NCBI RefSeq assembly: GCF_022808175.1 | Contig: NZ_JALGBX010000004.1 | Location: 331,446 to 395,445 of the forward strand | DNA from: Streptomyces sp. AP-93 | Lineage (GTDB): Bacteria; Actinomycetota; Actinomycetes; Streptomycetales; Streptomycetaceae | Direction: 5' to 3' | DNA: 64,000 nucleotides | Shown: positions 1 through 64,000 of the stretch, piece by piece | How the letters are laid out: each line of letters begins with the position of its first letter | Position numbering within the stretch: position 1 is the first letter of the stretch | Notes under the pieces: model-generated | The model's input: the letters and a program-made list of their open reading frames with translations, nothing else | Told to the model about the DNA's origin: nothing | Databases searched by the model: none | Translations under genes and position numbers: made by a program

Positions 1-108
1 CCGGGATGAGCGAGGTGGTCCGGGTGGTGAGCAGCCAGCTTCCGTCCACCTTGCGGAACGCGTCTTCGTAGTGACCCACTTGAGTCGGTGGCCGGGGTGG
101 CACCAGCC
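1..108 (-). pseudogene. C-terminal remnant of a SnoaL/NTF2-like protein (window edge)
   Basis: The minus strand reads through the window start with a peptide containing GHYEDAFRKVDGSWLL followed by TTRTTSLIP. This resembles the final beta strands of SnoaL-like (NTF2-fold) small proteins. The N-terminal hundred or so residues that such a protein needs would have to lie at higher coordinates, where the PP2C phosphatase gene runs on the other strand, and no matching frame is seen there. It is therefore probably a truncated remnant whose stop lies outside the window. The family call rests on pattern memory only. Confidence 0.35.
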
Positions 109-255
109 CCCGGAGTAGCCGTCGACTCGGTAAGCCTGCCCGAGCGTCCGCAGAGCCACGGCCGGGGTAGTTCCGGATGGCGTAACGTCTCTGGCCCTCG
201 TTCCGCGCATCGACCAGCATGGGGTCAGCGGGACCGGCGGACGAGATGGGCACGC

Positions 256-2715
256 ATGCGCGCCACTGAGGGCAACCAGGATTATCCGTTCGCTGTCACG
301 AACACGGCCGCGGCGCTGCTGGACGCTGCCGGGACGGTCGTCGCCTGGACGCCGGCGGCCGAGGCCCTCCTGGAGCTCCGGTCCGCAGACGTGTGCGGCC
401 GGCCGGCACGGGAACTGCTGGCGGACGCGAGCGGCTGGGAAGCGGTTCTGGCTCAGGGGAGAGAGGGAGGGCAGGCGGGGTGGGAGGGCCGGGCCACGCT
501 GCGGCACGGCTCAGGAGGCGAGCTGGAGATCGGCTTCCGTGTCGTTCCGCTGAACGACGGCGCGCGGGGGAACCCGGCCCGCTGTCTCGTACTCGGCGCA
601 CCCCTGGAGCTCGTCGCCCGATGGCGGCAGGACCACGCCTTCACGCACGAACTGTTCCTCCAGGGCCGAGTGGGGCTGGCCGTCTTCGATACGGACCTGC
701 GCCTGCTTCGGACGAACACGCACCTGTTGCCGTACACAGGGGTGCCCCCCGAATTGAACGGCCTGCGCCTCGCCGACTTCCTGCGGGGCGAGGACGCGCG
801 GATCATCGACGACCGGCTGCGGGAGGTGCTGCACGGCGGGAGCCCCCTGATCGGTTTCAACGCGACCGCGCGCACCTTGGAGGACGCGAGGGGCGGCCGG
901 GTCGTGACCATCCAGGCGTTCCGGCTGCAGGAACCCGACGGACGTCCGATGGGAGTGGCGGCGGTGTTCACCGACGTCACCGACCACGAGCGGTCGCGCG
1001 GGCGCCTGGACCTGCTGTACCGCGCGACGGGAGCGCTGGGCGGTTCGCTGTCCGTCCTGCGCACCGTCGAGGACCTGGTCAAGATCCTGGCGCCCGCGTT
1101 CGGCGATTGTGCCGCGGTGGATCTCGCGGAGACCGTTCTGACCGGCGGTGAGCCGGCCACCGACGGGCTGCATCCCGCGCTGCCCCTGATCCGGATGGCC
1201 GTCGCCGGAGCGGAAGCGGACGTGCTGCGCACGGGTACGGCCCGCTTCGGCGCTCCTCTCGCGGCGAGCGGCCCCGGCCCGGCCCCGCCCGCGGCGCGTG
1301 AATGCCGGGGAGAGCTGGTCACCGGCCTCGGGACCCGGTCACCGGGGCCCGGAAGCGACGCTGCCCCGGAGTGGGCGACCGCCGTCCCGGGTGCGCATTC
1401 GGCGATGACGGCGCCGCTGTGCGCACGGGGCGTCGGGTTCGGGAGGCTCACGCTCTGGCGCACGGGGGACGCTCCCCCGCTGGACGAGGACGACCTGGCA
1501 CTGCTGGAGGAGATCGCCGCGCGCGCGGCCGTCGCCGTGGACAACGCGCGGCGGTACACCAAGGAGCGCCGCACCGCCGTGGGCCTGCAGCGCAGCCTTC
1601 TGCCGCCGGAAACCTCGGAAACGCCCGCACTGGAAGCCGCCGGCCTCTACCTGCCGGCCGACGCGGACAGCGGAGTGGGCGGCGACTGGTTCGACGTCAT
1701 CCCCCTGTCGTCGGCCCGTGTCGCCCTGGTGGTCGGGGACGTCGCCGGTCACGGGCTGCACGCCACGGCCATGATGGGGCGTCTGCGCAGCGCCGTACGC
1801 GCGATGGCGGACCTGGAGCTGGAACCCGAGGAACTGCTGGCGCACGTCGATGACATGGTCCTGCAGGTCGTCGCCGAGGCGGAGAGCGGCGATGCGCAAG
1901 ACGGCGACGCGGGCGCGCTGCTGCCCAGCGGGCCGGCCGGTGCCACCTGCCTGTACGCCGTATACGACCCGGTCACCCGAAGGTGCGTCATGGCCAGCGC
2001 CGGACATCCGCCTCCGGCCGTGGTCAGCCCGGACGGAACCGTGGAGTACGTCGATCTGAGCCCCGGCCCGCCCCTGGGGGTCGGTGGCTGGCCCTTCGAG
2101 CCGGTCGAACGCGATCTGCCTCCCGGGAGCGTCCTCGCCCTGTACTCCGACGGCCTGATCGAACGCGGAGAGGGGGACATCGACCAGGGAATGAGCGACC
2201 TGGCGGACCGCCTGCTGCACGCGGACGTGCTCGGCCGGCCGCTGCGTCAGGCCCGGCACGACATCGTGGAAGGGCTGCCGGCGGGACGGCTGAGGGACGA
2301 CGTCACCCTCCTGCTGGCCCGTACCCGGGTGGTGGACGACGGCTCCGTCGCCACCTGGCTGCTCGACGCCGACCCGGCGATCGTCGGCGGCGCGCGCCAT
2401 CTCGTCCTGGACCAGCTGACCGCCTGGGACCTCGACGAGCTCGCCTTCAGCACAGAGCTGATCGTCAGCGAGCTGGTCACCAACTCCATCCGCCACGCCG
2501 GCGGCCCGGTCCGGCTCCGGCTGATCCGGGCGGACACCCTGACGTGCGAGGTCTCGGACTCCAGCAACACGCAGCCGAGGATGCGGCGTGCGAGGAGCCA
2601 CGAGGAAGGCGGCCGCGGCCTGTACATCGTCGCCCAGCTCTCGCACCGCTGGGGCAGCCGCTACACGGCGGGAGGCAAGACCGTCTGGTCCGAACAGGCC
2701 CTGCCCCCCGCCTGA
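256..2715 (+). CDS. PAS-PAS-GAF-PP2C (SpoIIE-type) phosphatase with C-terminal RsbW-like ATPase domain
   Basis: A cytosolic multidomain regulator of about 819 residues. Two PAS-like sensor regions (roughly residues 12-110 and 135-245) precede a GAF-like segment (255-425). The PP2C/SpoIIE domain (about 455-690) shows GGDWFDVI near 475, GDVAGHGLHA near 495, LYSDGLIE near 629 and RDDVTLLLAR near 680, the metal-binding acidic motifs. The C-terminus (700-815) is a GHKL ATPase of the anti-sigma/RsbW type with NSIRHAGG and GGRGLYIV. Such fusions control anti-anti-sigma phosphorylation in streptomycetes. The frame is open from a GTG at 88, but the ATG at 256 directly precedes the first PAS-like segment and was preferred. 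No partner STAS or sigma gene is adjacent. Confidence 0.88.
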   Translation: MRATEGNQDYPFAVTNTAAALLDAAGTVVAWTPAAEALLELRSADVCGRPARELLADASGWEAVLAQGREGGQAGWEGRATLRHGSGGELEIGFRVVPLNDGARGNPARCLVLGAPLELVARWRQDHAFTHELFLQGRVGLAVFDTDLRLLRTNTHLLPYTGVPPELNGLRLADFLRGEDARIIDDRLREVLHGGSPLIGFNATARTLEDARGGRVVTIQAFRLQEPDGRPMGVAAVFTDVTDHERSRGRLDLLYRATGALGGSLSVLRTVEDLVKILAPAFGDCAAVDLAETVLTGGEPATDGLHPALPLIRMAVAGAEADVLRTGTARFGAPLAASGPGPAPPAARECRGELVTGLGTRSPGPGSDAAPEWATAVPGAHSAMTAPLCARGVGFGRLTLWRTGDAPPLDEDDLALLEEIAARAAVAVDNARRYTKERRTAVGLQRSLLPPETSETPALEAAGLYLPADADSGVGGDWFDVIPLSSARVALVVGDVAGHGLHATAMMGRLRSAVRAMADLELEPEELLAHVDDMVLQVVAEAESGDAQDGDAGALLPSGPAGATCLYAVYDPVTRRCVMASAGHPPPAVVSPDGTVEYVDLSPGPPLGVGGWPFEPVERDLPPGSVLALYSDGLIERGEGDIDQGMSDLADRLLHADVLGRPLRQARHDIVEGLPAGRLRDDVTLLLARTRVVDDGSVATWLLDADPAIVGGARHLVLDQLTAWDLDELAFSTELIVSELVTNSIRHAGGPVRLRLIRADTLTCEVSDSSNTQPRMRRARSHEEGGRGLYIVAQLSHRWGSRYTAGGKTVWSEQALPPA

Positions 2716-2846
2716 CGGGCCGGTCGGCACCGCCCTGGTGTACACGTATCCGACCGCACCGAGGGGCTGTTGGCCCTCGCACCCCGGGTCGGCGGTCAGC
2801 AGCGAGTGGTTGGCCACCTTGCACTGAGCGGTGGTGATCGCGGCAG

Positions 2847-2896
2847 CGAGAGCGGCACGCTCCCCGAGCGGGGGGCGCTGGAGCGTGCCGCTCTCG
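2847..2896 (+). terminator. Strong hairpin after the PP2C phosphatase gene
   Basis: A perfect 17-bp inverted repeat (2847-2863 and 2880-2896, arm starting CGAGAGCGGCACGCTCC) with a 16-base loop, 130 bp after the stop codon. There is no T tract, as is common for actinobacterial terminators. Confidence 0.7.
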
Positions 2897-2996
2897 GTGC
2901 CCGAAGGCCGACCTTAGGAGCAGCCCCCGGCGCCGTCATTCACTTCGGCGGCCAACCCGTTGACCCTCCGGACCGGCCCCCGGCGTCGTCCCGCGG

Positions 2997-3056
2997 ACGG
3001 TTCCCGCGGGGGCGGTGCTGACGCGGACCGTTCCCACGGGGGCGGTGTTGACGCGG
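2997..3056. repeat. Two tandem copies of a 30-bp unit
   Basis: Positions 2997-3026 and 3027-3056 repeat a GC-rich 30-bp unit containing GGGGGCGGTG and TGACGCGG, with about four differences. It lies in the otherwise gene-free stretch 2716-3083, just upstream of the AraC-type gene. No function is evident. Confidence 0.6.
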
Positions 3057-3083
3057 GCGGTGCGCCCGCATTGACTGACCGAT

Positions 3084-3949
3084 GTGTCAGCCATCGTGCC
3101 GCCCTCCGTCACCGCGTGCTACGCCCTCGCCGTCCTGAGCGCCACGGCGGAGGGCACCGGCGGGTCGGCCTCATGGGCCGCCTTGCCCACGGACCGGCTG
3201 GAGTTCGGCGAGATGCGTGCCCTGTGGGACGAAGTGCTCGGCGCCGTGGGCGCCGGGCCGCACACCGGGCTCCTCGTGGGCGACCGCATCAGGCCCGAGG
3301 GGCTGCACATCCTGGGCCACCTCGTCCTCACCTGCGCCAGCCTCGCGGACGCCGCGCAGGCGGCCGAGCGCTACCACCCCTGGTGAGCCAGGCGGGCACG
3401 GTGACCCTGCACCGCCGCGACGGCGTCGGGCGGCCGTACGCCGAGGTCCTCGGCTGTCCCGTCGCCTTCGACGCCCCGGAGACGGCGATCACGGTCGCCG
3501 ACGAGGACCTCGACCGGCGCCGCCCCCTCTACGACCCGGCGCTCAACGCCCTGCACCGGTCCTACGCCGACCGGCTCCTGCACCAGCTGTCCGCGGCCGT
3601 GACCGTCGCCGGGCGCGTACGGCAGTGGCTGGAGCACGCCGCGCTCGAGGACGCGGGCCCCGAGGGCCCCGCCAAGGAGCTCAGCCTCAGCGTCCGGACC
3701 CTGCGCAGGGCCCTGCACGCGGAGGGCACGTCGTGGCGGGCGCTCCTCGACACCGCCCGCCACGGCCGGGCCGGGCGGCTGCTGGAGACCACGGACCTGC
3801 CGCTGGACCGGATCGCGCCGCTCGTCGGCCTGAGCGGTGCGACGGCCCTGGTCCGTGCCTTCACCCGGTGGAAGGGCATGCCTCCGGGGGCGTACCGCAG
3901 CCGGCACCGGCCCGCGTCCGCGGATCGCGACGCGGCCGGCCGCGGGTGA
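3084..3949 (+). pseudogene. AraC-family regulator, frameshifted
   Basis: Two overlapping frames together make one AraC-type regulator. The first frame (GTG at 3084 to a stop at 3386) encodes the N-terminal ligand-binding-type region ending AAERYHPW. The second frame, entered just before its LVSQAGTVTL, encodes the remainder and a C-terminal HTH_18 domain (LSLSVRTLRRALHAEGTSW, then LPLDRIAPLVGLSGATALVR). Adding one C to the CCCC run at 3377-3380 joins them as AERYHPLVSQAG, the expected sequence. Full length would be about 288 residues. It is either a natural frameshift or a base-calling error. It converges on the aldehyde dehydrogenase gene, with a short imperfect inverted repeat around 3955-3975 between them. 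Confidence 0.75.
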
Positions 3950-3986
3950 GGAGGGTCACCGCCCCCCGGTGAACCGGCGCCCTCGC

Positions 3987-5428
3987 TCACAGCATGACGT
4001 GCTTGGCCTGCGTGTAGTCCAGGAGGCCGGCTAGGGAGAGGTCGCTGCCGTAGCCCGAGTGTTTGACTCCGCCGTGCGGCATCTCGGAGACGGTGGTGCC
4101 TTGGGTGTTCACCCAGACGATGCCGGTGTGCAGGGCGCGGGTGGCACGCATCGCGCGGTCGTGGTCGGTGGTCCACACGCTCGCGGCCAGGCCGAAGCGC
4201 ACTCCGTTGGCGAGGTGCAGGGCCTCGGCCTCGTCCGCGAAGGACTGGACGGTCACGACGGGTCCGAAGATCTCCTCCTGCACGATCTCGTCGTCCTGGC
4301 GGACGCCGGCGACCAGGGTGGGCTCGTGGAAGAAGCCGGGGCGCGGGAGCCGACTGCCTCCGGTGACGATCCGCGCGTGGGGTGGCAGACGGTCCAGCAG
4401 TCCCTGTACGGAGGCGAGTTGGGCGGTGTTGTTGAGGGGGCGAAGTCGGCGCCGGCGCGGAGCCCGGCGGCCTCGGCGGCGAAGGCCGCGAGGAACGCGT
4501 CGTGGATCCGGCGGTGGACCAGGAGCCGGGTGGGCGCGGTGCAGTCCTGGCCGGCGTTGTAGTAGGCGACCGCGGCGAGGGCGGCGGCGGTGGCCTTCAC
4601 GTCCGCGTCCTCGTGGACGATGACGGGTGCGTTGCCGCCGAGTTCCAGATGGACCCGCTTGAGGCCGGCTGCGGCGGCCGCCGCGATCTCCCGTCCGGCC
4701 CGGACGCTGCCGGTGACGGCGATCAGGGCGACCGCCGGATGGGCGGTGAGGGCGCGGCCGGTGTCGCGGTCTCCGCAGACGACGTTGAGCCCGCCCGGCG
4801 GCAGGTGTTCCGCGGCGATCCGGGCCAGGAGCACGGACGAGGACGGGGTGGTGTCGGCGGGCTTGAGCACGGTGGTGTTTCCGGCGGCGATGGCCGGAGC
4901 GATCTTCCATGCGGCCATCATCAGCGGGTAGTTCCAGGGGGTGATCTGGGCGCAGACGCCGACCGGTTCGCGGCGCAGCAGGGAGGTGCGGCCCTCGGTG
5001 TACTCGGCCGCGGCGGCGCCCGGGAGGTTCCGCGCGGCTCCGGCGAAGTAGCGGACGGCGTCGGCGATCGCGGGCAGCTCGTCGTTCCTGAACTGCTCGG
5101 CGGGCTTGCCGGTGTCCCCGGTCTCGGCGGCCGTGAAGGCCTCCGCATGTGCCTCGATGGCGTCGGCGACGGCGAGGAGGGCGCGCTGGCGGACTGCCGG
5201 CGTGGTGAGGGACCACTGTCCGTACGCGGCCGCCGCCGCGAGGCAGGCCGCGTCCGTGTCGGCGGGGCCCGAGCGCGGGGCGTGGCGGTGCACGCGGCCG
5301 GTGGCGGGGTCGGTGAGGGCCATGGTCTCGCCCGAGGCGGCGGGCCGGTCCACTCCCCCGATGTGGTTGTGCAGGAGCCCGATATCGGGGTCCACGGGCC
5401 CGATGTGGTGGTGCAGGGCATCAGCCAC
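3987..5428 (-). pseudogene. Aldehyde dehydrogenase (aminobutyraldehyde type), frameshifted
   Basis: An NAD(P)-dependent aldehyde dehydrogenase of about 480 residues. The neighbouring amine oxidase and Pot transporter suggest 4-aminobutyraldehyde or a related aminoaldehyde as substrate, giving GABA. The first frame from 5428 contains TPWNYPLMMAAWKIAPA, the catalytic-Glu motif HLELGGNAP and the catalytic-Cys motif GQDCTAP. At 4436-4440 (GGGGG on the plus strand) it falls out of frame in GADFAP. The second frame continues LNNTAQLASVQGLL through EEIFGPVV to the stop. One extra base in that run restores the protein, so catalytic residues are intact and only the last third is shifted. The start overlaps the end of the amine oxidase gene by 8 bp, indicating an operon. 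Confidence 0.8.
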
Positions 5429-6737
5429 GGCGCAGGGCCTCCTCGGCGGCGGCGCGTCCGGTGCGGACGGCGCCTTCCATGTAGCCGGCCACCCACTGGT
5501 CGGACCCGCAGACGTAGAAGGGGGGTTCGTGAGTGCCGTGCCGGGGGCCGACGGCCATGACGTCGCCAGGAGTCCACTGGGTGACGTACCCCTGGGTCCA
5601 CGGGTCGGTGCCCCACATGCGGATGAACGTGGCGAGCGGCTGGTACGCCTCGTCGCCGTAGAGGCGCGCTACGTCGGCCAGTAGTTCGGCGGTGCGCAGC
5701 GGGGCGGGCGTACCGAGGAGGACGCCGTAGCGTTCGGGCGGGACGAGGGCGGAGAGGATTCCTTCGCTCTGCGGCCAGGTGCTGCCGAGGACCCCTTCGC
5801 TTTCGGAGAGGCGGCTGAGGCCCTGGTCGCGCCAGAAGGGTCTGGCGTACGCGGCGGTGAACTTGGCGGCGAGGGCGTGGCGTTGGCGGTGCAGGGAGGA
5901 GAGGCGTTCATCGCAGACCCCGGTGACGGCGACCGCGCGGAGCGGGCCGGCCGGGAGGGCGCTGACCACGGCGGCGGCGGTGAGGGTTTCGCCGCCGGCC
6001 AGGCGTACGGAGCTGCGGCCGGGCCGTCGTATCGCGACCGCCTCGACGGGTGAGCCCGTACGGATCCGGCCGCCGAGGGCCTCGGCCATGCGCAGGGCCA
6101 CGGTCGCCGAGCCCTCGGCCACGCGCAGGCCCTCCCACGCCTCGTACTCGTAGTGGCCGGTGCCGGGTACGGCGGCGTGTTTGCGGAGGGACGCGAGCAG
6201 GGAGGTCCGTTCGCAGGAGCCGTCGGCGAGGGCGAGTTGGCCGATCTCCCAGAGGCGTACGACGGCCTGTGTGGCGCCCTGGGCGCGGAGCCAGTCGCCG
6301 ACGGACAGCCGGTCGAGGGGTGCGGCCTCGGGGTGGGACCAGGGGTCGGCCGGGTCGACGGTCGCGGCGAGCGCCGTGAACGCGGCGGTGACCTTGGCGT
6401 GGCAGGCGTCGTCGCCTGGGCCGAACCAGTGGGGCGGGTCCGTGGCGGAGACCCCTTCGGGGGTGGCGCGGGTGAGGGCGCCGGGCTCGGCGACGTAGCT
6501 GGGGACCAGGGTGAGGCCCAGTTCCGCGGCCAGGGTGGTGTAGGCGGTGTGGGCCCGGCCCGCCACCTCCCCGCCGAGCTGGACCAGCCGGCCGTCGGGG
6601 AGGGTGGTCTGTTCGACGCGTCCGCCGACGCGGTCGCGGGCCTCGACGACGAGGACGTCGGCCCCGCCCGCGGCCAGGTCGCGCGCGGCGGCGAGACCTG
6701 CCAGTCCGGCGCCGAGCACGATGACGTCGTGGTTCAT
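5421..6737 (-). CDS. FAD-dependent amine oxidase (putrescine/monoamine oxidase type)
   Basis: A 438-residue flavoprotein. The N-terminus carries the FAD-binding dinucleotide fold VIVLGAGLAGLAAARDL and the following RVGGR motif, as in flavin amine oxidases. The C-terminal YVCGSDQWVAGYMEGAVRTG is the second conserved FAD-contact motif. Members oxidise primary amines such as putrescine to aminoaldehydes, with NH3 and H2O2 released. It lies between a spermidine/putrescine-type importer and an aminoaldehyde dehydrogenase on the same strand, which fits polyamine catabolism. The exact amine cannot be read from sequence. No signal peptide is visible, so it is probably cytosolic. Confidence 0.85.
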   Translation of the reverse strand: MNHDVIVLGAGLAGLAAARDLAAGGADVLVVEARDRVGGRVEQTTLPDGRLVQLGGEVAGRAHTAYTTLAAELGLTLVPSYVAEPGALTRATPEGVSATDPPHWFGPGDDACHAKVTAAFTALAATVDPADPWSHPEAAPLDRLSVGDWLRAQGATQAVVRLWEIGQLALADGSCERTSLLASLRKHAAVPGTGHYEYEAWEGLRVAEGSATVALRMAEALGGRIRTGSPVEAVAIRRPGRSSVRLAGGETLTAAAVVSALPAGPLRAVAVTGVCDERLSSLHRQRHALAAKFTAAYARPFWRDQGLSRLSESEGVLGSTWPQSEGILSALVPPERYGVLLGTPAPLRTAELLADVARLYGDEAYQPLATFIRMWGTDPWTQGYVTQWTPGDVMAVGPRHGTHEPPFYVCGSDQWVAGYMEGAVRTGRAAAEEALRRG

Positions 6738-6792
6738 GGGGTGTGCTTCCTTCGGTCGGTGCCGGATGGCAGCGGGGTGCCGGGAGGATCGG

Positions 6793-7887
6793 TCAGTCGA
6801 GGACCAGGCAGTGTTCGGGGTTCCAGCCGATCTCGACGCGTTCGCCGCCGCTCCAGCGGTCCTCCATGCGGGAGCGGACGGTGTTCTGCTCCAGGACGGA
6901 CACCGTGACGCCGGGGGCCAGTTCGATGAGGTAGGTGGTGGTCGGGCCGGAGTAGACGGTCTCCCGGACGACTCCGCCGACCTGGGCCATGCCCGGTTCG
7001 AAGCCGGAGAGCCAGATCTTCTCGGGCCGGATCGAGAGGCTGACGCGGCTGCCGTCGGGGACGCCGGAGCGGGTGCCGACGGGCAGGGCGGGGCCCTGGT
7101 CGAGGAGGACGCGGCCGGAGCGGTAGGTCCCCGGGACCAGGTTGGATGTGCCCATGAAGGAGGCCGTGAAGCTGCTCGTGGGGCGTTCGTACACGTCTTC
7201 CGGCGTGCCGCACTGCTCGATGCGGCCCTCGTTCATGACGGCGAGGCGGTCCAACATGGTCAGGGCCTCGTCCTGGTCGTGGGTGACGAAGACGAAGGTG
7301 ATGCCGACCTCGCGCTGGATCTGTTTGAGCTCGACCTGCATCCGGCGGCGCAGTTTCAAGTCGAGGGCGGCCAGCGGCTCGTCCAGGAGCAGGACTTGCG
7401 ACCGGTTGACCAGGGCGCGGGCGAGGGCGACGCGCTGGCGCTGGCCGCCGGAGAGCGTGGGCGGTTTGCGGCCGGCCAGGTCCCCGAGCTGGACGAGGTC
7501 CAGCATGTCGCCGACCCGTCGGCGGATCTCGGCGCGGGGTACGCCACTGCGCTTGAGGCCGAAGGCCACGTTGTCGGCGAGCGAGAGGTGGTCGAAGAGG
7601 GCGTAGCTCTGGAAGACGGTGTTGACGTTGCGCTTGTTGGGCGGCAGGCCCGTGACGTCCTCGCCGTCGAGCAGGACGCTGCCCTCCGTGGGGTCGGTGA
7701 AGCCCCCGGTCATGCGCAGCAGGGTGGTCTTTCCGCAGCCGGAGGGGCCGAGGAGGGAGAAGAACTCGCCCGGGGCGATGTCGAGGGTGACGTCGTGGAC
7801 GGCGTAGGTGTCCGTGGTGCGGTACTGCTTGGCGACCCCGTCGAGCCGGACGGCGGGGTGCGGGTTCGGGTGGTGCATCGGTGTCAC
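6793..7887 (-). CDS. potA: ABC transporter ATPase, spermidine/putrescine type
   Basis: A 364-residue ATP-binding subunit. Walker A is GPSGCGKTT, the signature is LSGGQRQRVALARAL, Walker B is VLLLDEPLAALD, and the switch region is FVFVTHDQDEAL. The C-terminal third is a TOBE-type regulatory domain (SLSIRPEKIWLSG). The arrangement with two inner-membrane permeases of the PotB/PotC type immediately upstream points to polyamine import. The start overlaps the end of the PotC-like gene by 4 bp. A second Met three codons downstream is an equally possible start. A substrate-binding PotD gene is not visible and may have been lost with the truncated left side of the operon. Confidence 0.88.
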   Translation of the reverse strand: MTPMHHPNPHPAVRLDGVAKQYRTTDTYAVHDVTLDIAPGEFFSLLGPSGCGKTTLLRMTGGFTDPTEGSVLLDGEDVTGLPPNKRNVNTVFQSYALFDHLSLADNVAFGLKRSGVPRAEIRRRVGDMLDLVQLGDLAGRKPPTLSGGQRQRVALARALVNRSQVLLLDEPLAALDLKLRRRMQVELKQIQREVGITFVFVTHDQDEALTMLDRLAVMNEGRIEQCGTPEDVYERPTSSFTASFMGTSNLVPGTYRSGRVLLDQGPALPVGTRSGVPDGSRVSLSIRPEKIWLSGFEPGMAQVGGVVRETVYSGPTTTYLIELAPGVTVSVLEQNTVRSRMEDRWSGGERVEIGWNPEHCLVLD

Positions 7888-8714
7888 TTCCCCGGGAGCA
7901 GGTCGAGGCCGCCTCGGCGGCCGAAGAGGCGCGGGATGGCGAGTGCGAACGCGATGAGCGCGATGGAGCCGACGAGCATCAGGGTGCCGACGGCGTTGAT
8001 GGTGGGCTGGACGCCGAACCTGATGGCCGAATAGATGCGGACGGAGAGCGGCTGCGGGTCGACGCCCGTGGTGAAGTAGGCGAGGACGAAGTCGTCGAAG
8101 ACCAGGGCGAAGATCAGTACCCCGGACGCGAGGATGCCGGGGAGCAGCGCGGGCAGGGTCACCAGGCGCAGGGCCTGTCCGCGGGTGGCTCCGAGGTCCA
8201 TCGCCGCCTCCTCGACCTCCGGGTTGAGGGCGGCGATGCGGGAGCGCAGGATGACCGTGACGTAGGAGATGGAGAAGGTGATCTCGGCGAGCATCACGGT
8301 GGTGGTGGACAGGGTGATGCCGAGGCCCTTGAAGAGCATCATCGCGGCGACGCCGGTGACGATCTCCGGGGTGATCAGCGGTACGAGCATGACCAGGCCG
8401 GCGAAGGAGCCGAGGCGCCCGCGGCCGCGGACCAGGCCCAGGGCGAGGGCCACTCCGAGGACGAGCGAGACGGCCATCGCGACCAGGGACACCCGAAGGC
8501 TCATGCCGAGCGAGCCGATCAGTACGTCGTCGCGGAGGAACGCGTCGTACCAGCGCGGGCTCACCCCGTCGAAGACGGTGAGGGACTTCTGCGCGTTGAA
8601 GGAGAACAGGACGACGACGCCGACGGGGAGGTAGAGCAGCGCGAAGAAGACCGCGGTGACGGCGATGGCGAACCGGGGCCGGCGGTCGGCTCCGCGGCGG
8701 CGGCGCGGGGTCAT
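7884..8714 (-). CDS. potC: ABC transporter permease, PotC type
   Basis: A 276-residue membrane protein with about six hydrophobic segments, starting FAIAVTAVFFALLYLPVGVV. The EAA loop reads EEAAMDLGATRGQALRLVTL, placing it as the second polyamine permease. The ATG at 8714 overlaps the stop of the PotB-like gene by ATGA, indicating translational coupling. It works with the adjacent ATPase, but its usual partner permease is broken in this window, so the transporter may not assemble. Confidence 0.87.
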   Translation of the reverse strand: MTPRRRRGADRRPRFAIAVTAVFFALLYLPVGVVVLFSFNAQKSLTVFDGVSPRWYDAFLRDDVLIGSLGMSLRVSLVAMAVSLVLGVALALGLVRGRGRLGSFAGLVMLVPLITPEIVTGVAAMMLFKGLGITLSTTTVMLAEITFSISYVTVILRSRIAALNPEVEEAAMDLGATRGQALRLVTLPALLPGILASGVLIFALVFDDFVLAYFTTGVDPQPLSVRIYSAIRFGVQPTINAVGTLMLVGSIALIAFALAIPRLFGRRGGLDLLPGK

Positions 8715-9311
8715 CGGACCGCCTCCGCCTCGTCCTTGCGGGTGCGCCTGAGGTAGCCGAGCATCCCGAGCAGCAGGACCCCCATCAGCAGGATGGTCAG
8801 GGCCGAGCCGAGGGGCCAGTTCTGGCCCTGGAAGAACTTGTCCTGGATCAGGTTGCCGATCACGATCTGGTCGGGGCCTCCCATGAGCTGGGCGCTGACG
8901 AAGTCGCCCATGGCGGGCAGGAAGACGAGGACGCAGCCGGCTGCCGCGCCCTGGCGGGTGGCGGGCACGGTGACGAAGAGGAAGGTCCTCAAGGGGCCGC
9001 CGTAGAGGTCCCGTCCGGCCTCGATGAGCGAGGTGTCCATGCGCTCCATGGCCGCGTAGAGCGGGATGATCATGAAGACGACGAAGCCGTAGACGAGTCC
9101 GGCGATGACGACCCCCGGGGCGGTCTGGAGGATCTTGGTGTCGCCGTCGGGCGAGGCCGGTGGCGCGCAGGGCCTTGAGCAGCGGCCCGTCGTCGGAGAG
9201 CACCACGGACCAGCCGTACATCCGTACCAGGTAGTTGGCGAAGAACGGGACCACGATCGCGGCGATCAGCAGGTGCTTGAAGCAGCCGCCGCACAGGGCG
9301 ATGGCGTAGGC
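8711..9311 (-). pseudogene. PotB-type permease, 5' truncated and frameshifted
   Basis: Minus-strand coding can be followed from AYAIALCGGCFKHLLIAA through VVPFFANYLVRMYGW, then after a frame change near 9146-9165 as MIIPLYAAMERMDTSLIEAG (EAA loop) to the stop at 8711. Only about 200 of the usual 300 residues remain. The N-terminal region, including the first membrane segments, is missing. Homology ends near 9311, where a TetR-type C-terminus starts on the opposite strand within about 10 bp, so a deletion joint is likely. The internal frame change may be a real mutation or a single-base sequencing error. Confidence 0.7.
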
Positions 9312-9320
9312 ACCGAGGTC

Positions 9321-9503
9321 GGCACGCTGGTGCTCGCCCTGTGCGACGGCCTCGGCAACCGTCTGATGCTGGAGGACCCCCGGATCGACCTCGCCACGGC
9401 CCAGTCGACGATCTGGCGGGCGATCGCGCCGGCCCTCGGGATCGCCCCCGTCTTCCCCGAGGTCGCGCCGGGGAGCGCCCCGGGAGTCGCCCCGGCGCTC
9501 TGA
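9321..9503 (+). pseudogene. TetR-family regulator, C-terminal stub
   Basis: The frame contains GTLVLALCDGLGNRLMLEDP followed by RIDLATAQSTIWRAIAPALG, the last two helices typical of TetR/AcrR ligand-binding domains. No DNA-binding domain precedes it; upstream in the same frame is antisense to the PotB remnant. About 60 residues of a normal 200 remain. It abuts the PotB truncation at 9312-9320, consistent with one deletion having removed both N-termini. Confidence 0.55.
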
Positions 9504-9543
9504 CGGCGGGGGCCGCGCCGGGGGCGGGGGCCGCCCCGGGCCT

Positions 9544-10947
9544 TCACCGGGCGCGCGGCCATCCCGTACGCCTCCGGGAGGCGCGCGGCCCGCGCCCGGA
9601 CGGCAGGGGTGCTGCCAGGCCGAAGACCACGGTGATCCGGGCGCCGCCGCGGGGTCCGCGGGCGATGCGCACCGAGCCGCCGGTGACGGACCCGGCCCTG
9701 CGGGCGATGTCGAGGCCGAGCCCCGAGGAGCCGGTGCTGCTTCCGCGGGAGAGGGCCTGGTCCGGTTCGGGGATGCCCGGACCGGCGTCCTCCACGACGA
9801 GCTCCACGGCCTGCGCGGTGCGGGCGACGCGCACGGCGAAGGGGGTACCGGGCGGGGTGTGCCGGAAGACGTTGCCGATGAGCGCGTCCACCACGGCGGC
9901 GACGTCGTCTTCGGGGAGGCCGACGACCGCGGGCTCCTGGGTGAGGTCGAGGGAACAGGGGCGGTTCTGCTGCTCCGCCAGCACCGACCAGAAGGCGGTC
10001 CGGCTGCGCACGACGTCCGCCGCCTCGCAGCGGGGTCCGGCCGGTCCCGGGCGCGCGGCCCGGTGCGGCGTGCCCGCTTCCGGGCCGAGCATGCCCTGCC
10101 CCATCGGGCCCACGGCGAGCGGGGTGCGGGCCGCGGTGATGATGGCCCGGAGTTCCGTTTCCAGTGCGCACACGGCGGCCTCGACCCTGGCCGACTCCGG
10201 TGAGCCGGCCATGCGTTCCGTTGCCAGGTGCAGGGCCGTCAGCGGGGTGCGCAGCCGGTGGGACAGGTCGGCGACCAGCTCGCGTTCGACGGCGAGCAGC
10301 TCGGTCATCCGGTGGGCCATGGTGTTGAAGGCGATGCCCGCCTCGCGCAGTTCCCTGGGGCCCATGGGGTCCACGCGAGCGTCCAGATTGCCTTGGCCCA
10401 GGGCCTGGGAGGCGTGGGCGAGCCTCTTGGAGGACCTGACGACCTTCGCGCCGAGGCGGTCGGCGACCAGGACGCAGCCGCCGACGAGTCCGACGGCGAG
10501 GAGGAGCATGACCGCCCAGGAGGCCGTGACCCCGCGGGTCAGCTCCTGTTCGGGGACGAAGTTCTCGATGACGGCGACCTGGTCGCCGGGCAGTACCACC
10601 GGCTGCAGGCAGATCCAGCCGCCGGGAATCCGCTCGGAGATGGACTCGCGGCCCTGCTGGGCGCGTTCGAGCAGCGCCCCGGGGGCCCGGGACGTGCCGA
10701 GGGCGGGCTCGTCCGGCAGGTGGACGACCACGTACTCGGCCGCGTCCAGACTGGCGGCGGATTCCCGCAGCGCGGACGGATCCGTCGTCAGTGTCAGTAC
10801 GGGGGCCAGGGCGGCGGCCCGCTGCTCGGCGGCGGTGACGCTCTGCTCCTTGACGAGCGACATCACCAGGGCGGCCAGCGGTATGAGGAAGGAGAGGGCG
10901 ACCATGGACGTGACGGCGAGCGCCACTCCGGCCAGGGAGCGTCTCAC
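9544..10947 (-). CDS. Sensor histidine kinase of a two-component pair
   Basis: A 467-residue kinase. Two membrane helices (residues about 10-33 and 170-190) bracket an extracytoplasmic domain of about 130 residues that has one Cys (GGWICLQPV). A HAMP-like linker follows, then the HisKA box VADLSHRLRTPLTAL with the phospho-accepting His. The ATPase domain shows an N box ALIGNVFRHTPPGTP, a G1 box DAGPGIPEPD and a G2 box SSGLGLDIAR. It overlaps its response regulator by 4 bp and sits at the end of an apparent thiol-redox operon. That placement suggests sensing of envelope redox or secretion state, which is an inference. Confidence 0.88.
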   Translation of the reverse strand: MRRSLAGVALAVTSMVALSFLIPLAALVMSLVKEQSVTAAEQRAAALAPVLTLTTDPSALRESAASLDAAEYVVVHLPDEPALGTSRAPGALLERAQQGRESISERIPGGWICLQPVVLPGDQVAVIENFVPEQELTRGVTASWAVMLLLAVGLVGGCVLVADRLGAKVVRSSKRLAHASQALGQGNLDARVDPMGPRELREAGIAFNTMAHRMTELLAVERELVADLSHRLRTPLTALHLATERMAGSPESARVEAAVCALETELRAIITAARTPLAVGPMGQGMLGPEAGTPHRAARPGPAGPRCEAADVVRSRTAFWSVLAEQQNRPCSLDLTQEPAVVGLPEDDVAAVVDALIGNVFRHTPPGTPFAVRVARTAQAVELVVEDAGPGIPEPDQALSRGSSTGSSGLGLDIARRAGSVTGGSVRIARGPRGGARITVVFGLAAPLPSGRGPRASRRRTGWPRAR

Positions 10948-11681
10948 CGCGGCGCCACCAGCTTGATGCCGACGCCGCGGACGGTCAGCAGGTAGCGCGG
11001 GGCGGCCGCGCGTTCGCCGAGCTTGCGGCGCAGCGACGACAGGTGCACGTCGACGGTCTGGTCGTCCACGTACGGCTCGCGCCAGACCTCGGTCAGCAGC
11101 CGCCGTTTGGAGACGACCTGCCCGGTGTGGTGGGCGAGGAAGGCCAGGAGATCGAACTCGCGGCGGGTGAGCCGCAGCTCGCGGCCGGACAGGTGCGCGG
11201 TGCGCGCCCCGGGGTCCACCGCCAGCTCGCCCACGGTGGTGGGGCGCAGCGGTTCGGCCGCCGCTGACGGCATCGGACCCCGGCCGCCGTGCGCGGCACG
11301 GGCGGACGGCAGGTGGCTGGTGCGCCGCAGGACGGCGGACAGGCGTGCGATGAGCTGTCCCCCGGAGAAGGGTTTGACCAGGTAGTCGTCGGCGCCCGCG
11401 TTGAGGAGCCGGATGATTTCCGCTTCGTCGTCGCGGGCGGTGGCCACCAGGACGGGAACGGAGGAGATGCCCCGGATCATGCGCAGGGCGTCTCCTCCGT
11501 CCAGATCGGGCAGCCCCAGGTCGAGGACCACCGCGTCGACGGGCGACTGGGTGACCTCGCGCAGGGCGCCGAACCCGTCGCCGGCGCTGCGTACGGCATA
11601 CCCGTGCTCCGCCAGGACTTCGATCAGTGACTGGCGGATGCTGGGGTCGTCTTCGACGACCAGGACGCTCGGCATGGGCAC
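10944..11681 (-). CDS. OmpR-family response regulator
   Basis: A 245-residue regulator. The receiver domain has acidic residues VVEDDPS, the phospho-accepting Asp in VVLDLGLPD, and Lys in VKPFSGGQL. After a linker of about 40 residues rich in Ala/Pro comes a winged-helix DNA-binding domain (LRLTRREFDLLAFL, TVDVHLSSLRRKLG, RGVGIKLV). It is followed by the kinase with an ATGA overlap. It starts only about 20 bp after the DsbD-alpha-like lipoprotein gene, so the pair may be transcribed with the redox genes. A CACCTTAGGTG-type palindrome lies in this gap and resembles the core of the shared promoter element described at 14794 and 16630. Confidence 0.9.
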   Translation of the reverse strand: MPMPSVLVVEDDPSIRQSLIEVLAEHGYAVRSAGDGFGALREVTQSPVDAVVLDLGLPDLDGGDALRMIRGISSVPVLVATARDDEAEIIRLLNAGADDYLVKPFSGGQLIARLSAVLRRTSHLPSARAAHGGRGPMPSAAAEPLRPTTVGELAVDPGARTAHLSGRELRLTRREFDLLAFLAHHTGQVVSKRRLLTEVWREPYVDDQTVDVHLSSLRRKLGERAAAPRYLLTVRGVGIKLVAPR

Positions 11682-11702
11682 ACCTTAGGTGAACGCTCGT
11701 TC

Positions 11703-12263
11703 CTATCGGTCGCCGAAGGCCGGACCCTCGTCGGTGACGCGCAGGTGGACGGGGCGGTCGGAGACCGGAATGGTGCAGCCTTCCTCGGAGCTGCAGCTCG
11801 CGTACCCGAACAGGACGGTCGCGTCCCCGTTGCCGTCCAGGCGGACGGGCAGTGTGGTGGTGACGGGCCCGTCCGGGTAGACGGGGAGCGGGGCGTCGAC
11901 GCCGGGCACGCTGATCGTCCGTACCTCCGCCGCCGCCGTCAGCTTCCCGTCCGCCCGCAGGACTCCGGCGACGTCCATCGACGTCGGCCGGCCCACGCCA
12001 TCGATTCCGGTGGCGGGCAGGTCGGTGCTGTAGAGGTGGAACCCCTTCTCCTCGGGGGTGAACACCGCGGTCAGGGTGGCCCGCGGCGGCTGCCAGTCCG
12101 AGACCGAGAGCGTGACGGTGACCCCGTTCTCGGTGAAGCTCGTCGTGGGCGCGGAGCCGGTCGTCGCGGGCTGCTCACCGCAGGCCGTGAGCGCGGCCAG
12201 GCAGAGCAGGGCGGCCGCGAGGCGGGCCTTGCGGAAGTGGTGCGCGTACGGGGACACGTTCAT
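11703..12263 (-). CDS. Lipoprotein resembling the DsbD N-terminal (alpha) domain
   Basis: A 186-residue lipoprotein. The signal peptide ends in a lipobox LAALTACGE. The mature part resembles the immunoglobulin-like periplasmic domain of DsbD (GFHLYSTDLPATGIDG, where family members have GWHxYW). It carries a Cys-x5-Cys pair in YASCSSEEGCTIP, the same spacing as the redox pair YQGCADAGFCYPP of Escherichia coli DsbD. It probably receives electrons from the CcdA-like protein encoded directly upstream and passes them to an extracytoplasmic target. The ATG at 12263 was chosen because it is immediately followed by the signal peptide. The DsbD relation is inferred from motifs, not from an alignment. 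Confidence 0.72.
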   Translation of the reverse strand: MNVSPYAHHFRKARLAAALLCLAALTACGEQPATTGSAPTTSFTENGVTVTLSVSDWQPPRATLTAVFTPEEKGFHLYSTDLPATGIDGVGRPTSMDVAGVLRADGKLTAAAEVRTISVPGVDAPLPVYPDGPVTTTLPVRLDGNGDATVLFGYASCSSEEGCTIPVSDRPVHLRVTDEGPAFGDR

Positions 12264-12322
12264 GGCTGTGCTTTCGTCAGGGGAGGGAGGCGAGGGAGGC
12301 GAGGGAGGGGAAGGCCTGCGGC

Positions 12323-13183
12323 TCAGACGGCCGTGGTGTACGCCGCGCTCCACAACTGGAGCCGGTACACGAGGTCGTTCCACACGCCGGTGGCCAGCAG
12401 GACGCCGACGAGGACGAGCATGCCGCCGCCGGTCCGCAGGACCCACCGGTAGTGCCGTTTGACCAGGCCGAAGGCGCCCAGGGCCCGGCGGAAGGCCAGG
12501 GCGGCCAGGATGAAGGGCAGGCCGAGCCCGAGGCAGTAGGCCGCCATCAGCAGGGCCCCGCGGGCCGCGCTCGCCTCGCTCCAGGCTAGCGCCTGTACGG
12601 CAGCCAGCGTCGGGCCGATGCACGGGGTCCAGCCGACCGCGAACACCGCCCCCAGCAGCGGCGCGCCCGCCAGACCGAGCACGGGCCGCCGGTGGCTGCG
12701 GAACTCCCGCTGTGTGAAACCCGGCAGGAATCCCATGAAGGACAGCCCCATCAGCACGGTGAAGACGCCGAGCACCCGGGTGACCGCCTCCTGGTGGGCC
12801 AGCAGGGTGCGGCCGGCGTACCCGAACAGGGCGCCTCCGGAGACCAGGACGGCCGTGAAGCCCAGGACGAACAGCAGCGCGCCGGCCGCCATGCGGCCGC
12901 GCTGCCCGCCGCGGGCGTCCGCCAGGTCGGATACCGACAGGCTGGTCACGTAGCTGAGGTAGCCCGGCACGAGCGGCAGTACGCACGGTGAGAGGAAGGA
13001 GACGAGTCCCGCGAAGAACGCCACGGGGGCGGCGACGGCCGGCGTCCCGTGGAGGAGGGAGGGGGCCGCGTCCGCGGGGGCAAGTGCCGCCAAGCCGGCG
13101 ACCGTGGCCACGCCGGTGAGCGCCGTCATGCCGGTGAGCGCCTTCATGCCCGTGAGCGCCGTCATGCCCGTGAGCGCCGTCAT
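12323..13183 (-). CDS. ccdA: CcdA/DsbD-type transmembrane thiol-disulfide transporter
   Basis: A polytopic membrane protein of 286 residues that moves reducing equivalents from cytosolic thioredoxin across the membrane. The diagnostic motif SFLSPCVLPLVPGYLSY begins the core, and the second transmembrane Cys lies in VGWTPCIGPTL. Six or so hydrophobic segments follow the CcdA plan. The start at 13183 overlaps the TlpA-like stop by ATGA. The N-terminus is odd: four near-identical six-residue repeats (MTALTG) precede the first membrane segment. Alternative ATG or GTG starts inside these repeats are possible, so the true N-terminus is uncertain. Confidence 0.87.
   Translation of the reverse strand: MTALTGMTALTGMKALTGMTALTGVATVAGLAALAPADAAPSLLHGTPAVAAPVAFFAGLVSFLSPCVLPLVPGYLSYVTSLSVSDLADARGGQRGRMAAGALLFVLGFTAVLVSGGALFGYAGRTLLAHQEAVTRVLGVFTVLMGLSFMGFLPGFTQREFRSHRRPVLGLAGAPLLGAVFAVGWTPCIGPTLAAVQALAWSEASAARGALLMAAYCLGLGLPFILAALAFRRALGAFGLVKRHYRWVLRTGGGMLVLVGVLLATGVWNDLVYRLQLWSAAYTTAV
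13112..13183 (-). repeat. 18-bp tandem repeat at the start of the CcdA-like gene
   Basis: Four consecutive 18-bp units encode MTALTG, MTALTG, MKALTG and MTALTG; a more divergent unit (VATVAG) follows. Each of the four units begins with an in-frame ATG, so copy-number change would shift the N-terminus by whole repeats without breaking the frame. Confidence 0.85.
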
Positions 13184-13821
13184 GACGTCTCCTGCGCGAC
13201 GCGGGTGAGCAGGGGGCTCAGTTCCTCCTCGGTGACCGCTCCCCCGATGCTGACGGCGATCCGGCCGCGGCGGTCGATCACCAGCGTCGAGGGGATGGTC
13301 TGCGGGTTGAGGAGCGCGGGCGGAAAGCGGAGCAGGAGCTCGCCGGTGGGGTCGTGGAGGCTGGGGAAGCCCAGGCCGTGCGCGCGTACGAAGGACCGCG
13401 CCGTCGCGCGGTCACGGTCGCGGGTGTTGATCCCGAGGAACCGGACGCCCTGCGCCCGGGTCTGCCCGCTGAGCCGCTCGAGGTCGTCGGCCTCCGCGCG
13501 GCAGGGCCCGCACCACGATCCCCAGACGTTGAGGACGACCACCTGGCCCCGGAACTCGGCGAGGCCGACCGGCTTCCCGTCCAGGTCTGCGCCCTCCAGC
13601 GCGGGCGCCTGCGGCCGGACGGCGGAGTCCACGACCGCGGCCGCGGACATGGTCCTGACCGTGGCGCTCCCCGGGCCGGGCGGCTCCCCACCGTCACCAC
13701 CGCCACCGCCGTCCTCGCCGCCGCTGGAGGCGGCGCCCGCAGCGGCGTAGAGGCACCCGGCGAGCGCCACCGCGAGGCCGGCGCCGACCAGGGCGGTGGT
13801 GCGTGGGACCGCGCGTCTCAT
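13180..13821 (-). CDS. TlpA/ResA-like thioredoxin-fold lipoprotein
   Basis: A 213-residue exported thiol oxidoreductase. The signal peptide ends in LAGC, a lipobox, followed by a Gly/Glu-rich linker. The thioredoxin-like domain has the active site NVWGSWCGPCRAEADDL and the cis-Pro motif NPQTIPSTLVIDRRG. TlpA/ResA proteins reduce disulfides outside the membrane using electrons from CcdA, whose gene follows with an ATGA overlap. The start at 13821 is favoured because its ATG overlaps the stop of the preceding thioredoxin gene in the same ATGA fashion; a GTG three codons upstream is the alternative. Confidence 0.87.
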   Translation of the reverse strand: MRRAVPRTTALVGAGLAVALAGCLYAAAGAASSGGEDGGGGGDGGEPPGPGSATVRTMSAAAVVDSAVRPQAPALEGADLDGKPVGLAEFRGQVVVLNVWGSWCGPCRAEADDLERLSGQTRAQGVRFLGINTRDRDRATARSFVRAHGLGFPSLHDPTGELLLRFPPALLNPQTIPSTLVIDRRGRIAVSIGGAVTEEELSPLLTRVAQETS

Positions 13822-14612
13822 GACGCCCACTTACGGAGGAAGGCGCCGATGCCGTCCGAGGTCAGGGCGGGATTGCCGGTGACGTGCGTGTCGGTGCGCA
13901 CCGTGCCGGACGGCGAGACCACGACCAGGACGGGCATCTTGTACGTCCCGCCCGAGGGGCTGTACGTGCGCAGGAGGGCGGAGTTGGCGGAGCTGTTGCC
14001 ACCGATGTCCACCTTGACCAGGTGGTACGAGGCTCCGAGGACCGCTGCCGTCTGCGGCTGGGCGAACACCTTGTCGGCGGCCTTGCAGTTGCCGCACCAG
14101 TTGGCGCCGAAGTCGAGCAGCACCATCCGCCCGTCGGCCTTGGCCGCGCGCAGCGCCGCGTCGATCAGCTTCCGCGCGTCGGCCGAACTGTCGTAGCCGG
14201 GGCCGGGGATCCGGGCCGCCGGGGCAGGTGCGGCGGAGGTGCGGGACGGCTTGGGGGCGGGCTCGGCGGGCTGGGCGCGCGAGGGGGTGGGCGAGGCGCC
14301 GGCCGGAGCCCTGACCGAGGCGGAGGCCGATGCCGATGGCGGCGGCGTGACGGACGCCGACCGGGACGCCTCGGCGGACGCGGACGCGGACTCCGTCCCG
14401 GCCGGGAGGGCCTGCGACGGCTGTCCGGCCGTCGCCGGCGCGGCGGCGCCGGTGGCGCCGGTGGGCTGGCTGGACGGGCCGCACGCTGCGGTCAGCCCGG
14501 CGGCGATCACGGCCGCCGCCACCAGGGGCACCCGCACGCCCAGGGCCGCGGCGGAGCGCGGGCGCGTCGTGCGGCGGGCTGCACGGACGGGTCGGAGTAT
14601 GCGAGAAGTCAT
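13818..14612 (-). CDS. Thioredoxin-domain lipoprotein with long Ser/Ala/Pro linker
   Basis: A 264-residue exported protein. A Tat-like or Sec signal with ARRTTRPRSAAA ends in a lipobox GLTAACGPS. A low-complexity linker rich in Ala, Ser, Pro and Thr of about 90 residues spans the cell wall. The C-terminal domain is thioredoxin-like (Thioredoxin_7 type) with DFGANWCGNCKAADKVFAQ as active site and GTYKMPVLVVVSPSG as the cis-Pro region. This is the first gene of the redox operon and may act as the third DsbD-like module (gamma). A conserved promoter element lies 182 bp upstream. The start was placed at the Met preceding the signal peptide. Confidence 0.82.
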   Translation of the reverse strand: MTSRILRPVRAARRTTRPRSAAALGVRVPLVAAAVIAAGLTAACGPSSQPTGATGAAAPATAGQPSQALPAGTESASASAEASRSASVTPPPSASASASVRAPAGASPTPSRAQPAEPAPKPSRTSAAPAPAARIPGPGYDSSADARKLIDAALRAAKADGRMVLLDFGANWCGNCKAADKVFAQPQTAAVLGASYHLVKVDIGGNSSANSALLRTYSPSGGTYKMPVLVVVSPSGTVRTDTHVTGNPALTSDGIGAFLRKWAS

Positions 14613-14793
14613 GGCGAAGACACCCCAAGGCACGGTTCGGAGTACGGGAAGCGCGAGACGCTTTCCGGATCGGTGGAGCCGATGGCGCGACGGCTCGATG
14701 ATGCGCCGGGGCAGTCCTGCCCGGGCGCCGAAGGCCACTCGGCTGACGCGAGCATAGGACCGCGGGGGGCCGCCGGAACCGGGTGAGCGTGAT

Positions 14794-14812
14794 CTTGAGG
14801 TTCCCCTAAGGA
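14794..14812 (-). promoter_or_regulatory. Shared 19-bp TAAGG element upstream of the thioredoxin operon
   Basis: CTTGAGGTTCCCCTAAGGA (plus-strand reading) matches 15 of 19 positions with CTTCAAGGTCCCTTAAGGA at 16630-16648 in front of the CAP-domain gene. The two AGG/AAGG half-sites are spaced about one helical turn apart, as in OmpR-family direct-repeat operators. The response regulator at 10944 is a candidate binder; this is inference. Confidence 0.5.
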
Positions 14813-14927
14813 ACAGCTCACCTTCCGCTTCGCTGCAGCTCGGGGGATGAGCGTGCACAAGGGCGTGAAACCCGTAAAGGGGACGAGAGGGTCGAGGGGG
14901 ACGAGGGGGACGAGGGGCGCGGACCGG

Positions 14928-15491
14928 TCAGAAGGACGTCTCGCGCACGCTGGCCCTCGCCGACGGGTTGATCGTCGCCGTGATGACCGAGCGGTGGTCC
15001 GCGCTGGTGAACGTGACGGTCAGGGTGTCGTCCGCGGTCTGCGAGGTGCCGGCCTTGTAGCCCCGGCTGGGCACCGCGGAGATCAGGCAGACGCCGCGGC
15101 TGCCGTAGCGCACGGTGACCTTGCCGCCCTCCGAGGGGACGGTGTGCAGGCCCGGTCCGCCCTCCTCGCAGTCGACGCGCGGTGAGGGTGCTGTCGTCCG
15201 AGGCGTTCCCGTTGGGGCCTTCATGGAAGGGGGCGTCGAAGCCGGGGGTGAGGGCCGCCCGGTCGCGGTGGGCGAAACACGGGGGGTGGCGCTCGGGACG
15301 TGCGGGCTCGGGGACTGGCTCTGCACCGCCTGCCAGGCCGGCGGCGTGTCGACGACCATGGGGGCGGACCGCGCGACGGGAGGCGTGTGCCTGGTCGAAC
15401 CGACCACGAACTGGACCGTGGCGAGCACGGCGGTCACGCTGGCGGCGGTGCAGGACAGCCATATGAGCAAGTAGCGCGGAATTCGGGGCAC
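14928..15491 (-). CDS. Membrane-anchored Ser/Pro-rich protein of unknown function
   Basis: A 187-residue protein with one N-terminal membrane helix (YLLIWLSCTAASVTAVLATV), then a Ser/Pro/Thr-rich extracytoplasmic linker of about 60 residues. A compact C-terminal domain follows with two Cys (VDCEEGGPG and RGVCLISAVPSRGYK) and the ending SARASVRETSF. The pattern of one helix, a disordered linker and a small beta-rich domain recurs in streptomycete envelope proteins. Its position beside the thiol-redox operon makes the Cys pair of interest. No enzymatic motif is visible. The domain boundary near residue 105 may conceal a frame change, since another frame continues as PFHEGPNGNASDDSTLTA. Confidence 0.65.
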   Translation of the reverse strand: MPRIPRYLLIWLSCTAASVTAVLATVQFVVGSTRHTPPVARSAPMVVDTPPAWQAVQSQSPSPHVPSATPRVSPTATGRPSPPASTPPSMKAPTGTPRTTAPSPRVDCEEGGPGLHTVPSEGGKVTVRYGSRGVCLISAVPSRGYKAGTSQTADDTLTVTFTSADHRSVITATINPSARASVRETSF

Positions 15492-15608
15492 GGCCCCATA
15501 GTGACCGACCCGTCGGCCCGCCCGTCACCGCCTCCCCCGTAAGAACGCGGCCCGCCGGCCGGACCCCGGCCGAACCCCCCGCCGACCCCGATCCGGCCGG
15601 GAACGCCG

Positions 15609-15644
15609 ACGTCCTCCTGGCCCGCTGACGGGCCAGGAGGACGT
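15609..15644 (-). terminator. Hairpin after the CAP-domain gene
   Basis: A perfect 16-bp inverted repeat (15609-15624 and 15629-15644, arm ACGTCCTCCTGGCCCG) with a four-base loop, 50 bp beyond the stop of the minus-strand CAP gene. Confidence 0.8.
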
Positions 15645-15693
15645 GTGCCGGGCCCCGTGGGGGCGGGCCCGGAGGAGGTGGGGGCGGGGGTTG

Positions 15694-16545
15694 CTACTTC
15701 GGCGTGCCGAAGTTCTGCGTCCACCAGGGGCCGCCGTCGCCCTTGTGGAAGCCTATGCCGATCTCCCGGAACCCGCAGTTGAGGATGTTGGCCTTGTGGC
15801 CGGGGCTGTTCATCCATGCGCGCATGACCGCGGCCGCGTCCGCCTGGCCGCGGGCTATGTTCTCGCCCAGGCGGGACCAGCCGTATCCGGCGGCTTCCAC
15901 GCGGCTGGTCATGGTGGAACCGTCGGGCCCGGTGTGGGACATGACGCCGCTGCGGGCCATGGTGTCGCTGTACCCCCGCGCCGCGGCGCTCAGCTTGGCG
16001 TTCGCGGTCAGTGCACCGCAACCGGCCGCGGCCCGCTCCTTGTTGACCAAGGACAGGACCGCGGACTCCACGCCGGACGCACCGGAGGAACCGCCCGAAC
16101 CACCGGAACCACCGGAACCACCGGAACCGCCACCGCTGGTCGCGGCGGGCGTACGGGTGGGGGGCTTGGGCTTGACGGCCGGGGCCGGGGCCGCGGGCGC
16201 CGGGCGGCTCGCCGCCGCCGACTTCGTGGGTGCGGCGGATCCGGTGGCGCCGGCGGTGGGCGTCGCGGACGGCATCGCACCCGTCGCTGACGCGGCGGCG
16301 GCGGAGAGCGTGGGAGCGGCGGGAGAGGCAGCAGAGGGGGTTGCCGTCGCCTGCTCACCACCGGAACCCGCCGCTCCGGACTTCGCCCCGGCAACCCGTG
16401 CGCCGTCGTCGGAGTCGGCCACCGCGACCCCGACCGCCACCACCGCGGCCGCCGTGCTGAGGGACAGCACGATGCGCGTGCGCACCGTCTTCTTCCGTCG
16501 CGCCTCGACGCGGGACGGAGCTCCGGGGGTTCGGCTGCGGCTCAT
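15694..16545 (-). CDS. Secreted CAP/SCP-domain protein
   Basis: A 283-residue exported protein. A basic N-terminus (RRKKTVRTR) and hydrophobic stretch IVLSLSTAAAVVAVGVAVA act as signal or anchor. A long Ala/Pro/Thr region and a Gly-Gly-Ser repeat linker follow. The C-terminal CAP domain (about 160-283) contains LVNKERAAAGCGALTANAKL, SGVMSHTGPDGS, the conserved GENIARGQADA and MNSPGHKANILNCGFREIGI, and WWTQNFG. Bacterial CAP proteins (YkwD type) are extracytoplasmic and mostly of unknown function; some are associated with sporulation or wall stress. It has its own promoter region with the shared TAAGG element and its own terminator. Confidence 0.88.
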   Translation of the reverse strand: MSRSRTPGAPSRVEARRKKTVRTRIVLSLSTAAAVVAVGVAVADSDDGARVAGAKSGAAGSGGEQATATPSAASPAAPTLSAAAASATGAMPSATPTAGATGSAAPTKSAAASRPAPAAPAPAVKPKPPTRTPAATSGGGSGGSGGSGGSGGSSGASGVESAVLSLVNKERAAAGCGALTANAKLSAAARGYSDTMARSGVMSHTGPDGSTMTSRVEAAGYGWSRLGENIARGQADAAAVMRAWMNSPGHKANILNCGFREIGIGFHKGDGGPWWTQNFGTPK

Positions 16546-16629
16546 GCCTGTGGCACCTCTCGGCGAAAAGGAAGGACGGGCCCCCGAGCGTAAGGCGACG
16601 ACCAGCGGAAACAGCGCCCCGGAGGTGTT

Positions 16630-16648
16630 CTTCAAGGTCCCTTAAGGA
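16630..16648 (-). promoter_or_regulatory. Shared 19-bp TAAGG element upstream of the CAP gene
   Basis: CTTCAAGGTCCCTTAAGGA, 85 bp upstream of the CAP start, is the partner of the element at 14794-14812. The exact repeat AAGG-n6-AAGG gives 10-bp spacing. See that entry for the proposed regulator. Confidence 0.5.
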
Positions 16649-16706
16649 AGCCCGCAGATTCGGCACAGGAACGCAGTTGGACCCAGCCGCCCGGGCCGCG
16701 CCCTGG

Positions 16707-18254
16707 TCAGCACTCCAGCCAGATCGGATTGGTGAAGGCGGCGGGTGCGCCGGGCAGCGGTGGCGCCTGCGCCGGGTGACGGACCTCTGCGCGAACGTAC
16801 GCGGATCGCGCGGGCGTCGTGCGCCACTCCAGGCAGGTTGCCCCGGGCGCCGTGAAGACCGGCCCCTGGTCCGTGACCAGCCGCAGGTCACAGCCCTCGG
16901 CCCCGGTCACCGACAGCCGTACGAGGACCTCCGCGACCGGGTCGGCGGACCGCAAGCGCTCCCCGATGCCCGCGTGGGCTCCCCGGGGGCCGACAGCGGT
17001 GAAGTCGACGGAGACGGCGGAGGATTCCGCGGCGTAGGCACGGCCGGCGCGCAGGCCCGCCAGGATCGCCGTACGCGAAAGATCGTCGGCCAGGACCACC
17101 GTCTGGGGCCCGCCGATGCGGTCCGGGTCACGGTGGTAGTCGCTGTGCGCCAGCGCCGGCAGCCAGCGGTCGCCCTGGGCACCGCGCAGGGTGGCGTCCC
17201 AGGAGGCGAGGGAGACCTCGTCGTCGGGCGTCCAGGCGCCGTTCCACACTTCCACGGCGTCGGCCTCGCCGAAGCCGAACTTCCAGGCGCAACCGATGCA
17301 GGTGGCGTGCGGGTGAGCGGGTACGACGAGTCCGCCGGCCTGCCGGACGGCGCGGGCGAAGCGCTCGAAGCGGCCGTCGCGGGAGCGGTAGCGCCAGTCG
17401 ACGAACGTACCCGGATCGGTGCCGACGGCAAGGACGTGGCCGGTGCGGGTGGTGATCTCCTCTCCGGTGAGGACGAGCAGGCCCTGGTCGGCGGCGCCCG
17501 CCCAAGCGCCGTGGGAGCTGTGGGTGTTGTGTTCGGAGGTGTTGACGAAGTCCAGGCCCGCGGCCCGGGCCAGGCCGGTGATCTCGGCCGGGGTGCGGCG
17601 GCCGTCGGAGTGCACGGAGTGCACGTGGCAGTCCCCGCGGTACCAGGCGCGGCCGCGGCCGGGGATCCGCTCGGGCGGGTAGGCCACGGGTGCGGGGGCC
17701 GCCGGTTCGCCGTACGTGAGGGCGACGTCGATCTCGTACGGCAGGCCCTGGGGGGCCACGGTGTAGGGGCCGAGCACGATGTGCCAGCGGCCGGGCTCCA
17801 GCGGGCCGGGCAGATAGCCGGGGGTGGTCTCGTCGGCGCGGAGGAAGAACTCGCTGCGGGCGCCGCCGGACCAGCCGCGGAAGCCGCGGCCGCCGAGCGC
17901 GGTGCCGCGCTGGTCGAACAAGCCTATGTCGAGGGCGTTGCCCGGGGTACCGGGCGGGGTCGGCGGCTTGTCGTAGCGGTAGGAGACGTGCAACTCACGT
18001 ATGCCCAAGGGGACATCCATGGGGACGTATACGAAGTCCGGGGCGCCGGGCGGGATCGTGCCACGCAAAGTCGTGGTGGTGGTGTGGGTGGTGGTGGTCG
18101 GCTCCGTGTCCGCGGCCGTTCCCGCGGCCGTTCCCGCGGCCGTTCCCGCGGCCGTTCCCGCGGCCGTTCCCGCAGCCGCGGCGGAGGGGGTGGCGGCGAC
18201 GGTGGTGGCCGCCGCGGTTGCCTGTGCCAGCAGTGCTCGTCTACTGAGGGCCAT
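16707..18254 (-). CDS. Tat-exported PHP-domain metal-dependent phosphoesterase
   Basis: A 515-residue protein. The N-terminus ALSRRALLAQATAAATTVAA is a Tat signal, followed by five GTAA repeats encoded by a 12-bp tandem repeat and a Thr-rich stretch. A beta-sandwich-like region (about 60-200) precedes the PHP domain, which has the metal-binding motifs YRGDCHVHSVHSDG, NTSEHNTHSSHG, VVPAHPHATCIG and LAHSDYHRD. PHP enzymes hydrolyse phosphoester bonds with a polynuclear metal centre; the substrate here is unknown. A gene of this type on its own and exported is likely involved in phosphate scavenging or polymer turnover, which is an inference. It is divergent from the glycosidase operon. Confidence 0.85.
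   Translation of the reverse strand: MALSRRALLAQATAAATTVAATPSAAAAGTAAGTAAGTAAGTAAGTAADTEPTTTTHTTTTTLRGTIPPGAPDFVYVPMDVPLGIRELHVSYRYDKPPTPPGTPGNALDIGLFDQRGTALGGRGFRGWSGGARSEFFLRADETTPGYLPGPLEPGRWHIVLGPYTVAPQGLPYEIDVALTYGEPAAPAPVAYPPERIPGRGRAWYRGDCHVHSVHSDGRRTPAEITGLARAAGLDFVNTSEHNTHSSHGAWAGAADQGLLVLTGEEITTRTGHVLAVGTDPGTFVDWRYRSRDGRFERFARAVRQAGGLVVPAHPHATCIGCAWKFGFGEADAVEVWNGAWTPDDEVSLASWDATLRGAQGDRWLPALAHSDYHRDPDRIGGPQTVVLADDLSRTAILAGLRAGRAYAAESSAVSVDFTAVGPRGAHAGIGERLRSADPVAEVLVRLSVTGAEGCDLRLVTDQGPVFTAPGATCLEWRTTPARSAYVRAEVRHPAQAPPLPGAPAAFTNPIWLEC
18113..18172 (-). repeat. 12-bp tandem repeat encoding GTAA
   Basis: Five near-perfect copies of GGCCGTTCCCGC (plus strand) sit within the PHP gene, just after the signal peptide cleavage region. 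They encode Gly-Thr-Ala-Ala units. Confidence 0.85.
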
Positions 18255-18438
18255 GGTCCCGAGCGTCGCCGGTCAAGGTGAATCCGGCGTGAACGGCGCC
18301 GCGTTCGGGCCGAGCGTCGCACGCCCCACCCCGAACGAGCCACCCCCACAAGGACCTTCGGACACATATGTGGATGGACATCGCATGGATGGATCGAGCC
18401 CAGGGTCTTGCGCGAACCCCTGTTCCGTTTCTACTCTC

Positions 18439-18477
18439 CCGGCCAATGGTTAGGAACTATTCCTAACCATTGGCCGG
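18439..18477. promoter_or_regulatory. Perfect 18-bp inverted repeat upstream of the GH8 gene
   Basis: The arms 18439-18456 and 18460-18477 (CCGGCCAATGGTTAGGAA and its complement) flank a 3-base loop. The core GGTTAGGAA-CTA-TTCCTAACC resembles TTAGGAA/TTCCTAA operators found before actinomycete polysaccharidase genes. It lies 56 bp before the GH8 start and is the likely operator of the glycosidase pair. A terminator for the divergent PHP gene is excluded, since that gene reads away from here. Confidence 0.7.
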
Positions 18478-18532
18478 TGCTCCGCATCGACCGCTCCCCC
18501 CACTCGCGCAGCACTCACCCCGAGGACGCCCG

Positions 18533-20584
18533 ATGTCACGAGCACATCAGCAACGTTCCGCGCACAGAGACCGTCGCCGCCCCCGCTGGCACCGCCCGCT
18601 GGCGGGCTTCGCCGCCGTCGCCGCCGCCATGGCGGGCCTCACCGGCCTCAGCGCCCCGGCCGCGACGGCCACCGATACCGTGGCCGCGGCCACAGCCCCG
18701 GCCGCCGTCGGCGCCGCCCTGCCCCGTGCGGCCGAGGCCGCCCCGGTGCTGGTATCGACCGGAAAGCCCGCGACCGCGTCCTCGGTCGAGGCGAGCGGCT
18801 TCGAGCCCGCCAAGGCCGTGGACGCCAACGCCGCGACCCGGTGGGCCAGCCTGGAGGGCGTGGACCCGCAGTGGCTCCGCATCGACCTCGGAGCGGCCCA
18901 CACCATCAGCCGGGTGAAGCTCAACTGGGAGGCCGCGTACGGGAAGACGTACAAGATCCAGACCTCCGCCGACGGCACGAACTGGACGGACGTCTACTCC
19001 ACCAGCACCGGCAACGGCGCCACCGACGACCTGACCGTCACCGGAACCGGGCGCCACGTCCGCATGCACGGCACCGCGCGGGGCACCGCGTACGGCTACT
19101 CCCTCTGGGAGTTCGAGGTCTACGGCTCCCCGGTCTCCGGCGGCTCCGACACCACCCCGCCCAGCGTCCCGGGCAGCCTGCGCTCGACGGCCACCACCGC
19201 GAACAGCGTCTCGCTCGCCTGGAACGCCGCCACCGACAACGTCGGCGTCACCGGTTACGACGTGTACCGGGGCACCACGCGCGTGACAACGGCCACCGGA
19301 ACCTCGTACACGGACACCGGCCTCACGGCCTCCACCAGCTACGGCTACACGGTCAAGGCACGGGACGCGGCGGGCAACACCTCCGCCGCGAGCAACACGC
19401 TCAGCGTCACCACCCAGCCCGCGAGCGGCTCCGGTCCGGCGGTTCCGTTCGGCAGCCACACCCGCCCCTACGCCCCCGGCACGCTGAAGCCGACGGGCGC
19501 CCAGGGCACCCTCGACCAGAAGACCATCGACTACTACACCAACTGGAAGTCCGCGTTCGTCCGCCAGAACTGCGGCAACGGCTGGTACCAGGTCATCTCC
19601 CCCGACGCCGACCACCCGTACGTGGCCGAGGCGCAGGGGTACGGCATGGTGATCGCCGCGACGATGGCCGGCGCCGACCCGGACGCGAAGAAGATCTTCG
19701 ACGGTCTGACCAAGTGGATGATCGACCACCCTTCGGCGATCAACCCGGACCTGCTCGCCGCGGAGCAGGACACCGCCTGCCGAAGCGTCAACGGCGGTGA
19801 CGGCGCGACCGACGGCGACATGGACGTCGCGTACGGGCTGCTGCTCGCCGACAAGCAATGGGGCAGCACGGGCACGTACAACTACAAGGCACTCGCGGTG
19901 AAGCACATCAACGCGATCAAGAAGGACGAGCTCAACCCGTCCACCAACCTGCTGAAGCTGGGCGACTGGAGCAGCTCCGGCGACCAGTACTACTACATCT
20001 CCCGCACCTCGGACTGGATGGTCGACCACTTCCGGGCCTTCCGGACCGCGACCGGCGACGCGGCCTGGGACACCGTCCGCACGGCGCACCAGAACCAGAT
20101 CACCAGCCTGCAGGCCTCCTACGCGCCGAACACCGGACTGCTGCCCGACTTCGTCGTCAACACCAACACCACCCCCAAGCCCGCCCCCGGGCAGGTTCTC
20201 GAGGACCCGAACGACGGCGCCTACTGGTGGAACGCCTGCCGGACCCCCTGGCGCATCGCGGACGATGCGGTGACCAGCGGAGACGCCAAGTCCCTCGCGT
20301 CGGCCCGCAAGCTCAACAGCTGGATCAAGACCAAGACGGGCGGCGACCCGAACAAGATCGCCATCGGCTACAAGCTCGACGGCACGCAGATCTCCTCCGG
20401 GAGCGAGGCGGCGTACTTCGCCCCGTTCGCACTGGCGGCCATGACCGACCCGGGCAGTCAGGCCTGGCTGGACGCGCTGTGGAACAAGATGCTGGCCGCC
20501 CCGATCGACACCAGCAGCTACTTCTCGGCGAGCATCCAGCTCCAGGTCATGATCACCGCCTCCGGCAACCACTGGGTCCCGTAA
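18533..20584 (+). CDS. Secreted glycoside hydrolase family 8 enzyme with F5/8-type CBM and FN3
   Basis: A 683-residue exported enzyme. A basic N-terminus and hydrophobic core ending in APAATA form the signal peptide. Residues 68-200 are a discoidin/CBM32-like domain (RIDLGAAHTISRVKLNWEAA, GYSLWEFEVYG). An FN3 domain spans about 212-300. The GH8 catalytic domain (303-683) has the general-acid motif YVAEAQGYGM (Glu near 366) and the acidic motif GATDGDMDVAYGLLLADKQW near 427-431. GH8 includes chitosanases, lichenases, endoglucanases and xylanases; the operator and neighbouring chitinases make chitosan or beta-glucan plausible. The ATG at 18533 precedes the signal peptide. The gene is 17 bp ahead of the next, with a shared promoter likely. 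Confidence 0.88.
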   Translation: MSRAHQQRSAHRDRRRPRWHRPLAGFAAVAAAMAGLTGLSAPAATATDTVAAATAPAAVGAALPRAAEAAPVLVSTGKPATASSVEASGFEPAKAVDANAATRWASLEGVDPQWLRIDLGAAHTISRVKLNWEAAYGKTYKIQTSADGTNWTDVYSTSTGNGATDDLTVTGTGRHVRMHGTARGTAYGYSLWEFEVYGSPVSGGSDTTPPSVPGSLRSTATTANSVSLAWNAATDNVGVTGYDVYRGTTRVTTATGTSYTDTGLTASTSYGYTVKARDAAGNTSAASNTLSVTTQPASGSGPAVPFGSHTRPYAPGTLKPTGAQGTLDQKTIDYYTNWKSAFVRQNCGNGWYQVISPDADHPYVAEAQGYGMVIAATMAGADPDAKKIFDGLTKWMIDHPSAINPDLLAAEQDTACRSVNGGDGATDGDMDVAYGLLLADKQWGSTGTYNYKALAVKHINAIKKDELNPSTNLLKLGDWSSSGDQYYYISRTSDWMVDHFRAFRTATGDAAWDTVRTAHQNQITSLQASYAPNTGLLPDFVVNTNTTPKPAPGQVLEDPNDGAYWWNACRTPWRIADDAVTSGDAKSLASARKLNSWIKTKTGGDPNKIAIGYKLDGTQISSGSEAAYFAPFALAAMTDPGSQAWLDALWNKMLAAPIDTSSYFSASIQLQVMITASGNHWVP

Positions 20585-20601
20585 CCCGAGAAGGAGTTGC
20601 C

Positions 20602-22071
20602 ATGCGAAGGATCCGAAGAAGAGGAACGGTCCCGCTGCTCCTGTCGGGCCTCCTGTCCGCCTCCCTGATCACCCTCCCCCAGGCACGGGCCGCCGACGGC
20701 CTGGTCTCGGCCGGAAAGCCCACGACGGCCTCGTCCCTGGAGACGAGCGCCTTCCCGGCCTCGCTCGCGGTGGACGGCGACACCGGCACCCGGTGGGCCA
20801 GCGCGGAGGGCGTGGACCCGCAGTGGGTCCGCATCGACCTCGGAGCCGCCCACGCCATCAGCCGGGTGAAGCTCAACTGGGAAGCCGCGTACGGGAAGAC
20901 GTACAAGATCCAGACCTCGAACGACGGGACGAACTGGACCGACGCCTACTCCACCAGCACCGGCAACGGCGCCACCGACGACCTGACCGTCACCGGAACC
21001 GGCCGCTACGTCCGCATGCACGCCACCGCCCGCGGCACCGCCTACGGCTACTCCCTCTGGGAGTTCGAGGTCTACGGCTCCCCGGCGGGTCCGGGCGGGC
21101 CGGTCGTGGACGTGTCGACCGCAGCCCAGTTGCAGAGCGCGCTGGCGGCGGCGCAGCCCGGGCAGACGATCCGGCTCGCGGCCGGGGAGTACCGGGGCGC
21201 CTTCGCAACCCGGCGGGCGGGTACGGCCGCCGCGCCGGTCACGCTCACCGGCCCGGCGGGCGCGGTCCTGGTGAACGACGGCCCCTCCGGCACCGCACCG
21301 GCCTGCCCGGCCCCCGGTGGCGGCTGGGACCCGGGGTACGGACTGTGGCTGTACGACGCCCCGTACTGGAACCTGACCGGTTTCAGCGTCAAGGACTCCA
21401 AGAAGGGAGTCGTCCTCGACAACTCCCACCACGTCACCCTCGACGGTCTCTCGGTCCACCACGTCGAGGACGAGGCGGTGCACTTCCGGCGCTCGTCCTC
21501 CGACGGCGTGATCAAGAACTCCACGATCACGCACACCGGCCTGGTCCAGCCCGGCTACGGGGAGGCCGTCTACATCGGCTCGGCCGGCTCCAACTGGGGC
21601 TGCCACGGCAACCAGGGCGGAGTGGACCGCTCGGACCGGGTCCAGGTGCTGAACAACCGGATCGGCCCGAACGTGGCCGCGGAACACGTCGACATCAAGG
21701 AGGGCACCACGCGCGGGGTGATCCGCGGCAACAGGTTCGACGGGACCGGGATCTCGGGGCAGAACTCGGCGGACTCCTGGGTCGACGCCAAGGGCGTCGG
21801 GTACCTCATCGAGAACAACACGGGGACCTTCGCCCCGCCCGGCACCTTCGCCAACGGCTACGAGACGCACAACCCGTCGACGACCCCTTCGTTCGCCAAC
21901 GGCTGCGGCAACGTCTGGCGCGGCAACACGTCGGACCTCGGCGGTGTCGGCGCCTACGCCATCAAGATCAGCTCGGTGTCGAAGTGCTCCGCCGACCCGA
22001 ACGTCGTGCACTCCGGCAATACCGTCACCCGCGCGGGCACGGGCCTGACGAACGTTCCCGTCACTCCCTGA
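20602..22071 (+). CDS. Secreted CBM plus right-handed beta-helix protein
   Basis: A 489-residue exported protein. The signal peptide ends in LPQARAA. The first domain (31-160) is a discoidin/CBM32-like module almost identical to that in the preceding gene. The rest is a parallel beta-helix of the pectate-lyase-like fold with TAAQLQSALAAAQPGQTIRL, GVVLDNSHHVTLDGLSVHHV, and NNRIGPNVAAEHVDIKEG. Proteins of this fold include polysaccharide lyases and glycosidases; no specific catalytic signature was recognised. The RBS AAGGAG lies 7 bp before the ATG. With the GH8 gene it forms a two-gene unit, closed by a strong terminator. Confidence 0.8.
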   Translation: MRRIRRRGTVPLLLSGLLSASLITLPQARAADGLVSAGKPTTASSLETSAFPASLAVDGDTGTRWASAEGVDPQWVRIDLGAAHAISRVKLNWEAAYGKTYKIQTSNDGTNWTDAYSTSTGNGATDDLTVTGTGRYVRMHATARGTAYGYSLWEFEVYGSPAGPGGPVVDVSTAAQLQSALAAAQPGQTIRLAAGEYRGAFATRRAGTAAAPVTLTGPAGAVLVNDGPSGTAPACPAPGGGWDPGYGLWLYDAPYWNLTGFSVKDSKKGVVLDNSHHVTLDGLSVHHVEDEAVHFRRSSSDGVIKNSTITHTGLVQPGYGEAVYIGSAGSNWGCHGNQGGVDRSDRVQVLNNRIGPNVAAEHVDIKEGTTRGVIRGNRFDGTGISGQNSADSWVDAKGVGYLIENNTGTFAPPGTFANGYETHNPSTTPSFANGCGNVWRGNTSDLGGVGAYAIKISSVSKCSADPNVVHSGNTVTRAGTGLTNVPVTP

Positions 22072-22072
22072 C

Positions 22073-22114
22073 GTCCTGACCGGCCCGGCCCCGTCGGGCC
22101 GGGCCGGTCAGGAC
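22073..22114. terminator. Bidirectional terminator between convergent genes
   Basis: A perfect 19-bp inverted repeat (22073-22091 and 22096-22114, arm GTCCTGACCGGCCCGGCCC) with a 4-base loop separates the beta-helix gene from the minus-strand IclR gene. Confidence 0.85.
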
Positions 22115-22123
22115 CACCGGACG

Positions 22124-22903
22124 TCATCTGATGCCGTGGCGCCGGAGCGTCGCGGCGAGGGCGGTGGCGTGCGCCACCACGGCCCGCGCCACGCGCTCCG
22201 TCTCCTCCTCGGTGGCGGCGTCCACCGGCATCGAGCAGCTGATCGCGTCCGAGGCCGGGATCCGGTAGTGCACGGGCGCCGACAGGCAGGCGACCCCGGG
22301 GGTGCCCTGCTCCCGCTCCAGCGCCCAGCCGCGATCCCGTACGCGCGCCAGCTCCTCGTGCAGCGCGGCGCGCTCGGTGACCGTGTTCGGGGTGAACGCC
22401 TCCAGTCTCGCGGGCAGTACGCCGTCCACCTCCTCGGTGGTGAGGTCGGCGAGGAGCGCCTGCCCGAGCGCGGTCAGGTGGGCGGGCAGCCGGCGTCCGA
22501 CGCGGGAGACGGCGCGGGCGCTGCCGCGCGCCTCGCGACTGGCGAGGTAGAGCACGTACGCGTCGTCGAGGCGGGCGAAGTGCACGGTGTAGCCGGTCTC
22601 TTCGCGGAGGTCCTCCATCACGGCGTGCGCGTACGGCAGGGCCGGATCGCGGTCGAGGTAGGCGGTGCCGGAGAGCAGTGCGTGCGGGCCGACGCCGAAG
22701 GCGGATCCGGTCTCGTCCGCCTCGACCCACTTGAGCTCGCGCAGGGTGCGGACGAGGGCGTGCAGGCTGCTGCGCGGATAGCCCAGGCGTTCCTGGAGCT
22801 CGGTGACCGTGAGCTTGTCCTCGGAGGAGGCAAGTGCCTCCAGGATGCGCACCGTTCGCTCGGCGGATTTGACGGTGGCGACATCCGTCGCGGGTCCGGG
22901 CAT
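22124..22903 (-). CDS. IclR-family transcriptional regulator of the sugar-acid ABC operon
   Basis: A 259-residue regulator. The winged HTH spans residues 12-70 (AERTVRILEALASSEDKLTV, RSSLHALVRTL). The ligand-binding domain follows (GYTVHFARLDDAYVLYLASR, LPAHLTALGQALLADL, ACLSAPVHYRIPASDAISCS). It is divergent from the sugar-binding lipoprotein gene with 120 bp between starts. In other bacteria IclR proteins often control uronate or aldarate operons, and the interrupted operon here carries those enzymes. The Met at 22903 was chosen because it begins the family-typical N-terminus. Confidence 0.87.
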   Translation of the reverse strand: MPGPATDVATVKSAERTVRILEALASSEDKLTVTELQERLGYPRSSLHALVRTLRELKWVEADETGSAFGVGPHALLSGTAYLDRDPALPYAHAVMEDLREETGYTVHFARLDDAYVLYLASREARGSARAVSRVGRRLPAHLTALGQALLADLTTEEVDGVLPARLEAFTPNTVTERAALHEELARVRDRGWALEREQGTPGVACLSAPVHYRIPASDAISCSMPVDAATEEETERVARAVVAHATALAATLRRHGIR

Positions 22904-23022
22904 GTGAACCCTCCAAATTCTGCACGGCTGTTGACCGGCATGGTAGCGGACGCTAACTTCCCCTTGCAGAGCAACCAGATCCTCAGATCCTGTCCACATA
23001 TCTAGACGGGAATCATCATCCG
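22904..23022. promoter_or_regulatory. Divergent promoter region of IclR and ABC genes
   Basis: The segment is visibly AT-richer than its surroundings. It holds a direct repeat AGATCCTCAGATCCT near 22977 and separated TCTGCA/TGCAGA half-sites near 22918 and 22966. No convincing perfect IclR palindrome was seen. It is the logical site for control of the importer and downstream sugar-acid genes. Confidence 0.45.
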
Positions 23023-24378
23023 ATGCATCGCAGAGCCGCATCCACCACCCTGGCCACCACCCTGGCCGCTCTGGCCGCCCTACTCGCCCTCACCACCCTC
23101 ACCGCCTGCGGCGGGGACTCCCGCGCCAACGCCTCCGGCGGTGGAGACGACAAGGCGCCGCTGGAGGTCTGGGTCCGCAAGCCGCCCGGTTCCCCGACCG
23201 AGAAGACCCACCAGGACCTGGCCGCCGCCTTCACCAAGGCCACCGGCATCGACGCCAAAGTCACCGCCCTGTTCGACGACTTCGAGACCAAGCTCCAGCA
23301 GGCCGCCGCGCAGAAGAAGCTCCCGGACCTGATCGTCAACGACACCGCTCAGCTGGGCACCCTGGTCAAACAGGGCCTGGTCCGCGAGGTGCGGCAGTCG
23401 GAGATCCAGGGCGGCGAGCAGCTGGTGCCCAGCTCCTGGGAGGCGGCCAGGGCCGCCGACGGCAAGTACTACGGCGTGCCGTTCTCCGCCCAGACCTTCG
23501 CGCTCTTCGTCCGCAAGGACTGGCGGGAGAAGCTCGGCATCGCGCCGCCCGCCGACTGGGACCAACTCGACGCGCTGGCCGCCGCCTTCACCACCGGGGA
23601 CCCGGACGCCAACGGCAAGGCCGACACCTACGGCTACGTCATCCCCGGCACCACCAAGCGCGGCTACCTGGACTGGTACTTCTCCAGCTTCCTGTGGTCC
23701 GCAGGCGGCGACTACTTCACCGGCGCGGGCAAGGACCTGAAGCCGGCCGTCGACGGTCCGGGCGCCCTGCTGGCCGCCCAGCGGCTCAAGAACCAGTTCT
23801 GCGCAGACAAGAGCGTCGTCCCGGGCGCGGTCACCACCGAAACCACCCAGGCCCACCCGCTGTTCGAGACCGGCAAGGGCGGCATCTACCTCACCGGCCC
23901 CTACAACATGGCCCGTTTCGACAAGGCGCTCGGCAAGGACGCGTACGAGATCCTGCCGCTGCCCGCCGGACCGGGCGGCAGGAGCTCCGTGCTCGCCGAG
24001 GGCGAGAACACGTATCTGATGGCGGGCTCGAAGAACCCCAAGGGGCAGGTGAAGTACGCCGAGTTCCTCATCGGCGCCGAAGGACAGACCGCCGGCATGG
24101 CCGGGGACACCGCGGGCAACGTGGTCCGGCTCCCCGTCAACCCGTCCGTCCGGCTGTCGGACGTACGGCAGGACACGCGCTGGCAGGTCTTCGACGAGGT
24201 GTACCGCGAGTCCGGCCGCTACTCCCCCGCCGTGAAGGACTGGACGCCCTTCCGCCAGGCGTCCGCCGAGGCCCTCAACGGCATGGTGGCCGACTGCGGT
24301 TCGAACCCCGAGGCCGTTCTCGGCAAGCTCGCCGGCGCCTTCTCCGCGGAGCTCGAGAAGCAGGGAGCGGGATCCTGA
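23023..24378 (+). CDS. ABC transporter sugar-binding lipoprotein
   Basis: A 451-residue extracytoplasmic solute-binding protein (SBP family 1 type). The signal peptide ends in the lipobox TLTACGGDS. The body starts PLEVWVRKPPGSPTEKTHQD and includes YYGVPFSAQTFALFVRKDWR, GYLDWYFSSFLWSAGGDYF and KGGIYLTGPYNMARFDKAL, which are typical of sugar-binding lobes. The substrate is inferred as a uronic acid or oligo-uronide from the downstream enzymes. The stop overlaps the next start (TGATG), so expression is coupled. Confidence 0.9.
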   Translation: MHRRAASTTLATTLAALAALLALTTLTACGGDSRANASGGGDDKAPLEVWVRKPPGSPTEKTHQDLAAAFTKATGIDAKVTALFDDFETKLQQAAAQKKLPDLIVNDTAQLGTLVKQGLVREVRQSEIQGGEQLVPSSWEAARAADGKYYGVPFSAQTFALFVRKDWREKLGIAPPADWDQLDALAAAFTTGDPDANGKADTYGYVIPGTTKRGYLDWYFSSFLWSAGGDYFTGAGKDLKPAVDGPGALLAAQRLKNQFCADKSVVPGAVTTETTQAHPLFETGKGGIYLTGPYNMARFDKALGKDAYEILPLPAGPGGRSSVLAEGENTYLMAGSKNPKGQVKYAEFLIGAEGQTAGMAGDTAGNVVRLPVNPSVRLSDVRQDTRWQVFDEVYRESGRYSPAVKDWTPFRQASAEALNGMVADCGSNPEAVLGKLAGAFSAELEKQGAGS

Positions 24379-25277
24379 TGCGGCGGCCGGGGCGGCCGGG
24401 CAGCCGTGTCGCAGCGGCGACTCCCTGGCTGTTCCTCGCCCCGGCGCTGCTGCTGTTCGCGCTCTTCAAGTTCCTGCCGATGTGGCGGGCGGTCGAGATG
24501 AGCTTCCACGAGGTGCGCCCCTACCTGGGCGACCGGTGGGTGGGCGGGGCCAATTACACCCAGGTGGTCACGGACGAGGCCTTCCTCGACGCCATCGGGC
24601 ACACGGTCGTGCTGGCGATCGGGCAGACCGGTGGCTCCGTACTGCTCGGACTGGCGCTCGCACTGCTCCTGGAGGGCACGGCCCGCCGGCTGTGGATCAT
24701 CCGGACGGCCGTGTTCCTGCCGACGGTGACGGCGATGGCAGTGGTCGCCGAGGTATGGCGGATCCTCTACCACCCGGCAGCCGACGGCGCGGTCAACACC
24801 CTGCTCGGGTGGCTGGGGGTGGGGCCCTCGCAGTTCCTCAACAGCCCGGACAGCGCGCTGTGGTCGGTCATGGCGGTCGGCGTGTGGCGCGGAGCCCCCT
24901 ACGACATGATGATCTTCCTCGCGGCGCTGGCCGGTGTCGACCGGACCCTCTACGAGGCCGCGGCCGCGGACGGCGCCGGGGTGCTGCGCAGGCTGTGGCA
25001 CGTCACCCTGCCCGCCCTGCGCCCGGCCTTCACCATCCTGTTCACCCTCGCGGCGATCCGCTCCCTGCGGGTCTTCACCGAAATCTTCCTGCTCACCAAC
25101 GGCGGACCCGACGGCTCCACCGAGGTACTCATGACGCTGATCTACAAGCTCGGCCTGGAGCGGAACGAACTGGGCGTCGCGGCCGCCGGGTCGATGGTGC
25201 TGCTCGCGGCCTCGGTCACGCTGACGCTCGCCGTCCGGCTGGCCCGCGCCGGGACCGGGAAGGAGGCGACCCGGTGA
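24378..25277 (+). CDS. ABC sugar permease, first subunit (MalF/UgpA type)
   Basis: A 299-residue membrane protein with about six segments, starting TPWLFLAPALLLFALFKFLP. The EAA loop YEAAAADGAGVLRRLWHVTL is conserved, and NGGPDGSTEVLMTLIYKLGL is typical near the C-terminus. Its start is coupled to the upstream stop and its end overlaps the following permease start by 4 bp. Confidence 0.9.
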   Translation: MRRPGRPGSRVAAATPWLFLAPALLLFALFKFLPMWRAVEMSFHEVRPYLGDRWVGGANYTQVVTDEAFLDAIGHTVVLAIGQTGGSVLLGLALALLLEGTARRLWIIRTAVFLPTVTAMAVVAEVWRILYHPAADGAVNTLLGWLGVGPSQFLNSPDSALWSVMAVGVWRGAPYDMMIFLAALAGVDRTLYEAAAADGAGVLRRLWHVTLPALRPAFTILFTLAAIRSLRVFTEIFLLTNGGPDGSTEVLMTLIYKLGLERNELGVAAAGSMVLLAASVTLTLAVRLARAGTGKEATR

Positions 25278-25924
25278 GCCGTCTCGACACCGCGCTCGGC
25301 CTGGAGGAGCGGCGCGGCCGGCCGCGGTCATCGGCAAGCTGGTGCTGTACGCGCTGCTCGTGATGGTCTTCGCCGGGCCCCTGCTCGCGCTGCTGGCCAG
25401 CGCCTTCAACCACACCACCGACCCGACCTCGCTGACCCTGCTGCCGAACCGGCCGACACTGGAGAACTTCCGGGCGGCCTTCGAGCGCGACGTACTGCTG
25501 TACCTGCTCAACTCCTTCCTGGTGGTGGGCGGCGGACTGCTGCTCCAGATCGGGGTCAGCATCTCCGCCGCGTACGCCCTGGCCCGCAAACGCTTCCCCG
25601 GGCTGCGGCTGGTCCTGCTGCTGATCCTCTCCACGATGATGCTGCCCGAGGAGATCCTCGCGATCCCGCTGTCCCTGGTCCTCTCCGACCTGTCCCTCAC
25701 CGGGAGCCTCTGGGGAATGATCGTCCCGGTCGGGGCCTGGGCCTTCTCGATCCTGGTCACCGCGGAGTTCATGAAGGAGATCCCGGTCGAGCTGGAGGAA
25801 GCCGCCCGCCTCGACGGGGCCGGCGACCTCCGGGTCTTCTGGTCGGTGATCCTGCCGCTGTGCCGCCCGGCGCTCGGGGTGATCGGCATCTTCGGCTTCA
25901 CCATGATCTGGGACCAGTACATGC
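25274..25924 (+). pseudogene. ABC sugar permease, second subunit, 5' part split by insertion
   Basis: A MalG-type permease. The GTG at 25274 starts in frame with SRLDTALGLEERRGR. A one-base frame change near 25313-25325 then leads into AAVIGKLVLYALLVMVFAGP and the rest, through the EAA loop LEEAARLDGAGDLRVFWSVI, to FTMIWDQYM. There it stops after a few foreign residues (LVPA). The missing end is found at 47729-47928. Joining codon 25921-25923 and C25924 to T47729 gives ATG-CTG-TTC-CCG in frame and a total of about 283 residues, normal for the family. The 5' frame change, like others in this window, may be a sequencing error. Confidence 0.88.
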
Positions 25925-25937
25925 TTGTTCCTGCATA
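25923..25937. repeat. Left terminal repeat and core of the element
   Basis: GCTTGTTCCTGCATA matches 11 of 15 positions with the complement of 47713-47727. The core TGTTCC occupies 25926-25931. Confidence 0.65.
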
Positions 25938-25964
25938 ACGACGGTGTTGCTTTCTGCTCGTCGG

Positions 25965-25979
25965 GGCTGGTGACCAGCC
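25965..25979. promoter_or_regulatory. Palindrome upstream of the recombinase operon
   Basis: GGCTGGTGACCAGCC, a 7-bp inverted repeat around one base, lies 47 bp before the first recombinase start and 28 bp from the element end. It may be an operator or an accessory recombinase site. Confidence 0.4.
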
Positions 25980-26025
25980 GATTTGCGCTTTGCAGTGTGC
26001 CGGGTTGCGTTGATAGTCATCGGTC

Positions 26026-27486
26026 ATGCATCAAGTGATCTACTCACCGGCAGAGTGGGAGTCCTGGGGACTCGCGTTCAGGCCAGCTATCCCTGAGGGC
26101 ATGCCCCTGCTGTTCGACGACGACCTGCTCTTCGAGGACAGCAACGGCAGACGACCCGCTGTCGTTATCAACCGATGGGCCTGTGAGCTTCCGACCAACG
26201 GTGTTCCGGCGCCGAAGTCGTGGCCGTACTACGTCCGCACGATCCGGGAGTGGCTGGAGTTCATATCCGAACGCGGAGTCTCCTTGTTCGACACCCGCAC
26301 GCGCCTGAAGGCCGTGCTTGGGAGCTACTCGGTGTACCGGGCCCGCGGGCCGATCAAGCATCGCTTCGCGGCGTCTACCTGGAATCAGAACATCGGCATC
26401 CTGGCCGGGTTCTACAAGTGGGCCGTTGGCGAGGGGCTGGCCGAAGCTGAGCCGTTCACGTACCGGCAGGGGGTGTCGACCTTCGCCGGCCACATGAGGA
26501 AGGGGTTGGTCAACCAGGCGCGCCGTCGGCAGGCCAAGCCACACGTGACGATCAAGTACCTCGACGAAGGCTTCTCTGATCTGTTCTTGAAAGGGCTGGC
26601 CGGTCTTGATCCGGATGGGGAGCGTGACCTTGCCTACCGCGGCCGGGAGCTGACACGTAGCGCCGCTGTGGGCCGCATGGTCCTCTCGAGCGGTCTGCGC
26701 AGCCAGGAGTTCACCTATTTGCTCGTCAGCGAGGTGCCGGCGCTTCCGTCACGACGCAGCGCGGTGCCGGTGTCGTTTCCCGTCCCTGAAGGGGTGACCA
26801 AGGGGAGCAAGTTCCGAGAGACGTGGATCGACTACGACGCTCTGGCCGAGCTGTGGTCCTACATCGAACTCGATCGGGTAGCGGCGACCATGGGTTCCTC
26901 GTGGCGTCCGCCGGCCCGGTGGGGGGAACCGCTGATCGTGTCGGAGGCCGGCCATCTCGGCGGGCGGGTGAACGGCCGCAGGGTGCGATGGGCAGCTCTC
27001 GGTCCCGCTGAGCGGCGGCGCCTCGTGGCCCCGAACGGGGGCTCGATGCTCCTGTCGGTCTGGGGGACGGGCGCCCCGTTCACCGCCTGGTCTACCGTTT
27101 TCGCGCGTACTGCGGACCGGATCCGTGAGCGGTACGAGCCGAGATTCCCGCACGTTGCGCCGCATCGGCTCCGGCATTCCATGGCCATGCAGACCATGGC
27201 ACGGCTGGTGCGCGGCTACTACGAGCAGGCTGCCCGTCAGGTACGGGACACCGGTGACGATGCGGCCCTGGCGCACTACCTGCGCACCACGGAACCGTTG
27301 CTCATCCTGCGTGACCTGTTGGGCCATGAGAGCTCCGTGACCACGGAAGCCTATCTGCACCGTCTCGACGTGCTGCGGCTGTTCGAGTCCCTGTACCAGC
27401 GCGTCGGCGAAGAGTACGGACTGCTCGACGACGAGGCCAGCTCGCAGTTGGCGGCCGAGTTCGCCAGCGAATTGGAGCTGGTCTGA
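26026..27486 (+). CDS. Tyrosine recombinase A of the element
   Basis: A 486-residue site-specific recombinase. The catalytic domain carries Arg225 in SSGLRSQEF, the box HVAPHRLRHSMAMQTMAR with the His-x-x-Arg-His arrangement, and the nucleophile Tyr443 in LLGHESSVTTEAYLHRLD. A core-binding domain with FYKWAVGEGLAEAEPF precedes it. Its stop overlaps the next start (TGATG). Base composition is visibly less GC-rich than the flanking operon genes, in keeping with acquisition. It should act together with the next two recombinases in insertion and excision. Confidence 0.88.
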   Translation: MHQVIYSPAEWESWGLAFRPAIPEGMPLLFDDDLLFEDSNGRRPAVVINRWACELPTNGVPAPKSWPYYVRTIREWLEFISERGVSLFDTRTRLKAVLGSYSVYRARGPIKHRFAASTWNQNIGILAGFYKWAVGEGLAEAEPFTYRQGVSTFAGHMRKGLVNQARRRQAKPHVTIKYLDEGFSDLFLKGLAGLDPDGERDLAYRGRELTRSAAVGRMVLSSGLRSQEFTYLLVSEVPALPSRRSAVPVSFPVPEGVTKGSKFRETWIDYDALAELWSYIELDRVAATMGSSWRPPARWGEPLIVSEAGHLGGRVNGRRVRWAALGPAERRRLVAPNGGSMLLSVWGTGAPFTAWSTVFARTADRIRERYEPRFPHVAPHRLRHSMAMQTMARLVRGYYEQAARQVRDTGDDAALAHYLRTTEPLLILRDLLGHESSVTTEAYLHRLDVLRLFESLYQRVGEEYGLLDDEASSQLAAEFASELELV

Positions 27487-29261
27487 TGCCGGCGACCGTC
27501 ACCCTCGAACCTCTCGGACTGCACTGCATTTTCAGTGACGGCTCGGAGATCCATCGGCCCATAGGCGCGCGAAAGGCGATCCGAAACCCGCTGTTGGTAC
27601 GGACTCTTCTGGAAGGGGCCACGGACCTGGTTCATCCCCACGGACGAGTGAACAGCGCCGACTCCGTCAGCATGCATTTCACGGCAATCCGGCAGCTCGA
27701 CACCTGGCTGGCCGACGCCGGATTCACCGGTTCGGCATCCGCCCTGACCCGCTCGGCCCTGGCCCAGTACTGGATGAGTGGGGTGCGGGGCTCTCTGGAG
27801 AGTGCCCAGAAGGCGATGCTTCGGTGCGCTGACGACCAGCAACACCTGCTGGCGCCTGATGTCCGCGCGCTGGTCGATGGCCGCCTGTTCAACACGAACA
27901 AGCGCCACGATCCTCACCAGCCGTACACGGAGACAGAGTGGGCACGGCTGATCCGCACCTGCCGCGATGAGGTCGATTCGGCATACCGCGCGTTCCGCTC
28001 GGCCCGTGACCAGGCCGCCGCGCCCAACGGACACCGTGAGTCTCTTCGCACCCGGCCCGTTCATCACTGGCTGGTCCTCCACCACGGCCCCGAGCCCCTG
28101 GTGAAGGAGATAGGCGGAGACCAGTGGCCCTTCCGCGCGCGCTACGGCATGGGCCTGCGCGCCGTGCTCGATCCCCTGATACCACCGCTGGACGTGATCA
28201 TCGCCTACCGGCTGCTGTTCGGTGCCTACACCGGAGTGGTGCCGGACGGGATCGCGGACCTGGGCGTCGGTGACCTCGACTGGGCCGGCGACGCGGAGAT
28301 CCTCCTGAGCTACGTCAAGGGCCGCACCGCCGCGGAGAGCCTGACCCTGTCGCGGCAGGCTACCCGGCTGCTGGAGCAGTGGCTGGATCACTCGTCGGTG
28401 GCGCGCGGCTTCGCTCCCGATGGCCTGCGGGACGAACTGTGGGTGCGGTTCACTCCCGGCGGTACAAGGAAGGGAGAGCGCTGGATGTCGACGTCTCCCA
28501 CGCAGCTCTCGATCTCGGAGTGGATCAAGAGACGGCAGGCCACAGATGAGCAGGGGCTGCCGCTGCAGATGACCGGCGACGACGGGAAGCCCCTGCGCCT
28601 GCATCTACACCGCATCCGCACAACGCACCACGCGCTCAGGGACCGATCCCACTGGCGCGGTAGCCGGCGCGCCACGCTGGATCCGAACCGGTCGCCCGCT
28701 GTCGAAGGCGATCACTATCTGACGAACACCACACCAGCGCAGACCGTCGAAGTCGAGGACATCATCGCCCAGGCGCAGGGTGATCTGGTGCGGCGGGCCC
28801 AGCCACCGGTGGTGCTGGCCACCGGCGAGGTCACCGAGCTGGTCCGCGACTACCCCCAGCATGTCGCCCGGCTCGGCCTGGACGACACCGCGCTGGCCCA
28901 GTTGCTGTCCGGCGAGCGGGACGTGTTCACGGCGGCGTGCGGGGACCAGCTCTCGGGCCTGCACGGCCCGAAGGGCCAGCCCTGCCCCGCCCGGCCCTGG
29001 GTGTGCCTACTGTGTCCGCTCGCTCTGTTCACCCCACGCCACCTGCCGAACCTGATGAGGCTGCGGGGCTTCTTCTCACGCCAGTGGCAGCAGATGACCA
29101 CGAATGAGTTCATGCCCGTCTTCGGCCCCTACGCCCACCGCCTCGACGTCATCCTCGCCCCAGGCATCCACTTCACCGAACGCGCCCTCCAGGCCGCCGC
29201 GGCCGAGACCCCCGATACCGACGACGAGCTCCCCCTGCGCCCCGAGGAGCGCACCGCATGA
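27486..29261 (+). CDS. Tyrosine recombinase B of the element (atypical active site)
   Basis: A 591-residue protein that fills the middle position of the trio. The C-terminal half aligns in order with a recombinase catalytic domain. However, the segment that normally carries the first catalytic Arg reads GAYTGVVPDGIADLGV with no Arg, and the second box is HLHRIRTTHHALRD. A Tyr in SPAVEGDHYLTNT sits near where the nucleophile is expected. Two or three Cys in a CPARPWVCLLCPLALF segment suggest a metal-binding knuckle. It may be structural or regulatory rather than catalytic. It overlaps both neighbours by 1 and 4 bp. Confidence 0.78.
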   Translation: MPATVTLEPLGLHCIFSDGSEIHRPIGARKAIRNPLLVRTLLEGATDLVHPHGRVNSADSVSMHFTAIRQLDTWLADAGFTGSASALTRSALAQYWMSGVRGSLESAQKAMLRCADDQQHLLAPDVRALVDGRLFNTNKRHDPHQPYTETEWARLIRTCRDEVDSAYRAFRSARDQAAAPNGHRESLRTRPVHHWLVLHHGPEPLVKEIGGDQWPFRARYGMGLRAVLDPLIPPLDVIIAYRLLFGAYTGVVPDGIADLGVGDLDWAGDAEILLSYVKGRTAAESLTLSRQATRLLEQWLDHSSVARGFAPDGLRDELWVRFTPGGTRKGERWMSTSPTQLSISEWIKRRQATDEQGLPLQMTGDDGKPLRLHLHRIRTTHHALRDRSHWRGSRRATLDPNRSPAVEGDHYLTNTTPAQTVEVEDIIAQAQGDLVRRAQPPVVLATGEVTELVRDYPQHVARLGLDDTALAQLLSGERDVFTAACGDQLSGLHGPKGQPCPARPWVCLLCPLALFTPRHLPNLMRLRGFFSRQWQQMTTNEFMPVFGPYAHRLDVILAPGIHFTERALQAAAAETPDTDDELPLRPEERTA

Positions 29262-31432
29262 CCAAGATCCCGGCCGCATTCACCGGCGCCGCCCACTTCG
29301 CCGTCTCCGTCCTCGCAGGCGAGGACGTCTGCGCCGCCGCCGGCCTCCCCGTCAAGCCGGGTGCTCCGCGCCCGACATTTGACGAACATGTCTGGGAGTT
29401 CACCGGCATCATCGGGCTGCCTCGCTATCTGGCACGCAGCTCGCAGATCCTGTTCTTCACCGAGATCCTCAACCCTCTGTGGTGGAACGTGGCGAAGGAG
29501 TTCGTCTTCGCCCGCCTCGCGCCCGAGCACCCGTCGGTGCGGGAGCTGCCGCACGCGTACCGGACTCCCGTACTGATCGCGACAGTCCACGGGCGCCTCA
29601 CGAAGCTGACGGAGTGGCTTAACTGGTTGACCGAGCAGGGCGTCGAGAGCCTGAGCGAGGTCACCCAGCAGCACTGCGACGCCTACCTGGAGCTGCGTAA
29701 GAAGGTCCGCGACAAGCACGGAGTCGTCATCCGGGACAGCAGTACCGGATACCGCATGGGCATGGTTGCGGTGATCCAGGAGCTCGCCTACTACACGGAG
29801 CTGTTCTCCACCGATGCCTACGCGCCTGGCTTCCGTCCCTGGGGGCAGCGCACGGCATACGCGGTGGCCGGAGTCGTCAAGCAGTCGGGGAACAAAACGC
29901 CGGCGCTGCGTGATGAGGTGTTCCAGCCGCTCGTCGCCGCGGCCCTGTACGTGGTGGAGGTCCTCGGCCCGCATGTCATTGAGCTCCACGAGCAGTTGCA
30001 GGCCATGTTCTCCGACCGGCCGGGTCGCCACAGTGGGCGGCACTGGAACGTGGAGGTTCCCCGCGCTATCGCCCGTCATGTCGAGGAGGGCGAACCCTTC
30101 GATATCGCGCTGGACCACGTGATCACCCAGCGCCTTGCTGACGGTTGGTCCCCACAGGACCCGCTGCTTCGTGTCAACCTGATCACCCTCGCCCATGAGA
30201 CCGGTCGCCATGCCTTTCAACTGAAGTGGCTGTCTGCCCTGCGCTCCCAGATCGAGGACGCGGTGGCCACCGTCGGTCTGGAGAAGAGGTGGGCACGCCG
30301 GGCGGCGCCAGTGGCTCGCGCCGATGGCCGCGGAGAGGCGCCGTGGGCCTTGCCCCTGAACACCTACGAGGCCCGCGGGCACATTTCCAGGGCGCTCACG
30401 GCGTGCGTGATCGCGCTGGGCGTCCTCACCGGGATGCGATTCAGCGAGCTGACCGAGCTGCCCCTGGACTGCCGGCTCCCGCCCGAGGAGAGCGGCGAGG
30501 GCCGCGTCCGCTACCGATTGAAGAGCAAGATCGTCAAAGGGCGGGGGCTGGGCGGTCAGTGGGACGAGTGGGTGACCATCAAAGAGGCATACAACACCGC
30601 TGGCGTCGCCGCCGCGCTCGCCGATCCAGCTCGCCAGAGCGGCCACCTATTCAAGAAGTTCACGTTCGGCACCCCTTACGATGCGTTCCTGTCATGGGTG
30701 AACGGCCCGGAGGGGCGGCGGCTCGGACTCGCGCCGATCCCGGAGGAACCCGTCAACCTGCGGATGCTCCGGCGGACTCTCGCGGTGGAGATGGCACACC
30801 GGCCCGGGGGCCTGCTCGCGGCGAAGATCCACCTCAAGCACATCTCCGTGGTCACCACGGAGGGCTACGCGAACCGGCCCGGCGGAGCCCAGTCCGTCCT
30901 GCTGGCCGAGTTCGGGCGCGAAGAGCGCGAGCACAAAATGAGTGTCACCCTCGCCGCCTACCAGGACTACAAGAACGGTATACGACCGGCCGGACCCGGG
31001 GCGAAGGACCTCACCGACTTCTTCGAGTCCGTCGACGGCACCGTCGGTCAGCCGGGGGCGCCGAACGTCAAGCGGAGCGAACAGGAGGTGATGAACCTGC
31101 TCGCCAAGCGGGCCGGCATGCTGCACCTTGGGCAGGCGAACCACTGCTGGTTCCTCGACCCGTCCAAGGCACTATGCCTCAAGCTCGCGGGCCGCAGCGC
31201 CAGCGACGCGACGGCACCCCTGATCGGGTTGTGTGACTCCGCCCGCTGCCCGCAGGCCACGCACCACGCCGACCACCGTCCGGTGTGGGCCGCGAGCGCC
31301 CAGAACAAGAAGGTCTTCATCGCCACCATCGGCCGGGCGCAGAACACCGAGAAGGCACGTCTTGCCGCCGACCTCACACGCGACGAGCGGGTGCTGTCCG
31401 AGATCGATGCCGCCGCCGGAACGGGAGCATGA
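29258..31432 (+). CDS. Tyrosine recombinase C of the element
   Basis: A 724-residue recombinase. The catalytic domain has Arg394 in GVLTGMRFSELTEL, a second Arg box NLRMLRRTLAVEMAH, and the nucleophile Tyr537 in HLKHISVVTTEGYANRPGG. About 190 residues follow the Tyr and include several Cys and His (NHCWFLDPSKALCL, CDSARCPQATHHADH), a probable zinc-binding tail. The large size and C-terminal Cys-rich extension match the longest recombinase of Tn554-like trios. The start overlaps recombinase B by 4 bp. Confidence 0.87.
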   Translation: MTKIPAAFTGAAHFAVSVLAGEDVCAAAGLPVKPGAPRPTFDEHVWEFTGIIGLPRYLARSSQILFFTEILNPLWWNVAKEFVFARLAPEHPSVRELPHAYRTPVLIATVHGRLTKLTEWLNWLTEQGVESLSEVTQQHCDAYLELRKKVRDKHGVVIRDSSTGYRMGMVAVIQELAYYTELFSTDAYAPGFRPWGQRTAYAVAGVVKQSGNKTPALRDEVFQPLVAAALYVVEVLGPHVIELHEQLQAMFSDRPGRHSGRHWNVEVPRAIARHVEEGEPFDIALDHVITQRLADGWSPQDPLLRVNLITLAHETGRHAFQLKWLSALRSQIEDAVATVGLEKRWARRAAPVARADGRGEAPWALPLNTYEARGHISRALTACVIALGVLTGMRFSELTELPLDCRLPPEESGEGRVRYRLKSKIVKGRGLGGQWDEWVTIKEAYNTAGVAAALADPARQSGHLFKKFTFGTPYDAFLSWVNGPEGRRLGLAPIPEEPVNLRMLRRTLAVEMAHRPGGLLAAKIHLKHISVVTTEGYANRPGGAQSVLLAEFGREEREHKMSVTLAAYQDYKNGIRPAGPGAKDLTDFFESVDGTVGQPGAPNVKRSEQEVMNLLAKRAGMLHLGQANHCWFLDPSKALCLKLAGRSASDATAPLIGLCDSARCPQATHHADHRPVWAASAQNKKVFIATIGRAQNTEKARLAADLTRDERVLSEIDAAAGTGA

Positions 31433-31433
31433 C

Positions 31434-31913
31434 ATGGCCCGCATCACCGATGAGACCCGCCAGAGCAACGAAGCAGCGATCCGCGCCGTCATGGAGCGGC
31501 TCCTGGCGGGCGACGTGCCCGAAGGCAGGAAGTGCGACATCAAGACCCTGGCCATCTTGTCCGGGGTATCCCGCACCGGCTTCTACCCAAAGAAGACCCG
31601 GGACGACTCTCCGCGGCCTGGCCCGTACCAGCACCTCGCCGAGGAGTTCGAACGGCGACTTGCCTCTCTGCGGGAGGTCGGCGAGATCGTCGACCCACGG
31701 GCCGCGCAGATCGAACGGCTCAAGGCCCAGGTCGCCGATCTCAAGGATCGGGTCACCAAACGGGACGACACCCTGGCGGAGCTCAACGCGTTCAAGACGA
31801 TCGCCCTCTCGCGACTCGCGGCCCAGCACGCCGAGATCACGCGGCTGAGGGAACAGGCGGCCGCCCTCGGTAACGTCCGCCGCCTTCCTGCTGCCCGCGG
31901 AGACCTCAGGTGA
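31434..31913 (+). CDS. Small coiled-coil protein of the recombinase operon (TnpC/GinD position, DUF6262-like)
   Basis: A 159-residue protein whose ATG lies one base after the recombinase C stop. The N-terminal half has a short helix-turn-helix-like region (DIKTLAILSGVSRTGFYPK). The C-terminal half is a long coiled coil (AQIERLKAQVADLKDRVTKR, LRLAAQ-type heptads through ITRLREQAAAL). A protein of this size and plan closes the operon in Tn554 (TnpC) and GInts. It probably helps orient or couple recombination; this is known only for Tn554 TnpC. Confidence 0.75.
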   Translation: MARITDETRQSNEAAIRAVMERLLAGDVPEGRKCDIKTLAILSGVSRTGFYPKKTRDDSPRPGPYQHLAEEFERRLASLREVGEIVDPRAAQIERLKAQVADLKDRVTKRDDTLAELNAFKTIALSRLAAQHAEITRLREQAAALGNVRRLPAARGDLR

Positions 31914-31930
31914 AATTCAGAGCTCGCAGA

Positions 31931-32200
31931 TCAGCAGCTCGCCGCCCGGCCGATGGCGGACACCTCCCGGTAGAGCCGCATCGAGCTGGTGCAGCCCGTC
32001 TGGAAGCGGTGCGGGCACCCGGCGTTGAACCCCAGTGCCGACCTCCGCTGCCTGCCCCGGTGCCACTGAAGGCTGAACAGGTCGCTCAGGGCCGAGTTTC
32101 CTGCCGAGTCCTGGAGCAGGGCCTGCTTGGTCGAGGGGGCAAGGTCTTGCGGGACCTGGTAGCTGGACTGTCCCCACCCGACCGGGGTGTTCGAGAACAA
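31931..32200 (-). CDS. Uncharacterised small protein, possibly the end of a longer open frame
   Basis: The minus-strand frame reads like real protein (FSNTPVGWGQSSYQVPQDLA, NSALSDLFSLQWHRGRQRR, SSMRLYREVSAIGRA), with Trp, Tyr and His contents unlike a shadow frame. A TTG at 32200 is the only start the frame offers. Coding-like sequence extends upstream in the same frame to the TGA at 32312-32314 that ends the resolvase-like gene. It may be a gene started by a rare codon or the detached C-terminus of that gene. I do not recognise the family. It converges on the coiled-coil gene. Confidence 0.4.
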   Translation of the reverse strand: MFSNTPVGWGQSSYQVPQDLAPSTKQALLQDSAGNSALSDLFSLQWHRGRQRRSALGFNAGCPHRFQTGCTSSMRLYREVSAIGRAASC

Positions 32201-32311
32201 CTCCCGATCCGGTCGTCCGTCGATACGCAGAGTCCGAGTCAGTGACGACCGGGTGGGGTCAGCCTTGCCAGGACCAGTGCTGGCCCAGGGCTGGTCTGTG
32301 GTGAACGTTCG

Positions 32312-32995
32312 TCAGGTCTGGTAGCGGTTCCGCCATCGGGTGCCGGCATCGGAGGTGCCGAGCTGGACCAGCTTCAGGGACCGAGAAGGTTGTGTTGAAA
32401 CCGGGCGCGAGCTGTCCCAGGCGGCCACGAGCTGGGGCTGGGGCCACCAGATGTCCCTGCGGCTCGGCAGCTGAACGACTTGGGTCCCGGCTCCATGGAG
32501 GAAGTCGATGACGGCGTCTGCTGCTCGGTCGTTGAGCGAGAAGACCCACGATCCGGGGACCAGCACTGTCTCGATGTGGCCCTGTGCTGCGCGCGCGAGG
32601 AGCAGTCGAAGCTGGGGCTGTACGGTCCGGGAGGAGACGCCGTTGTCCAGGAATACCGCGGGGGCGGGGAGGACGAGTCGGTCGGCGTGTGCCTTGAGTG
32701 CGTGCAGGTGCGGCGCCATGTGCGCGCTGTCGTAGGGGTAGCAGCGAAGGTAGACCGCAGTACCCCCGCATGTCCGGTCTTCTTTCACGGTGGTCGGCTT
32801 GGCGGTGCGGGTGTGGGTCGGGAGCGTGTGTCCTTGAGGGGGCACGGGGCGGTTTGTGATTCCTCCTGTACGCGAGTTCGCAGTTGCTGTGGCAGCGGTT
32901 TCGGCCGTGATCCATCGGAGGGGGATCTGACTGTTCATTGGACTGAACCATTCGTCGGATTCCTGGAGTCCTGTCAGTGACCTGCCTGACGTCAT
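32312..32995 (-). CDS. Resolvase-fold protein without recognisable catalytic Ser
   Basis: A protein of up to 227 residues. The core from about residue 80 (AVYLRCYPYDSAHMAPHLHA) resembles the start of serine-recombinase N-terminal domains, as does the spacing to FLDNGVSSRTVQPQLRLLLA and VLVPGSWVFSLNDRAAD. The catalytic Ser of the YxRVS motif is replaced by Tyr-Pro-Tyr, so it is probably not a recombinase; similar proteins are frequent in streptomycetes. The Met at 32995 is the longest start, and 32938 (MNSQIPLRW) is a good alternative. The TGA is followed in frame by further coding-like sequence. Confidence 0.55.
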   Translation of the reverse strand: MTSGRSLTGLQESDEWFSPMNSQIPLRWITAETAATATANSRTGGITNRPVPPQGHTLPTHTRTAKPTTVKEDRTCGGTAVYLRCYPYDSAHMAPHLHALKAHADRLVLPAPAVFLDNGVSSRTVQPQLRLLLARAAQGHIETVLVPGSWVFSLNDRAADAVIDFLHGAGTQVVQLPSRRDIWWPQPQLVAAWDSSRPVSTQPSRSLKLVQLGTSDAGTRWRNRYQT

Positions 32996-33089
32996 GAGGG
33001 TTGCGGCGGCAAGCGATGGCGTGTGTGAAACGGCGCGATCGTCGGTACCTACCCTGGGTTTCCATCGGCGCCGGTGACCGCTGTGCCGG

Positions 33090-34061
33090 CTAGTTCCAGG
33101 GAAGCCGGGACCTGTGGGACCAGTAGGTCTGAGGGGTCTCGGCCATGCCCGAGAGCTGGGTGAGCTGGTCGGGACTGAGACTCAGCTCGGTTGCCAGCAG
33201 GTTGGCGGTGAGGTGGTGGGTCGTGGCGGCCCCGGAGAGGACGATGCGGGCCCAGGGCTGGTGGAGTGCCGCGGCCAGGGCGACGGCGTCGCACGGAGCG
33301 TTCGTCGCCTCCGTGAGCGATGCGAGGACCGGATGGACGGGCCGCGGCTGGGCCAGGCGGCCGTTGGCAAGGGCCTCCTTGACGATGACGGTCAGACCGG
33401 CTTCGTGAGCTTCGGCCAGGGCCGGCCCGGCGGAGGTCTCCAGTAGGTTCCAGGTCGCCTGCACGCTGCGGAAGAGCGGTCGGCCGTCGACGGTGAGATC
33501 CAGGGCGGCGCGGATGGCGTCGCGCTGGCCGGGGCCGCTCGTCGTCAGGCCCACGGTGACGCCCGCGGTCGCGAGCGCGGCGAGCCGGCGATGCAGGGCC
33601 GTATCGGTGAGGGCCGGGCTGTCGGGGGTGACCGAGTGGACCTGGTAGAGGTCCAGGCGGCTACCGAGCCACGACCGGGTCTCGGCGACCTGCCGGTCGT
33701 AGGAGCGGACGCTGTGGTCCTTGACCTCGGGGACCGGGGCGTGGGTGTTCCACGATCCGGTGTAGGCGTAGCCCCACTTGCTGGCCACGAGCAGGCTCCG
33801 CGAGGGCCTGCGGCTGGCGAGCCAGTTGGAGAGGAACTCCTCGGCGTGGCCGTAGGAGCGGGCGGTGTCGACGTAGCGGATCCCGCGGGCGTGGGCCAGG
33901 TCGAGGAGCTCGTACGTGCGCCGGCGCATCGTGGCGAAGGTGCGTGCGGCCGGCAGGTCGCGTTCGCGTCCGAGGGTGATGTAGCCGGGCCGGCCGACTG
34001 CGGCCAGGCCCAGCCCCATCCGTTCGACCGGCGACTGGGGGCGTGCGGGAGGTACGGGCAT
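33090..34061 (-). CDS. Aldo/keto reductase
   Basis: A 323-residue NADP(H)-dependent oxidoreductase with the AKR tetrad: Asp in RYVDTARSYGHAE, Tyr in the same motif, Lys in VASKWGYAY, and His in LYQVHSVTPDS. The C-terminal region, VLSGAATTHHLTANL, matches the cofactor-phosphate loop. It follows the HPr gene by 42 bp on the same strand and likely belongs to the dhaM-hpr unit. A role in interconverting glyceraldehyde, dihydroxyacetone or methylglyoxal with glycerol would suit its neighbours; that is an inference. Confidence 0.85.
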   Translation of the reverse strand: MPVPPARPQSPVERMGLGLAAVGRPGYITLGRERDLPAARTFATMRRRTYELLDLAHARGIRYVDTARSYGHAEEFLSNWLASRRPSRSLLVASKWGYAYTGSWNTHAPVPEVKDHSVRSYDRQVAETRSWLGSRLDLYQVHSVTPDSPALTDTALHRRLAALATAGVTVGLTTSGPGQRDAIRAALDLTVDGRPLFRSVQATWNLLETSAGPALAEAHEAGLTVIVKEALANGRLAQPRPVHPVLASLTEATNAPCDAVALAAALHQPWARIVLSGAATTHHLTANLLATELSLSPDQLTQLSGMAETPQTYWSHRSRLPWN

Positions 34062-34103
34062 GACCGGCGGCTCTTCCGGTGGGGTGGCGGGCTGGGCGTG
34101 GTG

Positions 34104-34388
34104 CTATTCGGCGTTGGCGAGGATGTCGGCCAGCGCGGTGACGGCCTCGTGCGCGTCGGGGCCCTCGGCGCGCACGGTCACGGTGCTTCCAGCGGTGGCG
34201 CCGAGGCCCATCACGGCGAGGACGCCGGTCGGGTTGACCGTCCTGTCGCCGTAATCGAGTCGTACGGAGCTGGCGAAGCCCGCGGCCGCCCGGGCGAGCT
34301 TGCCCGCGGGGCGGGCGTGCAGGTTGGCGGGCAGGACGACGGCGATCTCGTGGTTCGTCGGGGCAGTGGTCTCAGAACTTGACTGCAT
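34104..34388 (-). CDS. HPr phosphocarrier protein
   Basis: A 94-residue PTS phosphocarrier. The active-site His24 lies in VLPANLHARPAGKLARAAA, the LHARP signature. The regulatory Ser46 position of Firmicute HPr reads Thr here (VNPTGVLAVMGLGATAGST), as expected where no HPr kinase is used. It takes phosphate from the EI encoded at 38470 and passes it to DhaM. Its start lies inside dhaM (17-bp overlap). Having a dedicated HPr in the dihydroxyacetone operon makes the system independent of the housekeeping ptsH. Confidence 0.9.
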   Translation of the reverse strand: MQSSSETTAPTNHEIAVVLPANLHARPAGKLARAAAGFASSVRLDYGDRTVNPTGVLAVMGLGATAGSTVTVRAEGPDAHEAVTALADILANAE

Positions 34389-34767
34389 GGCGAGCCTCCT
34401 TGGCTGCATTGGAAACCGTCTCCAGGTCGCCCCCGGACGCGGCGGTGACCACGGCCGCGACGGCTCCCTCGACGAAGGGCGCGTCGACGATAAGTACGTC
34501 GGTGCGGGGGTGGTCTTCCAGGACGGTCTTGGTGGTGAGGACGGAACTGCCGAGGTCGGGGAGTACGACGACGCCCGCTCCGCGGTCCGCTTCCTGGATC
34601 GCGGCGAGGACCAGGTCGTAGCTGGTGCCGATCCGGCCATCCTCGGTGCCTCCGGCGGTGGCGATGGGGACGTCATCCGAGCCGAGCTGCCCGAGCAGTA
34701 GGCGAAGGCCCGCCGCGAGCTCGGCGCTGTGTGAGACGAGTACGATGCCGACAGGTGTGGTGCTCAT
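34372..34767 (-). CDS. dhaM: Dihydroxyacetone kinase phosphotransfer subunit DhaM (EIIA domain only)
   Basis: A 131-residue EIIA-Man-type domain. The phosphorylated His13 is in IVLVSHSAELAAGLRLLLGQ. DhaM rephosphorylates the ADP bound to DhaL in PEP-dependent dihydroxyacetone kinases. In Escherichia coli DhaM is fused to HPr- and EI-like domains; here these are three separate genes. The Met at 34767 was preferred over an upstream Met (34779) because the family sequence begins MSTTPVGIVLVS. It is divergent from the IclR gene with only 57 bp between starts. Confidence 0.9.
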   Translation of the reverse strand: MSTTPVGIVLVSHSAELAAGLRLLLGQLGSDDVPIATAGGTEDGRIGTSYDLVLAAIQEADRGAGVVVLPDLGSSVLTTKTVLEDHPRTDVLIVDAPFVEGAVAAVVTAASGGDLETVSNAAKEARHAVKF

Positions 34768-34796
34768 GAACAATGACACTAATTCTCGAAACGCGA

Positions 34797-34811
34797 TTCA
34801 GCAATGCTGAA
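34797..34811. promoter_or_regulatory. IclR operator candidate between dhaM and iclR
   Basis: TTCAGCAATGCTGAA is a perfect 7-bp inverted repeat around one base. Its core TTCAnCAATGnTGAA recurs at 35802-35822 in front of glpF, marking both as sites of the same regulator. Confidence 0.7.
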
Positions 34812-34824
34812 CGAGGAGTAACTT

Positions 34825-35601
34825 ATGGTTCAGGCGGTACAGCGGGCGGCCCGCATCTTGCGGGAGCTCGCGACCACGGGGCCCCGGCTGGGTGTGACCG
34901 AGCTGGCCGACCGCCTGGGCGTCTCCAAGCCCACCGTCCACGGCCTGCTCCGCACGCTGGAGGCCGAAGGGATGGTGGTCCAGGACAAGGACTCCTCCAA
35001 GTACCAGCTCGGCCCGGCCCTCGTCCGGCTGGGCAATGCCTATCTGGACACCCAGGAGCTGCGCACCCGCTCGCTGACCTGGGCGGACCAGCTCGCCATC
35101 CGAACCGGTGAAGCGGTGTGGGTGGCCGTGCTCACCGACGACCACGTCCTGGTGGTGCACCACGCCTTCCGTCCGGAAGGTGCCGTGCAGATCCTCGAGG
35201 TGGGCGCCACCATCCCGTGGAGCACCTGCGCCCTGGGCAAGGCCATCGTGGCCTGGGTGCCGCCGGCCGTGCGCGAGCACCTGCTCGCCGGGGAGCTCGC
35301 CGTGCTCACCGGTGCGAGCGTCGGCGACCAGCAGCAGCTTGCGGACCAGTTGGACGAGGTCCACAGGACGGGCTACGCGCTGGAGGACCAGGAGTCCGCC
35401 ATCGGGGACGCGGGCATCGCCTCCCCGGTCTTCGACCGCTCGGGCGAGGTCGTGGGCGCCATCGGGATCGTGGGTCCCGTCGAGCGGCTGCTGGCGGAAC
35501 CGGCGCGCGAGGAACTGGCGGTCGCGGTCCGCGAGACCGCCCGCAACCTCTCCCGGGACCTGGGTGCGCCCAGGGGGACTGCCCGGCGCGCGAGCGCCTG
35601 A
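34825..35601 (+). CDS. IclR-family regulator of the glycerol/dihydroxyacetone genes (GylR-like)
   Basis: A 258-residue regulator. The winged HTH is at 5-65 (LGVTELADRLGVSKPTVHGL). The effector domain includes GEAVWVAVLTDDHVLVVHHA, TIPWSTCALGKAIVAW and AGIASPVFDRSGEVVGAIGI. IclR proteins next to glycerol facilitator genes in streptomycetes (GylR) respond to glycerol phosphate or related metabolites. The two matching palindromes beside its own start and before glpF argue for local control. The RBS GAGGAG sits 8 bp before the ATG. Confidence 0.88.
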   Translation: MVQAVQRAARILRELATTGPRLGVTELADRLGVSKPTVHGLLRTLEAEGMVVQDKDSSKYQLGPALVRLGNAYLDTQELRTRSLTWADQLAIRTGEAVWVAVLTDDHVLVVHHAFRPEGAVQILEVGATIPWSTCALGKAIVAWVPPAVREHLLAGELAVLTGASVGDQQQLADQLDEVHRTGYALEDQESAIGDAGIASPVFDRSGEVVGAIGIVGPVERLLAEPAREELAVAVRETARNLSRDLGAPRGTARRASA

Positions 35602-35712
35602 CCTTTTGGCGCTCCGGTTCGCACCGCGTACCCGCTCGACGCTCCTTACCCCGCCCGCAACCGACCGAGACCCGTCCAGGAAGCCCTCGCACGCCTTGTT
35701 CCAGGCGTCGGG

Positions 35713-35735
35713 CCGCCCTGGGCGGGTTTTTCTCT
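35713..35735 (+). terminator. Rho-independent terminator after the IclR gene
   Basis: CCGCC-CTG-GGCGG followed by GTTTTTCTCTT is a short GC stem with a real U tract, unusual in this GC-rich window. It separates iclR from the glpF promoter. Confidence 0.75.
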
Positions 35736-35765
35736 TGCCCGGTGCGGAGAGTGGTCCCGGGCCTC

Positions 35766-35794
35766 TTGACAGGCCCGAAACGTGGGCTTAACTT
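35766..35794 (+). promoter_or_regulatory. Sigma70-type promoter of the glpF-dhaKL-ptsI operon
   Basis: TTGACA (35766-35771), a 17-base spacer and TAACTT (35789-35794) form a consensus-like promoter. The IclR palindrome begins 7 bp downstream, where bound protein would block initiation. Confidence 0.7.
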
Positions 35795-35801
35795 CCGAAC
35801 A

Positions 35802-35822
35802 ACGTTCATCAATGATGAACGT
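35802..35822. promoter_or_regulatory. IclR operator before glpF
   Basis: A perfect 10-bp inverted repeat around one base (arm ACGTTCATCA). It shares the TTCAnCAATGnTGAA core with the site at 34797-34811 and lies over the expected transcription start. Confidence 0.8.
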
Positions 35823-35974
35823 CGATTCCCGGAAGCTCCTTCCGGTTCCCCCTGAGCCGGCCGCCAGGCTGGTGACCCCGACCTCCCCCCAGCCTGGCGG
35901 CCACCTCCCCTTGATTCCCGCTCCGCGCGGAGGAGGTGAGACGCCCAACGCGCCGTTCGGCGCTGGGCGCCATC

Positions 35975-36745
35975 ATGGAAGAGAACACTTACCCCCAAAA
36001 GCTTCTCGCCGAAATGCTGGGCACCGCGATGCTGGTGTTCATCGGCGTCGGCTCGGTTCCCGCGACTCTCATCATCGGCGGTGAGGCTCCCTTCACCATG
36101 GCCGACCTCGGAATGATCTCGCTGGCGTTTGCCACGGTCGTCATCGCCCTGGTCTACGCGATCGGCCACATCTCAGGCTGTCAGATCAATCCGGCGATCA
36201 CCCTGGCACTGGCCGTCACCAAGAAGATGCCCTGGCGGAACGTCCCCGGCTACATCGCCGCCCAGGTGGCCGGCGCGGTACTGGGATCCCTGGCGATCGT
36301 CGGTGTGCTGGGCCGTGAGGCCGTGGACGTCGGCCTGGGCATTGCCTCCTTCGGCGCCCAGACGAGTACCGGGCAGGGCTTCTTCGCCGAAGCAGTCGGC
36401 ACGTTCATCCTGGCCTTCGTGGTGTTCGGCGCCATCGACAGACGGTCGGCCGGCGGTTTCGCCGGTCTTGCCATCGGTCTGGCCGTGTTCGCCATCATCA
36501 TTCCGATCGCGCCCGCCACGGCTGCCGCGATCAACCCTGCCCGTGTCATCGGGCCCATGGTCACGGGCCAGGTGTTCGGGGCACAGATCCACTGGGACCA
36601 GCTGCCCGTCTACGTGATCGCCGAGATCGCCGGTGCGGTCGCGGCCGGGTTCCTCTACGCCTTCCTGAACACCCACCGTTCCAAGACCGCACCGGCCGAG
36701 GTGCCGGCCCAGCCGGCCCCGGCCGCTGAAGGAGTCCTGTCATGA
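35975..36745 (+). CDS. glpF: MIP-family glycerol facilitator
   Basis: A 256-residue channel with six membrane helices and two NPA loops: SGCQINPAITLALAV and TAAAINPARVIGPMVTG. The second loop has Val where aquaglyceroporins usually have Asp (NPARD), so selectivity may differ. The genes that follow encode dihydroxyacetone kinase, which supports uptake of glycerol or dihydroxyacetone. The ATG at 35975 was chosen from the family N-terminus; a GTG at 35936, hard against a GGAGGAGG ribosome-binding sequence, is the alternative and would add 13 basic residues. It overlaps dhaK by ATGA. Confidence 0.87.
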   Translation: MEENTYPQKLLAEMLGTAMLVFIGVGSVPATLIIGGEAPFTMADLGMISLAFATVVIALVYAIGHISGCQINPAITLALAVTKKMPWRNVPGYIAAQVAGAVLGSLAIVGVLGREAVDVGLGIASFGAQTSTGQGFFAEAVGTFILAFVVFGAIDRRSAGGFAGLAIGLAVFAIIIPIAPATAAAINPARVIGPMVTGQVFGAQIHWDQLPVYVIAEIAGAVAAGFLYAFLNTHRSKTAPAEVPAQPAPAAEGVLS

Positions 36746-37740
36746 AGAAGCTCATCAATGCTCCCGAGGCGGTGCTGGCCGAGGCCCTGGCCGGCATGGC
36801 CGCCGCCCATCCTTCACTGGAGGTCGACGCGGAGAACAAGGTGATCCGCCGCGCGGGCGGGATGCGGCTCGGCAAGGTCGCGCTCCTCTCCGGCGGCGGC
36901 TCCGGGCACGAACCGCTCCACGGCGGCTTCGTCGGATTCGGAATGCTGGACGCGGCCTGCCCGGGGGAGGTGTTCACCTCGCCCGTCCCCGGTCAGATGC
37001 TGAACGCCGCCCAGGCCGTGGACGGTGGTGCGGGCGTGCTCTTCATCGTGAAGAACTACACCGGAGACGTCCTCAACTTCCAGATGGCCGCCGAACTGGC
37101 CACCGAGGAAGGCGTCCTGGTCGAGACCGTCCTGGTCGACGACGACGTGGCCGTCAAGGACTCCACCTGGACGGCGGGACGCCGCGGGACCGGCGCCACC
37201 GTCTTCGTCGAGAAGATCGCCGGGGCTCTTGCCGAGCAGGGAGCCGACCTCGCTTCCGTCGCGGAGACGGCCCGGCACGTGAACGCCTCATCCCGCTCGT
37301 TCGCCGTCGCCCTGACCGCCTGCAGCACCCCCGCCTCCGGCAAGCCCGGCTTCGACCTGCCCGAGGACGAGATCGAGGTTGGGGTCGGCATCCACGGCGA
37401 GCCCGGACGCAGCAGGGAGAAGATCCGGCCGGCCAGCGAGATCGTGGCGACCGCCCTGGCCGCAATCCTCGACGACATGCCGCTAGCGGACGGGGACGGG
37501 ACCATCGTCATGGTCAACGGCCTGGGCGCCACACCCCTGCTGGAGCTGTACGTCGTCTTCAACGACGTCGCCGCCGCCCTCCGCGCAAAGGGCATCGTCA
37601 TCGCCCGCAGCCTGGTCGGAAACTACATCACCAGTCTCGACATGGCCGGTGTTTCCATCACGGTGTGCAAGTCCGATCCCGCCATGCTGGCCCTGTGGGA
37701 CGCACCCGTCAGTACCCCCGCCCTGCGCTGGGGCATCTAG
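36742..37740 (+). CDS. dhaK: Dihydroxyacetone kinase subunit DhaK
   Basis: A 332-residue substrate-binding subunit. GGGSGHEPLHGGFVG is the substrate-site loop. His218 in GVGIHGEPGR forms the covalent hemiaminal with dihydroxyacetone; the number matches the Escherichia coli protein. VKNYTGDVLNFQMAAELA and NGLGATPLLELYVVFND are further family motifs. It acts with DhaL and DhaM to make dihydroxyacetone phosphate from PEP. Its length is close to the usual 330-356. Confidence 0.93.
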   Translation: MKKLINAPEAVLAEALAGMAAAHPSLEVDAENKVIRRAGGMRLGKVALLSGGGSGHEPLHGGFVGFGMLDAACPGEVFTSPVPGQMLNAAQAVDGGAGVLFIVKNYTGDVLNFQMAAELATEEGVLVETVLVDDDVAVKDSTWTAGRRGTGATVFVEKIAGALAEQGADLASVAETARHVNASSRSFAVALTACSTPASGKPGFDLPEDEIEVGVGIHGEPGRSREKIRPASEIVATALAAILDDMPLADGDGTIVMVNGLGATPLLELYVVFNDVAAALRAKGIVIARSLVGNYITSLDMAGVSITVCKSDPAMLALWDAPVSTPALRWGI

Positions 37741-37744
37741 AACC

Positions 37745-37781
37745 GGGCGGGTCCGACCACGTGAGGGGTTCGGACCCGCCC
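37745..37781 (+). terminator. Hairpin between dhaK and dhaL
   Basis: A perfect 12-bp inverted repeat (37745-37756 and 37770-37781, arm GGGCGGGTCCGA) starts 5 bp after the dhaK stop. Within an operon it may attenuate transcription or stabilise the upstream mRNA. Confidence 0.6.
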
Positions 37782-37846
37782 CCCATCAGCCCGCAAAGAA
37801 ACGCCCCCCTACCTCGACCGGCGCGCCCCCGAGAACGGAGAATTCC

Positions 37847-38470
37847 GTGGACATCGACCTTGCCCGCACCTGGGTGCAGGCGATCGCCTCCGCTGTGGAG
37901 AAGCAGCAGGACCATCTGACCCAGCTCGACTCGGCCATCGGTGATGCCGACCACGGCGTCAACATGCAGCGCGGGTTCTCCGCCGCCACCAAAGCCCTGG
38001 CCGATTTCGAGCCGGGCACGGTGGGTGACGTGCTGGTCAAGACCGGCACCACCCTCATCTCCAGCGTCGGAGGCGCCTCCGGCCCGCTCTACGGCAGCGC
38101 GTTCCGCGCCATCGGCAAAGCCCTCGACACGCCGACCGTCGAGGCGGAAGCGTTCGCGGGAGCCCTTGAGGCCGGCCTGGACAGCGTACGGAAACTCGGT
38201 GCGGCGGCGCCCGGGGACAAGACCATGATCGACGCCTACACACCCGCGCTGGCCGCGTTCCGGCAGACGGTCCAAGCCGGCGGTGACTTCGCCGCGGCCG
38301 CCCTCGCGGCTGCTGCTGCCGCCGAGGAAGGCATGCAGGCCACCACGCCCATGCAGGCCCGCAAGGGACGCGCCTCCTACCTCGGCGCCCGCAGCATCGG
38401 CCACCAGGACCCCGGTGCCACCTCCACCGCGCTGATCTTCCGCGCCCTGGCCGAAACGGTAACGCCCTGA
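37847..38470 (+). CDS. dhaL: Dihydroxyacetone kinase ADP-binding subunit DhaL
   Basis: A 207-residue subunit that holds ADP as a cofactor. The Mg-binding Asp residues are in LDSAIGDADHGVNMQRGF, and GGASGPLYGSAFRAIGKAL and RASYLGARSIGHQDPGATST are family motifs. The GTG at 37847 follows GGAG at about 8 bp and gives the correct N-terminus. The stop overlaps the EI start (TGATG). Confidence 0.92.
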   Translation: MDIDLARTWVQAIASAVEKQQDHLTQLDSAIGDADHGVNMQRGFSAATKALADFEPGTVGDVLVKTGTTLISSVGGASGPLYGSAFRAIGKALDTPTVEAEAFAGALEAGLDSVRKLGAAAPGDKTMIDAYTPALAAFRQTVQAGGDFAAAALAAAAAAEEGMQATTPMQARKGRASYLGARSIGHQDPGATSTALIFRALAETVTP

Positions 38471-40155
38471 TGATACGCCGCAGTTACTCCGGCCACCCCG
38501 CCTCCGGCGGCACCGCTCTGGGCGTCCTGCACCGTACGGACCGCCCGCTCGCCACCGTGGTGCTGCCGCGCCGCAGCGCCGGCGACCCCGTCCAGGAGGT
38601 GACCGGCGCCTTCGACGCCGTCGCCGGCCAGCTGATCGCACTGTCCACCACCCTGCGCGAGCAGGGCAAGGACGAGCAGGCCGACATCATGGAGGTCAAC
38701 GGCTACATCGCACTCGACGAGGACCTGCGGGGGCAGGCGGTCGAGCGGACCCGTCAGGGGCTGCCCTCCTCCGTGGCCGTCCGCCAGGCCATCGACACCT
38801 ACGCCGCGGTCATCGGCTCGCTCGACGATCCCACGCTCGCGGAACGTGCGGCCGACGTGCGCCAGGTCGGCCGCCGGGTCCTGGCCCACCTGCACGGCGA
38901 CACCGGCCCCCTGCCGGACCAGCCGCTCGTTCTGGCCGCCCACGAGATAGGCGCGGCGGACCTGCTCGAACCCGGACAGACCGTGATCGCCGCCGTCTCC
39001 GTCACGGGCGGCCCCAACTCGCACGCCGCGATCATCGCCCGCTCACTGGGGATCCCCCTCCTCCTGGCCGTCGACCCGAGGTTCCTGGAGCTGCCCGACG
39101 GCCAGGAGGTGCTGCTGGACACCGAGGGCGCCGCGGCGGTCACCCACCCCGACGAGCAAGAACGCGCGGCAGCACTGGCAGCCATGGACGCGGCACGGAG
39201 CCTGCGGGCAACGCTCGCCAAGGAGCGGCACCTGCCCGCCGAGACGCTCGACGGACAGAGAGTCACCCTGCGCGCCAACGTGGCCACGCCCACCGAGACG
39301 CGCAGGGCGCTGGAGGCCAACGCCGAAGGTGTGGGCCTCCTCCGCACCGAACTGCCGTTCCTCAACGCCCGTACCTGGCCGACCCGAAGTCAGCACGCCG
39401 CCGCGATCGGTCCGGTGCTGCGCGCACTCGAGGGGCAAGTGGTCGTCGCGCGCACGCTGGACTTCGCGGACGACAAGCTGCCCCCCTTCCTGGCCGACGG
39501 CAACGGGGAGCAGCGGCTGGGGCGGGGCCTTCCGTACATGCTCGCCGAGCCGGAGGCCTTTGCCGATCAGTTCCGCAGCCTGCTGGCCTCGGGCAGCGGT
39601 ACCGATCTGCGCATCATGATCCCGATGGTCGCCGACGTCCACGAGTTCCGCGCCTGCCGACGGCTGCTCGCCGCGGCCGCCGACGAGCTGGGGGTGTTCG
39701 CGCCGCCCCTGGGCGTCATGGTCGAGCTCCCGGAAGCGGTCGCCGCGGTCGATGACCTTGCCCGCGAGGCCTCGTTCCTCTCCATCGGCAGCAACGACCT
39801 CACCAGTCAGATCCTCGGCATGGACCGTCGCGACCCGGCCGCCACCCCGGCCCTCGCCGCCCACCCCGCCGTGCTCCGCGCCATCGCGCAGGTCGTCACG
39901 GCGGCACGACGCCATCATCGCCACGTCTCGGTGTGTGGTGACGCCGCCGCGCACCCCCTGGTGACCCCGCTCCTCGTCGGGCTCGGCTGCGACTCACTCT
40001 CCGTCTCGCCCGCGGTCCTCGACGAGGTCCGGGCCCGCATCCGCCGTCTCAGCCATCAGACCTGCGCCGACGTGGCCGCCACCGCCCTGTCCCGGGAGAG
40101 CGCCGAGGACGTGTGGGAGCTCGTACGACAGCACTGCCTTCCCTCATTGCCCTGA
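38470..40155 (+). CDS. ptsI: PTS enzyme I (phosphoenolpyruvate-protein phosphotransferase)
   Basis: A 561-residue enzyme that autophosphorylates from PEP and feeds HPr. The active-site His185 is in GGPNSHAAIIARSLGIPLL. The PEP-binding barrel shows LRANVATPTETRRALEANAE, GLLRTELPFL, RTLDFADDKLPPFL, MIPMVADVHEF and SIGSNDLTSQILGMDRRDPA, with the C-terminal Cys in HVSVCGDAAAHP. It is fully sized. Its place at the end of glpF-dhaKL and the presence of a matching HPr show a dedicated dihydroxyacetone PTS. Confidence 0.92.
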   Translation: MIRRSYSGHPASGGTALGVLHRTDRPLATVVLPRRSAGDPVQEVTGAFDAVAGQLIALSTTLREQGKDEQADIMEVNGYIALDEDLRGQAVERTRQGLPSSVAVRQAIDTYAAVIGSLDDPTLAERAADVRQVGRRVLAHLHGDTGPLPDQPLVLAAHEIGAADLLEPGQTVIAAVSVTGGPNSHAAIIARSLGIPLLLAVDPRFLELPDGQEVLLDTEGAAAVTHPDEQERAAALAAMDAARSLRATLAKERHLPAETLDGQRVTLRANVATPTETRRALEANAEGVGLLRTELPFLNARTWPTRSQHAAAIGPVLRALEGQVVVARTLDFADDKLPPFLADGNGEQRLGRGLPYMLAEPEAFADQFRSLLASGSGTDLRIMIPMVADVHEFRACRRLLAAAADELGVFAPPLGVMVELPEAVAAVDDLAREASFLSIGSNDLTSQILGMDRRDPAATPALAAHPAVLRAIAQVVTAARRHHRHVSVCGDAAAHPLVTPLLVGLGCDSLSVSPAVLDEVRARIRRLSHQTCADVAATALSRESAEDVWELVRQHCLPSLP

Positions 40156-40258
40156 ACCGTGCCGTAGGGCCCCTGCCACGCATTCGCGGGCGCTTCAGGC
40201 GGTACGGGTCACCCGTCCAGCGCCGCACACCTTTCGCGGCCCTATCCGCCGCCATTGT

Positions 40259-40290
40259 GGCCCGCGGACACTGACGCGTGTCCGCGGGCC
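40259..40290 (+). terminator. Terminator of the dha operon
   Basis: A perfect 13-bp inverted repeat (arm GGCCCGCGGACAC, loop TGACGC), 104 bp after the ptsI stop. Confidence 0.75.
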
Positions 40291-40349
40291 GGTTCACCGC
40301 CGGCCCCTTGCTACCTCAGACGGGCACGCCGCCGGCTCGCCCTTGCCCC

Positions 40350-40387
40350 GAAACCCTGTCGCGGATCACCACCCGCAACAGGGTTTC
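40350..40387. terminator. Second inverted repeat after the dha operon
   Basis: GAAACCCTGT at 40350-40359 and its complement at 40378-40387 flank 18 bases. It may be a back-up terminator or insulate the chitinase promoter. The rest of 40156-40494 holds nothing else I can identify. Confidence 0.45.
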
Positions 40388-40494
40388 AGCGCATTCACAC
40401 GGCTGCGCATTGCACTGACTCGCCTACCCGCTGACACCTCAAGTAGCCCTGAACATCGGTCAGTTGATCGCTGCGGAGTAAGACATTCTGTTAA

Positions 40495-40537
40495 TGGTCT
40501 GGACCTCTTGACTGATTGGTCCAGACCTTTCTAGTCT
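40495..40537 (+). promoter_or_regulatory. Chitinase promoter with two DasR/chi-type 12-bp repeats
   Basis: TGGTCTGGACCT (40495-40506) and TGGTCCAGACCT (40517-40528) are the direct repeats known from Streptomyces chi promoters, which resemble the DasR dre consensus. They flank the -35 TTGACT (40508-40513), and CTAGTC/TAGTCT follows at -10 spacing. Binding would occlude RNA polymerase until N-acetylglucosamine phosphates are present; this is established for chi genes and inferred here. Confidence 0.8.
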
Positions 40538-40622
40538 CGCCGCAGCGCCATCGGCAAACGCCGCACAGTGCGCATCACGGACCACCCCCATGAGTTGCCC
40601 GTCCGCACCTTGAGGAGCACCG

Positions 40623-42470
40623 TTGAACACCCAACCCACCCCGAAACGCAGCCGGTTCAGATCCAGGACCGTCGCAGGTCTGACCGCGCTGCTGCTTCCG
40701 CTGGCCGCCATGGTCGGTCTCGCGGCCCCCGCGGAGGCCGCCACCTCGGCGACCGCCACCTTCAGCAAGCCCTCCGACTGGGGCTCCGGCTTCGAGGGCA
40801 AGTGGACGGTGAAGAACACCGGAACCACCGCCCTGACCTCATGGACCGTCGAGTGGGACTTCCCCTCCGGCACCACCGTCACCTCCGCCTGGGACGCCGT
40901 CGTCACCAGCTCCGGCAACCACTGGACAGCCAAGGACAAGGGCTGGAACGGAAGCCTCGCCCCCGGCGCCTCCGTCACCTTCGGCTTCAACGGCACCGGC
41001 ACCGGCTCACCCAGCGGCTGCAAGCTCAACGGCGGCTCCTGCGACGGCACCAGCACCCCCGCCGACAATGCCCCCTCCGCCCCCGGAACCCCGAGCGCCT
41101 CCGACATCACCGACACTTCGGTGAAGCTGTCCTGGGCCGCCGCCACCGACGACAACGGCATCAAAAACTACGACGTCCTGCGCGACGGCACCAAGGTCGC
41201 CACCGTCACCGACCCGGCCTACGCCGACACCGGCCTCACCGCCGGCACCGACTACTCGTACACGGTCAAGGCCCGCGACACCGCCGACCAGACCGGGCCC
41301 GCCAGCGAGGCACGTTCCGTACGCACCACCGGCGACTCCACGACACCGGTCCCCAGCTCCACCGTCAAGCTGGGGTACTTCGCGAACTGGGGCGTCTACG
41401 GGCGCAACTACCACGTGAAGAACCTGAAGACGTCCGGCTCCGCCGGCAAGATCACCCACATCAACTACGCCTTCGGCAACGTCAAGGACGGCAAGTGCGT
41501 CGCCGGTGATTCCTACGCCGACTACGAGCGGTCCTACACGGCCGAGGAGTCCGTCGACGGGGTCGCCGACGTCTGGGACCAGCCGGTGCGCGGCAGCTTC
41601 AACCAACTGCTCAAGCTGAAGAAGGCCTACCCGGACCTCAAGGTGCTGTGGTCCTTCGGTGGCTGGACCTGGTCCGGAGGCTTCGGCAAGGCAGTGGAGA
41701 ACCCGGACGCCTTCGCACAGTCCTGTTACGACCTGGTGGAGGACCCGCGCTGGGCCGGTGTCTTCGACGGCATCGACCTCGACTGGGAGTACCCCAACGC
41801 CTGCGGCCTGACCTGCGACACCAGCGGCCCGGACACCTTCAAGGCCATGATGAAGGCCATGCGCGCGAAGTTCGGTACGAGCAACCTGCTCACCGCGGCC
41901 GTCACCGCCGACGCCTCCGAGGGCGGCAACATCGACAAGGCCGACTACGCGGGCGCCGCGCAGTACATGGACTGGTTCAACGTCATGACCTACGACTTCT
42001 TCGGATCCTGGGCGGACAAGGGCCCCACCGCCCCGCACTCCCCGCTCACCGCCTACGACGGCATCCCCAAGGCCGGCTACGACTCCGCCGACGCGATCGC
42101 CAAGTACAAGGCGAAGGGCGTCCCGGCCGACAAGCTCCTCCTGGGCATCGGCTTCTACGGCCGCGGCTGGACCGGCGTCACTCAGGCCGCCCCCGGCGGA
42201 ACCGCCACCGGAGCCGCCGAAGGCACCTACGAGAAGGGGATCGAGGACTACAAGGTCCTCAAGGCCTCCTGCCCGGCCACCGGCACGATCGCCGGCACCG
42301 CCTACGCCCACTGCGGCACCGACTGGTGGAGCTACGACACCCCGGAGACCGTCACGTCCAAGATGGGCTGGGCCAAGGACCAGAAGCTGCGAGGAGCGTT
42401 CTTCTGGGAGTTCAGCGGCGACACCAGCGACGGTGAGCTGGTCGGAGCCATCGACAGCGGTCTGAAGTAG
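40623..42470 (+). CDS. Secreted GH18 chitinase, CBM2-FN3-GH18 (ChiC-like)
   Basis: A 615-residue exported enzyme. The signal peptide ends in AAPAEAA. A CBM2 module (about 40-145; SDWGSGFEGKWTVKNTGTTA), an FN3 module (150-235) and a GH18 domain follow. The catalytic motif FDGIDLDWEYP has the acid Glu389. SFGGWTWSGGFGKAVENPDA and FNVMTYDFFGSWADKG are conserved subsite motifs. It hydrolyses chitin outside the cell. The start codon is TTG (40623) behind GAGGAG. It has its own promoter with chi repeats and its own terminator. Confidence 0.92.
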   Translation: MNTQPTPKRSRFRSRTVAGLTALLLPLAAMVGLAAPAEAATSATATFSKPSDWGSGFEGKWTVKNTGTTALTSWTVEWDFPSGTTVTSAWDAVVTSSGNHWTAKDKGWNGSLAPGASVTFGFNGTGTGSPSGCKLNGGSCDGTSTPADNAPSAPGTPSASDITDTSVKLSWAAATDDNGIKNYDVLRDGTKVATVTDPAYADTGLTAGTDYSYTVKARDTADQTGPASEARSVRTTGDSTTPVPSSTVKLGYFANWGVYGRNYHVKNLKTSGSAGKITHINYAFGNVKDGKCVAGDSYADYERSYTAEESVDGVADVWDQPVRGSFNQLLKLKKAYPDLKVLWSFGGWTWSGGFGKAVENPDAFAQSCYDLVEDPRWAGVFDGIDLDWEYPNACGLTCDTSGPDTFKAMMKAMRAKFGTSNLLTAAVTADASEGGNIDKADYAGAAQYMDWFNVMTYDFFGSWADKGPTAPHSPLTAYDGIPKAGYDSADAIAKYKAKGVPADKLLLGIGFYGRGWTGVTQAAPGGTATGAAEGTYEKGIEDYKVLKASCPATGTIAGTAYAHCGTDWWSYDTPETVTSKMGWAKDQKLRGAFFWEFSGDTSDGELVGAIDSGLK

Positions 42471-42476
42471 CCGATC

Positions 42477-42523
42477 CCGGCAGCGACGGTCCGCCCGCCC
42501 TGCCCAAGGGCCGTCGCTGCCGG
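42477..42523 (+). terminator. Terminator after the first chitinase
   Basis: A 13-bp inverted repeat (arm CCGGCAGCGACGG at 42477-42489, complement at 42511-42523). A second inverted repeat with GGTGCC/GGCACC arms follows near 42532-42565. Confidence 0.75.
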
Positions 42524-42648
42524 TTCGGCCCGGTGCCTCGGGGCCACGCGGTCCCGGGGCACCGTCTCACCCGGACCCCCTCAAGCCGCTCCCGTCCCCC
42601 CTCGCGCACCGATCCCGCGTGCGCCGACGCTCCCTCCTGGAGGAACGA

Positions 42649-45108
42649 GTGTTGATCCGATCCAAGGTCGCGCAGCGCCCCACCGCCGCCGGCCGTCAGG
42701 CGTCCGGCAGCCGGGTGGCCTTCACCGCCGGCGGCGCGGCGGCCGCGATGGCCGGACTGCTGGTCGCCGCCACCCTCGGCGTCGCGCCCTCGCAGGCCGC
42801 GGCTCCCGCCGACCACCAGTCGTGCCGCCCCGACGGCATGTACACCACGCCCGGCGTGGACGTCCCGTACTGCTCGGTCTACGACACCGAGGGCCGCGAG
42901 AAGATGGGCGCCGACCACCAGCGCCGCGTCATCGGCTACTTCACCGGCTGGCGCACCGGCAAGGACGGCACCCCGGCCTACCTGGTGAACAACATCCCCT
43001 GGGACAAGGTCACCCACCTCAACTACGCCTTCGCTCACGTCGGTTCCGACAACAAGCTCTCGGTCGGTACGGACGGCCCTGACAACGCCGCAACCGGGAT
43101 GACCTTCCCCGGTGTCACCGGGGCGGAAATGGACCCGGACTACTCCTACAAGGGTCACTTCAACCTGCTGAGCAAGTACAAGAAGCAGCACCCGGACGTC
43201 AAAACCATGATCTCGGTGGGTGGTTGGGCCGAGACCGGCGGCTACTTCGGCGACGACGGCACGCGCGTCAACTCGGGCGGCTTCTACTCGATGACCGTCA
43301 ACGCGGACGGGACCGTCAACCAGGCCGGCATCGACACCTTCTCGGACTCCGCCGTCGCCTTCGTCAAGAAGTACGGCTTCAACGGCGTAGACGTCGACTA
43401 CGAGTACCCGACCTCGATGAAGGACGCCGGCAATCCGCTCGACTGGTCGATCGCCAACGACAAGCGCGGCTCACTGGTCAAGGGATACGCCGCCCTGATG
43501 AAGACCCTGCGCGAGAAGCTGGACCGGGCCGGCGCCGCCGACGGCAAGCACTACCTGCTGTCGATCGCCTCGCCGTCCTCCGGCTACCTGCTGCGCGGCA
43601 TGGAGACCTTCCAGGTCACCCAGTACCTGGACTACGTCAACATCATGTCCTACGACCTGCACGGCGCCTGGAACAAGTACGTGGGCCCGAACGCCTCGCT
43701 CTTCGACGACGGCAAGGACGCCGAGCTTACGGCCGCCAACGTGTACGGCACGGAGCAGTACGGCGGCATCGGCTACCTCAACACCGACTGGGCCTACCAC
43801 TACTTCCGCGGAGCGATGCCGGGCGGGCGCATCAACATCGGCCTGCCCTACTACACCCGCGGCTTCAAGAACGTGCAGGGCGGCACCGACGGCCTGTGGG
43901 GCACGTCCTCGACCAATACCTGTCCGGCCGGCTCCGGCCTGACCAGCTGCGGCGACGGCGCCTCGGGCATCGACAACCTCTGGCACGACAAGGACGACAA
44001 CGGCAACGAGTCCCCGGCGGGCTCCAACCCGATGTGGCACGCCAAGAACCTGGAGAAGGGGATCGTCGGCGACTACGTCACCCAGTACGGCTTCCCCGCG
44101 AACACCACGCTGACCGGCACCTACGCCCGCAAGTACGACTCGACCCTGGTCGCGCCGTGGCTGTGGAACGACACCAAGAAGGTGTTCCTCTCCACCGAGG
44201 ACGAGCAGTCCGTGGCCGCCAAGGCCGACTACGTCATTGACCAGGGCGCCGGCGGCACCATGATCTGGGAGCTCGCGGGCGACTACCGCTGGGACGCCAC
44301 CGCCAACGGGGGCAGCGGCCAGTACGTCTCCGGCTCCACCCTGACCGCTTTGATGTACGACAAGTTCAAGAACGCCACGGCGTACAACGCGACCCGATCG
44401 ACCATCGCGCTGCCGCAGCAGACCCTCCCGATCGAGGTGACGTTCACCGGCTTCGCCCTGGGCGACTCCAACTACCCCATCAACCCCAAGATCCACATCG
44501 TCAACAACTCGACGGTGAGCCTGCCGGGCGGCAGCGAGTTCCAGTTCGACTACGCCAACTCGGCCCCCGGCAACGCCAAGGACCAGTCGGGCTTCGGCCT
44601 CAAGGTGATCCGACAGGACCACACCGCCGCCAACAACATCGGCGGCCTCAAGGGCACCTACAACCGCGTCTCGGTCAAACTGCCGTCCTGGCAGGCCCTG
44701 GCCCCCGGCGAGTCGGTGGACATCGACTTCACCTACTACCAGCCCGTGTCGACCCCGGCCAACTGGACGGTCACCGTCGGAGACATCCTGTACGGCCTGA
44801 CTGGCGACCTGACCCGCGGCACGACGGCCGGCAGCACTCCGTCCCCGTCCCCGACCGGGAGTCCCTCCAGCTCACCGTCATCCTCCCCGTCTCCGAGCGG
44901 CAGCCCGTCCAGCTCGCCGTCATCTTCCCCTTCCTCAACGCCCGGCACCTGCACCGCGCCGAGCTGGAAGGCCGACACCATCTACCCGACCGCGGGCTTC
45001 CAGGTCTCCTGGAAGGGCCGCACCTACACGAACAAGTGGTGGAGCCTGAACGAGGACCCCTCCGCCAGCGGCCCGGACGGAGTCTGGACCGACAACGGAC
45101 CCTGCTGA
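42649..45108 (+). CDS. Secreted GH18 chitinase with C-terminal CBM5/12
   Basis: An 819-residue exported enzyme. A long basic signal region ends in PSQAAAP. The GH18 domain contains HLNYAFAHVGSDNKLSVGTD, MISVGGWAETGGYFGDDG and FNGVDVDYEYP with Glu252, plus the chitinase insertion domain. After a beta-sandwich region (about 575-720) comes a Ser/Pro/Thr-rich linker and a CBM5/12 module (APSWKADTIYPTAGFQVSWK). The GTG at 42649 lies behind GGAGGAACGA and was preferred over an upstream in-frame codon at 42619. No chi repeats are seen in the 178 bp before it, so it may be expressed by readthrough or from another promoter. Confidence 0.9.
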   Translation: MLIRSKVAQRPTAAGRQASGSRVAFTAGGAAAAMAGLLVAATLGVAPSQAAAPADHQSCRPDGMYTTPGVDVPYCSVYDTEGREKMGADHQRRVIGYFTGWRTGKDGTPAYLVNNIPWDKVTHLNYAFAHVGSDNKLSVGTDGPDNAATGMTFPGVTGAEMDPDYSYKGHFNLLSKYKKQHPDVKTMISVGGWAETGGYFGDDGTRVNSGGFYSMTVNADGTVNQAGIDTFSDSAVAFVKKYGFNGVDVDYEYPTSMKDAGNPLDWSIANDKRGSLVKGYAALMKTLREKLDRAGAADGKHYLLSIASPSSGYLLRGMETFQVTQYLDYVNIMSYDLHGAWNKYVGPNASLFDDGKDAELTAANVYGTEQYGGIGYLNTDWAYHYFRGAMPGGRINIGLPYYTRGFKNVQGGTDGLWGTSSTNTCPAGSGLTSCGDGASGIDNLWHDKDDNGNESPAGSNPMWHAKNLEKGIVGDYVTQYGFPANTTLTGTYARKYDSTLVAPWLWNDTKKVFLSTEDEQSVAAKADYVIDQGAGGTMIWELAGDYRWDATANGGSGQYVSGSTLTALMYDKFKNATAYNATRSTIALPQQTLPIEVTFTGFALGDSNYPINPKIHIVNNSTVSLPGGSEFQFDYANSAPGNAKDQSGFGLKVIRQDHTAANNIGGLKGTYNRVSVKLPSWQALAPGESVDIDFTYYQPVSTPANWTVTVGDILYGLTGDLTRGTTAGSTPSPSPTGSPSSSPSSSPSPSGSPSSSPSSSPSSTPGTCTAPSWKADTIYPTAGFQVSWKGRTYTNKWWSLNEDPSASGPDGVWTDNGPC

Positions 45109-45132
45109 TCCCACACGCATCACCCCGGAAGC

Positions 45133-45166
45133 GTCTGGCCTGCATCCCGTGGGATGCAGGCCAGAC
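45133..45166 (+). terminator. Terminator after the second chitinase
   Basis: A perfect 16-bp inverted repeat (arm GTCTGGCCTGCATCCC, 2-base loop), 25 bp after the stop. Confidence 0.85.
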
Positions 45167-45172
45167 CCGCGC

Positions 45173-45543
45173 TCAGTGAATGGTCGGATTCCATTGCGCG
45201 GTGTACTCGCGGAACTGCATTGCACCGAACTTCTGGATCCCATGCGGAGCCGCGGATCTGGATTACCCCGGCCCGGTACGCAGTCCAGACGGTCGACGAG
45301 CTCGCCGAGGCGATCGCCGAAGCCCTCGGTCCGCATCTGCTGGTCCATGCCAGCCTCGCTGATCAAAACCTGGCTGACGAGGCCGCCCTTGTCATCCCAG
45401 TAGCCATAGATCCAGCGCCCCGGTTCCCGGGGTGCACCGTTCACGTGCAACGGCGCCCCCCGGAAGGCCGCGAAGAACCCCGGCCCCAGGGGGCGGCACC
45501 GGCGTACAAGAGCGACGAGCGCGCTCCTGCTTCTTTTCGCCAT
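45173..45543 (-). pseudogene. Decayed minus-strand gene of unknown function
   Basis: Two minus-strand frames hold protein-like pieces. One runs RGAPLHVNGAPREPGRWIYG, YWDDKGGLVSQVLISEAGMD and FGDRLGELVDRLD; another ends in IQKFGAMQFREYTAQWNPTI before a TGA at 45173. The frame changes near 45250-45300 suggest a frameshifted or decayed gene of about 120 residues. I do not recognise the family. The flanking sequence 45544-45852 shows no convincing gene. Confidence 0.4.
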
Positions 45544-45852
45544 TCACCATCGCGGTACGCCCGGAGGCGACTTCAGCCGCTCGCCGCAGGTGAGAGACAC
45601 CCGCTCGGTGAATCTGCCAGGGCTGCGACGGGTGGGGCTCAGTGGCCGCGTAGGAGCCCGAGGCCCATATCCCGAGGTCAGCAGCCCAGGCTTCGAGTCA
45701 TATGGGCAGCCAGGCAGTGCAATGGAGCTGGCTTGATGACGGCCTGGCCCAGATCGCTCTCGTGATGATCCATCAGTTTCTGTCAGTGGCCACTGCTACA
45801 TCAATGAGTAGGGACGGGCCGCAACCGCGGCTCGCCGACGGGAGGGGACGTC

Positions 45853-46065
45853 ATGTCGAAGGCGCCGGACGGGTTCCACTACGTAAGCCGGCACATCCGC
45901 CGCAATCCGAAGCCGGGCAGCGCGAAGCGGATGAGCGGCTGGATGATCGCCGGTCTTGCGGCCGGCATCTGGTTATGGGGGCAGGTGTTCGGGTTCGGCG
46001 AGGCCTCCACCACGAACCCGCCCACGCAACCGCAGCCGGCTGTCTCCGCTCCGGCCGCCCGCTGA
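45853..46065 (+). CDS. Small single-pass membrane protein with a TTA codon
   Basis: A 70-residue protein. A basic N-terminus (SRHIRRNPKPGSAKRM) precedes one membrane segment (SGWMIAGLAAGIWLWGQVFG) and a Pro/Thr/Ala-rich tail. Codon 41 (45973-45975) is TTA, which in streptomycetes needs the bldA tRNA. The stop overlaps the start of the nuclease gene (TGATG), so translation of the nuclease may depend on reading this TTA. The RBS GGGAGGGGAC lies 5 bp before the ATG. The function is unknown; the setting suggests a partner or inhibitor of the nucleases. Confidence 0.75.
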   Translation: MSKAPDGFHYVSRHIRRNPKPGSAKRMSGWMIAGLAAGIWLWGQVFGFGEASTTNPPTQPQPAVSAPAAR

Positions 46066-46745
46066 TGGGACGTAAGCGATTGCGCCTTCGGCGTCCTCAC
46101 GGCGCGCCCGAGGTCCTCTCGGCCGCGGTCGTGGCCCTGGCGGCGCTGGTCCTGGCCGTTCGGATGGCCGTCGCGGCCGTCGGAGCACTCAGGGATGGAT
46201 GGCCGTTCCTCCTGGTTCTTGTCCTGCTGGCGGGGGTCATCGGGGCCTGGCGGATGGCGCGTGCCGTGCGCGGTCGGCGGCGTGACGCCGAGAGGCTGGC
46301 TGCGCTGCGGATCACTCTGGCCGAGATCGATGCCCTGGACGACCGGCAGTTCGAGCATGCGCTGCGGGACCTGCTCGTCCGCGACGGCTGGCCGGCACGC
46401 CGCGTGGGCGGCGGCGGTGACCAGGCCGCCGACGTCATCGGCGAGCACACCCACCGTGGGCGGATCGTCGTCCAGGCCAAGCACACCCGGGTAGGCGGGA
46501 AGGTGGGGTCCTCCGTCATGTACGGGGTGAAGGGAACTGCAGGACCGGCCCACCGGGCCGACCACGCCGTCGTCGTCACCAACGGCACCTTCACCCGGGA
46601 CGCCATGGCCTGGGGCGACCGGCACAACGTCCACTGGGTCGACCGGGACCGACTCGGGCGCTGGGCGGAGAACGGCACCCCGCTGCACGAGCTCCTCGGA
46701 CTGTCCGCACGCTCCCGCCGCGCCCGGCTCAAGCGCGCCGCGTAA
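46065..46745 (+). CDS. Membrane-anchored Mrr-like restriction endonuclease (first copy)
   Basis: A 226-residue protein. Two N-terminal membrane helices (LSAAVVALAALVLAVRMAVA and WPFLLVLVLLAGVIGAW) are followed by a PD-(D/E)xK nuclease domain of the Mrr_cat type. The motifs are LDDRQFEHALRDLLVRDGW, the catalytic Asp119 in GGGDQAADVI and the QxK half IVVQAKHTRVGG. VTNGTFTRDAMAWGDRHNVH is the typical C-terminal strand-helix. Mrr-like enzymes cleave modified or foreign DNA. The membrane anchor and coupling to the small TTA gene suggest a defence role, which is unproven. Confidence 0.82.
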   Translation: MGRKRLRLRRPHGAPEVLSAAVVALAALVLAVRMAVAAVGALRDGWPFLLVLVLLAGVIGAWRMARAVRGRRRDAERLAALRITLAEIDALDDRQFEHALRDLLVRDGWPARRVGGGGDQAADVIGEHTHRGRIVVQAKHTRVGGKVGSSVMYGVKGTAGPAHRADHAVVVTNGTFTRDAMAWGDRHNVHWVDRDRLGRWAENGTPLHELLGLSARSRRARLKRAA

Positions 46746-46781
46746 CAGGCACTTCCCCATCATCATCGTCCCGGAGGTGCG

Positions 46782-47492
46782 GTGTTCGACGAAGACGGGT
46801 CACTCGACCCGCTGCTGAAGGTCCTGCTGTACACCGTCCTTGCCCTGGCCATCGGCAAGATGGTGTGGGAGTGGCTCACGAACGACGTCATCCAGTGGAC
46901 CGTGGACCTGTGGGGCCTGGCCGCTGATCACCCGTGGTGGACCGGTCTCATCACCGCCACCGCGCTGCCCGTGATTCTCCTGCTCGGAAAGATCCTTTCT
47001 CTCCTATTCGGCGCCGCCACCTACATCGGTCCGGACGAAAACTTCGCTGCTTCGCCGGACGATTCGACCGACCCGGACGTGCCGACCTTCAAGATGAAGC
47101 AGCTTGCCGCCATGAGTCCGACGGGCTTCGAGCAGGCGTGCGCCGATCTCCTGGTCCGGGACGGGTTCCGCCGCACACTGCGGGTGGGCGGCGCCGGCGA
47201 CCTCGGTGTGGACGTCACCGCCCGTGACCACGACGACCGCCTCCTGATCCTGCAATGCAAGCAGTATCAGAACCCGGTCGGCTCAGGTCACGTGCAGAAG
47301 TACAACGGAACGGCACGCCCACATCATGGAGCAGACGTCCCGATCATGATCGGCCTCAACGGCTTCACCCAGCCCGCGATCGACTTCGCCGCGCACCATG
47401 ACCTCATCCTCATGGGCCGACCAGAGCTGAAGAGGTGGGCTCACGGCCAGCACCTATACGAGGTGCTGGGTATCTCGAGCTCAGCACAGTGA
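46782..47492 (+). CDS. Membrane-anchored Mrr-like restriction endonuclease (second copy)
   Basis: A 236-residue protein of the same plan as its neighbour but divergent in sequence. Membrane helices are at about 10-28 and 50-75 (LITATALPVILLLGKILSLL). The nuclease domain has MSPTGFEQACADLLVRDGF, the catalytic Asp in GGAGDLGVDVTARDH and LLILQCKQYQNPVGSGHVQK. The GTG start is 36 bp after the first copy, behind GGAGGTGC. It is the last gene before the right end of the element. Two different nucleases may act as a heteromeric complex. Confidence 0.82.
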   Translation: MFDEDGSLDPLLKVLLYTVLALAIGKMVWEWLTNDVIQWTVDLWGLAADHPWWTGLITATALPVILLLGKILSLLFGAATYIGPDENFAASPDDSTDPDVPTFKMKQLAAMSPTGFEQACADLLVRDGFRRTLRVGGAGDLGVDVTARDHDDRLLILQCKQYQNPVGSGHVQKYNGTARPHHGADVPIMIGLNGFTQPAIDFAAHHDLILMGRPELKRWAHGQHLYEVLGISSSAQ

Positions 47493-47712
47493 CGCCAGCC
47501 CGAACACCATGCCGCCTGCAGGGCCCCGGCGCACCCGTGAGCCCCGGACCCCCTCCCGGTCCGCCCACGTCGACTCGACCAACACCCGTCCGGCCTTGTG
47601 TGCTTCCTCACAAGGCCGGACGGAGAAAGCATCACGATGCGCCGATGCAACGGGACACCGCCCCAAGCGGGATCCGCTCCGCAAAGCGACACGACCTGCG
47701 GGGGACACGGTC

Positions 47713-47734
47713 TGTGCGGAAACAAACCTGTTCC
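47713..47734. repeat. Right terminal repeat and core of the element
   Basis: TGTGCGGAAACAAAC (47713-47727) is the imperfect inverted counterpart of the left end. The TGTTCC core at 47729-47734 begins the rest of the permease gene. GGAAACA and TGTTCC here form a recombinase-style inverted pair. Confidence 0.65.
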
Positions 47735-47928
47735 CGCTGCTCGTCGCCACCGACGCCCGGCAGTTCACCCTGCCGCTCGCACTGCGCACCCTGCGCGCCG
47801 ACGAACAGGTCGGCGTGGGCGTACTGCTCGCCTCCGCGCTGCTCGCCCTGCTGCCCAGCGTCATCGCCTTCGTCGTCATGCAACGGCAGTTCATGCGCGG
47901 CCTGACCTCCGGCGCCGTCAAGGGCTGA
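47729..47928 (+). pseudogene. ABC sugar permease, second subunit, 3' part
   Basis: This frame reads LFPLLVATDARQFTLPLALR, VLLASALLALLPSVIAFVVM and QRQFMRGLTSGAVKG, the C-terminal third of a MalG-type permease. It has no start of its own; the open frame to its left is element DNA. It completes the gene begun at 25274 when the element is removed. Confidence 0.88.
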
Positions 47929-47960
47929 CACGCCCTCCCACTCACCCCCAAGGGGAACTC

Positions 47961-48931
47961 ATGCGCCTGCACGGGCTGTTGTCCTTTCCGCTGACCCCGT
48001 TCACCGACATCGACGAGCACGACGAGCACCACAAGCGCTCCAGCCACGACGACCACGACGACAAGGTCGACCTGGCCGTCTTCGCCGAACACCTGGAGCA
48101 GCAGATCGCCGCCGGGCCCGCCGGCCTCTTCGTGGCCTGCGGCACCGGCGAGTTCACCGCGCTGTCACCCGACGAGTACCGCGAGGTGATCGCCACCGCC
48201 GTACGGGTGGCCGACGGCCGGCTGCCGGTCGTGGCCGGCTGCGGCGGCGGGCCGCGGATGGCCCGCGAGTTCGCCGTGACCGCCGCCGAATGCGGGGCCG
48301 ACGGGCTGCTGTTGCTGCCGCCGTACCTCATCTCCTCGACGCCCGCCGGCCTCGTCGGCCACATCCGCTACGTCGCCTCCGGCACCGAACTGCCGATCAC
48401 CGTCTACCAGCGGGCCAACGCCGTCCTCGACGAGGCCGCCGCCCTGGCCCTGCTCGACATCCCCACCGTCACCGGGATCAAGGACGGCCGGGGCGATGTG
48501 GACGCCATGCTCCGGCTGGTCACGGCCATCCGCAGCAGCGGCCACCCGCGCGCCGCCGAGTTCGGCTTCCTCAACGGGCTGCCCACGGCGGAGCTGTCCG
48601 TCCAGGCGTACGCGGCCATCGGCGTGGAGTGCTACTCCTCGGCCGTCCTCTGCTTCGCCCCGACATCGCCACCGCCTTCCACCTCGCGGTGCGCGCCGGC
48701 GACTCCGAGGCGGTGCGGGTGCTGCTCGCCGAGTTCTACCTGCCCTTCGTCGCCCTGCGCGACGCCGCCCCCGGCTACGCGGTCGCCCTGGTCAAGGCGG
48801 GTGCCCGGCTGGCCGGGCTGGCCGTGGGACCCGTCCGGCCGCCGCTCGTGGACGCCTCCCCCGAGCACGAGCGGCAGCTGGCCGGCATCATCGCCCGGGG
48901 CCGGGCCGCGCTCGCCGGGCTGACGGTGTGA
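47961..48931 (+). pseudogene. kdgD: 5-dehydro-4-deoxyglucarate dehydratase (KdgD), frameshifted near the end
   Basis: A DapA-family aldolase-fold enzyme converting 5-keto-4-deoxyglucarate to 2-ketoglutarate semialdehyde, CO2 and water. Motifs are LSFPLTPFTDI, CGTGEFTALSPDEYREV, LLLLPPYLI, TVYQRANAV and the Schiff-base Lys in VTGIKDGRGDVDA. At CCCC (48658-48661) the frame slips; one extra C joins VLCFAP to DIATAFHLAVRAGDSEAVRV and restores about 323 residues. The start is behind AAGGGGA. A His/Asp-rich segment (EHDEHHKRSSHDDHDDK) near residue 20 is not typical of the family. Confidence 0.82.
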
Positions 48932-50172
48932 TGCGGATCGAGGAGGTCGTCATCACCCCGGTGGCGTTCCCCGACCCGCCGCTGCTCAACTCCGCCGGGG
49001 TGCACCAGCCGTGGGCGCTGCGGGCGATCGTGGAGCTGCGCTGCGGGGACGGCCTGGTCGGGCTCGGCGAGACCTACGGGGACGCGCCGCACCTCGCCCT
49101 GCTCCGGGCGGCGGGCCCGGCCCTGGTGGGGCTGGACCCGTACGACACCCACGGGCTGCTGCGCCGCATCCGGGCCGTCCTGGGCGATGCCGACACCCCG
49201 GACCGGCACGGGCTGACCGGCGGGTCCAGCCCGCGCAAGACCACCCTGCGGGTGCTCAGCCCCTTCGAGGTGGCCTGCCTGGACCTCCAGGGACAGCTCG
49301 CCGGGCGGCCGGTCGTCGATCTGCTGGGCGGCCGGGTGCGGGACCGGGTGCCGTACGCGGCGTACCTCTTCTACAAATGGGCCGGCTCCGATCCGTATGG
49401 GCAGGCACTCGACCCGGACGGCATCGTCGCGCAGGCCCGAGCCATGGTGGAGACGTACGGGTTCCGCTCGATCAAGCTCAAGGGCGGGGTACGGCCGCCG
49501 GGCGAGGAGATCGAGGCGGTCCGGGCCCTGCGGGACGCCTTCCCGGAGCACCCACTGCGACTTGATCCCAACCAGGCCTGGGGCGTGGAGACTTCCGTGA
49601 AGGTGGCCGCTGAGACCGCCGGTCTCCTGGAGTACCTGGAGGATCCGACGCCCGGGATCCCCGGCATGGCGGAGGTGGCCCGCTCGGCGTCCATGCCGCT
49701 GGCCACCAACATGGTCGTGGTGGGGCCGGACGACATCCCGGAGGGCTTCGGTCGGCGTGCGGTCGGCGTGGTGCTGGCCGACCACCACTACTGGGGCGGG
49801 CTCCGCAGGTCGGTCGAACTGGCCGCGGTCTGCGGGATGTTCGGCGTGGGGGTGTCCATGCACTCCAACAGTCACCTCGGCATCAGCCTGGCCGCCATGA
49901 CGCATCTCGGCGCCTCGATACCGGAGTTGGCCTACGCGGCGGACACCCACACCCCCTGGCAGTGCGGGGTGGACGTGCTCGCCGAGCCGCTGGAGATCGC
50001 GGGAGGCTCGGTGGCGGTCCCCGACCGGCCGGGCCTCGGGGTGCGGCTGGATCCCGACGCCTTGGCCCGGCTGCACGAGAACTACCTGCGCTGCGGCATC
50101 CGGGAGCGCGACGACACCGCGTACATGCGGACCTTCGACCCCTCCTACGAGAAGAGGCGCCCCCGATGGTGA
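48931..50172 (+). CDS. Enolase-superfamily aldarate dehydratase (glucarate dehydratase type)
   Basis: A 413-residue enzyme. The catalytic Lys pair is in RSIKLKGGVRP; metal ligands are in LRLDPNQAWGVE, LEYLEDPTPGIPG and VVLADHHYWGGL; the His base lies in MHSNSHLGISLAAMTHLG. This set matches glucarate/galactarate dehydratases, which form 5-keto-4-deoxyglucarate, the substrate of KdgD encoded just upstream with a TGATG overlap. Whether glucarate or galactarate is preferred cannot be told. Confidence 0.88.
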   Translation: MRIEEVVITPVAFPDPPLLNSAGVHQPWALRAIVELRCGDGLVGLGETYGDAPHLALLRAAGPALVGLDPYDTHGLLRRIRAVLGDADTPDRHGLTGGSSPRKTTLRVLSPFEVACLDLQGQLAGRPVVDLLGGRVRDRVPYAAYLFYKWAGSDPYGQALDPDGIVAQARAMVETYGFRSIKLKGGVRPPGEEIEAVRALRDAFPEHPLRLDPNQAWGVETSVKVAAETAGLLEYLEDPTPGIPGMAEVARSASMPLATNMVVVGPDDIPEGFGRRAVGVVLADHHYWGGLRRSVELAAVCGMFGVGVSMHSNSHLGISLAAMTHLGASIPELAYAADTHTPWQCGVDVLAEPLEIAGGSVAVPDRPGLGVRLDPDALARLHENYLRCGIRERDDTAYMRTFDPSYEKRRPRW

Positions 50173-51335
50173 ACGCGGACAGCCCGACGGTGAACGCGGG
50201 CAGCCCGACGGTATCGGCTCACGCCTACCCCTGGGACGTCCTGGGCGACCCCGCCTTCGCCGACCGGGTGAGGGCCGCCGGGATCGACTCCGTGACGCTG
50301 GCGGTGACCTACCACTCCACCCGGGCCGCCACCCCCCTCCACCCCGGGCGCCGCTTCGTGCACGCCCGCCACGCGGCCCTCTACCGGCCGGTCCGGCCCG
50401 GGCCGTGGAGCGGACGGCGGCTCGTGCCGGCGGGGGCCGACTGGGTGGACGGACCCGATCCGGCCGGGGCCGCCGTCGCCGCCCTGGCCGCCGAGGGCGT
50501 CCCGGTCAGCGCGTGGCTGGTGCTCGCCCACAACAGCCGGCTCGGCATCCTGCACCCCTCCCTCGCCGTCACCAACTGCTTCGGTGAGTCCTACCCCTAC
50601 GCCCTGTGCCCCGGGCACCGGGAGGTGCGGGAGTTCTGCGCGACCCTCGCGGCCGAGGCCCTGCACGGGCTGCCGCCGGGCGCCGTGCAGGCGGTATCGC
50701 TGGAGTCCGCCGGACAGCTCGGGGCGGCGCACGCGGGGTGCCACGAGAAGACCGACGGCGCCTACCCGGCGGCGGTGCTGCGGGCCCTGTCCGTGTGCTG
50801 CTGCGGCGCGTGCCGGGAGGGATGGCGGCAGTCCGGCCTGGACGCGGACGAGGTGCTCGTCCTGCTGCGCCAGGCGGCGCGCACGGACGGGCCCGGGCTC
50901 CCACGGGAGGTGGCGGACGTACTGCTGCGGCTCCGGCACGCGGCGGCGGACGCGCTGCGCGGGGCGGTCCTGGCCGCCGTACGCGAGGCCCTCCCCGAGG
51001 CGTCCGTCACCTTGCACGCGCACCCCGACCCCTGGGCGACCGGCCCCTCGCCGGGCCTCACGGACCGGGCCGCCGCGGAGGTGGACTCCCTGCTGGTGCC
51101 GTGCTGGCCCACCGGGCCCGCGACCGCGGAACTGGTCCGCCGGGCCGCCGGGCGCGGGCCGGCGGTGGGCGCGTACGTCACCGCCCTGCCGCCGGCCGAC
51201 CCCGCCCTGCTACCCGGCCACGTACGGCGGCTGCGTGCCGCCGGGGCGAGCCGGCTGAGCCTGTACCACCTCGGTCTGCTGCCCGCAGGGCGGCTGCCGC
51301 TACTGGCCGATCTGGCAAAGGAGTTCCGCTCGTGA
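50166..51335 (+). CDS. Unknown protein of the sugar-acid operon
   Basis: A 389-residue, Ala-rich protein with no signal peptide. Conserved-looking segments include HAYPWDVLGDPAFADRVRAA, GIDSVTLAVTYHSTRAATPL, NCFGESYPYALCPGH, VQAVSLESAGQLGA and a Cys cluster VCCCGACREGW. The early part (strand, TYHSTRA, VSAWLVLAHNS) suggests a TIM-barrel, perhaps a glycosidase-like or isomerase-like fold; I do not recognise the family. It overlaps both neighbours by a few bases, so it belongs firmly to the uronate/aldarate operon. The N-terminus has a repeated VNA-SPTV. Confidence 0.7.
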   Translation: MVNADSPTVNAGSPTVSAHAYPWDVLGDPAFADRVRAAGIDSVTLAVTYHSTRAATPLHPGRRFVHARHAALYRPVRPGPWSGRRLVPAGADWVDGPDPAGAAVAALAAEGVPVSAWLVLAHNSRLGILHPSLAVTNCFGESYPYALCPGHREVREFCATLAAEALHGLPPGAVQAVSLESAGQLGAAHAGCHEKTDGAYPAAVLRALSVCCCGACREGWRQSGLDADEVLVLLRQAARTDGPGLPREVADVLLRLRHAAADALRGAVLAAVREALPEASVTLHAHPDPWATGPSPGLTDRAAAEVDSLLVPCWPTGPATAELVRRAAGRGPAVGAYVTALPPADPALLPGHVRRLRAAGASRLSLYHLGLLPAGRLPLLADLAKEFRS

Positions 51336-52192
51336 ACCAGCCCCGCACCCTCCTCCTCACCGGCGCCGCGGGTGGCATCGGCACCTTCCTGCGCACGAGC
51401 CTGCCCGGCTACGGGTACACGCTGCGCCTCGCCGACCTGAAGCCGGTCGAGGGGCCCGACGGCGCCGGGTCCCTGGTCTTCGACCTGGCCGACGCGGACG
51501 CGGTGCGCGCCGCGGTCCGGGGGGTCGACGCGGTCGTGCACCTCGGCGGGATCTCCCTGGAGGACCGCTTCGAGGCCGTCCTCGAAGCCAATGTCCGCGG
51601 GACGTACCACCTGTACGAGGCGGTACGCACGGAAGGCGTGCGCCGGGTCGTGTTCGCCAGCAGCAACCACGCCGTCGGGTACGTGCCGCTCGGCGGGGAG
51701 GCCCCGATAGGGAGCGCGATCCCCACCCGGCCGGACACGTACTACGGCCTGTCGAAGGCCTTCGGGGAGAACCTCGCCTCCCTCTACGCCGACAAGTACG
51801 GGGTGGAGACCGTCTCGATCCGGATCGGGTCCTGCTTCGCCGAGCCCCGAACGGTGCGGATGCTGGCCACCTGGCTCAGCCCCGCCGACTGCGCCCGCCT
51901 GGTCCACGCCGCGCTGACCGCGCCCGGGGTCGGCCACACCGTGGTGAACGGAATCAGTGCCAACACCCGCGCCTGGTGGGACCTCGCGGCGGCGCGGGCC
52001 CTGGGCTACGAGCCCCGGGACGACGCGGAGGTGTACGCGCAGGCGCTGCTCGCCGCGCACGGCGACCCGGGTCCGGACCACGTGGACGCGCGCTACGTCG
52101 GCGGCTCCTTCACCCTGACCGACCCGCATCACCGCCCGTCACCGGCTCGCGGTCACGCGCCCCAAGTGACCGGGAGGCTCTTCACCCCGTAG
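51332..52192 (+). CDS. udh: Uronate dehydrogenase (NAD-dependent, extended SDR)
   Basis: A 286-residue enzyme. The nucleotide fold is LLLTGAAGGIGTFLRTSLPG, the active site YYGLSKAFGENLAS has Tyr-x3-Lys, and FASSNHAVGY carries the Ser. RIGSCFAEPRTVRMLATWLS and DHVDARYVGGSFT fit uronate dehydrogenases, which oxidise galacturonate or glucuronate to the aldarolactone. The GTG start overlaps the preceding stop. The last 40 bp overlap the converging P450 gene. Confidence 0.87.
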   Translation: MNQPRTLLLTGAAGGIGTFLRTSLPGYGYTLRLADLKPVEGPDGAGSLVFDLADADAVRAAVRGVDAVVHLGGISLEDRFEAVLEANVRGTYHLYEAVRTEGVRRVVFASSNHAVGYVPLGGEAPIGSAIPTRPDTYYGLSKAFGENLASLYADKYGVETVSIRIGSCFAEPRTVRMLATWLSPADCARLVHAALTAPGVGHTVVNGISANTRAWWDLAAARALGYEPRDDAEVYAQALLAAHGDPGPDHVDARYVGGSFTLTDPHHRPSPARGHAPQVTGRLFTP

Positions 52193-53349
52193 ATGTCCGC
52201 GGTCTCCGGGCGCAGGGCAACGTCTTCGGCCGGTACGGCCAGGCGCAGTGTGGGGAAGCGAGCCAGCAGCGCGGAGAACGCGACGCGCATCTCGATACGG
52301 GCCAACTGCGCACCCAGGCACAGGTGGATGCCGTGGCCGAAGGCCAGGTGCCCGCCCTCCTGCCGGTGGAGATCGAGCGCGTGGGGGTCCGCGTAGCGCT
52401 CGGGGTCGCGGTTGGCGGTGTTGTACGAGAGGACGACGGTGGTGCCGGCCTCGATGGTCTGGCCGCCCACCTCGACGTCCTCCAGCGCGGTCCGCATGAA
52501 CGTCTTGGCGACGCTCAGGTACCGCAGGAGCTCCTCCACGGCCTGGTCGATGAGCGCGGGATCGGCGCGCAGCGCTGCCAGCTGTTCCGGGTTCTGCAGC
52601 AGCGCGAAGGCCCCGAGGGCCAGCATGTTCGCGGTGGTGTCGAATCCGGCCGCCAGCAGGATCAGGCTGATCCCCTGCAGCTCCTCGTTCGTCAGGTCAC
52701 TGTCGGCGAGTTCGCTGAGCACGTCGTCGGTGGGGTTCGCGCGCTTCGCGGCCACCAGCCCCGTGAGGTAGTTCTGGGTCGCGGTGTAGGCCGCTATCAG
52801 CTCCTCCTCGCCCGTCTCCCCGCCCATGAACGTGTCGATCTGCTCCTGGAAGGAGGCCCTGTCCTCGTACGGCACCCCCAGCAGCTCACAGATGATGACG
52901 GTGGGGATGGGCTTGGCGAACGCGGTCACCAGGTCCGCCGTCGGCCCGGCCTTCTCCATGGCGTCCAGGCAGTCGGTGGTGATCTGCTCGATGCGCTCGG
53001 TGAGCAGTCGCATCCGCCGTGCGGTGAACTTGCCCACCAGCGGCTTCCGGTAGCGCCCGTGCTGGGGTTCGTCCATGAGGAGGAACTCCCCGGGCGGCGC
53101 CGCAGGGATCTCGAAGTCGACGACGTTCAGCAGCTCCCTGCGCGAGCTGAACCGCGGGTCGGCCAGGACCGACCTGACCAGGTCGTACCCGGTGATCATC
53201 CAGCCGGATTTCCCGCCGGGATGGGTGTAGCGGCTTATGGGGCCGTGCCCGCGGGCCTCGATCAGCTCGGCCGGCGGATCGAAGGGACAACCGGGTCGAC
53301 GCTCCGTCGGCAGCGTCGTAACAGTGTGCAGGGATTCATCCATGGCCAT
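52153..53349 (-). CDS. Cytochrome P450 (bacterial CYP105/107-like)
   Basis: A 398-residue soluble monooxygenase. The I helix has LLAAGFDTTANMLALGAFAL, the ExxR motif is in VEELLRYLSVAKTFMR, and the haem-Cys loop is HLAFGHGIHLCLGAQLAR. DEPQHGRYRKPLVGKFTARR is the typical C-helix region. No ferredoxin gene or biosynthetic cluster adjoins, so the substrate is unknown. Met at 53349 or 53343 are both possible starts. Its end overlaps the uronate dehydrogenase gene. Confidence 0.9.
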   Translation of the reverse strand: MAMDESLHTVTTLPTERRPGCPFDPPAELIEARGHGPISRYTHPGGKSGWMITGYDLVRSVLADPRFSSRRELLNVVDFEIPAAPPGEFLLMDEPQHGRYRKPLVGKFTARRMRLLTERIEQITTDCLDAMEKAGPTADLVTAFAKPIPTVIICELLGVPYEDRASFQEQIDTFMGGETGEEELIAAYTATQNYLTGLVAAKRANPTDDVLSELADSDLTNEELQGISLILLAAGFDTTANMLALGAFALLQNPEQLAALRADPALIDQAVEELLRYLSVAKTFMRTALEDVEVGGQTIEAGTTVVLSYNTANRDPERYADPHALDLHRQEGGHLAFGHGIHLCLGAQLARIEMRVAFSALLARFPTLRLAVPAEDVALRPETADIYGVKSLPVTWGA

Positions 53350-53736
53350 TCCTCACCTCGCGATAGTGCGCGTTCGACACAACCCGAAAGTTACGTTGCG
53401 TTCAGGGCGACCGCAATCCGCCACGAGGCATAAGTGCAGGTGAACTGCGTGAAGTTGATGCAATGACGCTGGGCTCGAATGCAACGGCCCGTTGGGCTGA
53501 GAGGGCGGTGAAGGCGATGGCGGCGGGCCGCGGCGACTCACCGGCCGCAACGATTCCTGATGCCCTGCGGCCGGGGCGCCGTCAGTGATCCGTATGGACT
53601 TGGCCGCCCGTCGTCAAGGTCCCGTCATGGGGCGACCATCGGCGCGGGAAGCGGGGAAGCTTCGGTGTCGTGCCCCGGACTGCCTCCCCGCATCCGGGGC
53701 CTCACCTGCCACTCGTGGATCCTCTGGGAGGGCCCC
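53350..53736. other. Intergenic region between the P450 and LysA units
   Basis: This stretch holds the P450 promoter area (relatively AT-rich at 53380-53470) and the leader of the next gene. Short open frames here look like chance frames; no repeat or RNA gene is apparent. Confidence 0.5.
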
Positions 53737-54108
53737 ATGTGTTTGTTCCAGTACGACGACGACCCGGAGCCGGAGCCGGAGCCTGAAGCACGCGTCCCGG
53801 CCGGACCCCTGTACGTACCGGTCCTGCCGGGAAGGGCGGAGGTGGTGGTACGGCTGTTCCGCACCCCGCTGGGAGCCCGTACCGCCGTGGGCTTCACGAC
53901 CGCGGAGCGGCTGGCGGCCACGCTCGGCGCCGGGCGGCCCTGGATACGGCTCTCCGCGTCCGCGCTCCGTGCGATCGCCGGGCCCGTCGGAGCGTCGCTG
54001 CTGACGGTCGATCCGACGCTGACCGCTCCTGCGGCCGCCCCGGCGGCGACCGTTCCGGTCACCGCGCCAGTGCCGCAGGATCCCGACGTCGCTGCCCGGA
54101 CCGCCTGA
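53737..54108 (+). CDS. Small Streptomyces-type protein (SAV_915-like), unknown function
   Basis: A 123-residue protein beginning MCLFQYDDDPEPEPEPEAR. The core has GPLYVPVLPGRAEVVVRLFR, TPLGARTAVGFTTAERLAAT and WIRLSASALRAIAGPVGAS, followed by an Ala/Pro/Val-rich tail. It resembles a small protein group found in streptomycetes (I believe annotated SAV_915); no function is known to me. It precedes the decarboxylase gene by 13 bp and is probably co-transcribed. Confidence 0.65.
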   Translation: MCLFQYDDDPEPEPEPEARVPAGPLYVPVLPGRAEVVVRLFRTPLGARTAVGFTTAERLAATLGAGRPWIRLSASALRAIAGPVGASLLTVDPTLTAPAAAPAATVPVTAPVPQDPDVAARTA

Positions 54109-54121
54109 AGGGGAACGCACC

Positions 54122-55462
54122 ATGACCATCACCGACCTCCCCGATGCTGTGACCGCCGCCGGCGAAGGCGAACTGTCCGTGTGGCCCGCGTCCACCACCC
54201 CGCTGCCGCACGGCGACCTGGCCGTCGGTGGCGTGTCACTGGCAGAGATCGCCGACCGCTTCGGCACACCGGTCTACGTGCTGGACGAGGGCGAAGTCCG
54301 CGACCGGTGCCGCGCCTACCGCGCCGCCCTCCCCGAGGCCGACGTCCTCTACGCCGCCAAGGCGTTCCTCTCCCGCGCGATGGTGCGCTGGGTGGAGGAG
54401 GAGGGACTGGGCTTGGACGTGTGCTCCGCCGGGGAGTTGGAGCTCGCTGTGACGGCCGGTTTCCCCGCCGGGCGCATTGTGCTCCACGGCAACGCGAAGT
54501 CGCCCCGTGACCTGGAGGCGGCGCTGCGGCTGGGTGTGGGGCGGATCGTCATCGACAGCCCGTCCGAGATAGCCCGGATCGCTGCCGCCGTCGGGCCCGA
54601 CGGGCGTCAGAAGGTGTTGGTGCGCGTCGTGCCGGGCGTCTCGGCCGGGGGCCACGCCAAGATCCGTACGGGTACGGAGGACCAGAAGTTCGGGCTCTCG
54701 CTCGCCGACGGGTCGGCGCAGCACGCCATCGTGCGCGTACTCGGCCGGCCGCAGCTCGAACTGACCGGCCTGCACTGCCACATCGGCTCGCAGGTCACCG
54801 AGGTCAAGCCCTACGTGGTGGCGCTCCGCCGGATGGTCGGGCTGATGGCCCGGGTCCGTGACGCGCACGGGGTCGTCCTGCCGGAGCTGGACATGGGCGG
54901 CGGTCACGGCATCGCCTACCGGCCCGGCGAACCCGCCCTCGATCTCCCCGCGCTCGCCCGCCGGATCCGCGCCGAGCTCGGCGAATCCTGCGCCGCCGCG
55001 GGCCTGCCCGTGCCCCGGCTCGTCATCGAACCGGGGCGTGCCGTCGTCGGGCCGGCCGGAGTCGCCCTGTACCGCGTACTGGCCGTCAAGCACACGGGCG
55101 AGACCGTTTTCGTCGCCGTCGACGGCGGCATGAGCGACAACCCGAGGCCCGCCCTGTACGGGGCGCGCTACGCGCCCCGCCTCATCGGCCGCCACTCGAC
55201 GGCCGACCCGCACAGGGCGACCGTCGTGGGCCGGCACTGCGAAGCCGGCGACGTCCTCGCCGGCGATGTGGAACTGCCGGGCGACGTCCGCCCCGGAGAT
55301 CTGCTCGCCGTTCCCGTGGCGGGCGCGTACCAGCTGTCCATGGCCTCCGGCTACAACATGGTCGGTCGGCCCCCGGTGATCGCGGTCCACGAAGGCACGG
55401 CCCGGACGCTCGTCCGGCGCGAAACACTGGACGATGTCCGCAGGCGCGACATCGGAGGCTAG
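54122..55462 (+). CDS. lysA: Diaminopimelate decarboxylase (LysA) homologue
   Basis: A 446-residue PLP enzyme of fold type III that decarboxylates meso-diaminopimelate to lysine. The PLP Lys is in VLYAAKAFLSRAMVRW. Further motifs are GLDVCSAGELELAVTAGF, ELTGLHCHIGSQVTEVKPY, DMGGGHGIAYRP, IEPGRAVVGPAG and the Cys-containing GRHCEAGDVLAGDVELP. Since streptomycetes normally keep a lysA in the thrA region, this copy beside a SAV_915-like gene may be a second one with a specialised role, which is an inference. Confidence 0.87.
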   Translation: MTITDLPDAVTAAGEGELSVWPASTTPLPHGDLAVGGVSLAEIADRFGTPVYVLDEGEVRDRCRAYRAALPEADVLYAAKAFLSRAMVRWVEEEGLGLDVCSAGELELAVTAGFPAGRIVLHGNAKSPRDLEAALRLGVGRIVIDSPSEIARIAAAVGPDGRQKVLVRVVPGVSAGGHAKIRTGTEDQKFGLSLADGSAQHAIVRVLGRPQLELTGLHCHIGSQVTEVKPYVVALRRMVGLMARVRDAHGVVLPELDMGGGHGIAYRPGEPALDLPALARRIRAELGESCAAAGLPVPRLVIEPGRAVVGPAGVALYRVLAVKHTGETVFVAVDGGMSDNPRPALYGARYAPRLIGRHSTADPHRATVVGRHCEAGDVLAGDVELPGDVRPGDLLAVPVAGAYQLSMASGYNMVGRPPVIAVHEGTARTLVRRETLDDVRRRDIGG

Positions 55463-55471
55463 CGCCGTGCC

Positions 55472-55726
55472 GTGCCGTGCAGCACCATTCGCCGACTGGA
55501 GGGCCAATGCTCTGACCGGGCGCTCGTCCTGGGGTTCCAGCGCGTGCCCGAGAAGAAAGCGGGCAAGAACCGCGTCCACGTCGACTTCGACTCTCCGGAC
55601 CGCAGGGGCGAGGTCGACCGGCTCGTGAAGATGGGGGCGACGGTCGTCGGTGAGCACACTGCGCCGGGCTTCGAGTGGACCACCCTGCAGGACCCTGTCG
55701 GCAACGAGTTCTGCGTCTCCGGCTGA
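55472..55726 (+). pseudogene. VOC/glyoxalase-like protein, C-terminal half
   Basis: From about 55520 the frame reads VLGFQRVPEKKAGKNRVHVD, then RGEVDRLVKMGATVVGEHTA and WTTLQDPVGNEFCVSG, the second beta-alpha-beta unit of VOC-fold proteins. The first 50-60 residues of the domain are missing and the frame in front is not VOC-like. It is probably a remnant. Confidence 0.6.
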
Positions 55727-55792
55727 CCCGTCCGGGACGGGGGTGTCGGATCTGGAGAGCCGCTGGGCGGCTGACGCCGCAGAACTGGGCGT

Positions 55793-55969
55793 TCACTCGG
55801 GCCGGTAGACGAGCTCGATCACCATCGCCGCGATGAGTCCCCAGACCCCGATTCCCAGGAGCCACATGACGTCGAGGGCAGCGCCGGTGGTGACGACCAC
55901 CAGGCCTCCGGCCCCGAGGGCGAGTACGGTCCTGTGGATGCCGCGGTCGGGACGCCAGTCGATGGTCAC
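55793..55969 (-). CDS. 58-residue two-helix membrane protein
   Basis: A short minus-strand gene with a GTG start: N-terminus TIDWRPDRGIHRTVLALG, first hydrophobic segment LALGAGGLVVVTTGAA, second segment VMWLLGIGVWGLIAAMVIEL, ending VYRPE. The sequence is coherent (short, amphipathic, two helices), but no good RBS is seen. It lies 85 bp beyond the stop of the potassium-importer gene on the same strand and could be its downstream partner. Function unknown. Confidence 0.6.
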   Translation of the reverse strand: MTIDWRPDRGIHRTVLALGAGGLVVVTTGAALDVMWLLGIGVWGLIAAMVIELVYRPE

Positions 55970-56053
55970 AGCAGTGAGAATCCCGCCGGATCCCCCTCGC
56001 GTCGAGGAGCCGGCGGGATTCCTGTCGGTTTCTTGACGCCCCGTCGCCTGGCG

Positions 56054-57991
56054 TCAGCCGGCGTGGACGTGGGGGCGGCGGGTGCGGTCGGGTTCGGCCT
56101 CGCGGATGACCTCGCGGGTGACGGGGGCGACTTCGCCCTGTCCGAAGAGGAAGAAGCGCAGGAAGTTGGCCATCGGGTTGCCCTCGGTCCACTCGAAGTA
56201 GATGTGGGGGCGCTGACCGGTCTCGTCGCGGACGTGGAGCAGGAAGGCCGCCAGGGCGTTGGGGATGCTGGAGCTCTCCAGGGTCAGGACGCGGTAGCGG
56301 CCGTGGAGCACTTCGCCGCGTACCCGCATGCCGGACTCGAACTCGGACGCGTCCAGGACGGTGACCTCGACGAACATGACGTCGTCGCCGGGCGGGATGT
56401 CGTTGTCCGCGCGGATCTGTTCCTTCTTCTGCCGGTACTCGTCGAGGTCGCGGTTGTCGGGCTCGTTGGCGATGAAGCGGATCGTGCGGTTGGACGTGTC
56501 GCGGATGAAGCGCTGCGCCATGTCGTCCAGTTCCACGTCCGTGACGCGGAGCTCGAAGACGCGCGCCAGCCGGGAGAGCAGGGAGAGGGCCATGATGCCG
56601 GCGATGAAGCAGGCGCCGATCTTCACACCGTCCGGGCGCTCTACGACGTTCACGGCCGTGGTGTAGATGAAGACGGCGGAGATGACGCCGAAGCCGATGG
56701 TCCAGCCGCGCTCGCCGGCCCGGCGGGCCGCGATGGTCACCGCGACGGCGGCCGAGGTGATCAGGACCAGGACACCGGTGGCGTACGCGCCGCCCTGGGC
56801 GTCGACGTCGGCGTTGAAGATCCAGGTCACCAGGAACGCGACCAGGGTGAACACGATGACCATCGGGCGCAGGGCGCGGGCCCAGTGCGGGGCCATGCCG
56901 TAGCGGGGCAGGTAGCGCGGCATCAGGTTGAGCAGGCCGGCCATGGCCGAGGAGCCCGCGAACCACAGGATCATGATCGTGGAGATGTCGTAGAGCGTGC
57001 CGAAGGCGGAGCCCAGGTACTGGTGGGCGAGGTAGGCGAGGGCGCGGCCGTTCGCCTCGCCGCCCGGCTTGAACTGATCGGCCGGGATCAGGAGCGTGGT
57101 GATGAAGCTGGAGCTGATCAGGAAGACGCTCATGATGATGGCCGCGGTCGTCAGCAGCTTCTTGGCGCCGCGGATCCGGCCGGCCGGGTTGGCCTGGGTG
57201 TCCTCGGGGTCGCCCTTGACGTGCGGCATGACCGCGACACCGGTCTCGAACCCGGAGAGGCCGAGCGCGAGCTTCGGGAACACGATGAGCGCGATGGCGA
57301 TCATCATGAACGGGTTGCCGTGCTCGGTGGTCAGCGCGGTCGTCCAGTCGGTGATGACGTGCGGTTCGGTCATCACGTTCCAGAGCCCGACGGCCACGAC
57401 CACGACGTTCAGGCCGAGGTAGGTCGCCACCAGGACCACGGCGACGCCGATGGCCTCGCTGAACCCCTTGAGGAACACGGCCCCGAGCAGCGCGATCATG
57501 ATCAGGGTGATCAGCACTTCATGGCCGTGGAGCGTGCTGGTGAGGTGCGGGTTCTCCACCAGGTGCGCGGTGGCGTCCGCGGCGGACAGGGTGATGGTGA
57601 TGAGGAAGTCGGTCGCCGCGAACCCGAGCAGGGTCAGGACGAACAGCTTGCCCTTCCAGAACGTCAGCAGACGCTCCAGCATGGCGATGGAGCCCTCGCC
57701 GTTCGGGCTCTCCTCGGCGACCCGCCGGTAGACGGGGAGCGCGCCGAAGAGGGTGAGCAGGACGAGCACGATGGTCGCCAGCGGCGACAGCAGGCCGGCC
57801 GCCAGCGCCGCGATACCGGGCTGGTAGCCGAGGGTGGAGAAGTAGTCGAGACCCGTCAGGCACATGACCCGCCACCACGGACGGCCGTGCGGCTGGGCCG
57901 CCGCCTCCTTGGCGGCGGGCGAACTGTTCTCGGCGGTCAAGCCTTCCAGCATCCACGCCCGCAGGCGCGACGTGCGGGCAGGGGTGGCCAT
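56054..57991 (-). CDS. APC-superfamily potassium importer (KimA-like)
   Basis: A 645-residue protein. About 12 membrane helices are followed by a cytosolic C-terminal domain from about residue 470 ([37 protein letters not shown]-type region). The N-terminal [35 protein letters not shown] and [20 protein letters not shown] match the KimA/YdaO group of high-affinity K+ importers rather than amino-acid carriers. kdpE and kdpB lie a few kb away, supporting a potassium function. The leader contains a 24-bp near-palindrome. No c-di-AMP riboswitch was recognised. Confidence 0.82.
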
Positions 57992-58021
57992 CGTGGTGGG
58001 CTCCTGTCGTACGGCAAAGAA

Positions 58022-58045
58022 TCAGCCATCGACGTCGACGGCTGA
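58022..58045. promoter_or_regulatory. 24-bp near-palindrome upstream of the potassium importer
   Basis: TCAGCC-A-TCGACGTCGA-C-GGCTGA is symmetric at 22 of 24 positions and ends 31 bp before the ATG. It is probably an operator or leader hairpin. Confidence 0.5.
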
Positions 58046-58204
58046 GCAAGCGTACGCAGCCTGATCACTTATGCCCGGAGTTGAGCCAATCCTGACGCGT
58101 CCTTAACGGCCACCCTCCCGATGGCGTAGCGGACACACTCCCGCCGCCGCCGGATCCCCGCCTGCCAGGGCGGCGGTCGGCTGAGCCGGTTCCGCCCTTC
58201 GAGG

Positions 58205-58275
58205 CGCTCGGCCGGCACGCGGACGGCGTCGACGCTGACGTACGCGGCGAGTGCGAAGAAGGAGACGCGAGCCGT
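58205..58275 (-). pseudogene. Remnant of a cation-transporter membrane segment
   Basis: The minus strand encodes RVSFFALAAYVSVDAVRV, which resembles a membrane segment of streptomycete cation-diffusion-facilitator proteins (FFAxAAYVxVDAVR). The frame on either side is not transporter-like, so this seems an isolated scrap about 25 codons long. Confidence 0.35.
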
Positions 58276-58920
58276 CCGGCCCCTGTCCCCCGCCGGGGCC
58301 GGACGGCTCATCTGGTGTGCGACGGCTGACCGGCGCGCGGTCGCATCGGCCCGTACCCCCACGGTGGGGCCATGCGTTTCCCCGGCGGTGTTCAGGTCAC
58401 CGCCCACCAGCCGCGCGCCACCGGACCTCATCCGTTTCCGGCTCCGGCTCCGTCGCCACATCACTCTGCGCCGGGCCGACAGCCGCGACAACACTTCCTG
58501 ACGCGTTCCTTCCGCGCCGTTGTCGATCTTTGATGCGGACCTGACGACCTGCACGAACCCAGCCGCGATTCCGTCACCAGAAGCGCGTCAGAACACTGTC
58601 AAGGACCCGTTCAGAGCCTTGTCCGCCCCTCCCGGATCCGCTGGGATGAGGACATGAACAGCGGTCCGCGCTACGAAGACCGGCCACCGTCACGACGTAT
58701 CCGTCGCGCCGGGGCCACTTCTCCGCAGCCTGCAGCGCCCGCTGTCCGCCCGGCCTTCTGACACCGGCCGCGCGAGATATCGACGTACCCGCCTCCCCCT
58801 TCACCGGGGGCTGCCGGAACGCGTCTCGACCATCACCGCATGAGCTGAGCCCGCACCCCGCCATGTGCCGGGGCGCCGGGCCCGCCGGCCATGCCCGCTT
58901 CCAGGAACCAGGAATCCGAC
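58276..58920. other. Intergenic region upstream of the first SDR gene
   Basis: No convincing gene. Short frames on both strands have the Arg/Pro/Gly-rich look of shadow frames. The part 58480-58650 is less GC-rich, contains several TGACGCG/CGCGTCA elements and probably holds the SDR promoter. Confidence 0.45.
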
Positions 58921-59733
58921 ATGCCTTCATCCCTGTCCGGACGTACCGTCCTCGTCACCGGCGCCACCGCCGGCATCGGCTACGAGACCGCCCGCCAGCT
59001 CGCCGAGCGCGGCGCCACCGTCCTCCTCCACGGCCGCACGCCCGAGGAGGCCCGCGCCGCCGCCGACCGGCTGATCGCCACCGCCGGCGCCGGCGTCGAC
59101 GGCTCCCTGCTCCGTCCGCTCGCCGCCGACTTCGCACGGCTGGAGGAGGTCGAGAACCTCGCCCACGGCGTCGTACGCGAACACCCGCGCCTGGACGTAC
59201 TCGTCAACAACGCGGCCATCGCCGCGCCCGAGCGCCACACCCTCACCGCCGACGGCAACGAGATCTCCTTCCAGGTCAACTTCCTCGCCCACTACCTCCT
59301 GACCGATCTCCTGGCAGCCGCACTCACCACCGACCCCGGCGGCCGGGTCGTCAACGTCTCCTCCTCACACCACCGCACCGCGGCCATCCAGTGGAACGAC
59401 CCGCAGCGCATCCGCCGGTACTCCCGCCTCGCGGCCTACGCACAGTCCCAGCTGGCGCTGACCGTCTTCGCGGCCGACCCGCGCGTCACCGCCGTCTCCG
59501 TCCACCCCGGCATCTGCGAGACCGGGCTCCTCCCCCTCTACGGCAACGAGGGCGGGTCCGCAGCCGAGGGCGCGGCCCACGTCGTACGGCTCTGCGACCC
59601 GGCCACCGAGATCGTCAACGGCGCCTACTACGACCGGGGCGAGCGCGTCGCCCCGGCTCCGGCCGCCACCGACGACCGCACCGTCAAGCGCCTCAACAAG
59701 CTCGCCGACCTCCTCGTCGGCCACACCGCCTGA
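58921..59733 (+). CDS. Short-chain dehydrogenase-like protein, copy 1
   Basis: A 270-residue Rossmann protein. VLVTGATAGIGYETARQLAE is the NAD(P) loop, NNAAI and VNVSSSHHRTA carry the structural Asn and catalytic Ser. The active-site motif reads YSRLAAYAQSQLALTVFA, with Gln where classical SDRs have Lys (YxxxK). It resembles the retinol-dehydrogenase/WWOX-like SDR group. A close paralogue lies inverted at 62402-63208. The bL37 gene follows at 14 bp. The ATG at 58921 begins the family N-terminus. Confidence 0.87.
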   Translation: MPSSLSGRTVLVTGATAGIGYETARQLAERGATVLLHGRTPEEARAAADRLIATAGAGVDGSLLRPLAADFARLEEVENLAHGVVREHPRLDVLVNNAAIAAPERHTLTADGNEISFQVNFLAHYLLTDLLAAALTTDPGGRVVNVSSSHHRTAAIQWNDPQRIRRYSRLAAYAQSQLALTVFAADPRVTAVSVHPGICETGLLPLYGNEGGSAAEGAAHVVRLCDPATEIVNGAYYDRGERVAPAPAATDDRTVKRLNKLADLLVGHTA

Positions 59734-59747
59734 AGGGATCCACAGCC

Positions 59748-59822
59748 ATGTCGAAGCGCGCACGCAAGAAGAGGGCCCGTCGCAAGAAGGCCGCCAACCA
59801 CGGCGGCCGAGCCTGCGGCTGA
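59748..59822 (+). CDS. Ribosomal protein bL37 family peptide (24 residues)
   Basis: A 24-codon gene beginning MSKRARKKRARRKKAANHGG: a highly basic peptide with the ANHG-x-R ending known from bL37, the tiny large-subunit protein found in actinobacterial ribosomes (first seen in the Mycobacterium smegmatis 70S structure). It starts 14 bp after the SDR stop behind AAGGGA and ends just before a strong terminator, so it is co-transcribed with the SDR. Identification rests on my memory of the mycobacterial sequence pattern. Confidence 0.75.
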   Translation: MSKRARKKRARRKKAANHGGRACG

Positions 59823-59837
59823 CCGCTGTCCCACCTC

Positions 59838-59866
59838 GCGGGGCGGCCCCGACAGGGCCGCCCCGC
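59838..59866 (+). terminator. Terminator after the bL37 gene
   Basis: A perfect 12-bp inverted repeat (arm GCGGGGCGGCCC, 5-base loop), 15 bp after the stop; it can also serve the convergent TauE gene. Confidence 0.8.
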
Positions 59867-59896
59867 TTCCCTGGCTAGGGGTCGGCCCTGGTCGGG

Positions 59897-60721
59897 TCAG
59901 TCGTGACGGGCGAGCTTGACCGCGGAGGCGAGCAGGACCACGGCCAGCACGGGGATGAGGACCGCGTTCGGGAACACACCGAGCAGAAGCCCGCCCAGAA
60001 CGGCGCCGGCGATCGATCCCGCTGCCATCACCGCGGTGAAGCGGAGGTTGGCGCCGAGGACGGCGAAGCTGCCGTCACGGCTGTAGCGGGCGAAGGCCAC
60101 CAGCATGGTCGGCAGGGAGACCAGCAGGGAGAGGCTCCCGGCGGTCTTGATGTCCTCTCCGAACAGCAGCACGATCGTCGGGATCAGCAGCTCGCCCCCG
60201 GCCACACCCATGATCGCCGCGACCACGCCGATCCCGAACCCGGCCACGACTCCGGCAGGCACCCGCGCCCACAGCGGCAGCGCAAGGGCGTCCAGGGGGG
60301 TGGTGTGGGTGACCACCAGGGCAGCGGCCATGAGCACCATCAACGCCGCGAGGACCTTGTACAGAGTGGCGGAGCGCATGCGTACCGCCCAGGCGGCTCC
60401 GGCCCAGGCGCCGAGCAGGCTGCCGGCCAGCAGGTTGACCGCGACCGGCCAGCGTGCGGCCACCTCGGCGGCCGGGACCGCGGCCAGCCGGGCGGGCAGC
60501 GCGACCAGGACCACGACCAGGCTCATCGCCTTGTTCAGGATGACCGCCGAGAGCGCCGCGAACCCGAAGAGACCGATCAGCAGCGGCAGGCGGAACTCCG
60601 CGCCGCCCAGCCCGATCATCCCGCCCAGAACGCCGATGGCCGCCCCCGCACCGAAGACGACGGGCGTCGATCGCGTCGATCGGAGGGAGGCAAGGTTCTG
60701 GTCAGTGCGCATGAACGACAT
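59897..60721 (-). CDS. TauE/SafE-family membrane permease
   Basis: A 274-residue membrane protein with about eight hydrophobic segments. The first, VVFGAGAAIGVLGGMIGLGG, holds the Gly-rich motif repeated later as GFGIGVVAAIMGVAGGELLI, the twin repeat of TauE/SafE (DUF81) proteins. Members export sulfite, sulfoacetate or related anions. It stands alone between terminator and kdpE; the substrate is unknown. Confidence 0.85.
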   Translation of the reverse strand: MSFMRTDQNLASLRSTRSTPVVFGAGAAIGVLGGMIGLGGAEFRLPLLIGLFGFAALSAVILNKAMSLVVVLVALPARLAAVPAAEVAARWPVAVNLLAGSLLGAWAGAAWAVRMRSATLYKVLAALMVLMAAALVVTHTTPLDALALPLWARVPAGVVAGFGIGVVAAIMGVAGGELLIPTIVLLFGEDIKTAGSLSLLVSLPTMLVAFARYSRDGSFAVLGANLRFTAVMAAGSIAGAVLGGLLLGVFPNAVLIPVLAVVLLASAVKLARHD

Positions 60722-60848
60722 CGTCGCTGGTCACAGGCCCGACCGCTACGGACCGACCCCACGTTCGGGGGAACCACCGGATACCCGCCCAGGGCTTTGT
60801 CAGGACCTCCGAGCACCAGACGCCTTTCGGTCCGCCGACTCGACGCTC

Positions 60849-61535
<687 letters not shown>

Positions 61536-61771
61536 CGGCGTGCCGCCTTCCTCTCGTACGTCAGTCGATGAAACAACCGTTTCCCGCTGCCTGGGCACGC
61601 CTTGACAGCGTCCATACGGCGAGGAGCGCGAGCTTGACGACCTCCATACGGGCACCCGCCCAAGGCGCCCCTGAAGCCGCTGCCGGCGCCCCGTCAAGAT
61701 CTCGTCGCCGAGGCATCAGCAGTCCGTCAGGATGCGCTGCCGAGGGCCCGGTCCTCCTTAACGTCGCACGC

Positions 61772-62332
61772 ATGGGACGACGAATCACCCGGTCGGAGAG
61801 CGGCATACGAACCGGACACGCGGGGCCTCCCGGCCCGCTCGCACAGGACGTCCACTGGGCCGGTGAGCGACGATCGGCGATCGGCGTCGCTTCCCTGTTC
61901 GGCACGGCCCTGTTCGTGATGGACGCAGGCGCCGGCCGACTCGACGTGACCCGCGGTGCCCTCTGGACCGGGCTGGCCGTACTCGTCTTCGTGATCATGC
62001 TGCCGCCCAGGGTCTCCGTCCTGCCCGGCGTACTGAGCACCTGCGGGCTGCTGGTGGCACGCAGGGTCCGCACCGACCGCCTCGTCTCGGTCCAGTGGTC
62101 GGACGGGGTGTCCCAGCGGCTGGTCCTCCGGGACACGGAGGGAGGCCGGGTCGAGATAGACCCGACCGTGCTCGTACGGAATCCGGCGATGTGGCGGTGT
62201 CTGGACAAGGACACCCGTACCTCCATCCGGCGCGGCACGCTGCGGTACGGCGCGACCGCCCTGTGCCGGTTGACCGCGCGCATCGACCGCGAGACGGCTC
62301 ACACGGTCTTCAAGGCGTCCGGCCTGCGGTGA
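61772..62332 (+). CDS. Two-helix membrane protein of unknown function
   Basis: A 186-residue protein. Two membrane helices (AIGVASLFGTALFVMDAG and ALWTGLAVLVFVIMLPPRV) are followed by a cytosolic domain (VRTDRLVSVQWSDGVSQRLV, GGRVEIDPTVLVRNPAMWRC) that looks PH-like (bPH2 type). The C-terminal part contains DKDTRTSIRRGTLRYGATAL. The upstream region includes CTCCTTAACG, similar to sequences near kdp promoters. It is divergent from kdpE. Function unknown. Confidence 0.65.
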   Translation: MGRRITRSESGIRTGHAGPPGPLAQDVHWAGERRSAIGVASLFGTALFVMDAGAGRLDVTRGALWTGLAVLVFVIMLPPRVSVLPGVLSTCGLLVARRVRTDRLVSVQWSDGVSQRLVLRDTEGGRVEIDPTVLVRNPAMWRCLDKDTRTSIRRGTLRYGATALCRLTARIDRETAHTVFKASGLR

Positions 62333-62401
62333 CCGGCTCACGCCGCCTCCGCTCGCCGTACGGCCGCGGGCGTGTAGCCGGGGTGGATGGGTTGAGAGCG
62401 G

Positions 62402-63208
62402 TCAGGCGCACTGCCCGACGAGTTGGTCCGCGAGCTTGTTCAGCCGCTTGACCGTGCGGTCCCCGATTGCCCCTGCGGCGGGCTGCATCCGCTCGCCGCG
62501 GTCGTAGTAGGCGCCGTTGACGATCTCGACTGCCGGGTCGCACAGCCGCACGACGTGTGCGGCGCCCTCGGCGGGCGCCGCGCCCTCATGTCCGTACAGC
62601 GGCCTCAGCGCGGTCTCGCAGATGCCCGGGTTGACGGACACGGCGGTGACCCGGGGGTCGGCTGCGAAGACGGTGAGCGCGAGCTGCGACTGCGCGTAGG
62701 CCGCGAGGCGCGAGTAACGGCGTGTGCGGTTCGGGTCGTTCCACATGATCGAGGCGGTGCGGTGCATCGAGGAGGAGACGTTCACGACGCGTCCGCCCGG
62801 GTCGGTGGTGAGTGCGGGCTCCATGAGGTGCGTCAGGAGGTAGTGGGCGAGGAAGTTGACCTGGAAGGAGAGCTCGTTGCCGTCGCGAGTGATCGTGTGG
62901 CGCTCGGGGGCGGCGACGGCGGCGTTGTTGACCAGGACGTCGAGGTAGGGGTGGCCGGTGATGACCCGGTTGGCGAGCCGTTCGACCTCGTCGAGCCGCG
63001 TGAAGTCCGCGGCGCACGGCCGCAGGAGCTCCGCGTCGACATCAGCGGTGGCGAGGAGGCGCTTCACGGCCGACCGGGCCTCGTCCGGGGTGCGGCCGTG
63101 GAGCAGGACGGTGGCGCCGCTCTCGGCCAACTGGCGGGCGGTCTCGTAGCCGATGCCGGAGGTGGCACCGGTGACCATGATGGTCCGGCCGGACAGGAAC
63201 GAAGACAT
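62402..63208 (-). CDS. Short-chain dehydrogenase-like protein, copy 2
   Basis: A 268-residue paralogue of the protein at 58921, identical over long runs (SRLAAYAQSQLALTVFAADP, RVTAVS, PGICET, GAAHVVRLCDPA). It has the same cofactor loop IMVTGATSGIGYETARQLAE and the same Gln in place of the catalytic Lys (YAQSQ). It occupies the place behind kdpB where kdpC would be expected. Substrate unknown. Confidence 0.86.
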   Translation of the reverse strand: MSSFLSGRTIMVTGATSGIGYETARQLAESGATVLLHGRTPDEARSAVKRLLATADVDAELLRPCAADFTRLDEVERLANRVITGHPYLDVLVNNAAVAAPERHTITRDGNELSFQVNFLAHYLLTHLMEPALTTDPGGRVVNVSSSMHRTASIMWNDPNRTRRYSRLAAYAQSQLALTVFAADPRVTAVSVNPGICETALRPLYGHEGAAPAEGAAHVVRLCDPAVEIVNGAYYDRGERMQPAAGAIGDRTVKRLNKLADQLVGQCA

Positions 63209-63286
63209 GAGGGGATCCAGTCGACGGGCACGGTGGCGGGCGGCCGAAGAAGCCGGGGCTCAGCCGTGCGGTGAAGTGTGATCCCG

Positions 63287-63344
63287 AATCCCGTAGCGCG
63301 TATCGCAGATCGCGTATCGCAGATCGCGCATCCCGTAGCGCGTA
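63287..63344. repeat. Nested direct repeats between SDR copy 2 and kdpB
   Basis: ATCCCGTAGCGCGTA occurs at both ends (about 63289-63303 and 63330-63344). Two copies of the 14-bp unit GCGTATCGCAGATC (63298-63311, 63312-63325) fill the middle. It lies in a non-coding gap of 254 bp. Confidence 0.7.
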
Positions 63345-63462
63345 CGGGCTGGGGGCGCCTGCGGACCGGCGATTGGCCGGCGGGACCACGTCGTCCATCC
63401 AACTGGCCTGCAGGGCGCCGCTCAAGCGCCCTGACGGTCCTCTGACGCGGTTTTGCCGGACT

Positions 63463-64000
63463 TCAGCCGAGGCCGGGGATCGTGGACACCAGCAGGTCGA
63501 TGAGCTTGATGCCGACGAAGGGCAGGATCAGGCCGCCGAGGCCGTAGACGCCGAGGTTGCGGCGCAGCAGGTCGTGTGCGGAGGCCGGCTTGTAGCGGAC
63601 TCCGCGCAGGGCGAGCGGGATCAGGGCGACGATGATCAGGGCGTTGAAGATGATCGCCGAGGTGATCGCGGAGGTCGGGCTGTGCAGGCCCATGATGTTG
63701 AGGGCTTCGAGGCCGGGGTAGGCCGCGGTGAACATCGCGGGGATGATCGCGAAGTACTTCGCCACGTCGTTCGTGATCGAGAAGGTCGTGAGTGCGCCGC
63801 GTGTGATCAGGAGCTGTTTGCCGATCTCGACGATGTCGATGAGCTTGGTGGGGTTGGAGTCGAGGTCCACCATGTTCCCGGCCTCCTTGGCGGCCGAGGT
63901 GCCCGTGTTCATGGCCACGCCCACATCGGCCTGGGCGAGCGCCGGGGCGTCGTTCGTGCCGTCGCCCGTCATCGCGACGAGCTTGCCGCCCTCCTGCTCC
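63463..64000 (-). CDS. kdpB: Potassium-transporting P-type ATPase B subunit, C-terminal part (window edge)
   Basis: The last 178 or so residues of KdpB, running off the window end. [20 protein letters not shown] is the P-type ATPase hinge motif, followed by [20 protein letters not shown], the membrane region [20 protein letters not shown] and [20 protein letters not shown], and [20 protein letters not shown]. The protein end is normal. In standard operons kdpC follows at once, but here a 254-bp gap and an SDR gene follow. Confidence 0.93.

Follow-up and report, generated by a model that had tools for sequence, protein, structure and literature searches.

A mobile Streptomyces gene cassette encoding a small membrane protein and predicted membrane-anchored Mrr-like nucleases, headed by a DNA-damage-type promoter motif

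Among the closest described systems are the Mrr type IV nucleases (Pfam PF04471, Mrr_cat), with which the two nucleases reported here, B and C, have the catalytic domain and its motifs in common. The cassette differs from these enzymes in having hydrophobic segments in place of a DNA-reading domain, a coupled small partner (A) and a damage-type motif. With Zorya ZorD, Lamassu LmuA and PDC-S02 (PADLOC), B and C have only the Mrr-like nuclease stretch in common, and the partner genes of these three systems were absent from the cassette neighbours read, which are metabolic genes. Other membrane-anchored Mrr nucleases of Streptomyces, annotated as ‘restriction endonuclease’ or ‘putative transmembrane restriction endonuclease’, are related to B. 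Control of immunity by DNA damage or by WYL regulators, as proposed here, appears in the accessible parts of the reports on CapK/CapS (damage-induced immune operons), CapW and BrxR; the name CapW we take to be that of a WYL-domain regulator of immune operons. In contrast to those operons, the cassette showed no regulator gene of its own and seems to rely on the damage regulon of the host.

That regulon would be the PafBC/RecA-NDp DNA-damage regulon of actinobacteria. In the portions available of the papers concerned, the Mycobacterium tuberculosis motif is given as TGTC[AG]G-N10-TA-N3-T (PMC8151990), RecA-NDp is placed ahead of two S. coelicolor genes, recA and the UV-inducible SCO6735 (PMC5087735), and single-stranded DNA is said to activate PafBC, redirecting the housekeeping polymerase in mycobacteria (PMC11804915). 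According to the accessible text of PMC9380542, an initial search did not reveal conservation of the M. smegmatis PafBC motif in S. venezuelae; that paper leaves undecided whether a response of this type exists in Streptomyces. At the present locus TGTC[AG]G-N10-TA stands before A in the right orientation, and PafBC-like genes are present in the source genome. The −10 of the cassette deviates from that of the PafBC regulon (TA-N3-T) in lacking the final T and having an extended −10 TG instead. What is new here is this conserved RecA-NDp-type motif before A. A literature search over titles and the starts of abstracts, with subscription journals mostly uncovered and therefore weak as evidence of absence, returned no paper recognisable as describing the module.

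The window, that is, the whole stretch of 64,000 nucleotides that was analysed, comes from Streptomyces sp. AP-93 (genome size 9.38 Mb). The cassette occupies about 2.3 kb of it, with the following features.

45244 to 45403, plus strand: left edge common to the closest relatives, read by us as a frameshifted 3′-end remnant of an upstream gene.
45780 to 45802, plus strand: RecA-NDp/PafBC-type motif CTGTCAGTG-N8-TACATC, with an extended −10 TG at 45794-45795 and no final T in the −10.
45840 to 45848, plus strand: putative ribosome-binding site of A, purine-rich, GGGAGGGGA, assigned by eye; the block is alike in six aligned relatives.
45853 to 46065, plus strand: gene A, small membrane protein of 70 amino acids with one predicted membrane helix.
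46065 to 46745, plus strand: gene B, nuclease of 226 amino acids with two N-terminal hydrophobic segments and an Mrr_cat domain.
46782 to 47492, plus strand: gene C, nuclease of 236 amino acids with two hydrophobic segments and an Mrr_cat domain; an optional third gene.

The counterpart of the left edge in G025 (NZ_CP108678.1, L033) falls inside an annotated hypothetical gene of 209 amino acids. A divergent minus-strand gene at about 45170-45543 was considered and rejected, its frame being broken in both close relatives. The start codon of B overlaps the stop codon of A (TGATG) in the source genome, and a stop-start overlap was present in all 18 delimited A/B pairs (17 genus genomes and the plasmid locus L035; start codons assigned by script), 16 of which share one base and two four bases.

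Protein A has a basic N-terminus with a VRxHxRR-type motif and a Pro/Ser-rich tail. It matched no Pfam family above cut-off and none in NCBIfam or PADLOC. No 19-residue window exceeded 1.4 in its Kyte-Doolittle hydropathy profile, so the single predicted helix, to which hydropathy adds little, is placed on the conserved stretch GWxIAGLxAxxWLWGQVFGF. Pfam Mrr_cat was found above cut-off in both nucleases (B 4.1e-19, C 2.5e-22). Residues D119, D123, Q137 and K139 of B are conserved in at least 90% of 21 sequences, and D140, D144, Q158 and K160 of C are invariant in 12; given this conservation, the catalytic motifs are real. C also has a conserved N-terminus, MFDEDGSLDP. AlphaFold models of B and C had a mean pLDDT of 83 and 80, respectively, with a confident nuclease core and a less confident N-terminal helical part. 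The nearest solved folds were those of MspJI, AF1548 and EndoMS, presumably all PD-(D/E)xK nucleases; AspBHI is also among the near folds, and the best match of the C model is EndoMS, a repair nuclease. A C-led profile gave no match to solved structures by sequence. Neither Pfam above cut-off nor the models placed a DNA- or modification-recognition domain beside the nuclease in B or C; as the models contain a single nuclease domain and no other, both proteins appear to be without an evident DNA-reading part.

A sequence-only reading of the window had described a 70-residue membrane protein followed by two nucleases in tandem, with intact catalytic motifs and differing overall sequences. All of this was borne out, B and C being only 34-37% identical over the nuclease part. 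It had also given each nuclease two N-terminal membrane helices. Hydropathy shows two N-terminal segments in B and in C, and the C model has two helices (residues 10-49 and 51-77); in the B model a single long helix (residues 14-79, with a pLDDT by block of about 60-89) makes up the membrane part, so that a hairpin is as modelled for C and only presumed for B. The positive N-termini of A and B suggest an N-in orientation, in which the nuclease domains would face the cytoplasm.

The distribution of the genes was determined in 246 genomes of the genus, the source genome included. A was present in 22. B lies directly after A in 18 of these, and C then follows, downstream and on the same strand, in nine of the 18 (one of them frameshifted, L093). 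Of the other four A genes, that of G071 stands by itself, that of G018 lies at the edge of a contig, and those of G117 and G062 are weak or partial matches. B-family nucleases (E ≤1e-10) are far more widespread, occurring in 192 genomes, and C (E ≤1e-25) occurs in 24, of which 12 remain at ≤1e-50; three of those 12 C genes are without B (G025, G019, G113). A search of 197 genomes of the order with an A profile gave 14 with A; one belongs to another genus of the family, and one, a weak match, to another family. A adjoins B in six genomes that were new to the set, one copy being frameshifted in both genes. With a B profile, 40 named loci were fetched; a strong A was next to B in 17 of them, and six of these 17 repeat earlier genomes. 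A, B and C form a real cassette, more than chance would give. The co-occurrence by which the trio was to be judged is thus clear for A with B and holds in part for C, which joins half of the A-B pairs and sometimes stands without B. Decayed copies were also seen: B of G131, one of the 18 that follow A, has an in-frame TGA (L097), and at L106 (G038) the nuclease motifs are lost and the nuclease has an A-like N-terminus.

Small proteins resembling A precede nucleases outside the cassette as well. In Actinomadura, Nonomuraea and Planomonospora, the gene ahead of the B relative encodes a small protein of the type RYYRRGHWVN...GWLI. Ahead of some Streptomyces paralogues the small protein has a VRAH, YYRRGHW or YHRVRSH motif (L022, L024, L031); at L047 such a protein precedes a C-type gene. 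These proteins had low A-profile scores or were found by eye or by pattern, and the Streptomyces ones are without the promoter motif, so homology to A is only suggested. As a side observation, the A-like gene of four Actinomadura loci (L200, L201, L206, L208) is preceded by a block in which TTCAGT comes after TTGTCnG... or TCGTCAG..., perhaps the local form of the promoter; the upstream block of L206 is only the second-best match.

The sequence-only reading had placed the trio at the very end of an element. Around the trio, DNA of the window aligns to its two closest relatives (G013, G110) only over 45244-47508, with the right stop at 47502-47508. A large mobile element ending at the trio is unsupported, as the common DNA stops at both 45244 and 47502-47508, and the neighbours of the trio are two chitinase-family genes, one DHDPS-family and one enolase-family gene. 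Against the other cassette loci, this DNA aligned only inside the cassette or just upstream, L103 being an exception with one unrelated gene. In most genomes the cassette is flanked by different sequence, which indicates that the unit of about 2.3 kb itself moves. Only small sets of loci have neighbours in common: SbcC/SbcD-like, ATPase and helicase genes recur at four loci, a CorA-like gene recurs at three, and there are a few further twos and threes (gene names by our own reading). Of the matches listed for 61 genomes (the source genome and 60 relatives), none outside the source genome spans both flanks, and no empty site of the cassette was found. A was also found in 20 plasmid records, all Streptomyces and 16 of them S. 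clavuligerus, and in G136 it lies 4 kb from the end of a single 7.79-Mb contig. The gene set is accessory (22 of 246 genomes, different places, plasmids), and it is mobile and conserved. A phage origin was rejected after 50,697 phage records gave no match to B at 1e-5 or to A at 0.1.

Several further observations were made in these genomes. Several open reading frames at 27181-32200 of the window read as tyrosine recombinases or integrases, with no Pfam match at 1e-5. In G104 (L087), genes that we read as Cas3- and Cas5-like are found some 5-8 kb beyond the cassette on its downstream side. Partial A copies in G294 (L173, L176) are mirrored near both ends of the chromosome contig, like a terminal inverted repeat. 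The source genome has a further Mrr-like match (G000:C22:404900-405298, L003) inside an open frame of 1086 codons.

Proximity to known defence genes was assessed with PADLOC over up to 6 kb at 18 of the 22 A loci (near-duplicates L086, L092, L093 and L097 left out) and in 15 of 16 control stretches (near-duplicate L221 left out). Counted as families, of which many kinase models are able to match one protein, the matches numbered 67 among 128 cassette-neighbour proteins and 49 among 119 control proteins; genes came from a simple predictor, the first 25 matches were listed, and the test is coarse. The cassette neighbourhoods show no clear excess of such families over the controls; an association with known defence genes did not clearly emerge, and the idea of a defence island was set aside for want of a clear difference.

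Visual inspection of seven aligned loci first revealed the promoter motif, which then turned up at 19 of 23 A loci. For scoring, the consensus TTGTCRGTG-N8-TA was used with at least 9 of 11 matches in a window from −100 to −60, cut-off and window both being set after the motif had been seen. Thirty-eight A loci were entered and 29 kept after removal of near-identical upstream regions; partial or weak A matches (L104, L105, L173, L174, L176), repeats (L175, L186, L187, L188, L190, L191, L195) and, by an oversight, L179, which has the motif, are outside the count. The motif was found in 25 of the 29 non-redundant cassettes (absent from L096, L100, L102 and L192) against 1 of 478 other predicted genes from the same and control loci. 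It lies about 73-75 bp before A in the window, and in relatives it is conserved at a distance of about 70-90 bp from A. Among the order-search loci it precedes all six A genes that adjoin B (L171 is frameshifted; L175 repeats L171) and is absent at the two partial A copies of G294 and at the weak G254 match. Of the 17 B-profile loci with a strong A next to B, 16 have it; these loci include six from genomes already in the set. The other Mrr nucleases differ in this respect, as the motif was at none of the checked loci that lack A (0 of 12 B-family, 0 of 17 C-family).

The −10 final T is absent in all 25 cassette motifs, and the extended −10 TG is present in 24. Since the T is never present and the TG nearly always is, the −10 of the cassette is a conserved variant and not a random loss. 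Its effect may be low basal activity, or it may reflect a second regulator; with the T absent from 25 of 25, dependence on PafBC is uncertain, and there may be a second regulator at work. On one alternative, which concerns regulation only, the block before A would be the operator of another regulator, overlapping a promoter as well, and not a PafBC promoter. Conservation of the spacer bases near CGCTGC and the uniform lack of the final T would fit an operator, while the match to TTGTCRGTG-N8-TA in 25 of 29 cassettes, where A and G alternate at the position at which they do so in the published motif, argues for a promoter of the PafBC type; we consider the operator unlikely and take PafBC control of the cassette to be the probable meaning of the motif.

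In the source genome, TGTCAGTG-N8-TA was matched at 28 sites and the reversed pattern at none. The final T is present in 27 of the 28 and the extended −10 TG in one, the cassette being the exception in both. A predicted gene lies at most 400 bp downstream at 23 sites; for two of these the site is inside another predicted gene. Ten of the 23 genes, picked as looking recognisable, were scanned for domains, yielding RecA, UvrB, polymerase I exonuclease, uracil-DNA glycosylase, O6-methylguanine methyltransferase, a macro domain, DUF3375, N6-methylase, DUF3670 and an IS605 transposase. The motif thus precedes recA, uvrB, polA, ogt and ung, and it appears to mark a damage regulon in this genome. A PafB/PafC-like pair was found side by side (a WYL/WCX gene and an HTH_PafC/WYL/WCX gene), after a Pup-ligase-family gene and ahead of genes that we read as tatA and tatC. 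Five of the 28 sites precede TnpB-like transposase genes (L115, L125, L128, L133, L142; one confirmed by Pfam, the others by our reading), a hint at damage-linked transposition. The macro-domain gene behind the motif at L140 has a C-terminal part that reads, to us, as uracil-DNA glycosylase.

At one site the downstream DUF3375 gene is jetA, which belongs to a complete type I Wadjet operon, jetABCD (G000:C22:59200-69200, L236). jetA was present in 3 of 81 genus genomes, and in all three the motif lies upstream on the same strand with its final T (L239, L240, L241); Wadjet may therefore be inducible by DNA damage in Streptomyces. A further site precedes a gene for a methyltransferase (PADLOC MTase_II, mad2) in a defence-like locus (L237, G000:C35:18500-27700), which also has a gene for a mad6/PglW-like kinase of 1362 amino acids after a gap of 1.7 kb in the gene calls.

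Our proposal is that A-B(-C) forms a mobile module, inducible by DNA damage, whose nucleases are tethered to the membrane and probably directed against mobile DNA. Single-stranded DNA arising from phage, plasmid or genotoxic stress would activate PafBC, as the conserved motif suggests, and PafBC would bring RNA polymerase to the promoter at 45780-45802, where a poor −10 with an extended −10 TG would otherwise keep expression low. A and B, whose overlap is observed, would be translationally coupled, so that A would be made just before B and could be its cognate partner, holding or placing the nuclease. B, with C where present, would be seated in the membrane with its PD-(D/E)xK domain on the cytoplasmic side; since no DNA-reading domain is evident, the target may be DNA located at the membrane or damaged DNA. 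The benefit would be against invading DNA, whether of phage, conjugating or plasmid origin; a defence role has indirect support, in that the same kind of promoter motif heads the Wadjet operon of the source genome. A damage-inducible membrane nuclease cassette, its purpose left aside, is a reading that we hold with good confidence. The full model, including the defence role, we put at even weight, for it and against it. More tentatively, the cassette could belong to an actinobacterial two-part family of a VRxHxRR membrane protein and an anchored Mrr nuclease, in which the Streptomyces branch, wired to PafBC together with Wadjet, would provide damage-triggered immunity at the membrane.

The module could instead serve DNA repair, its membrane nucleases processing damaged or stalled DNA of the host with no role against foreign DNA. 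It has the motif of recA, uvrB, polA and ung, and the C model is closest in fold to the repair nuclease EndoMS, both of which such a function would explain; a patchy gene set (22 of 246 genomes) found in different places and on plasmids, with decayed copies, is less what it would lead one to expect, and membrane anchoring would be odd for general repair, which leaves the repair reading improbable. We are equally doubtful of a toxin-antitoxin-like arrangement, in which a putative restraint of B by A would end upon damage and B would degrade the cell's own DNA and kill the hypha (abortive infection or plasmid addiction). The small partner coming first with a stop-start overlap in 18 of 18 delimited pairs, the nucleases without an evident target-reading domain and the damage-type promoter motif would all suit it, as against which A and B are under one promoter and C occurs without B in some genomes. 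That B and C are ordinary type IV, modification-dependent Mrr restriction enzymes, as the annotation ‘restriction endonuclease’, the Mrr_cat domain and near folds such as MspJI and AspBHI would have it, is very hard to reconcile with a hydrophobic N-terminus, a single nuclease domain with no recognition domain in the models and a damage-type promoter motif.

If the proposed module is real in the sense described, a common class of ‘restriction endonucleases’ in actinobacteria would acquire a partner, a location at the membrane and DNA damage as its trigger. As repair and defence genes lie behind the 28 motif sites, the existence of a PafBC-type response in Streptomyces becomes directly testable, and these sites suggest that anti-plasmid defence forms part of that response.
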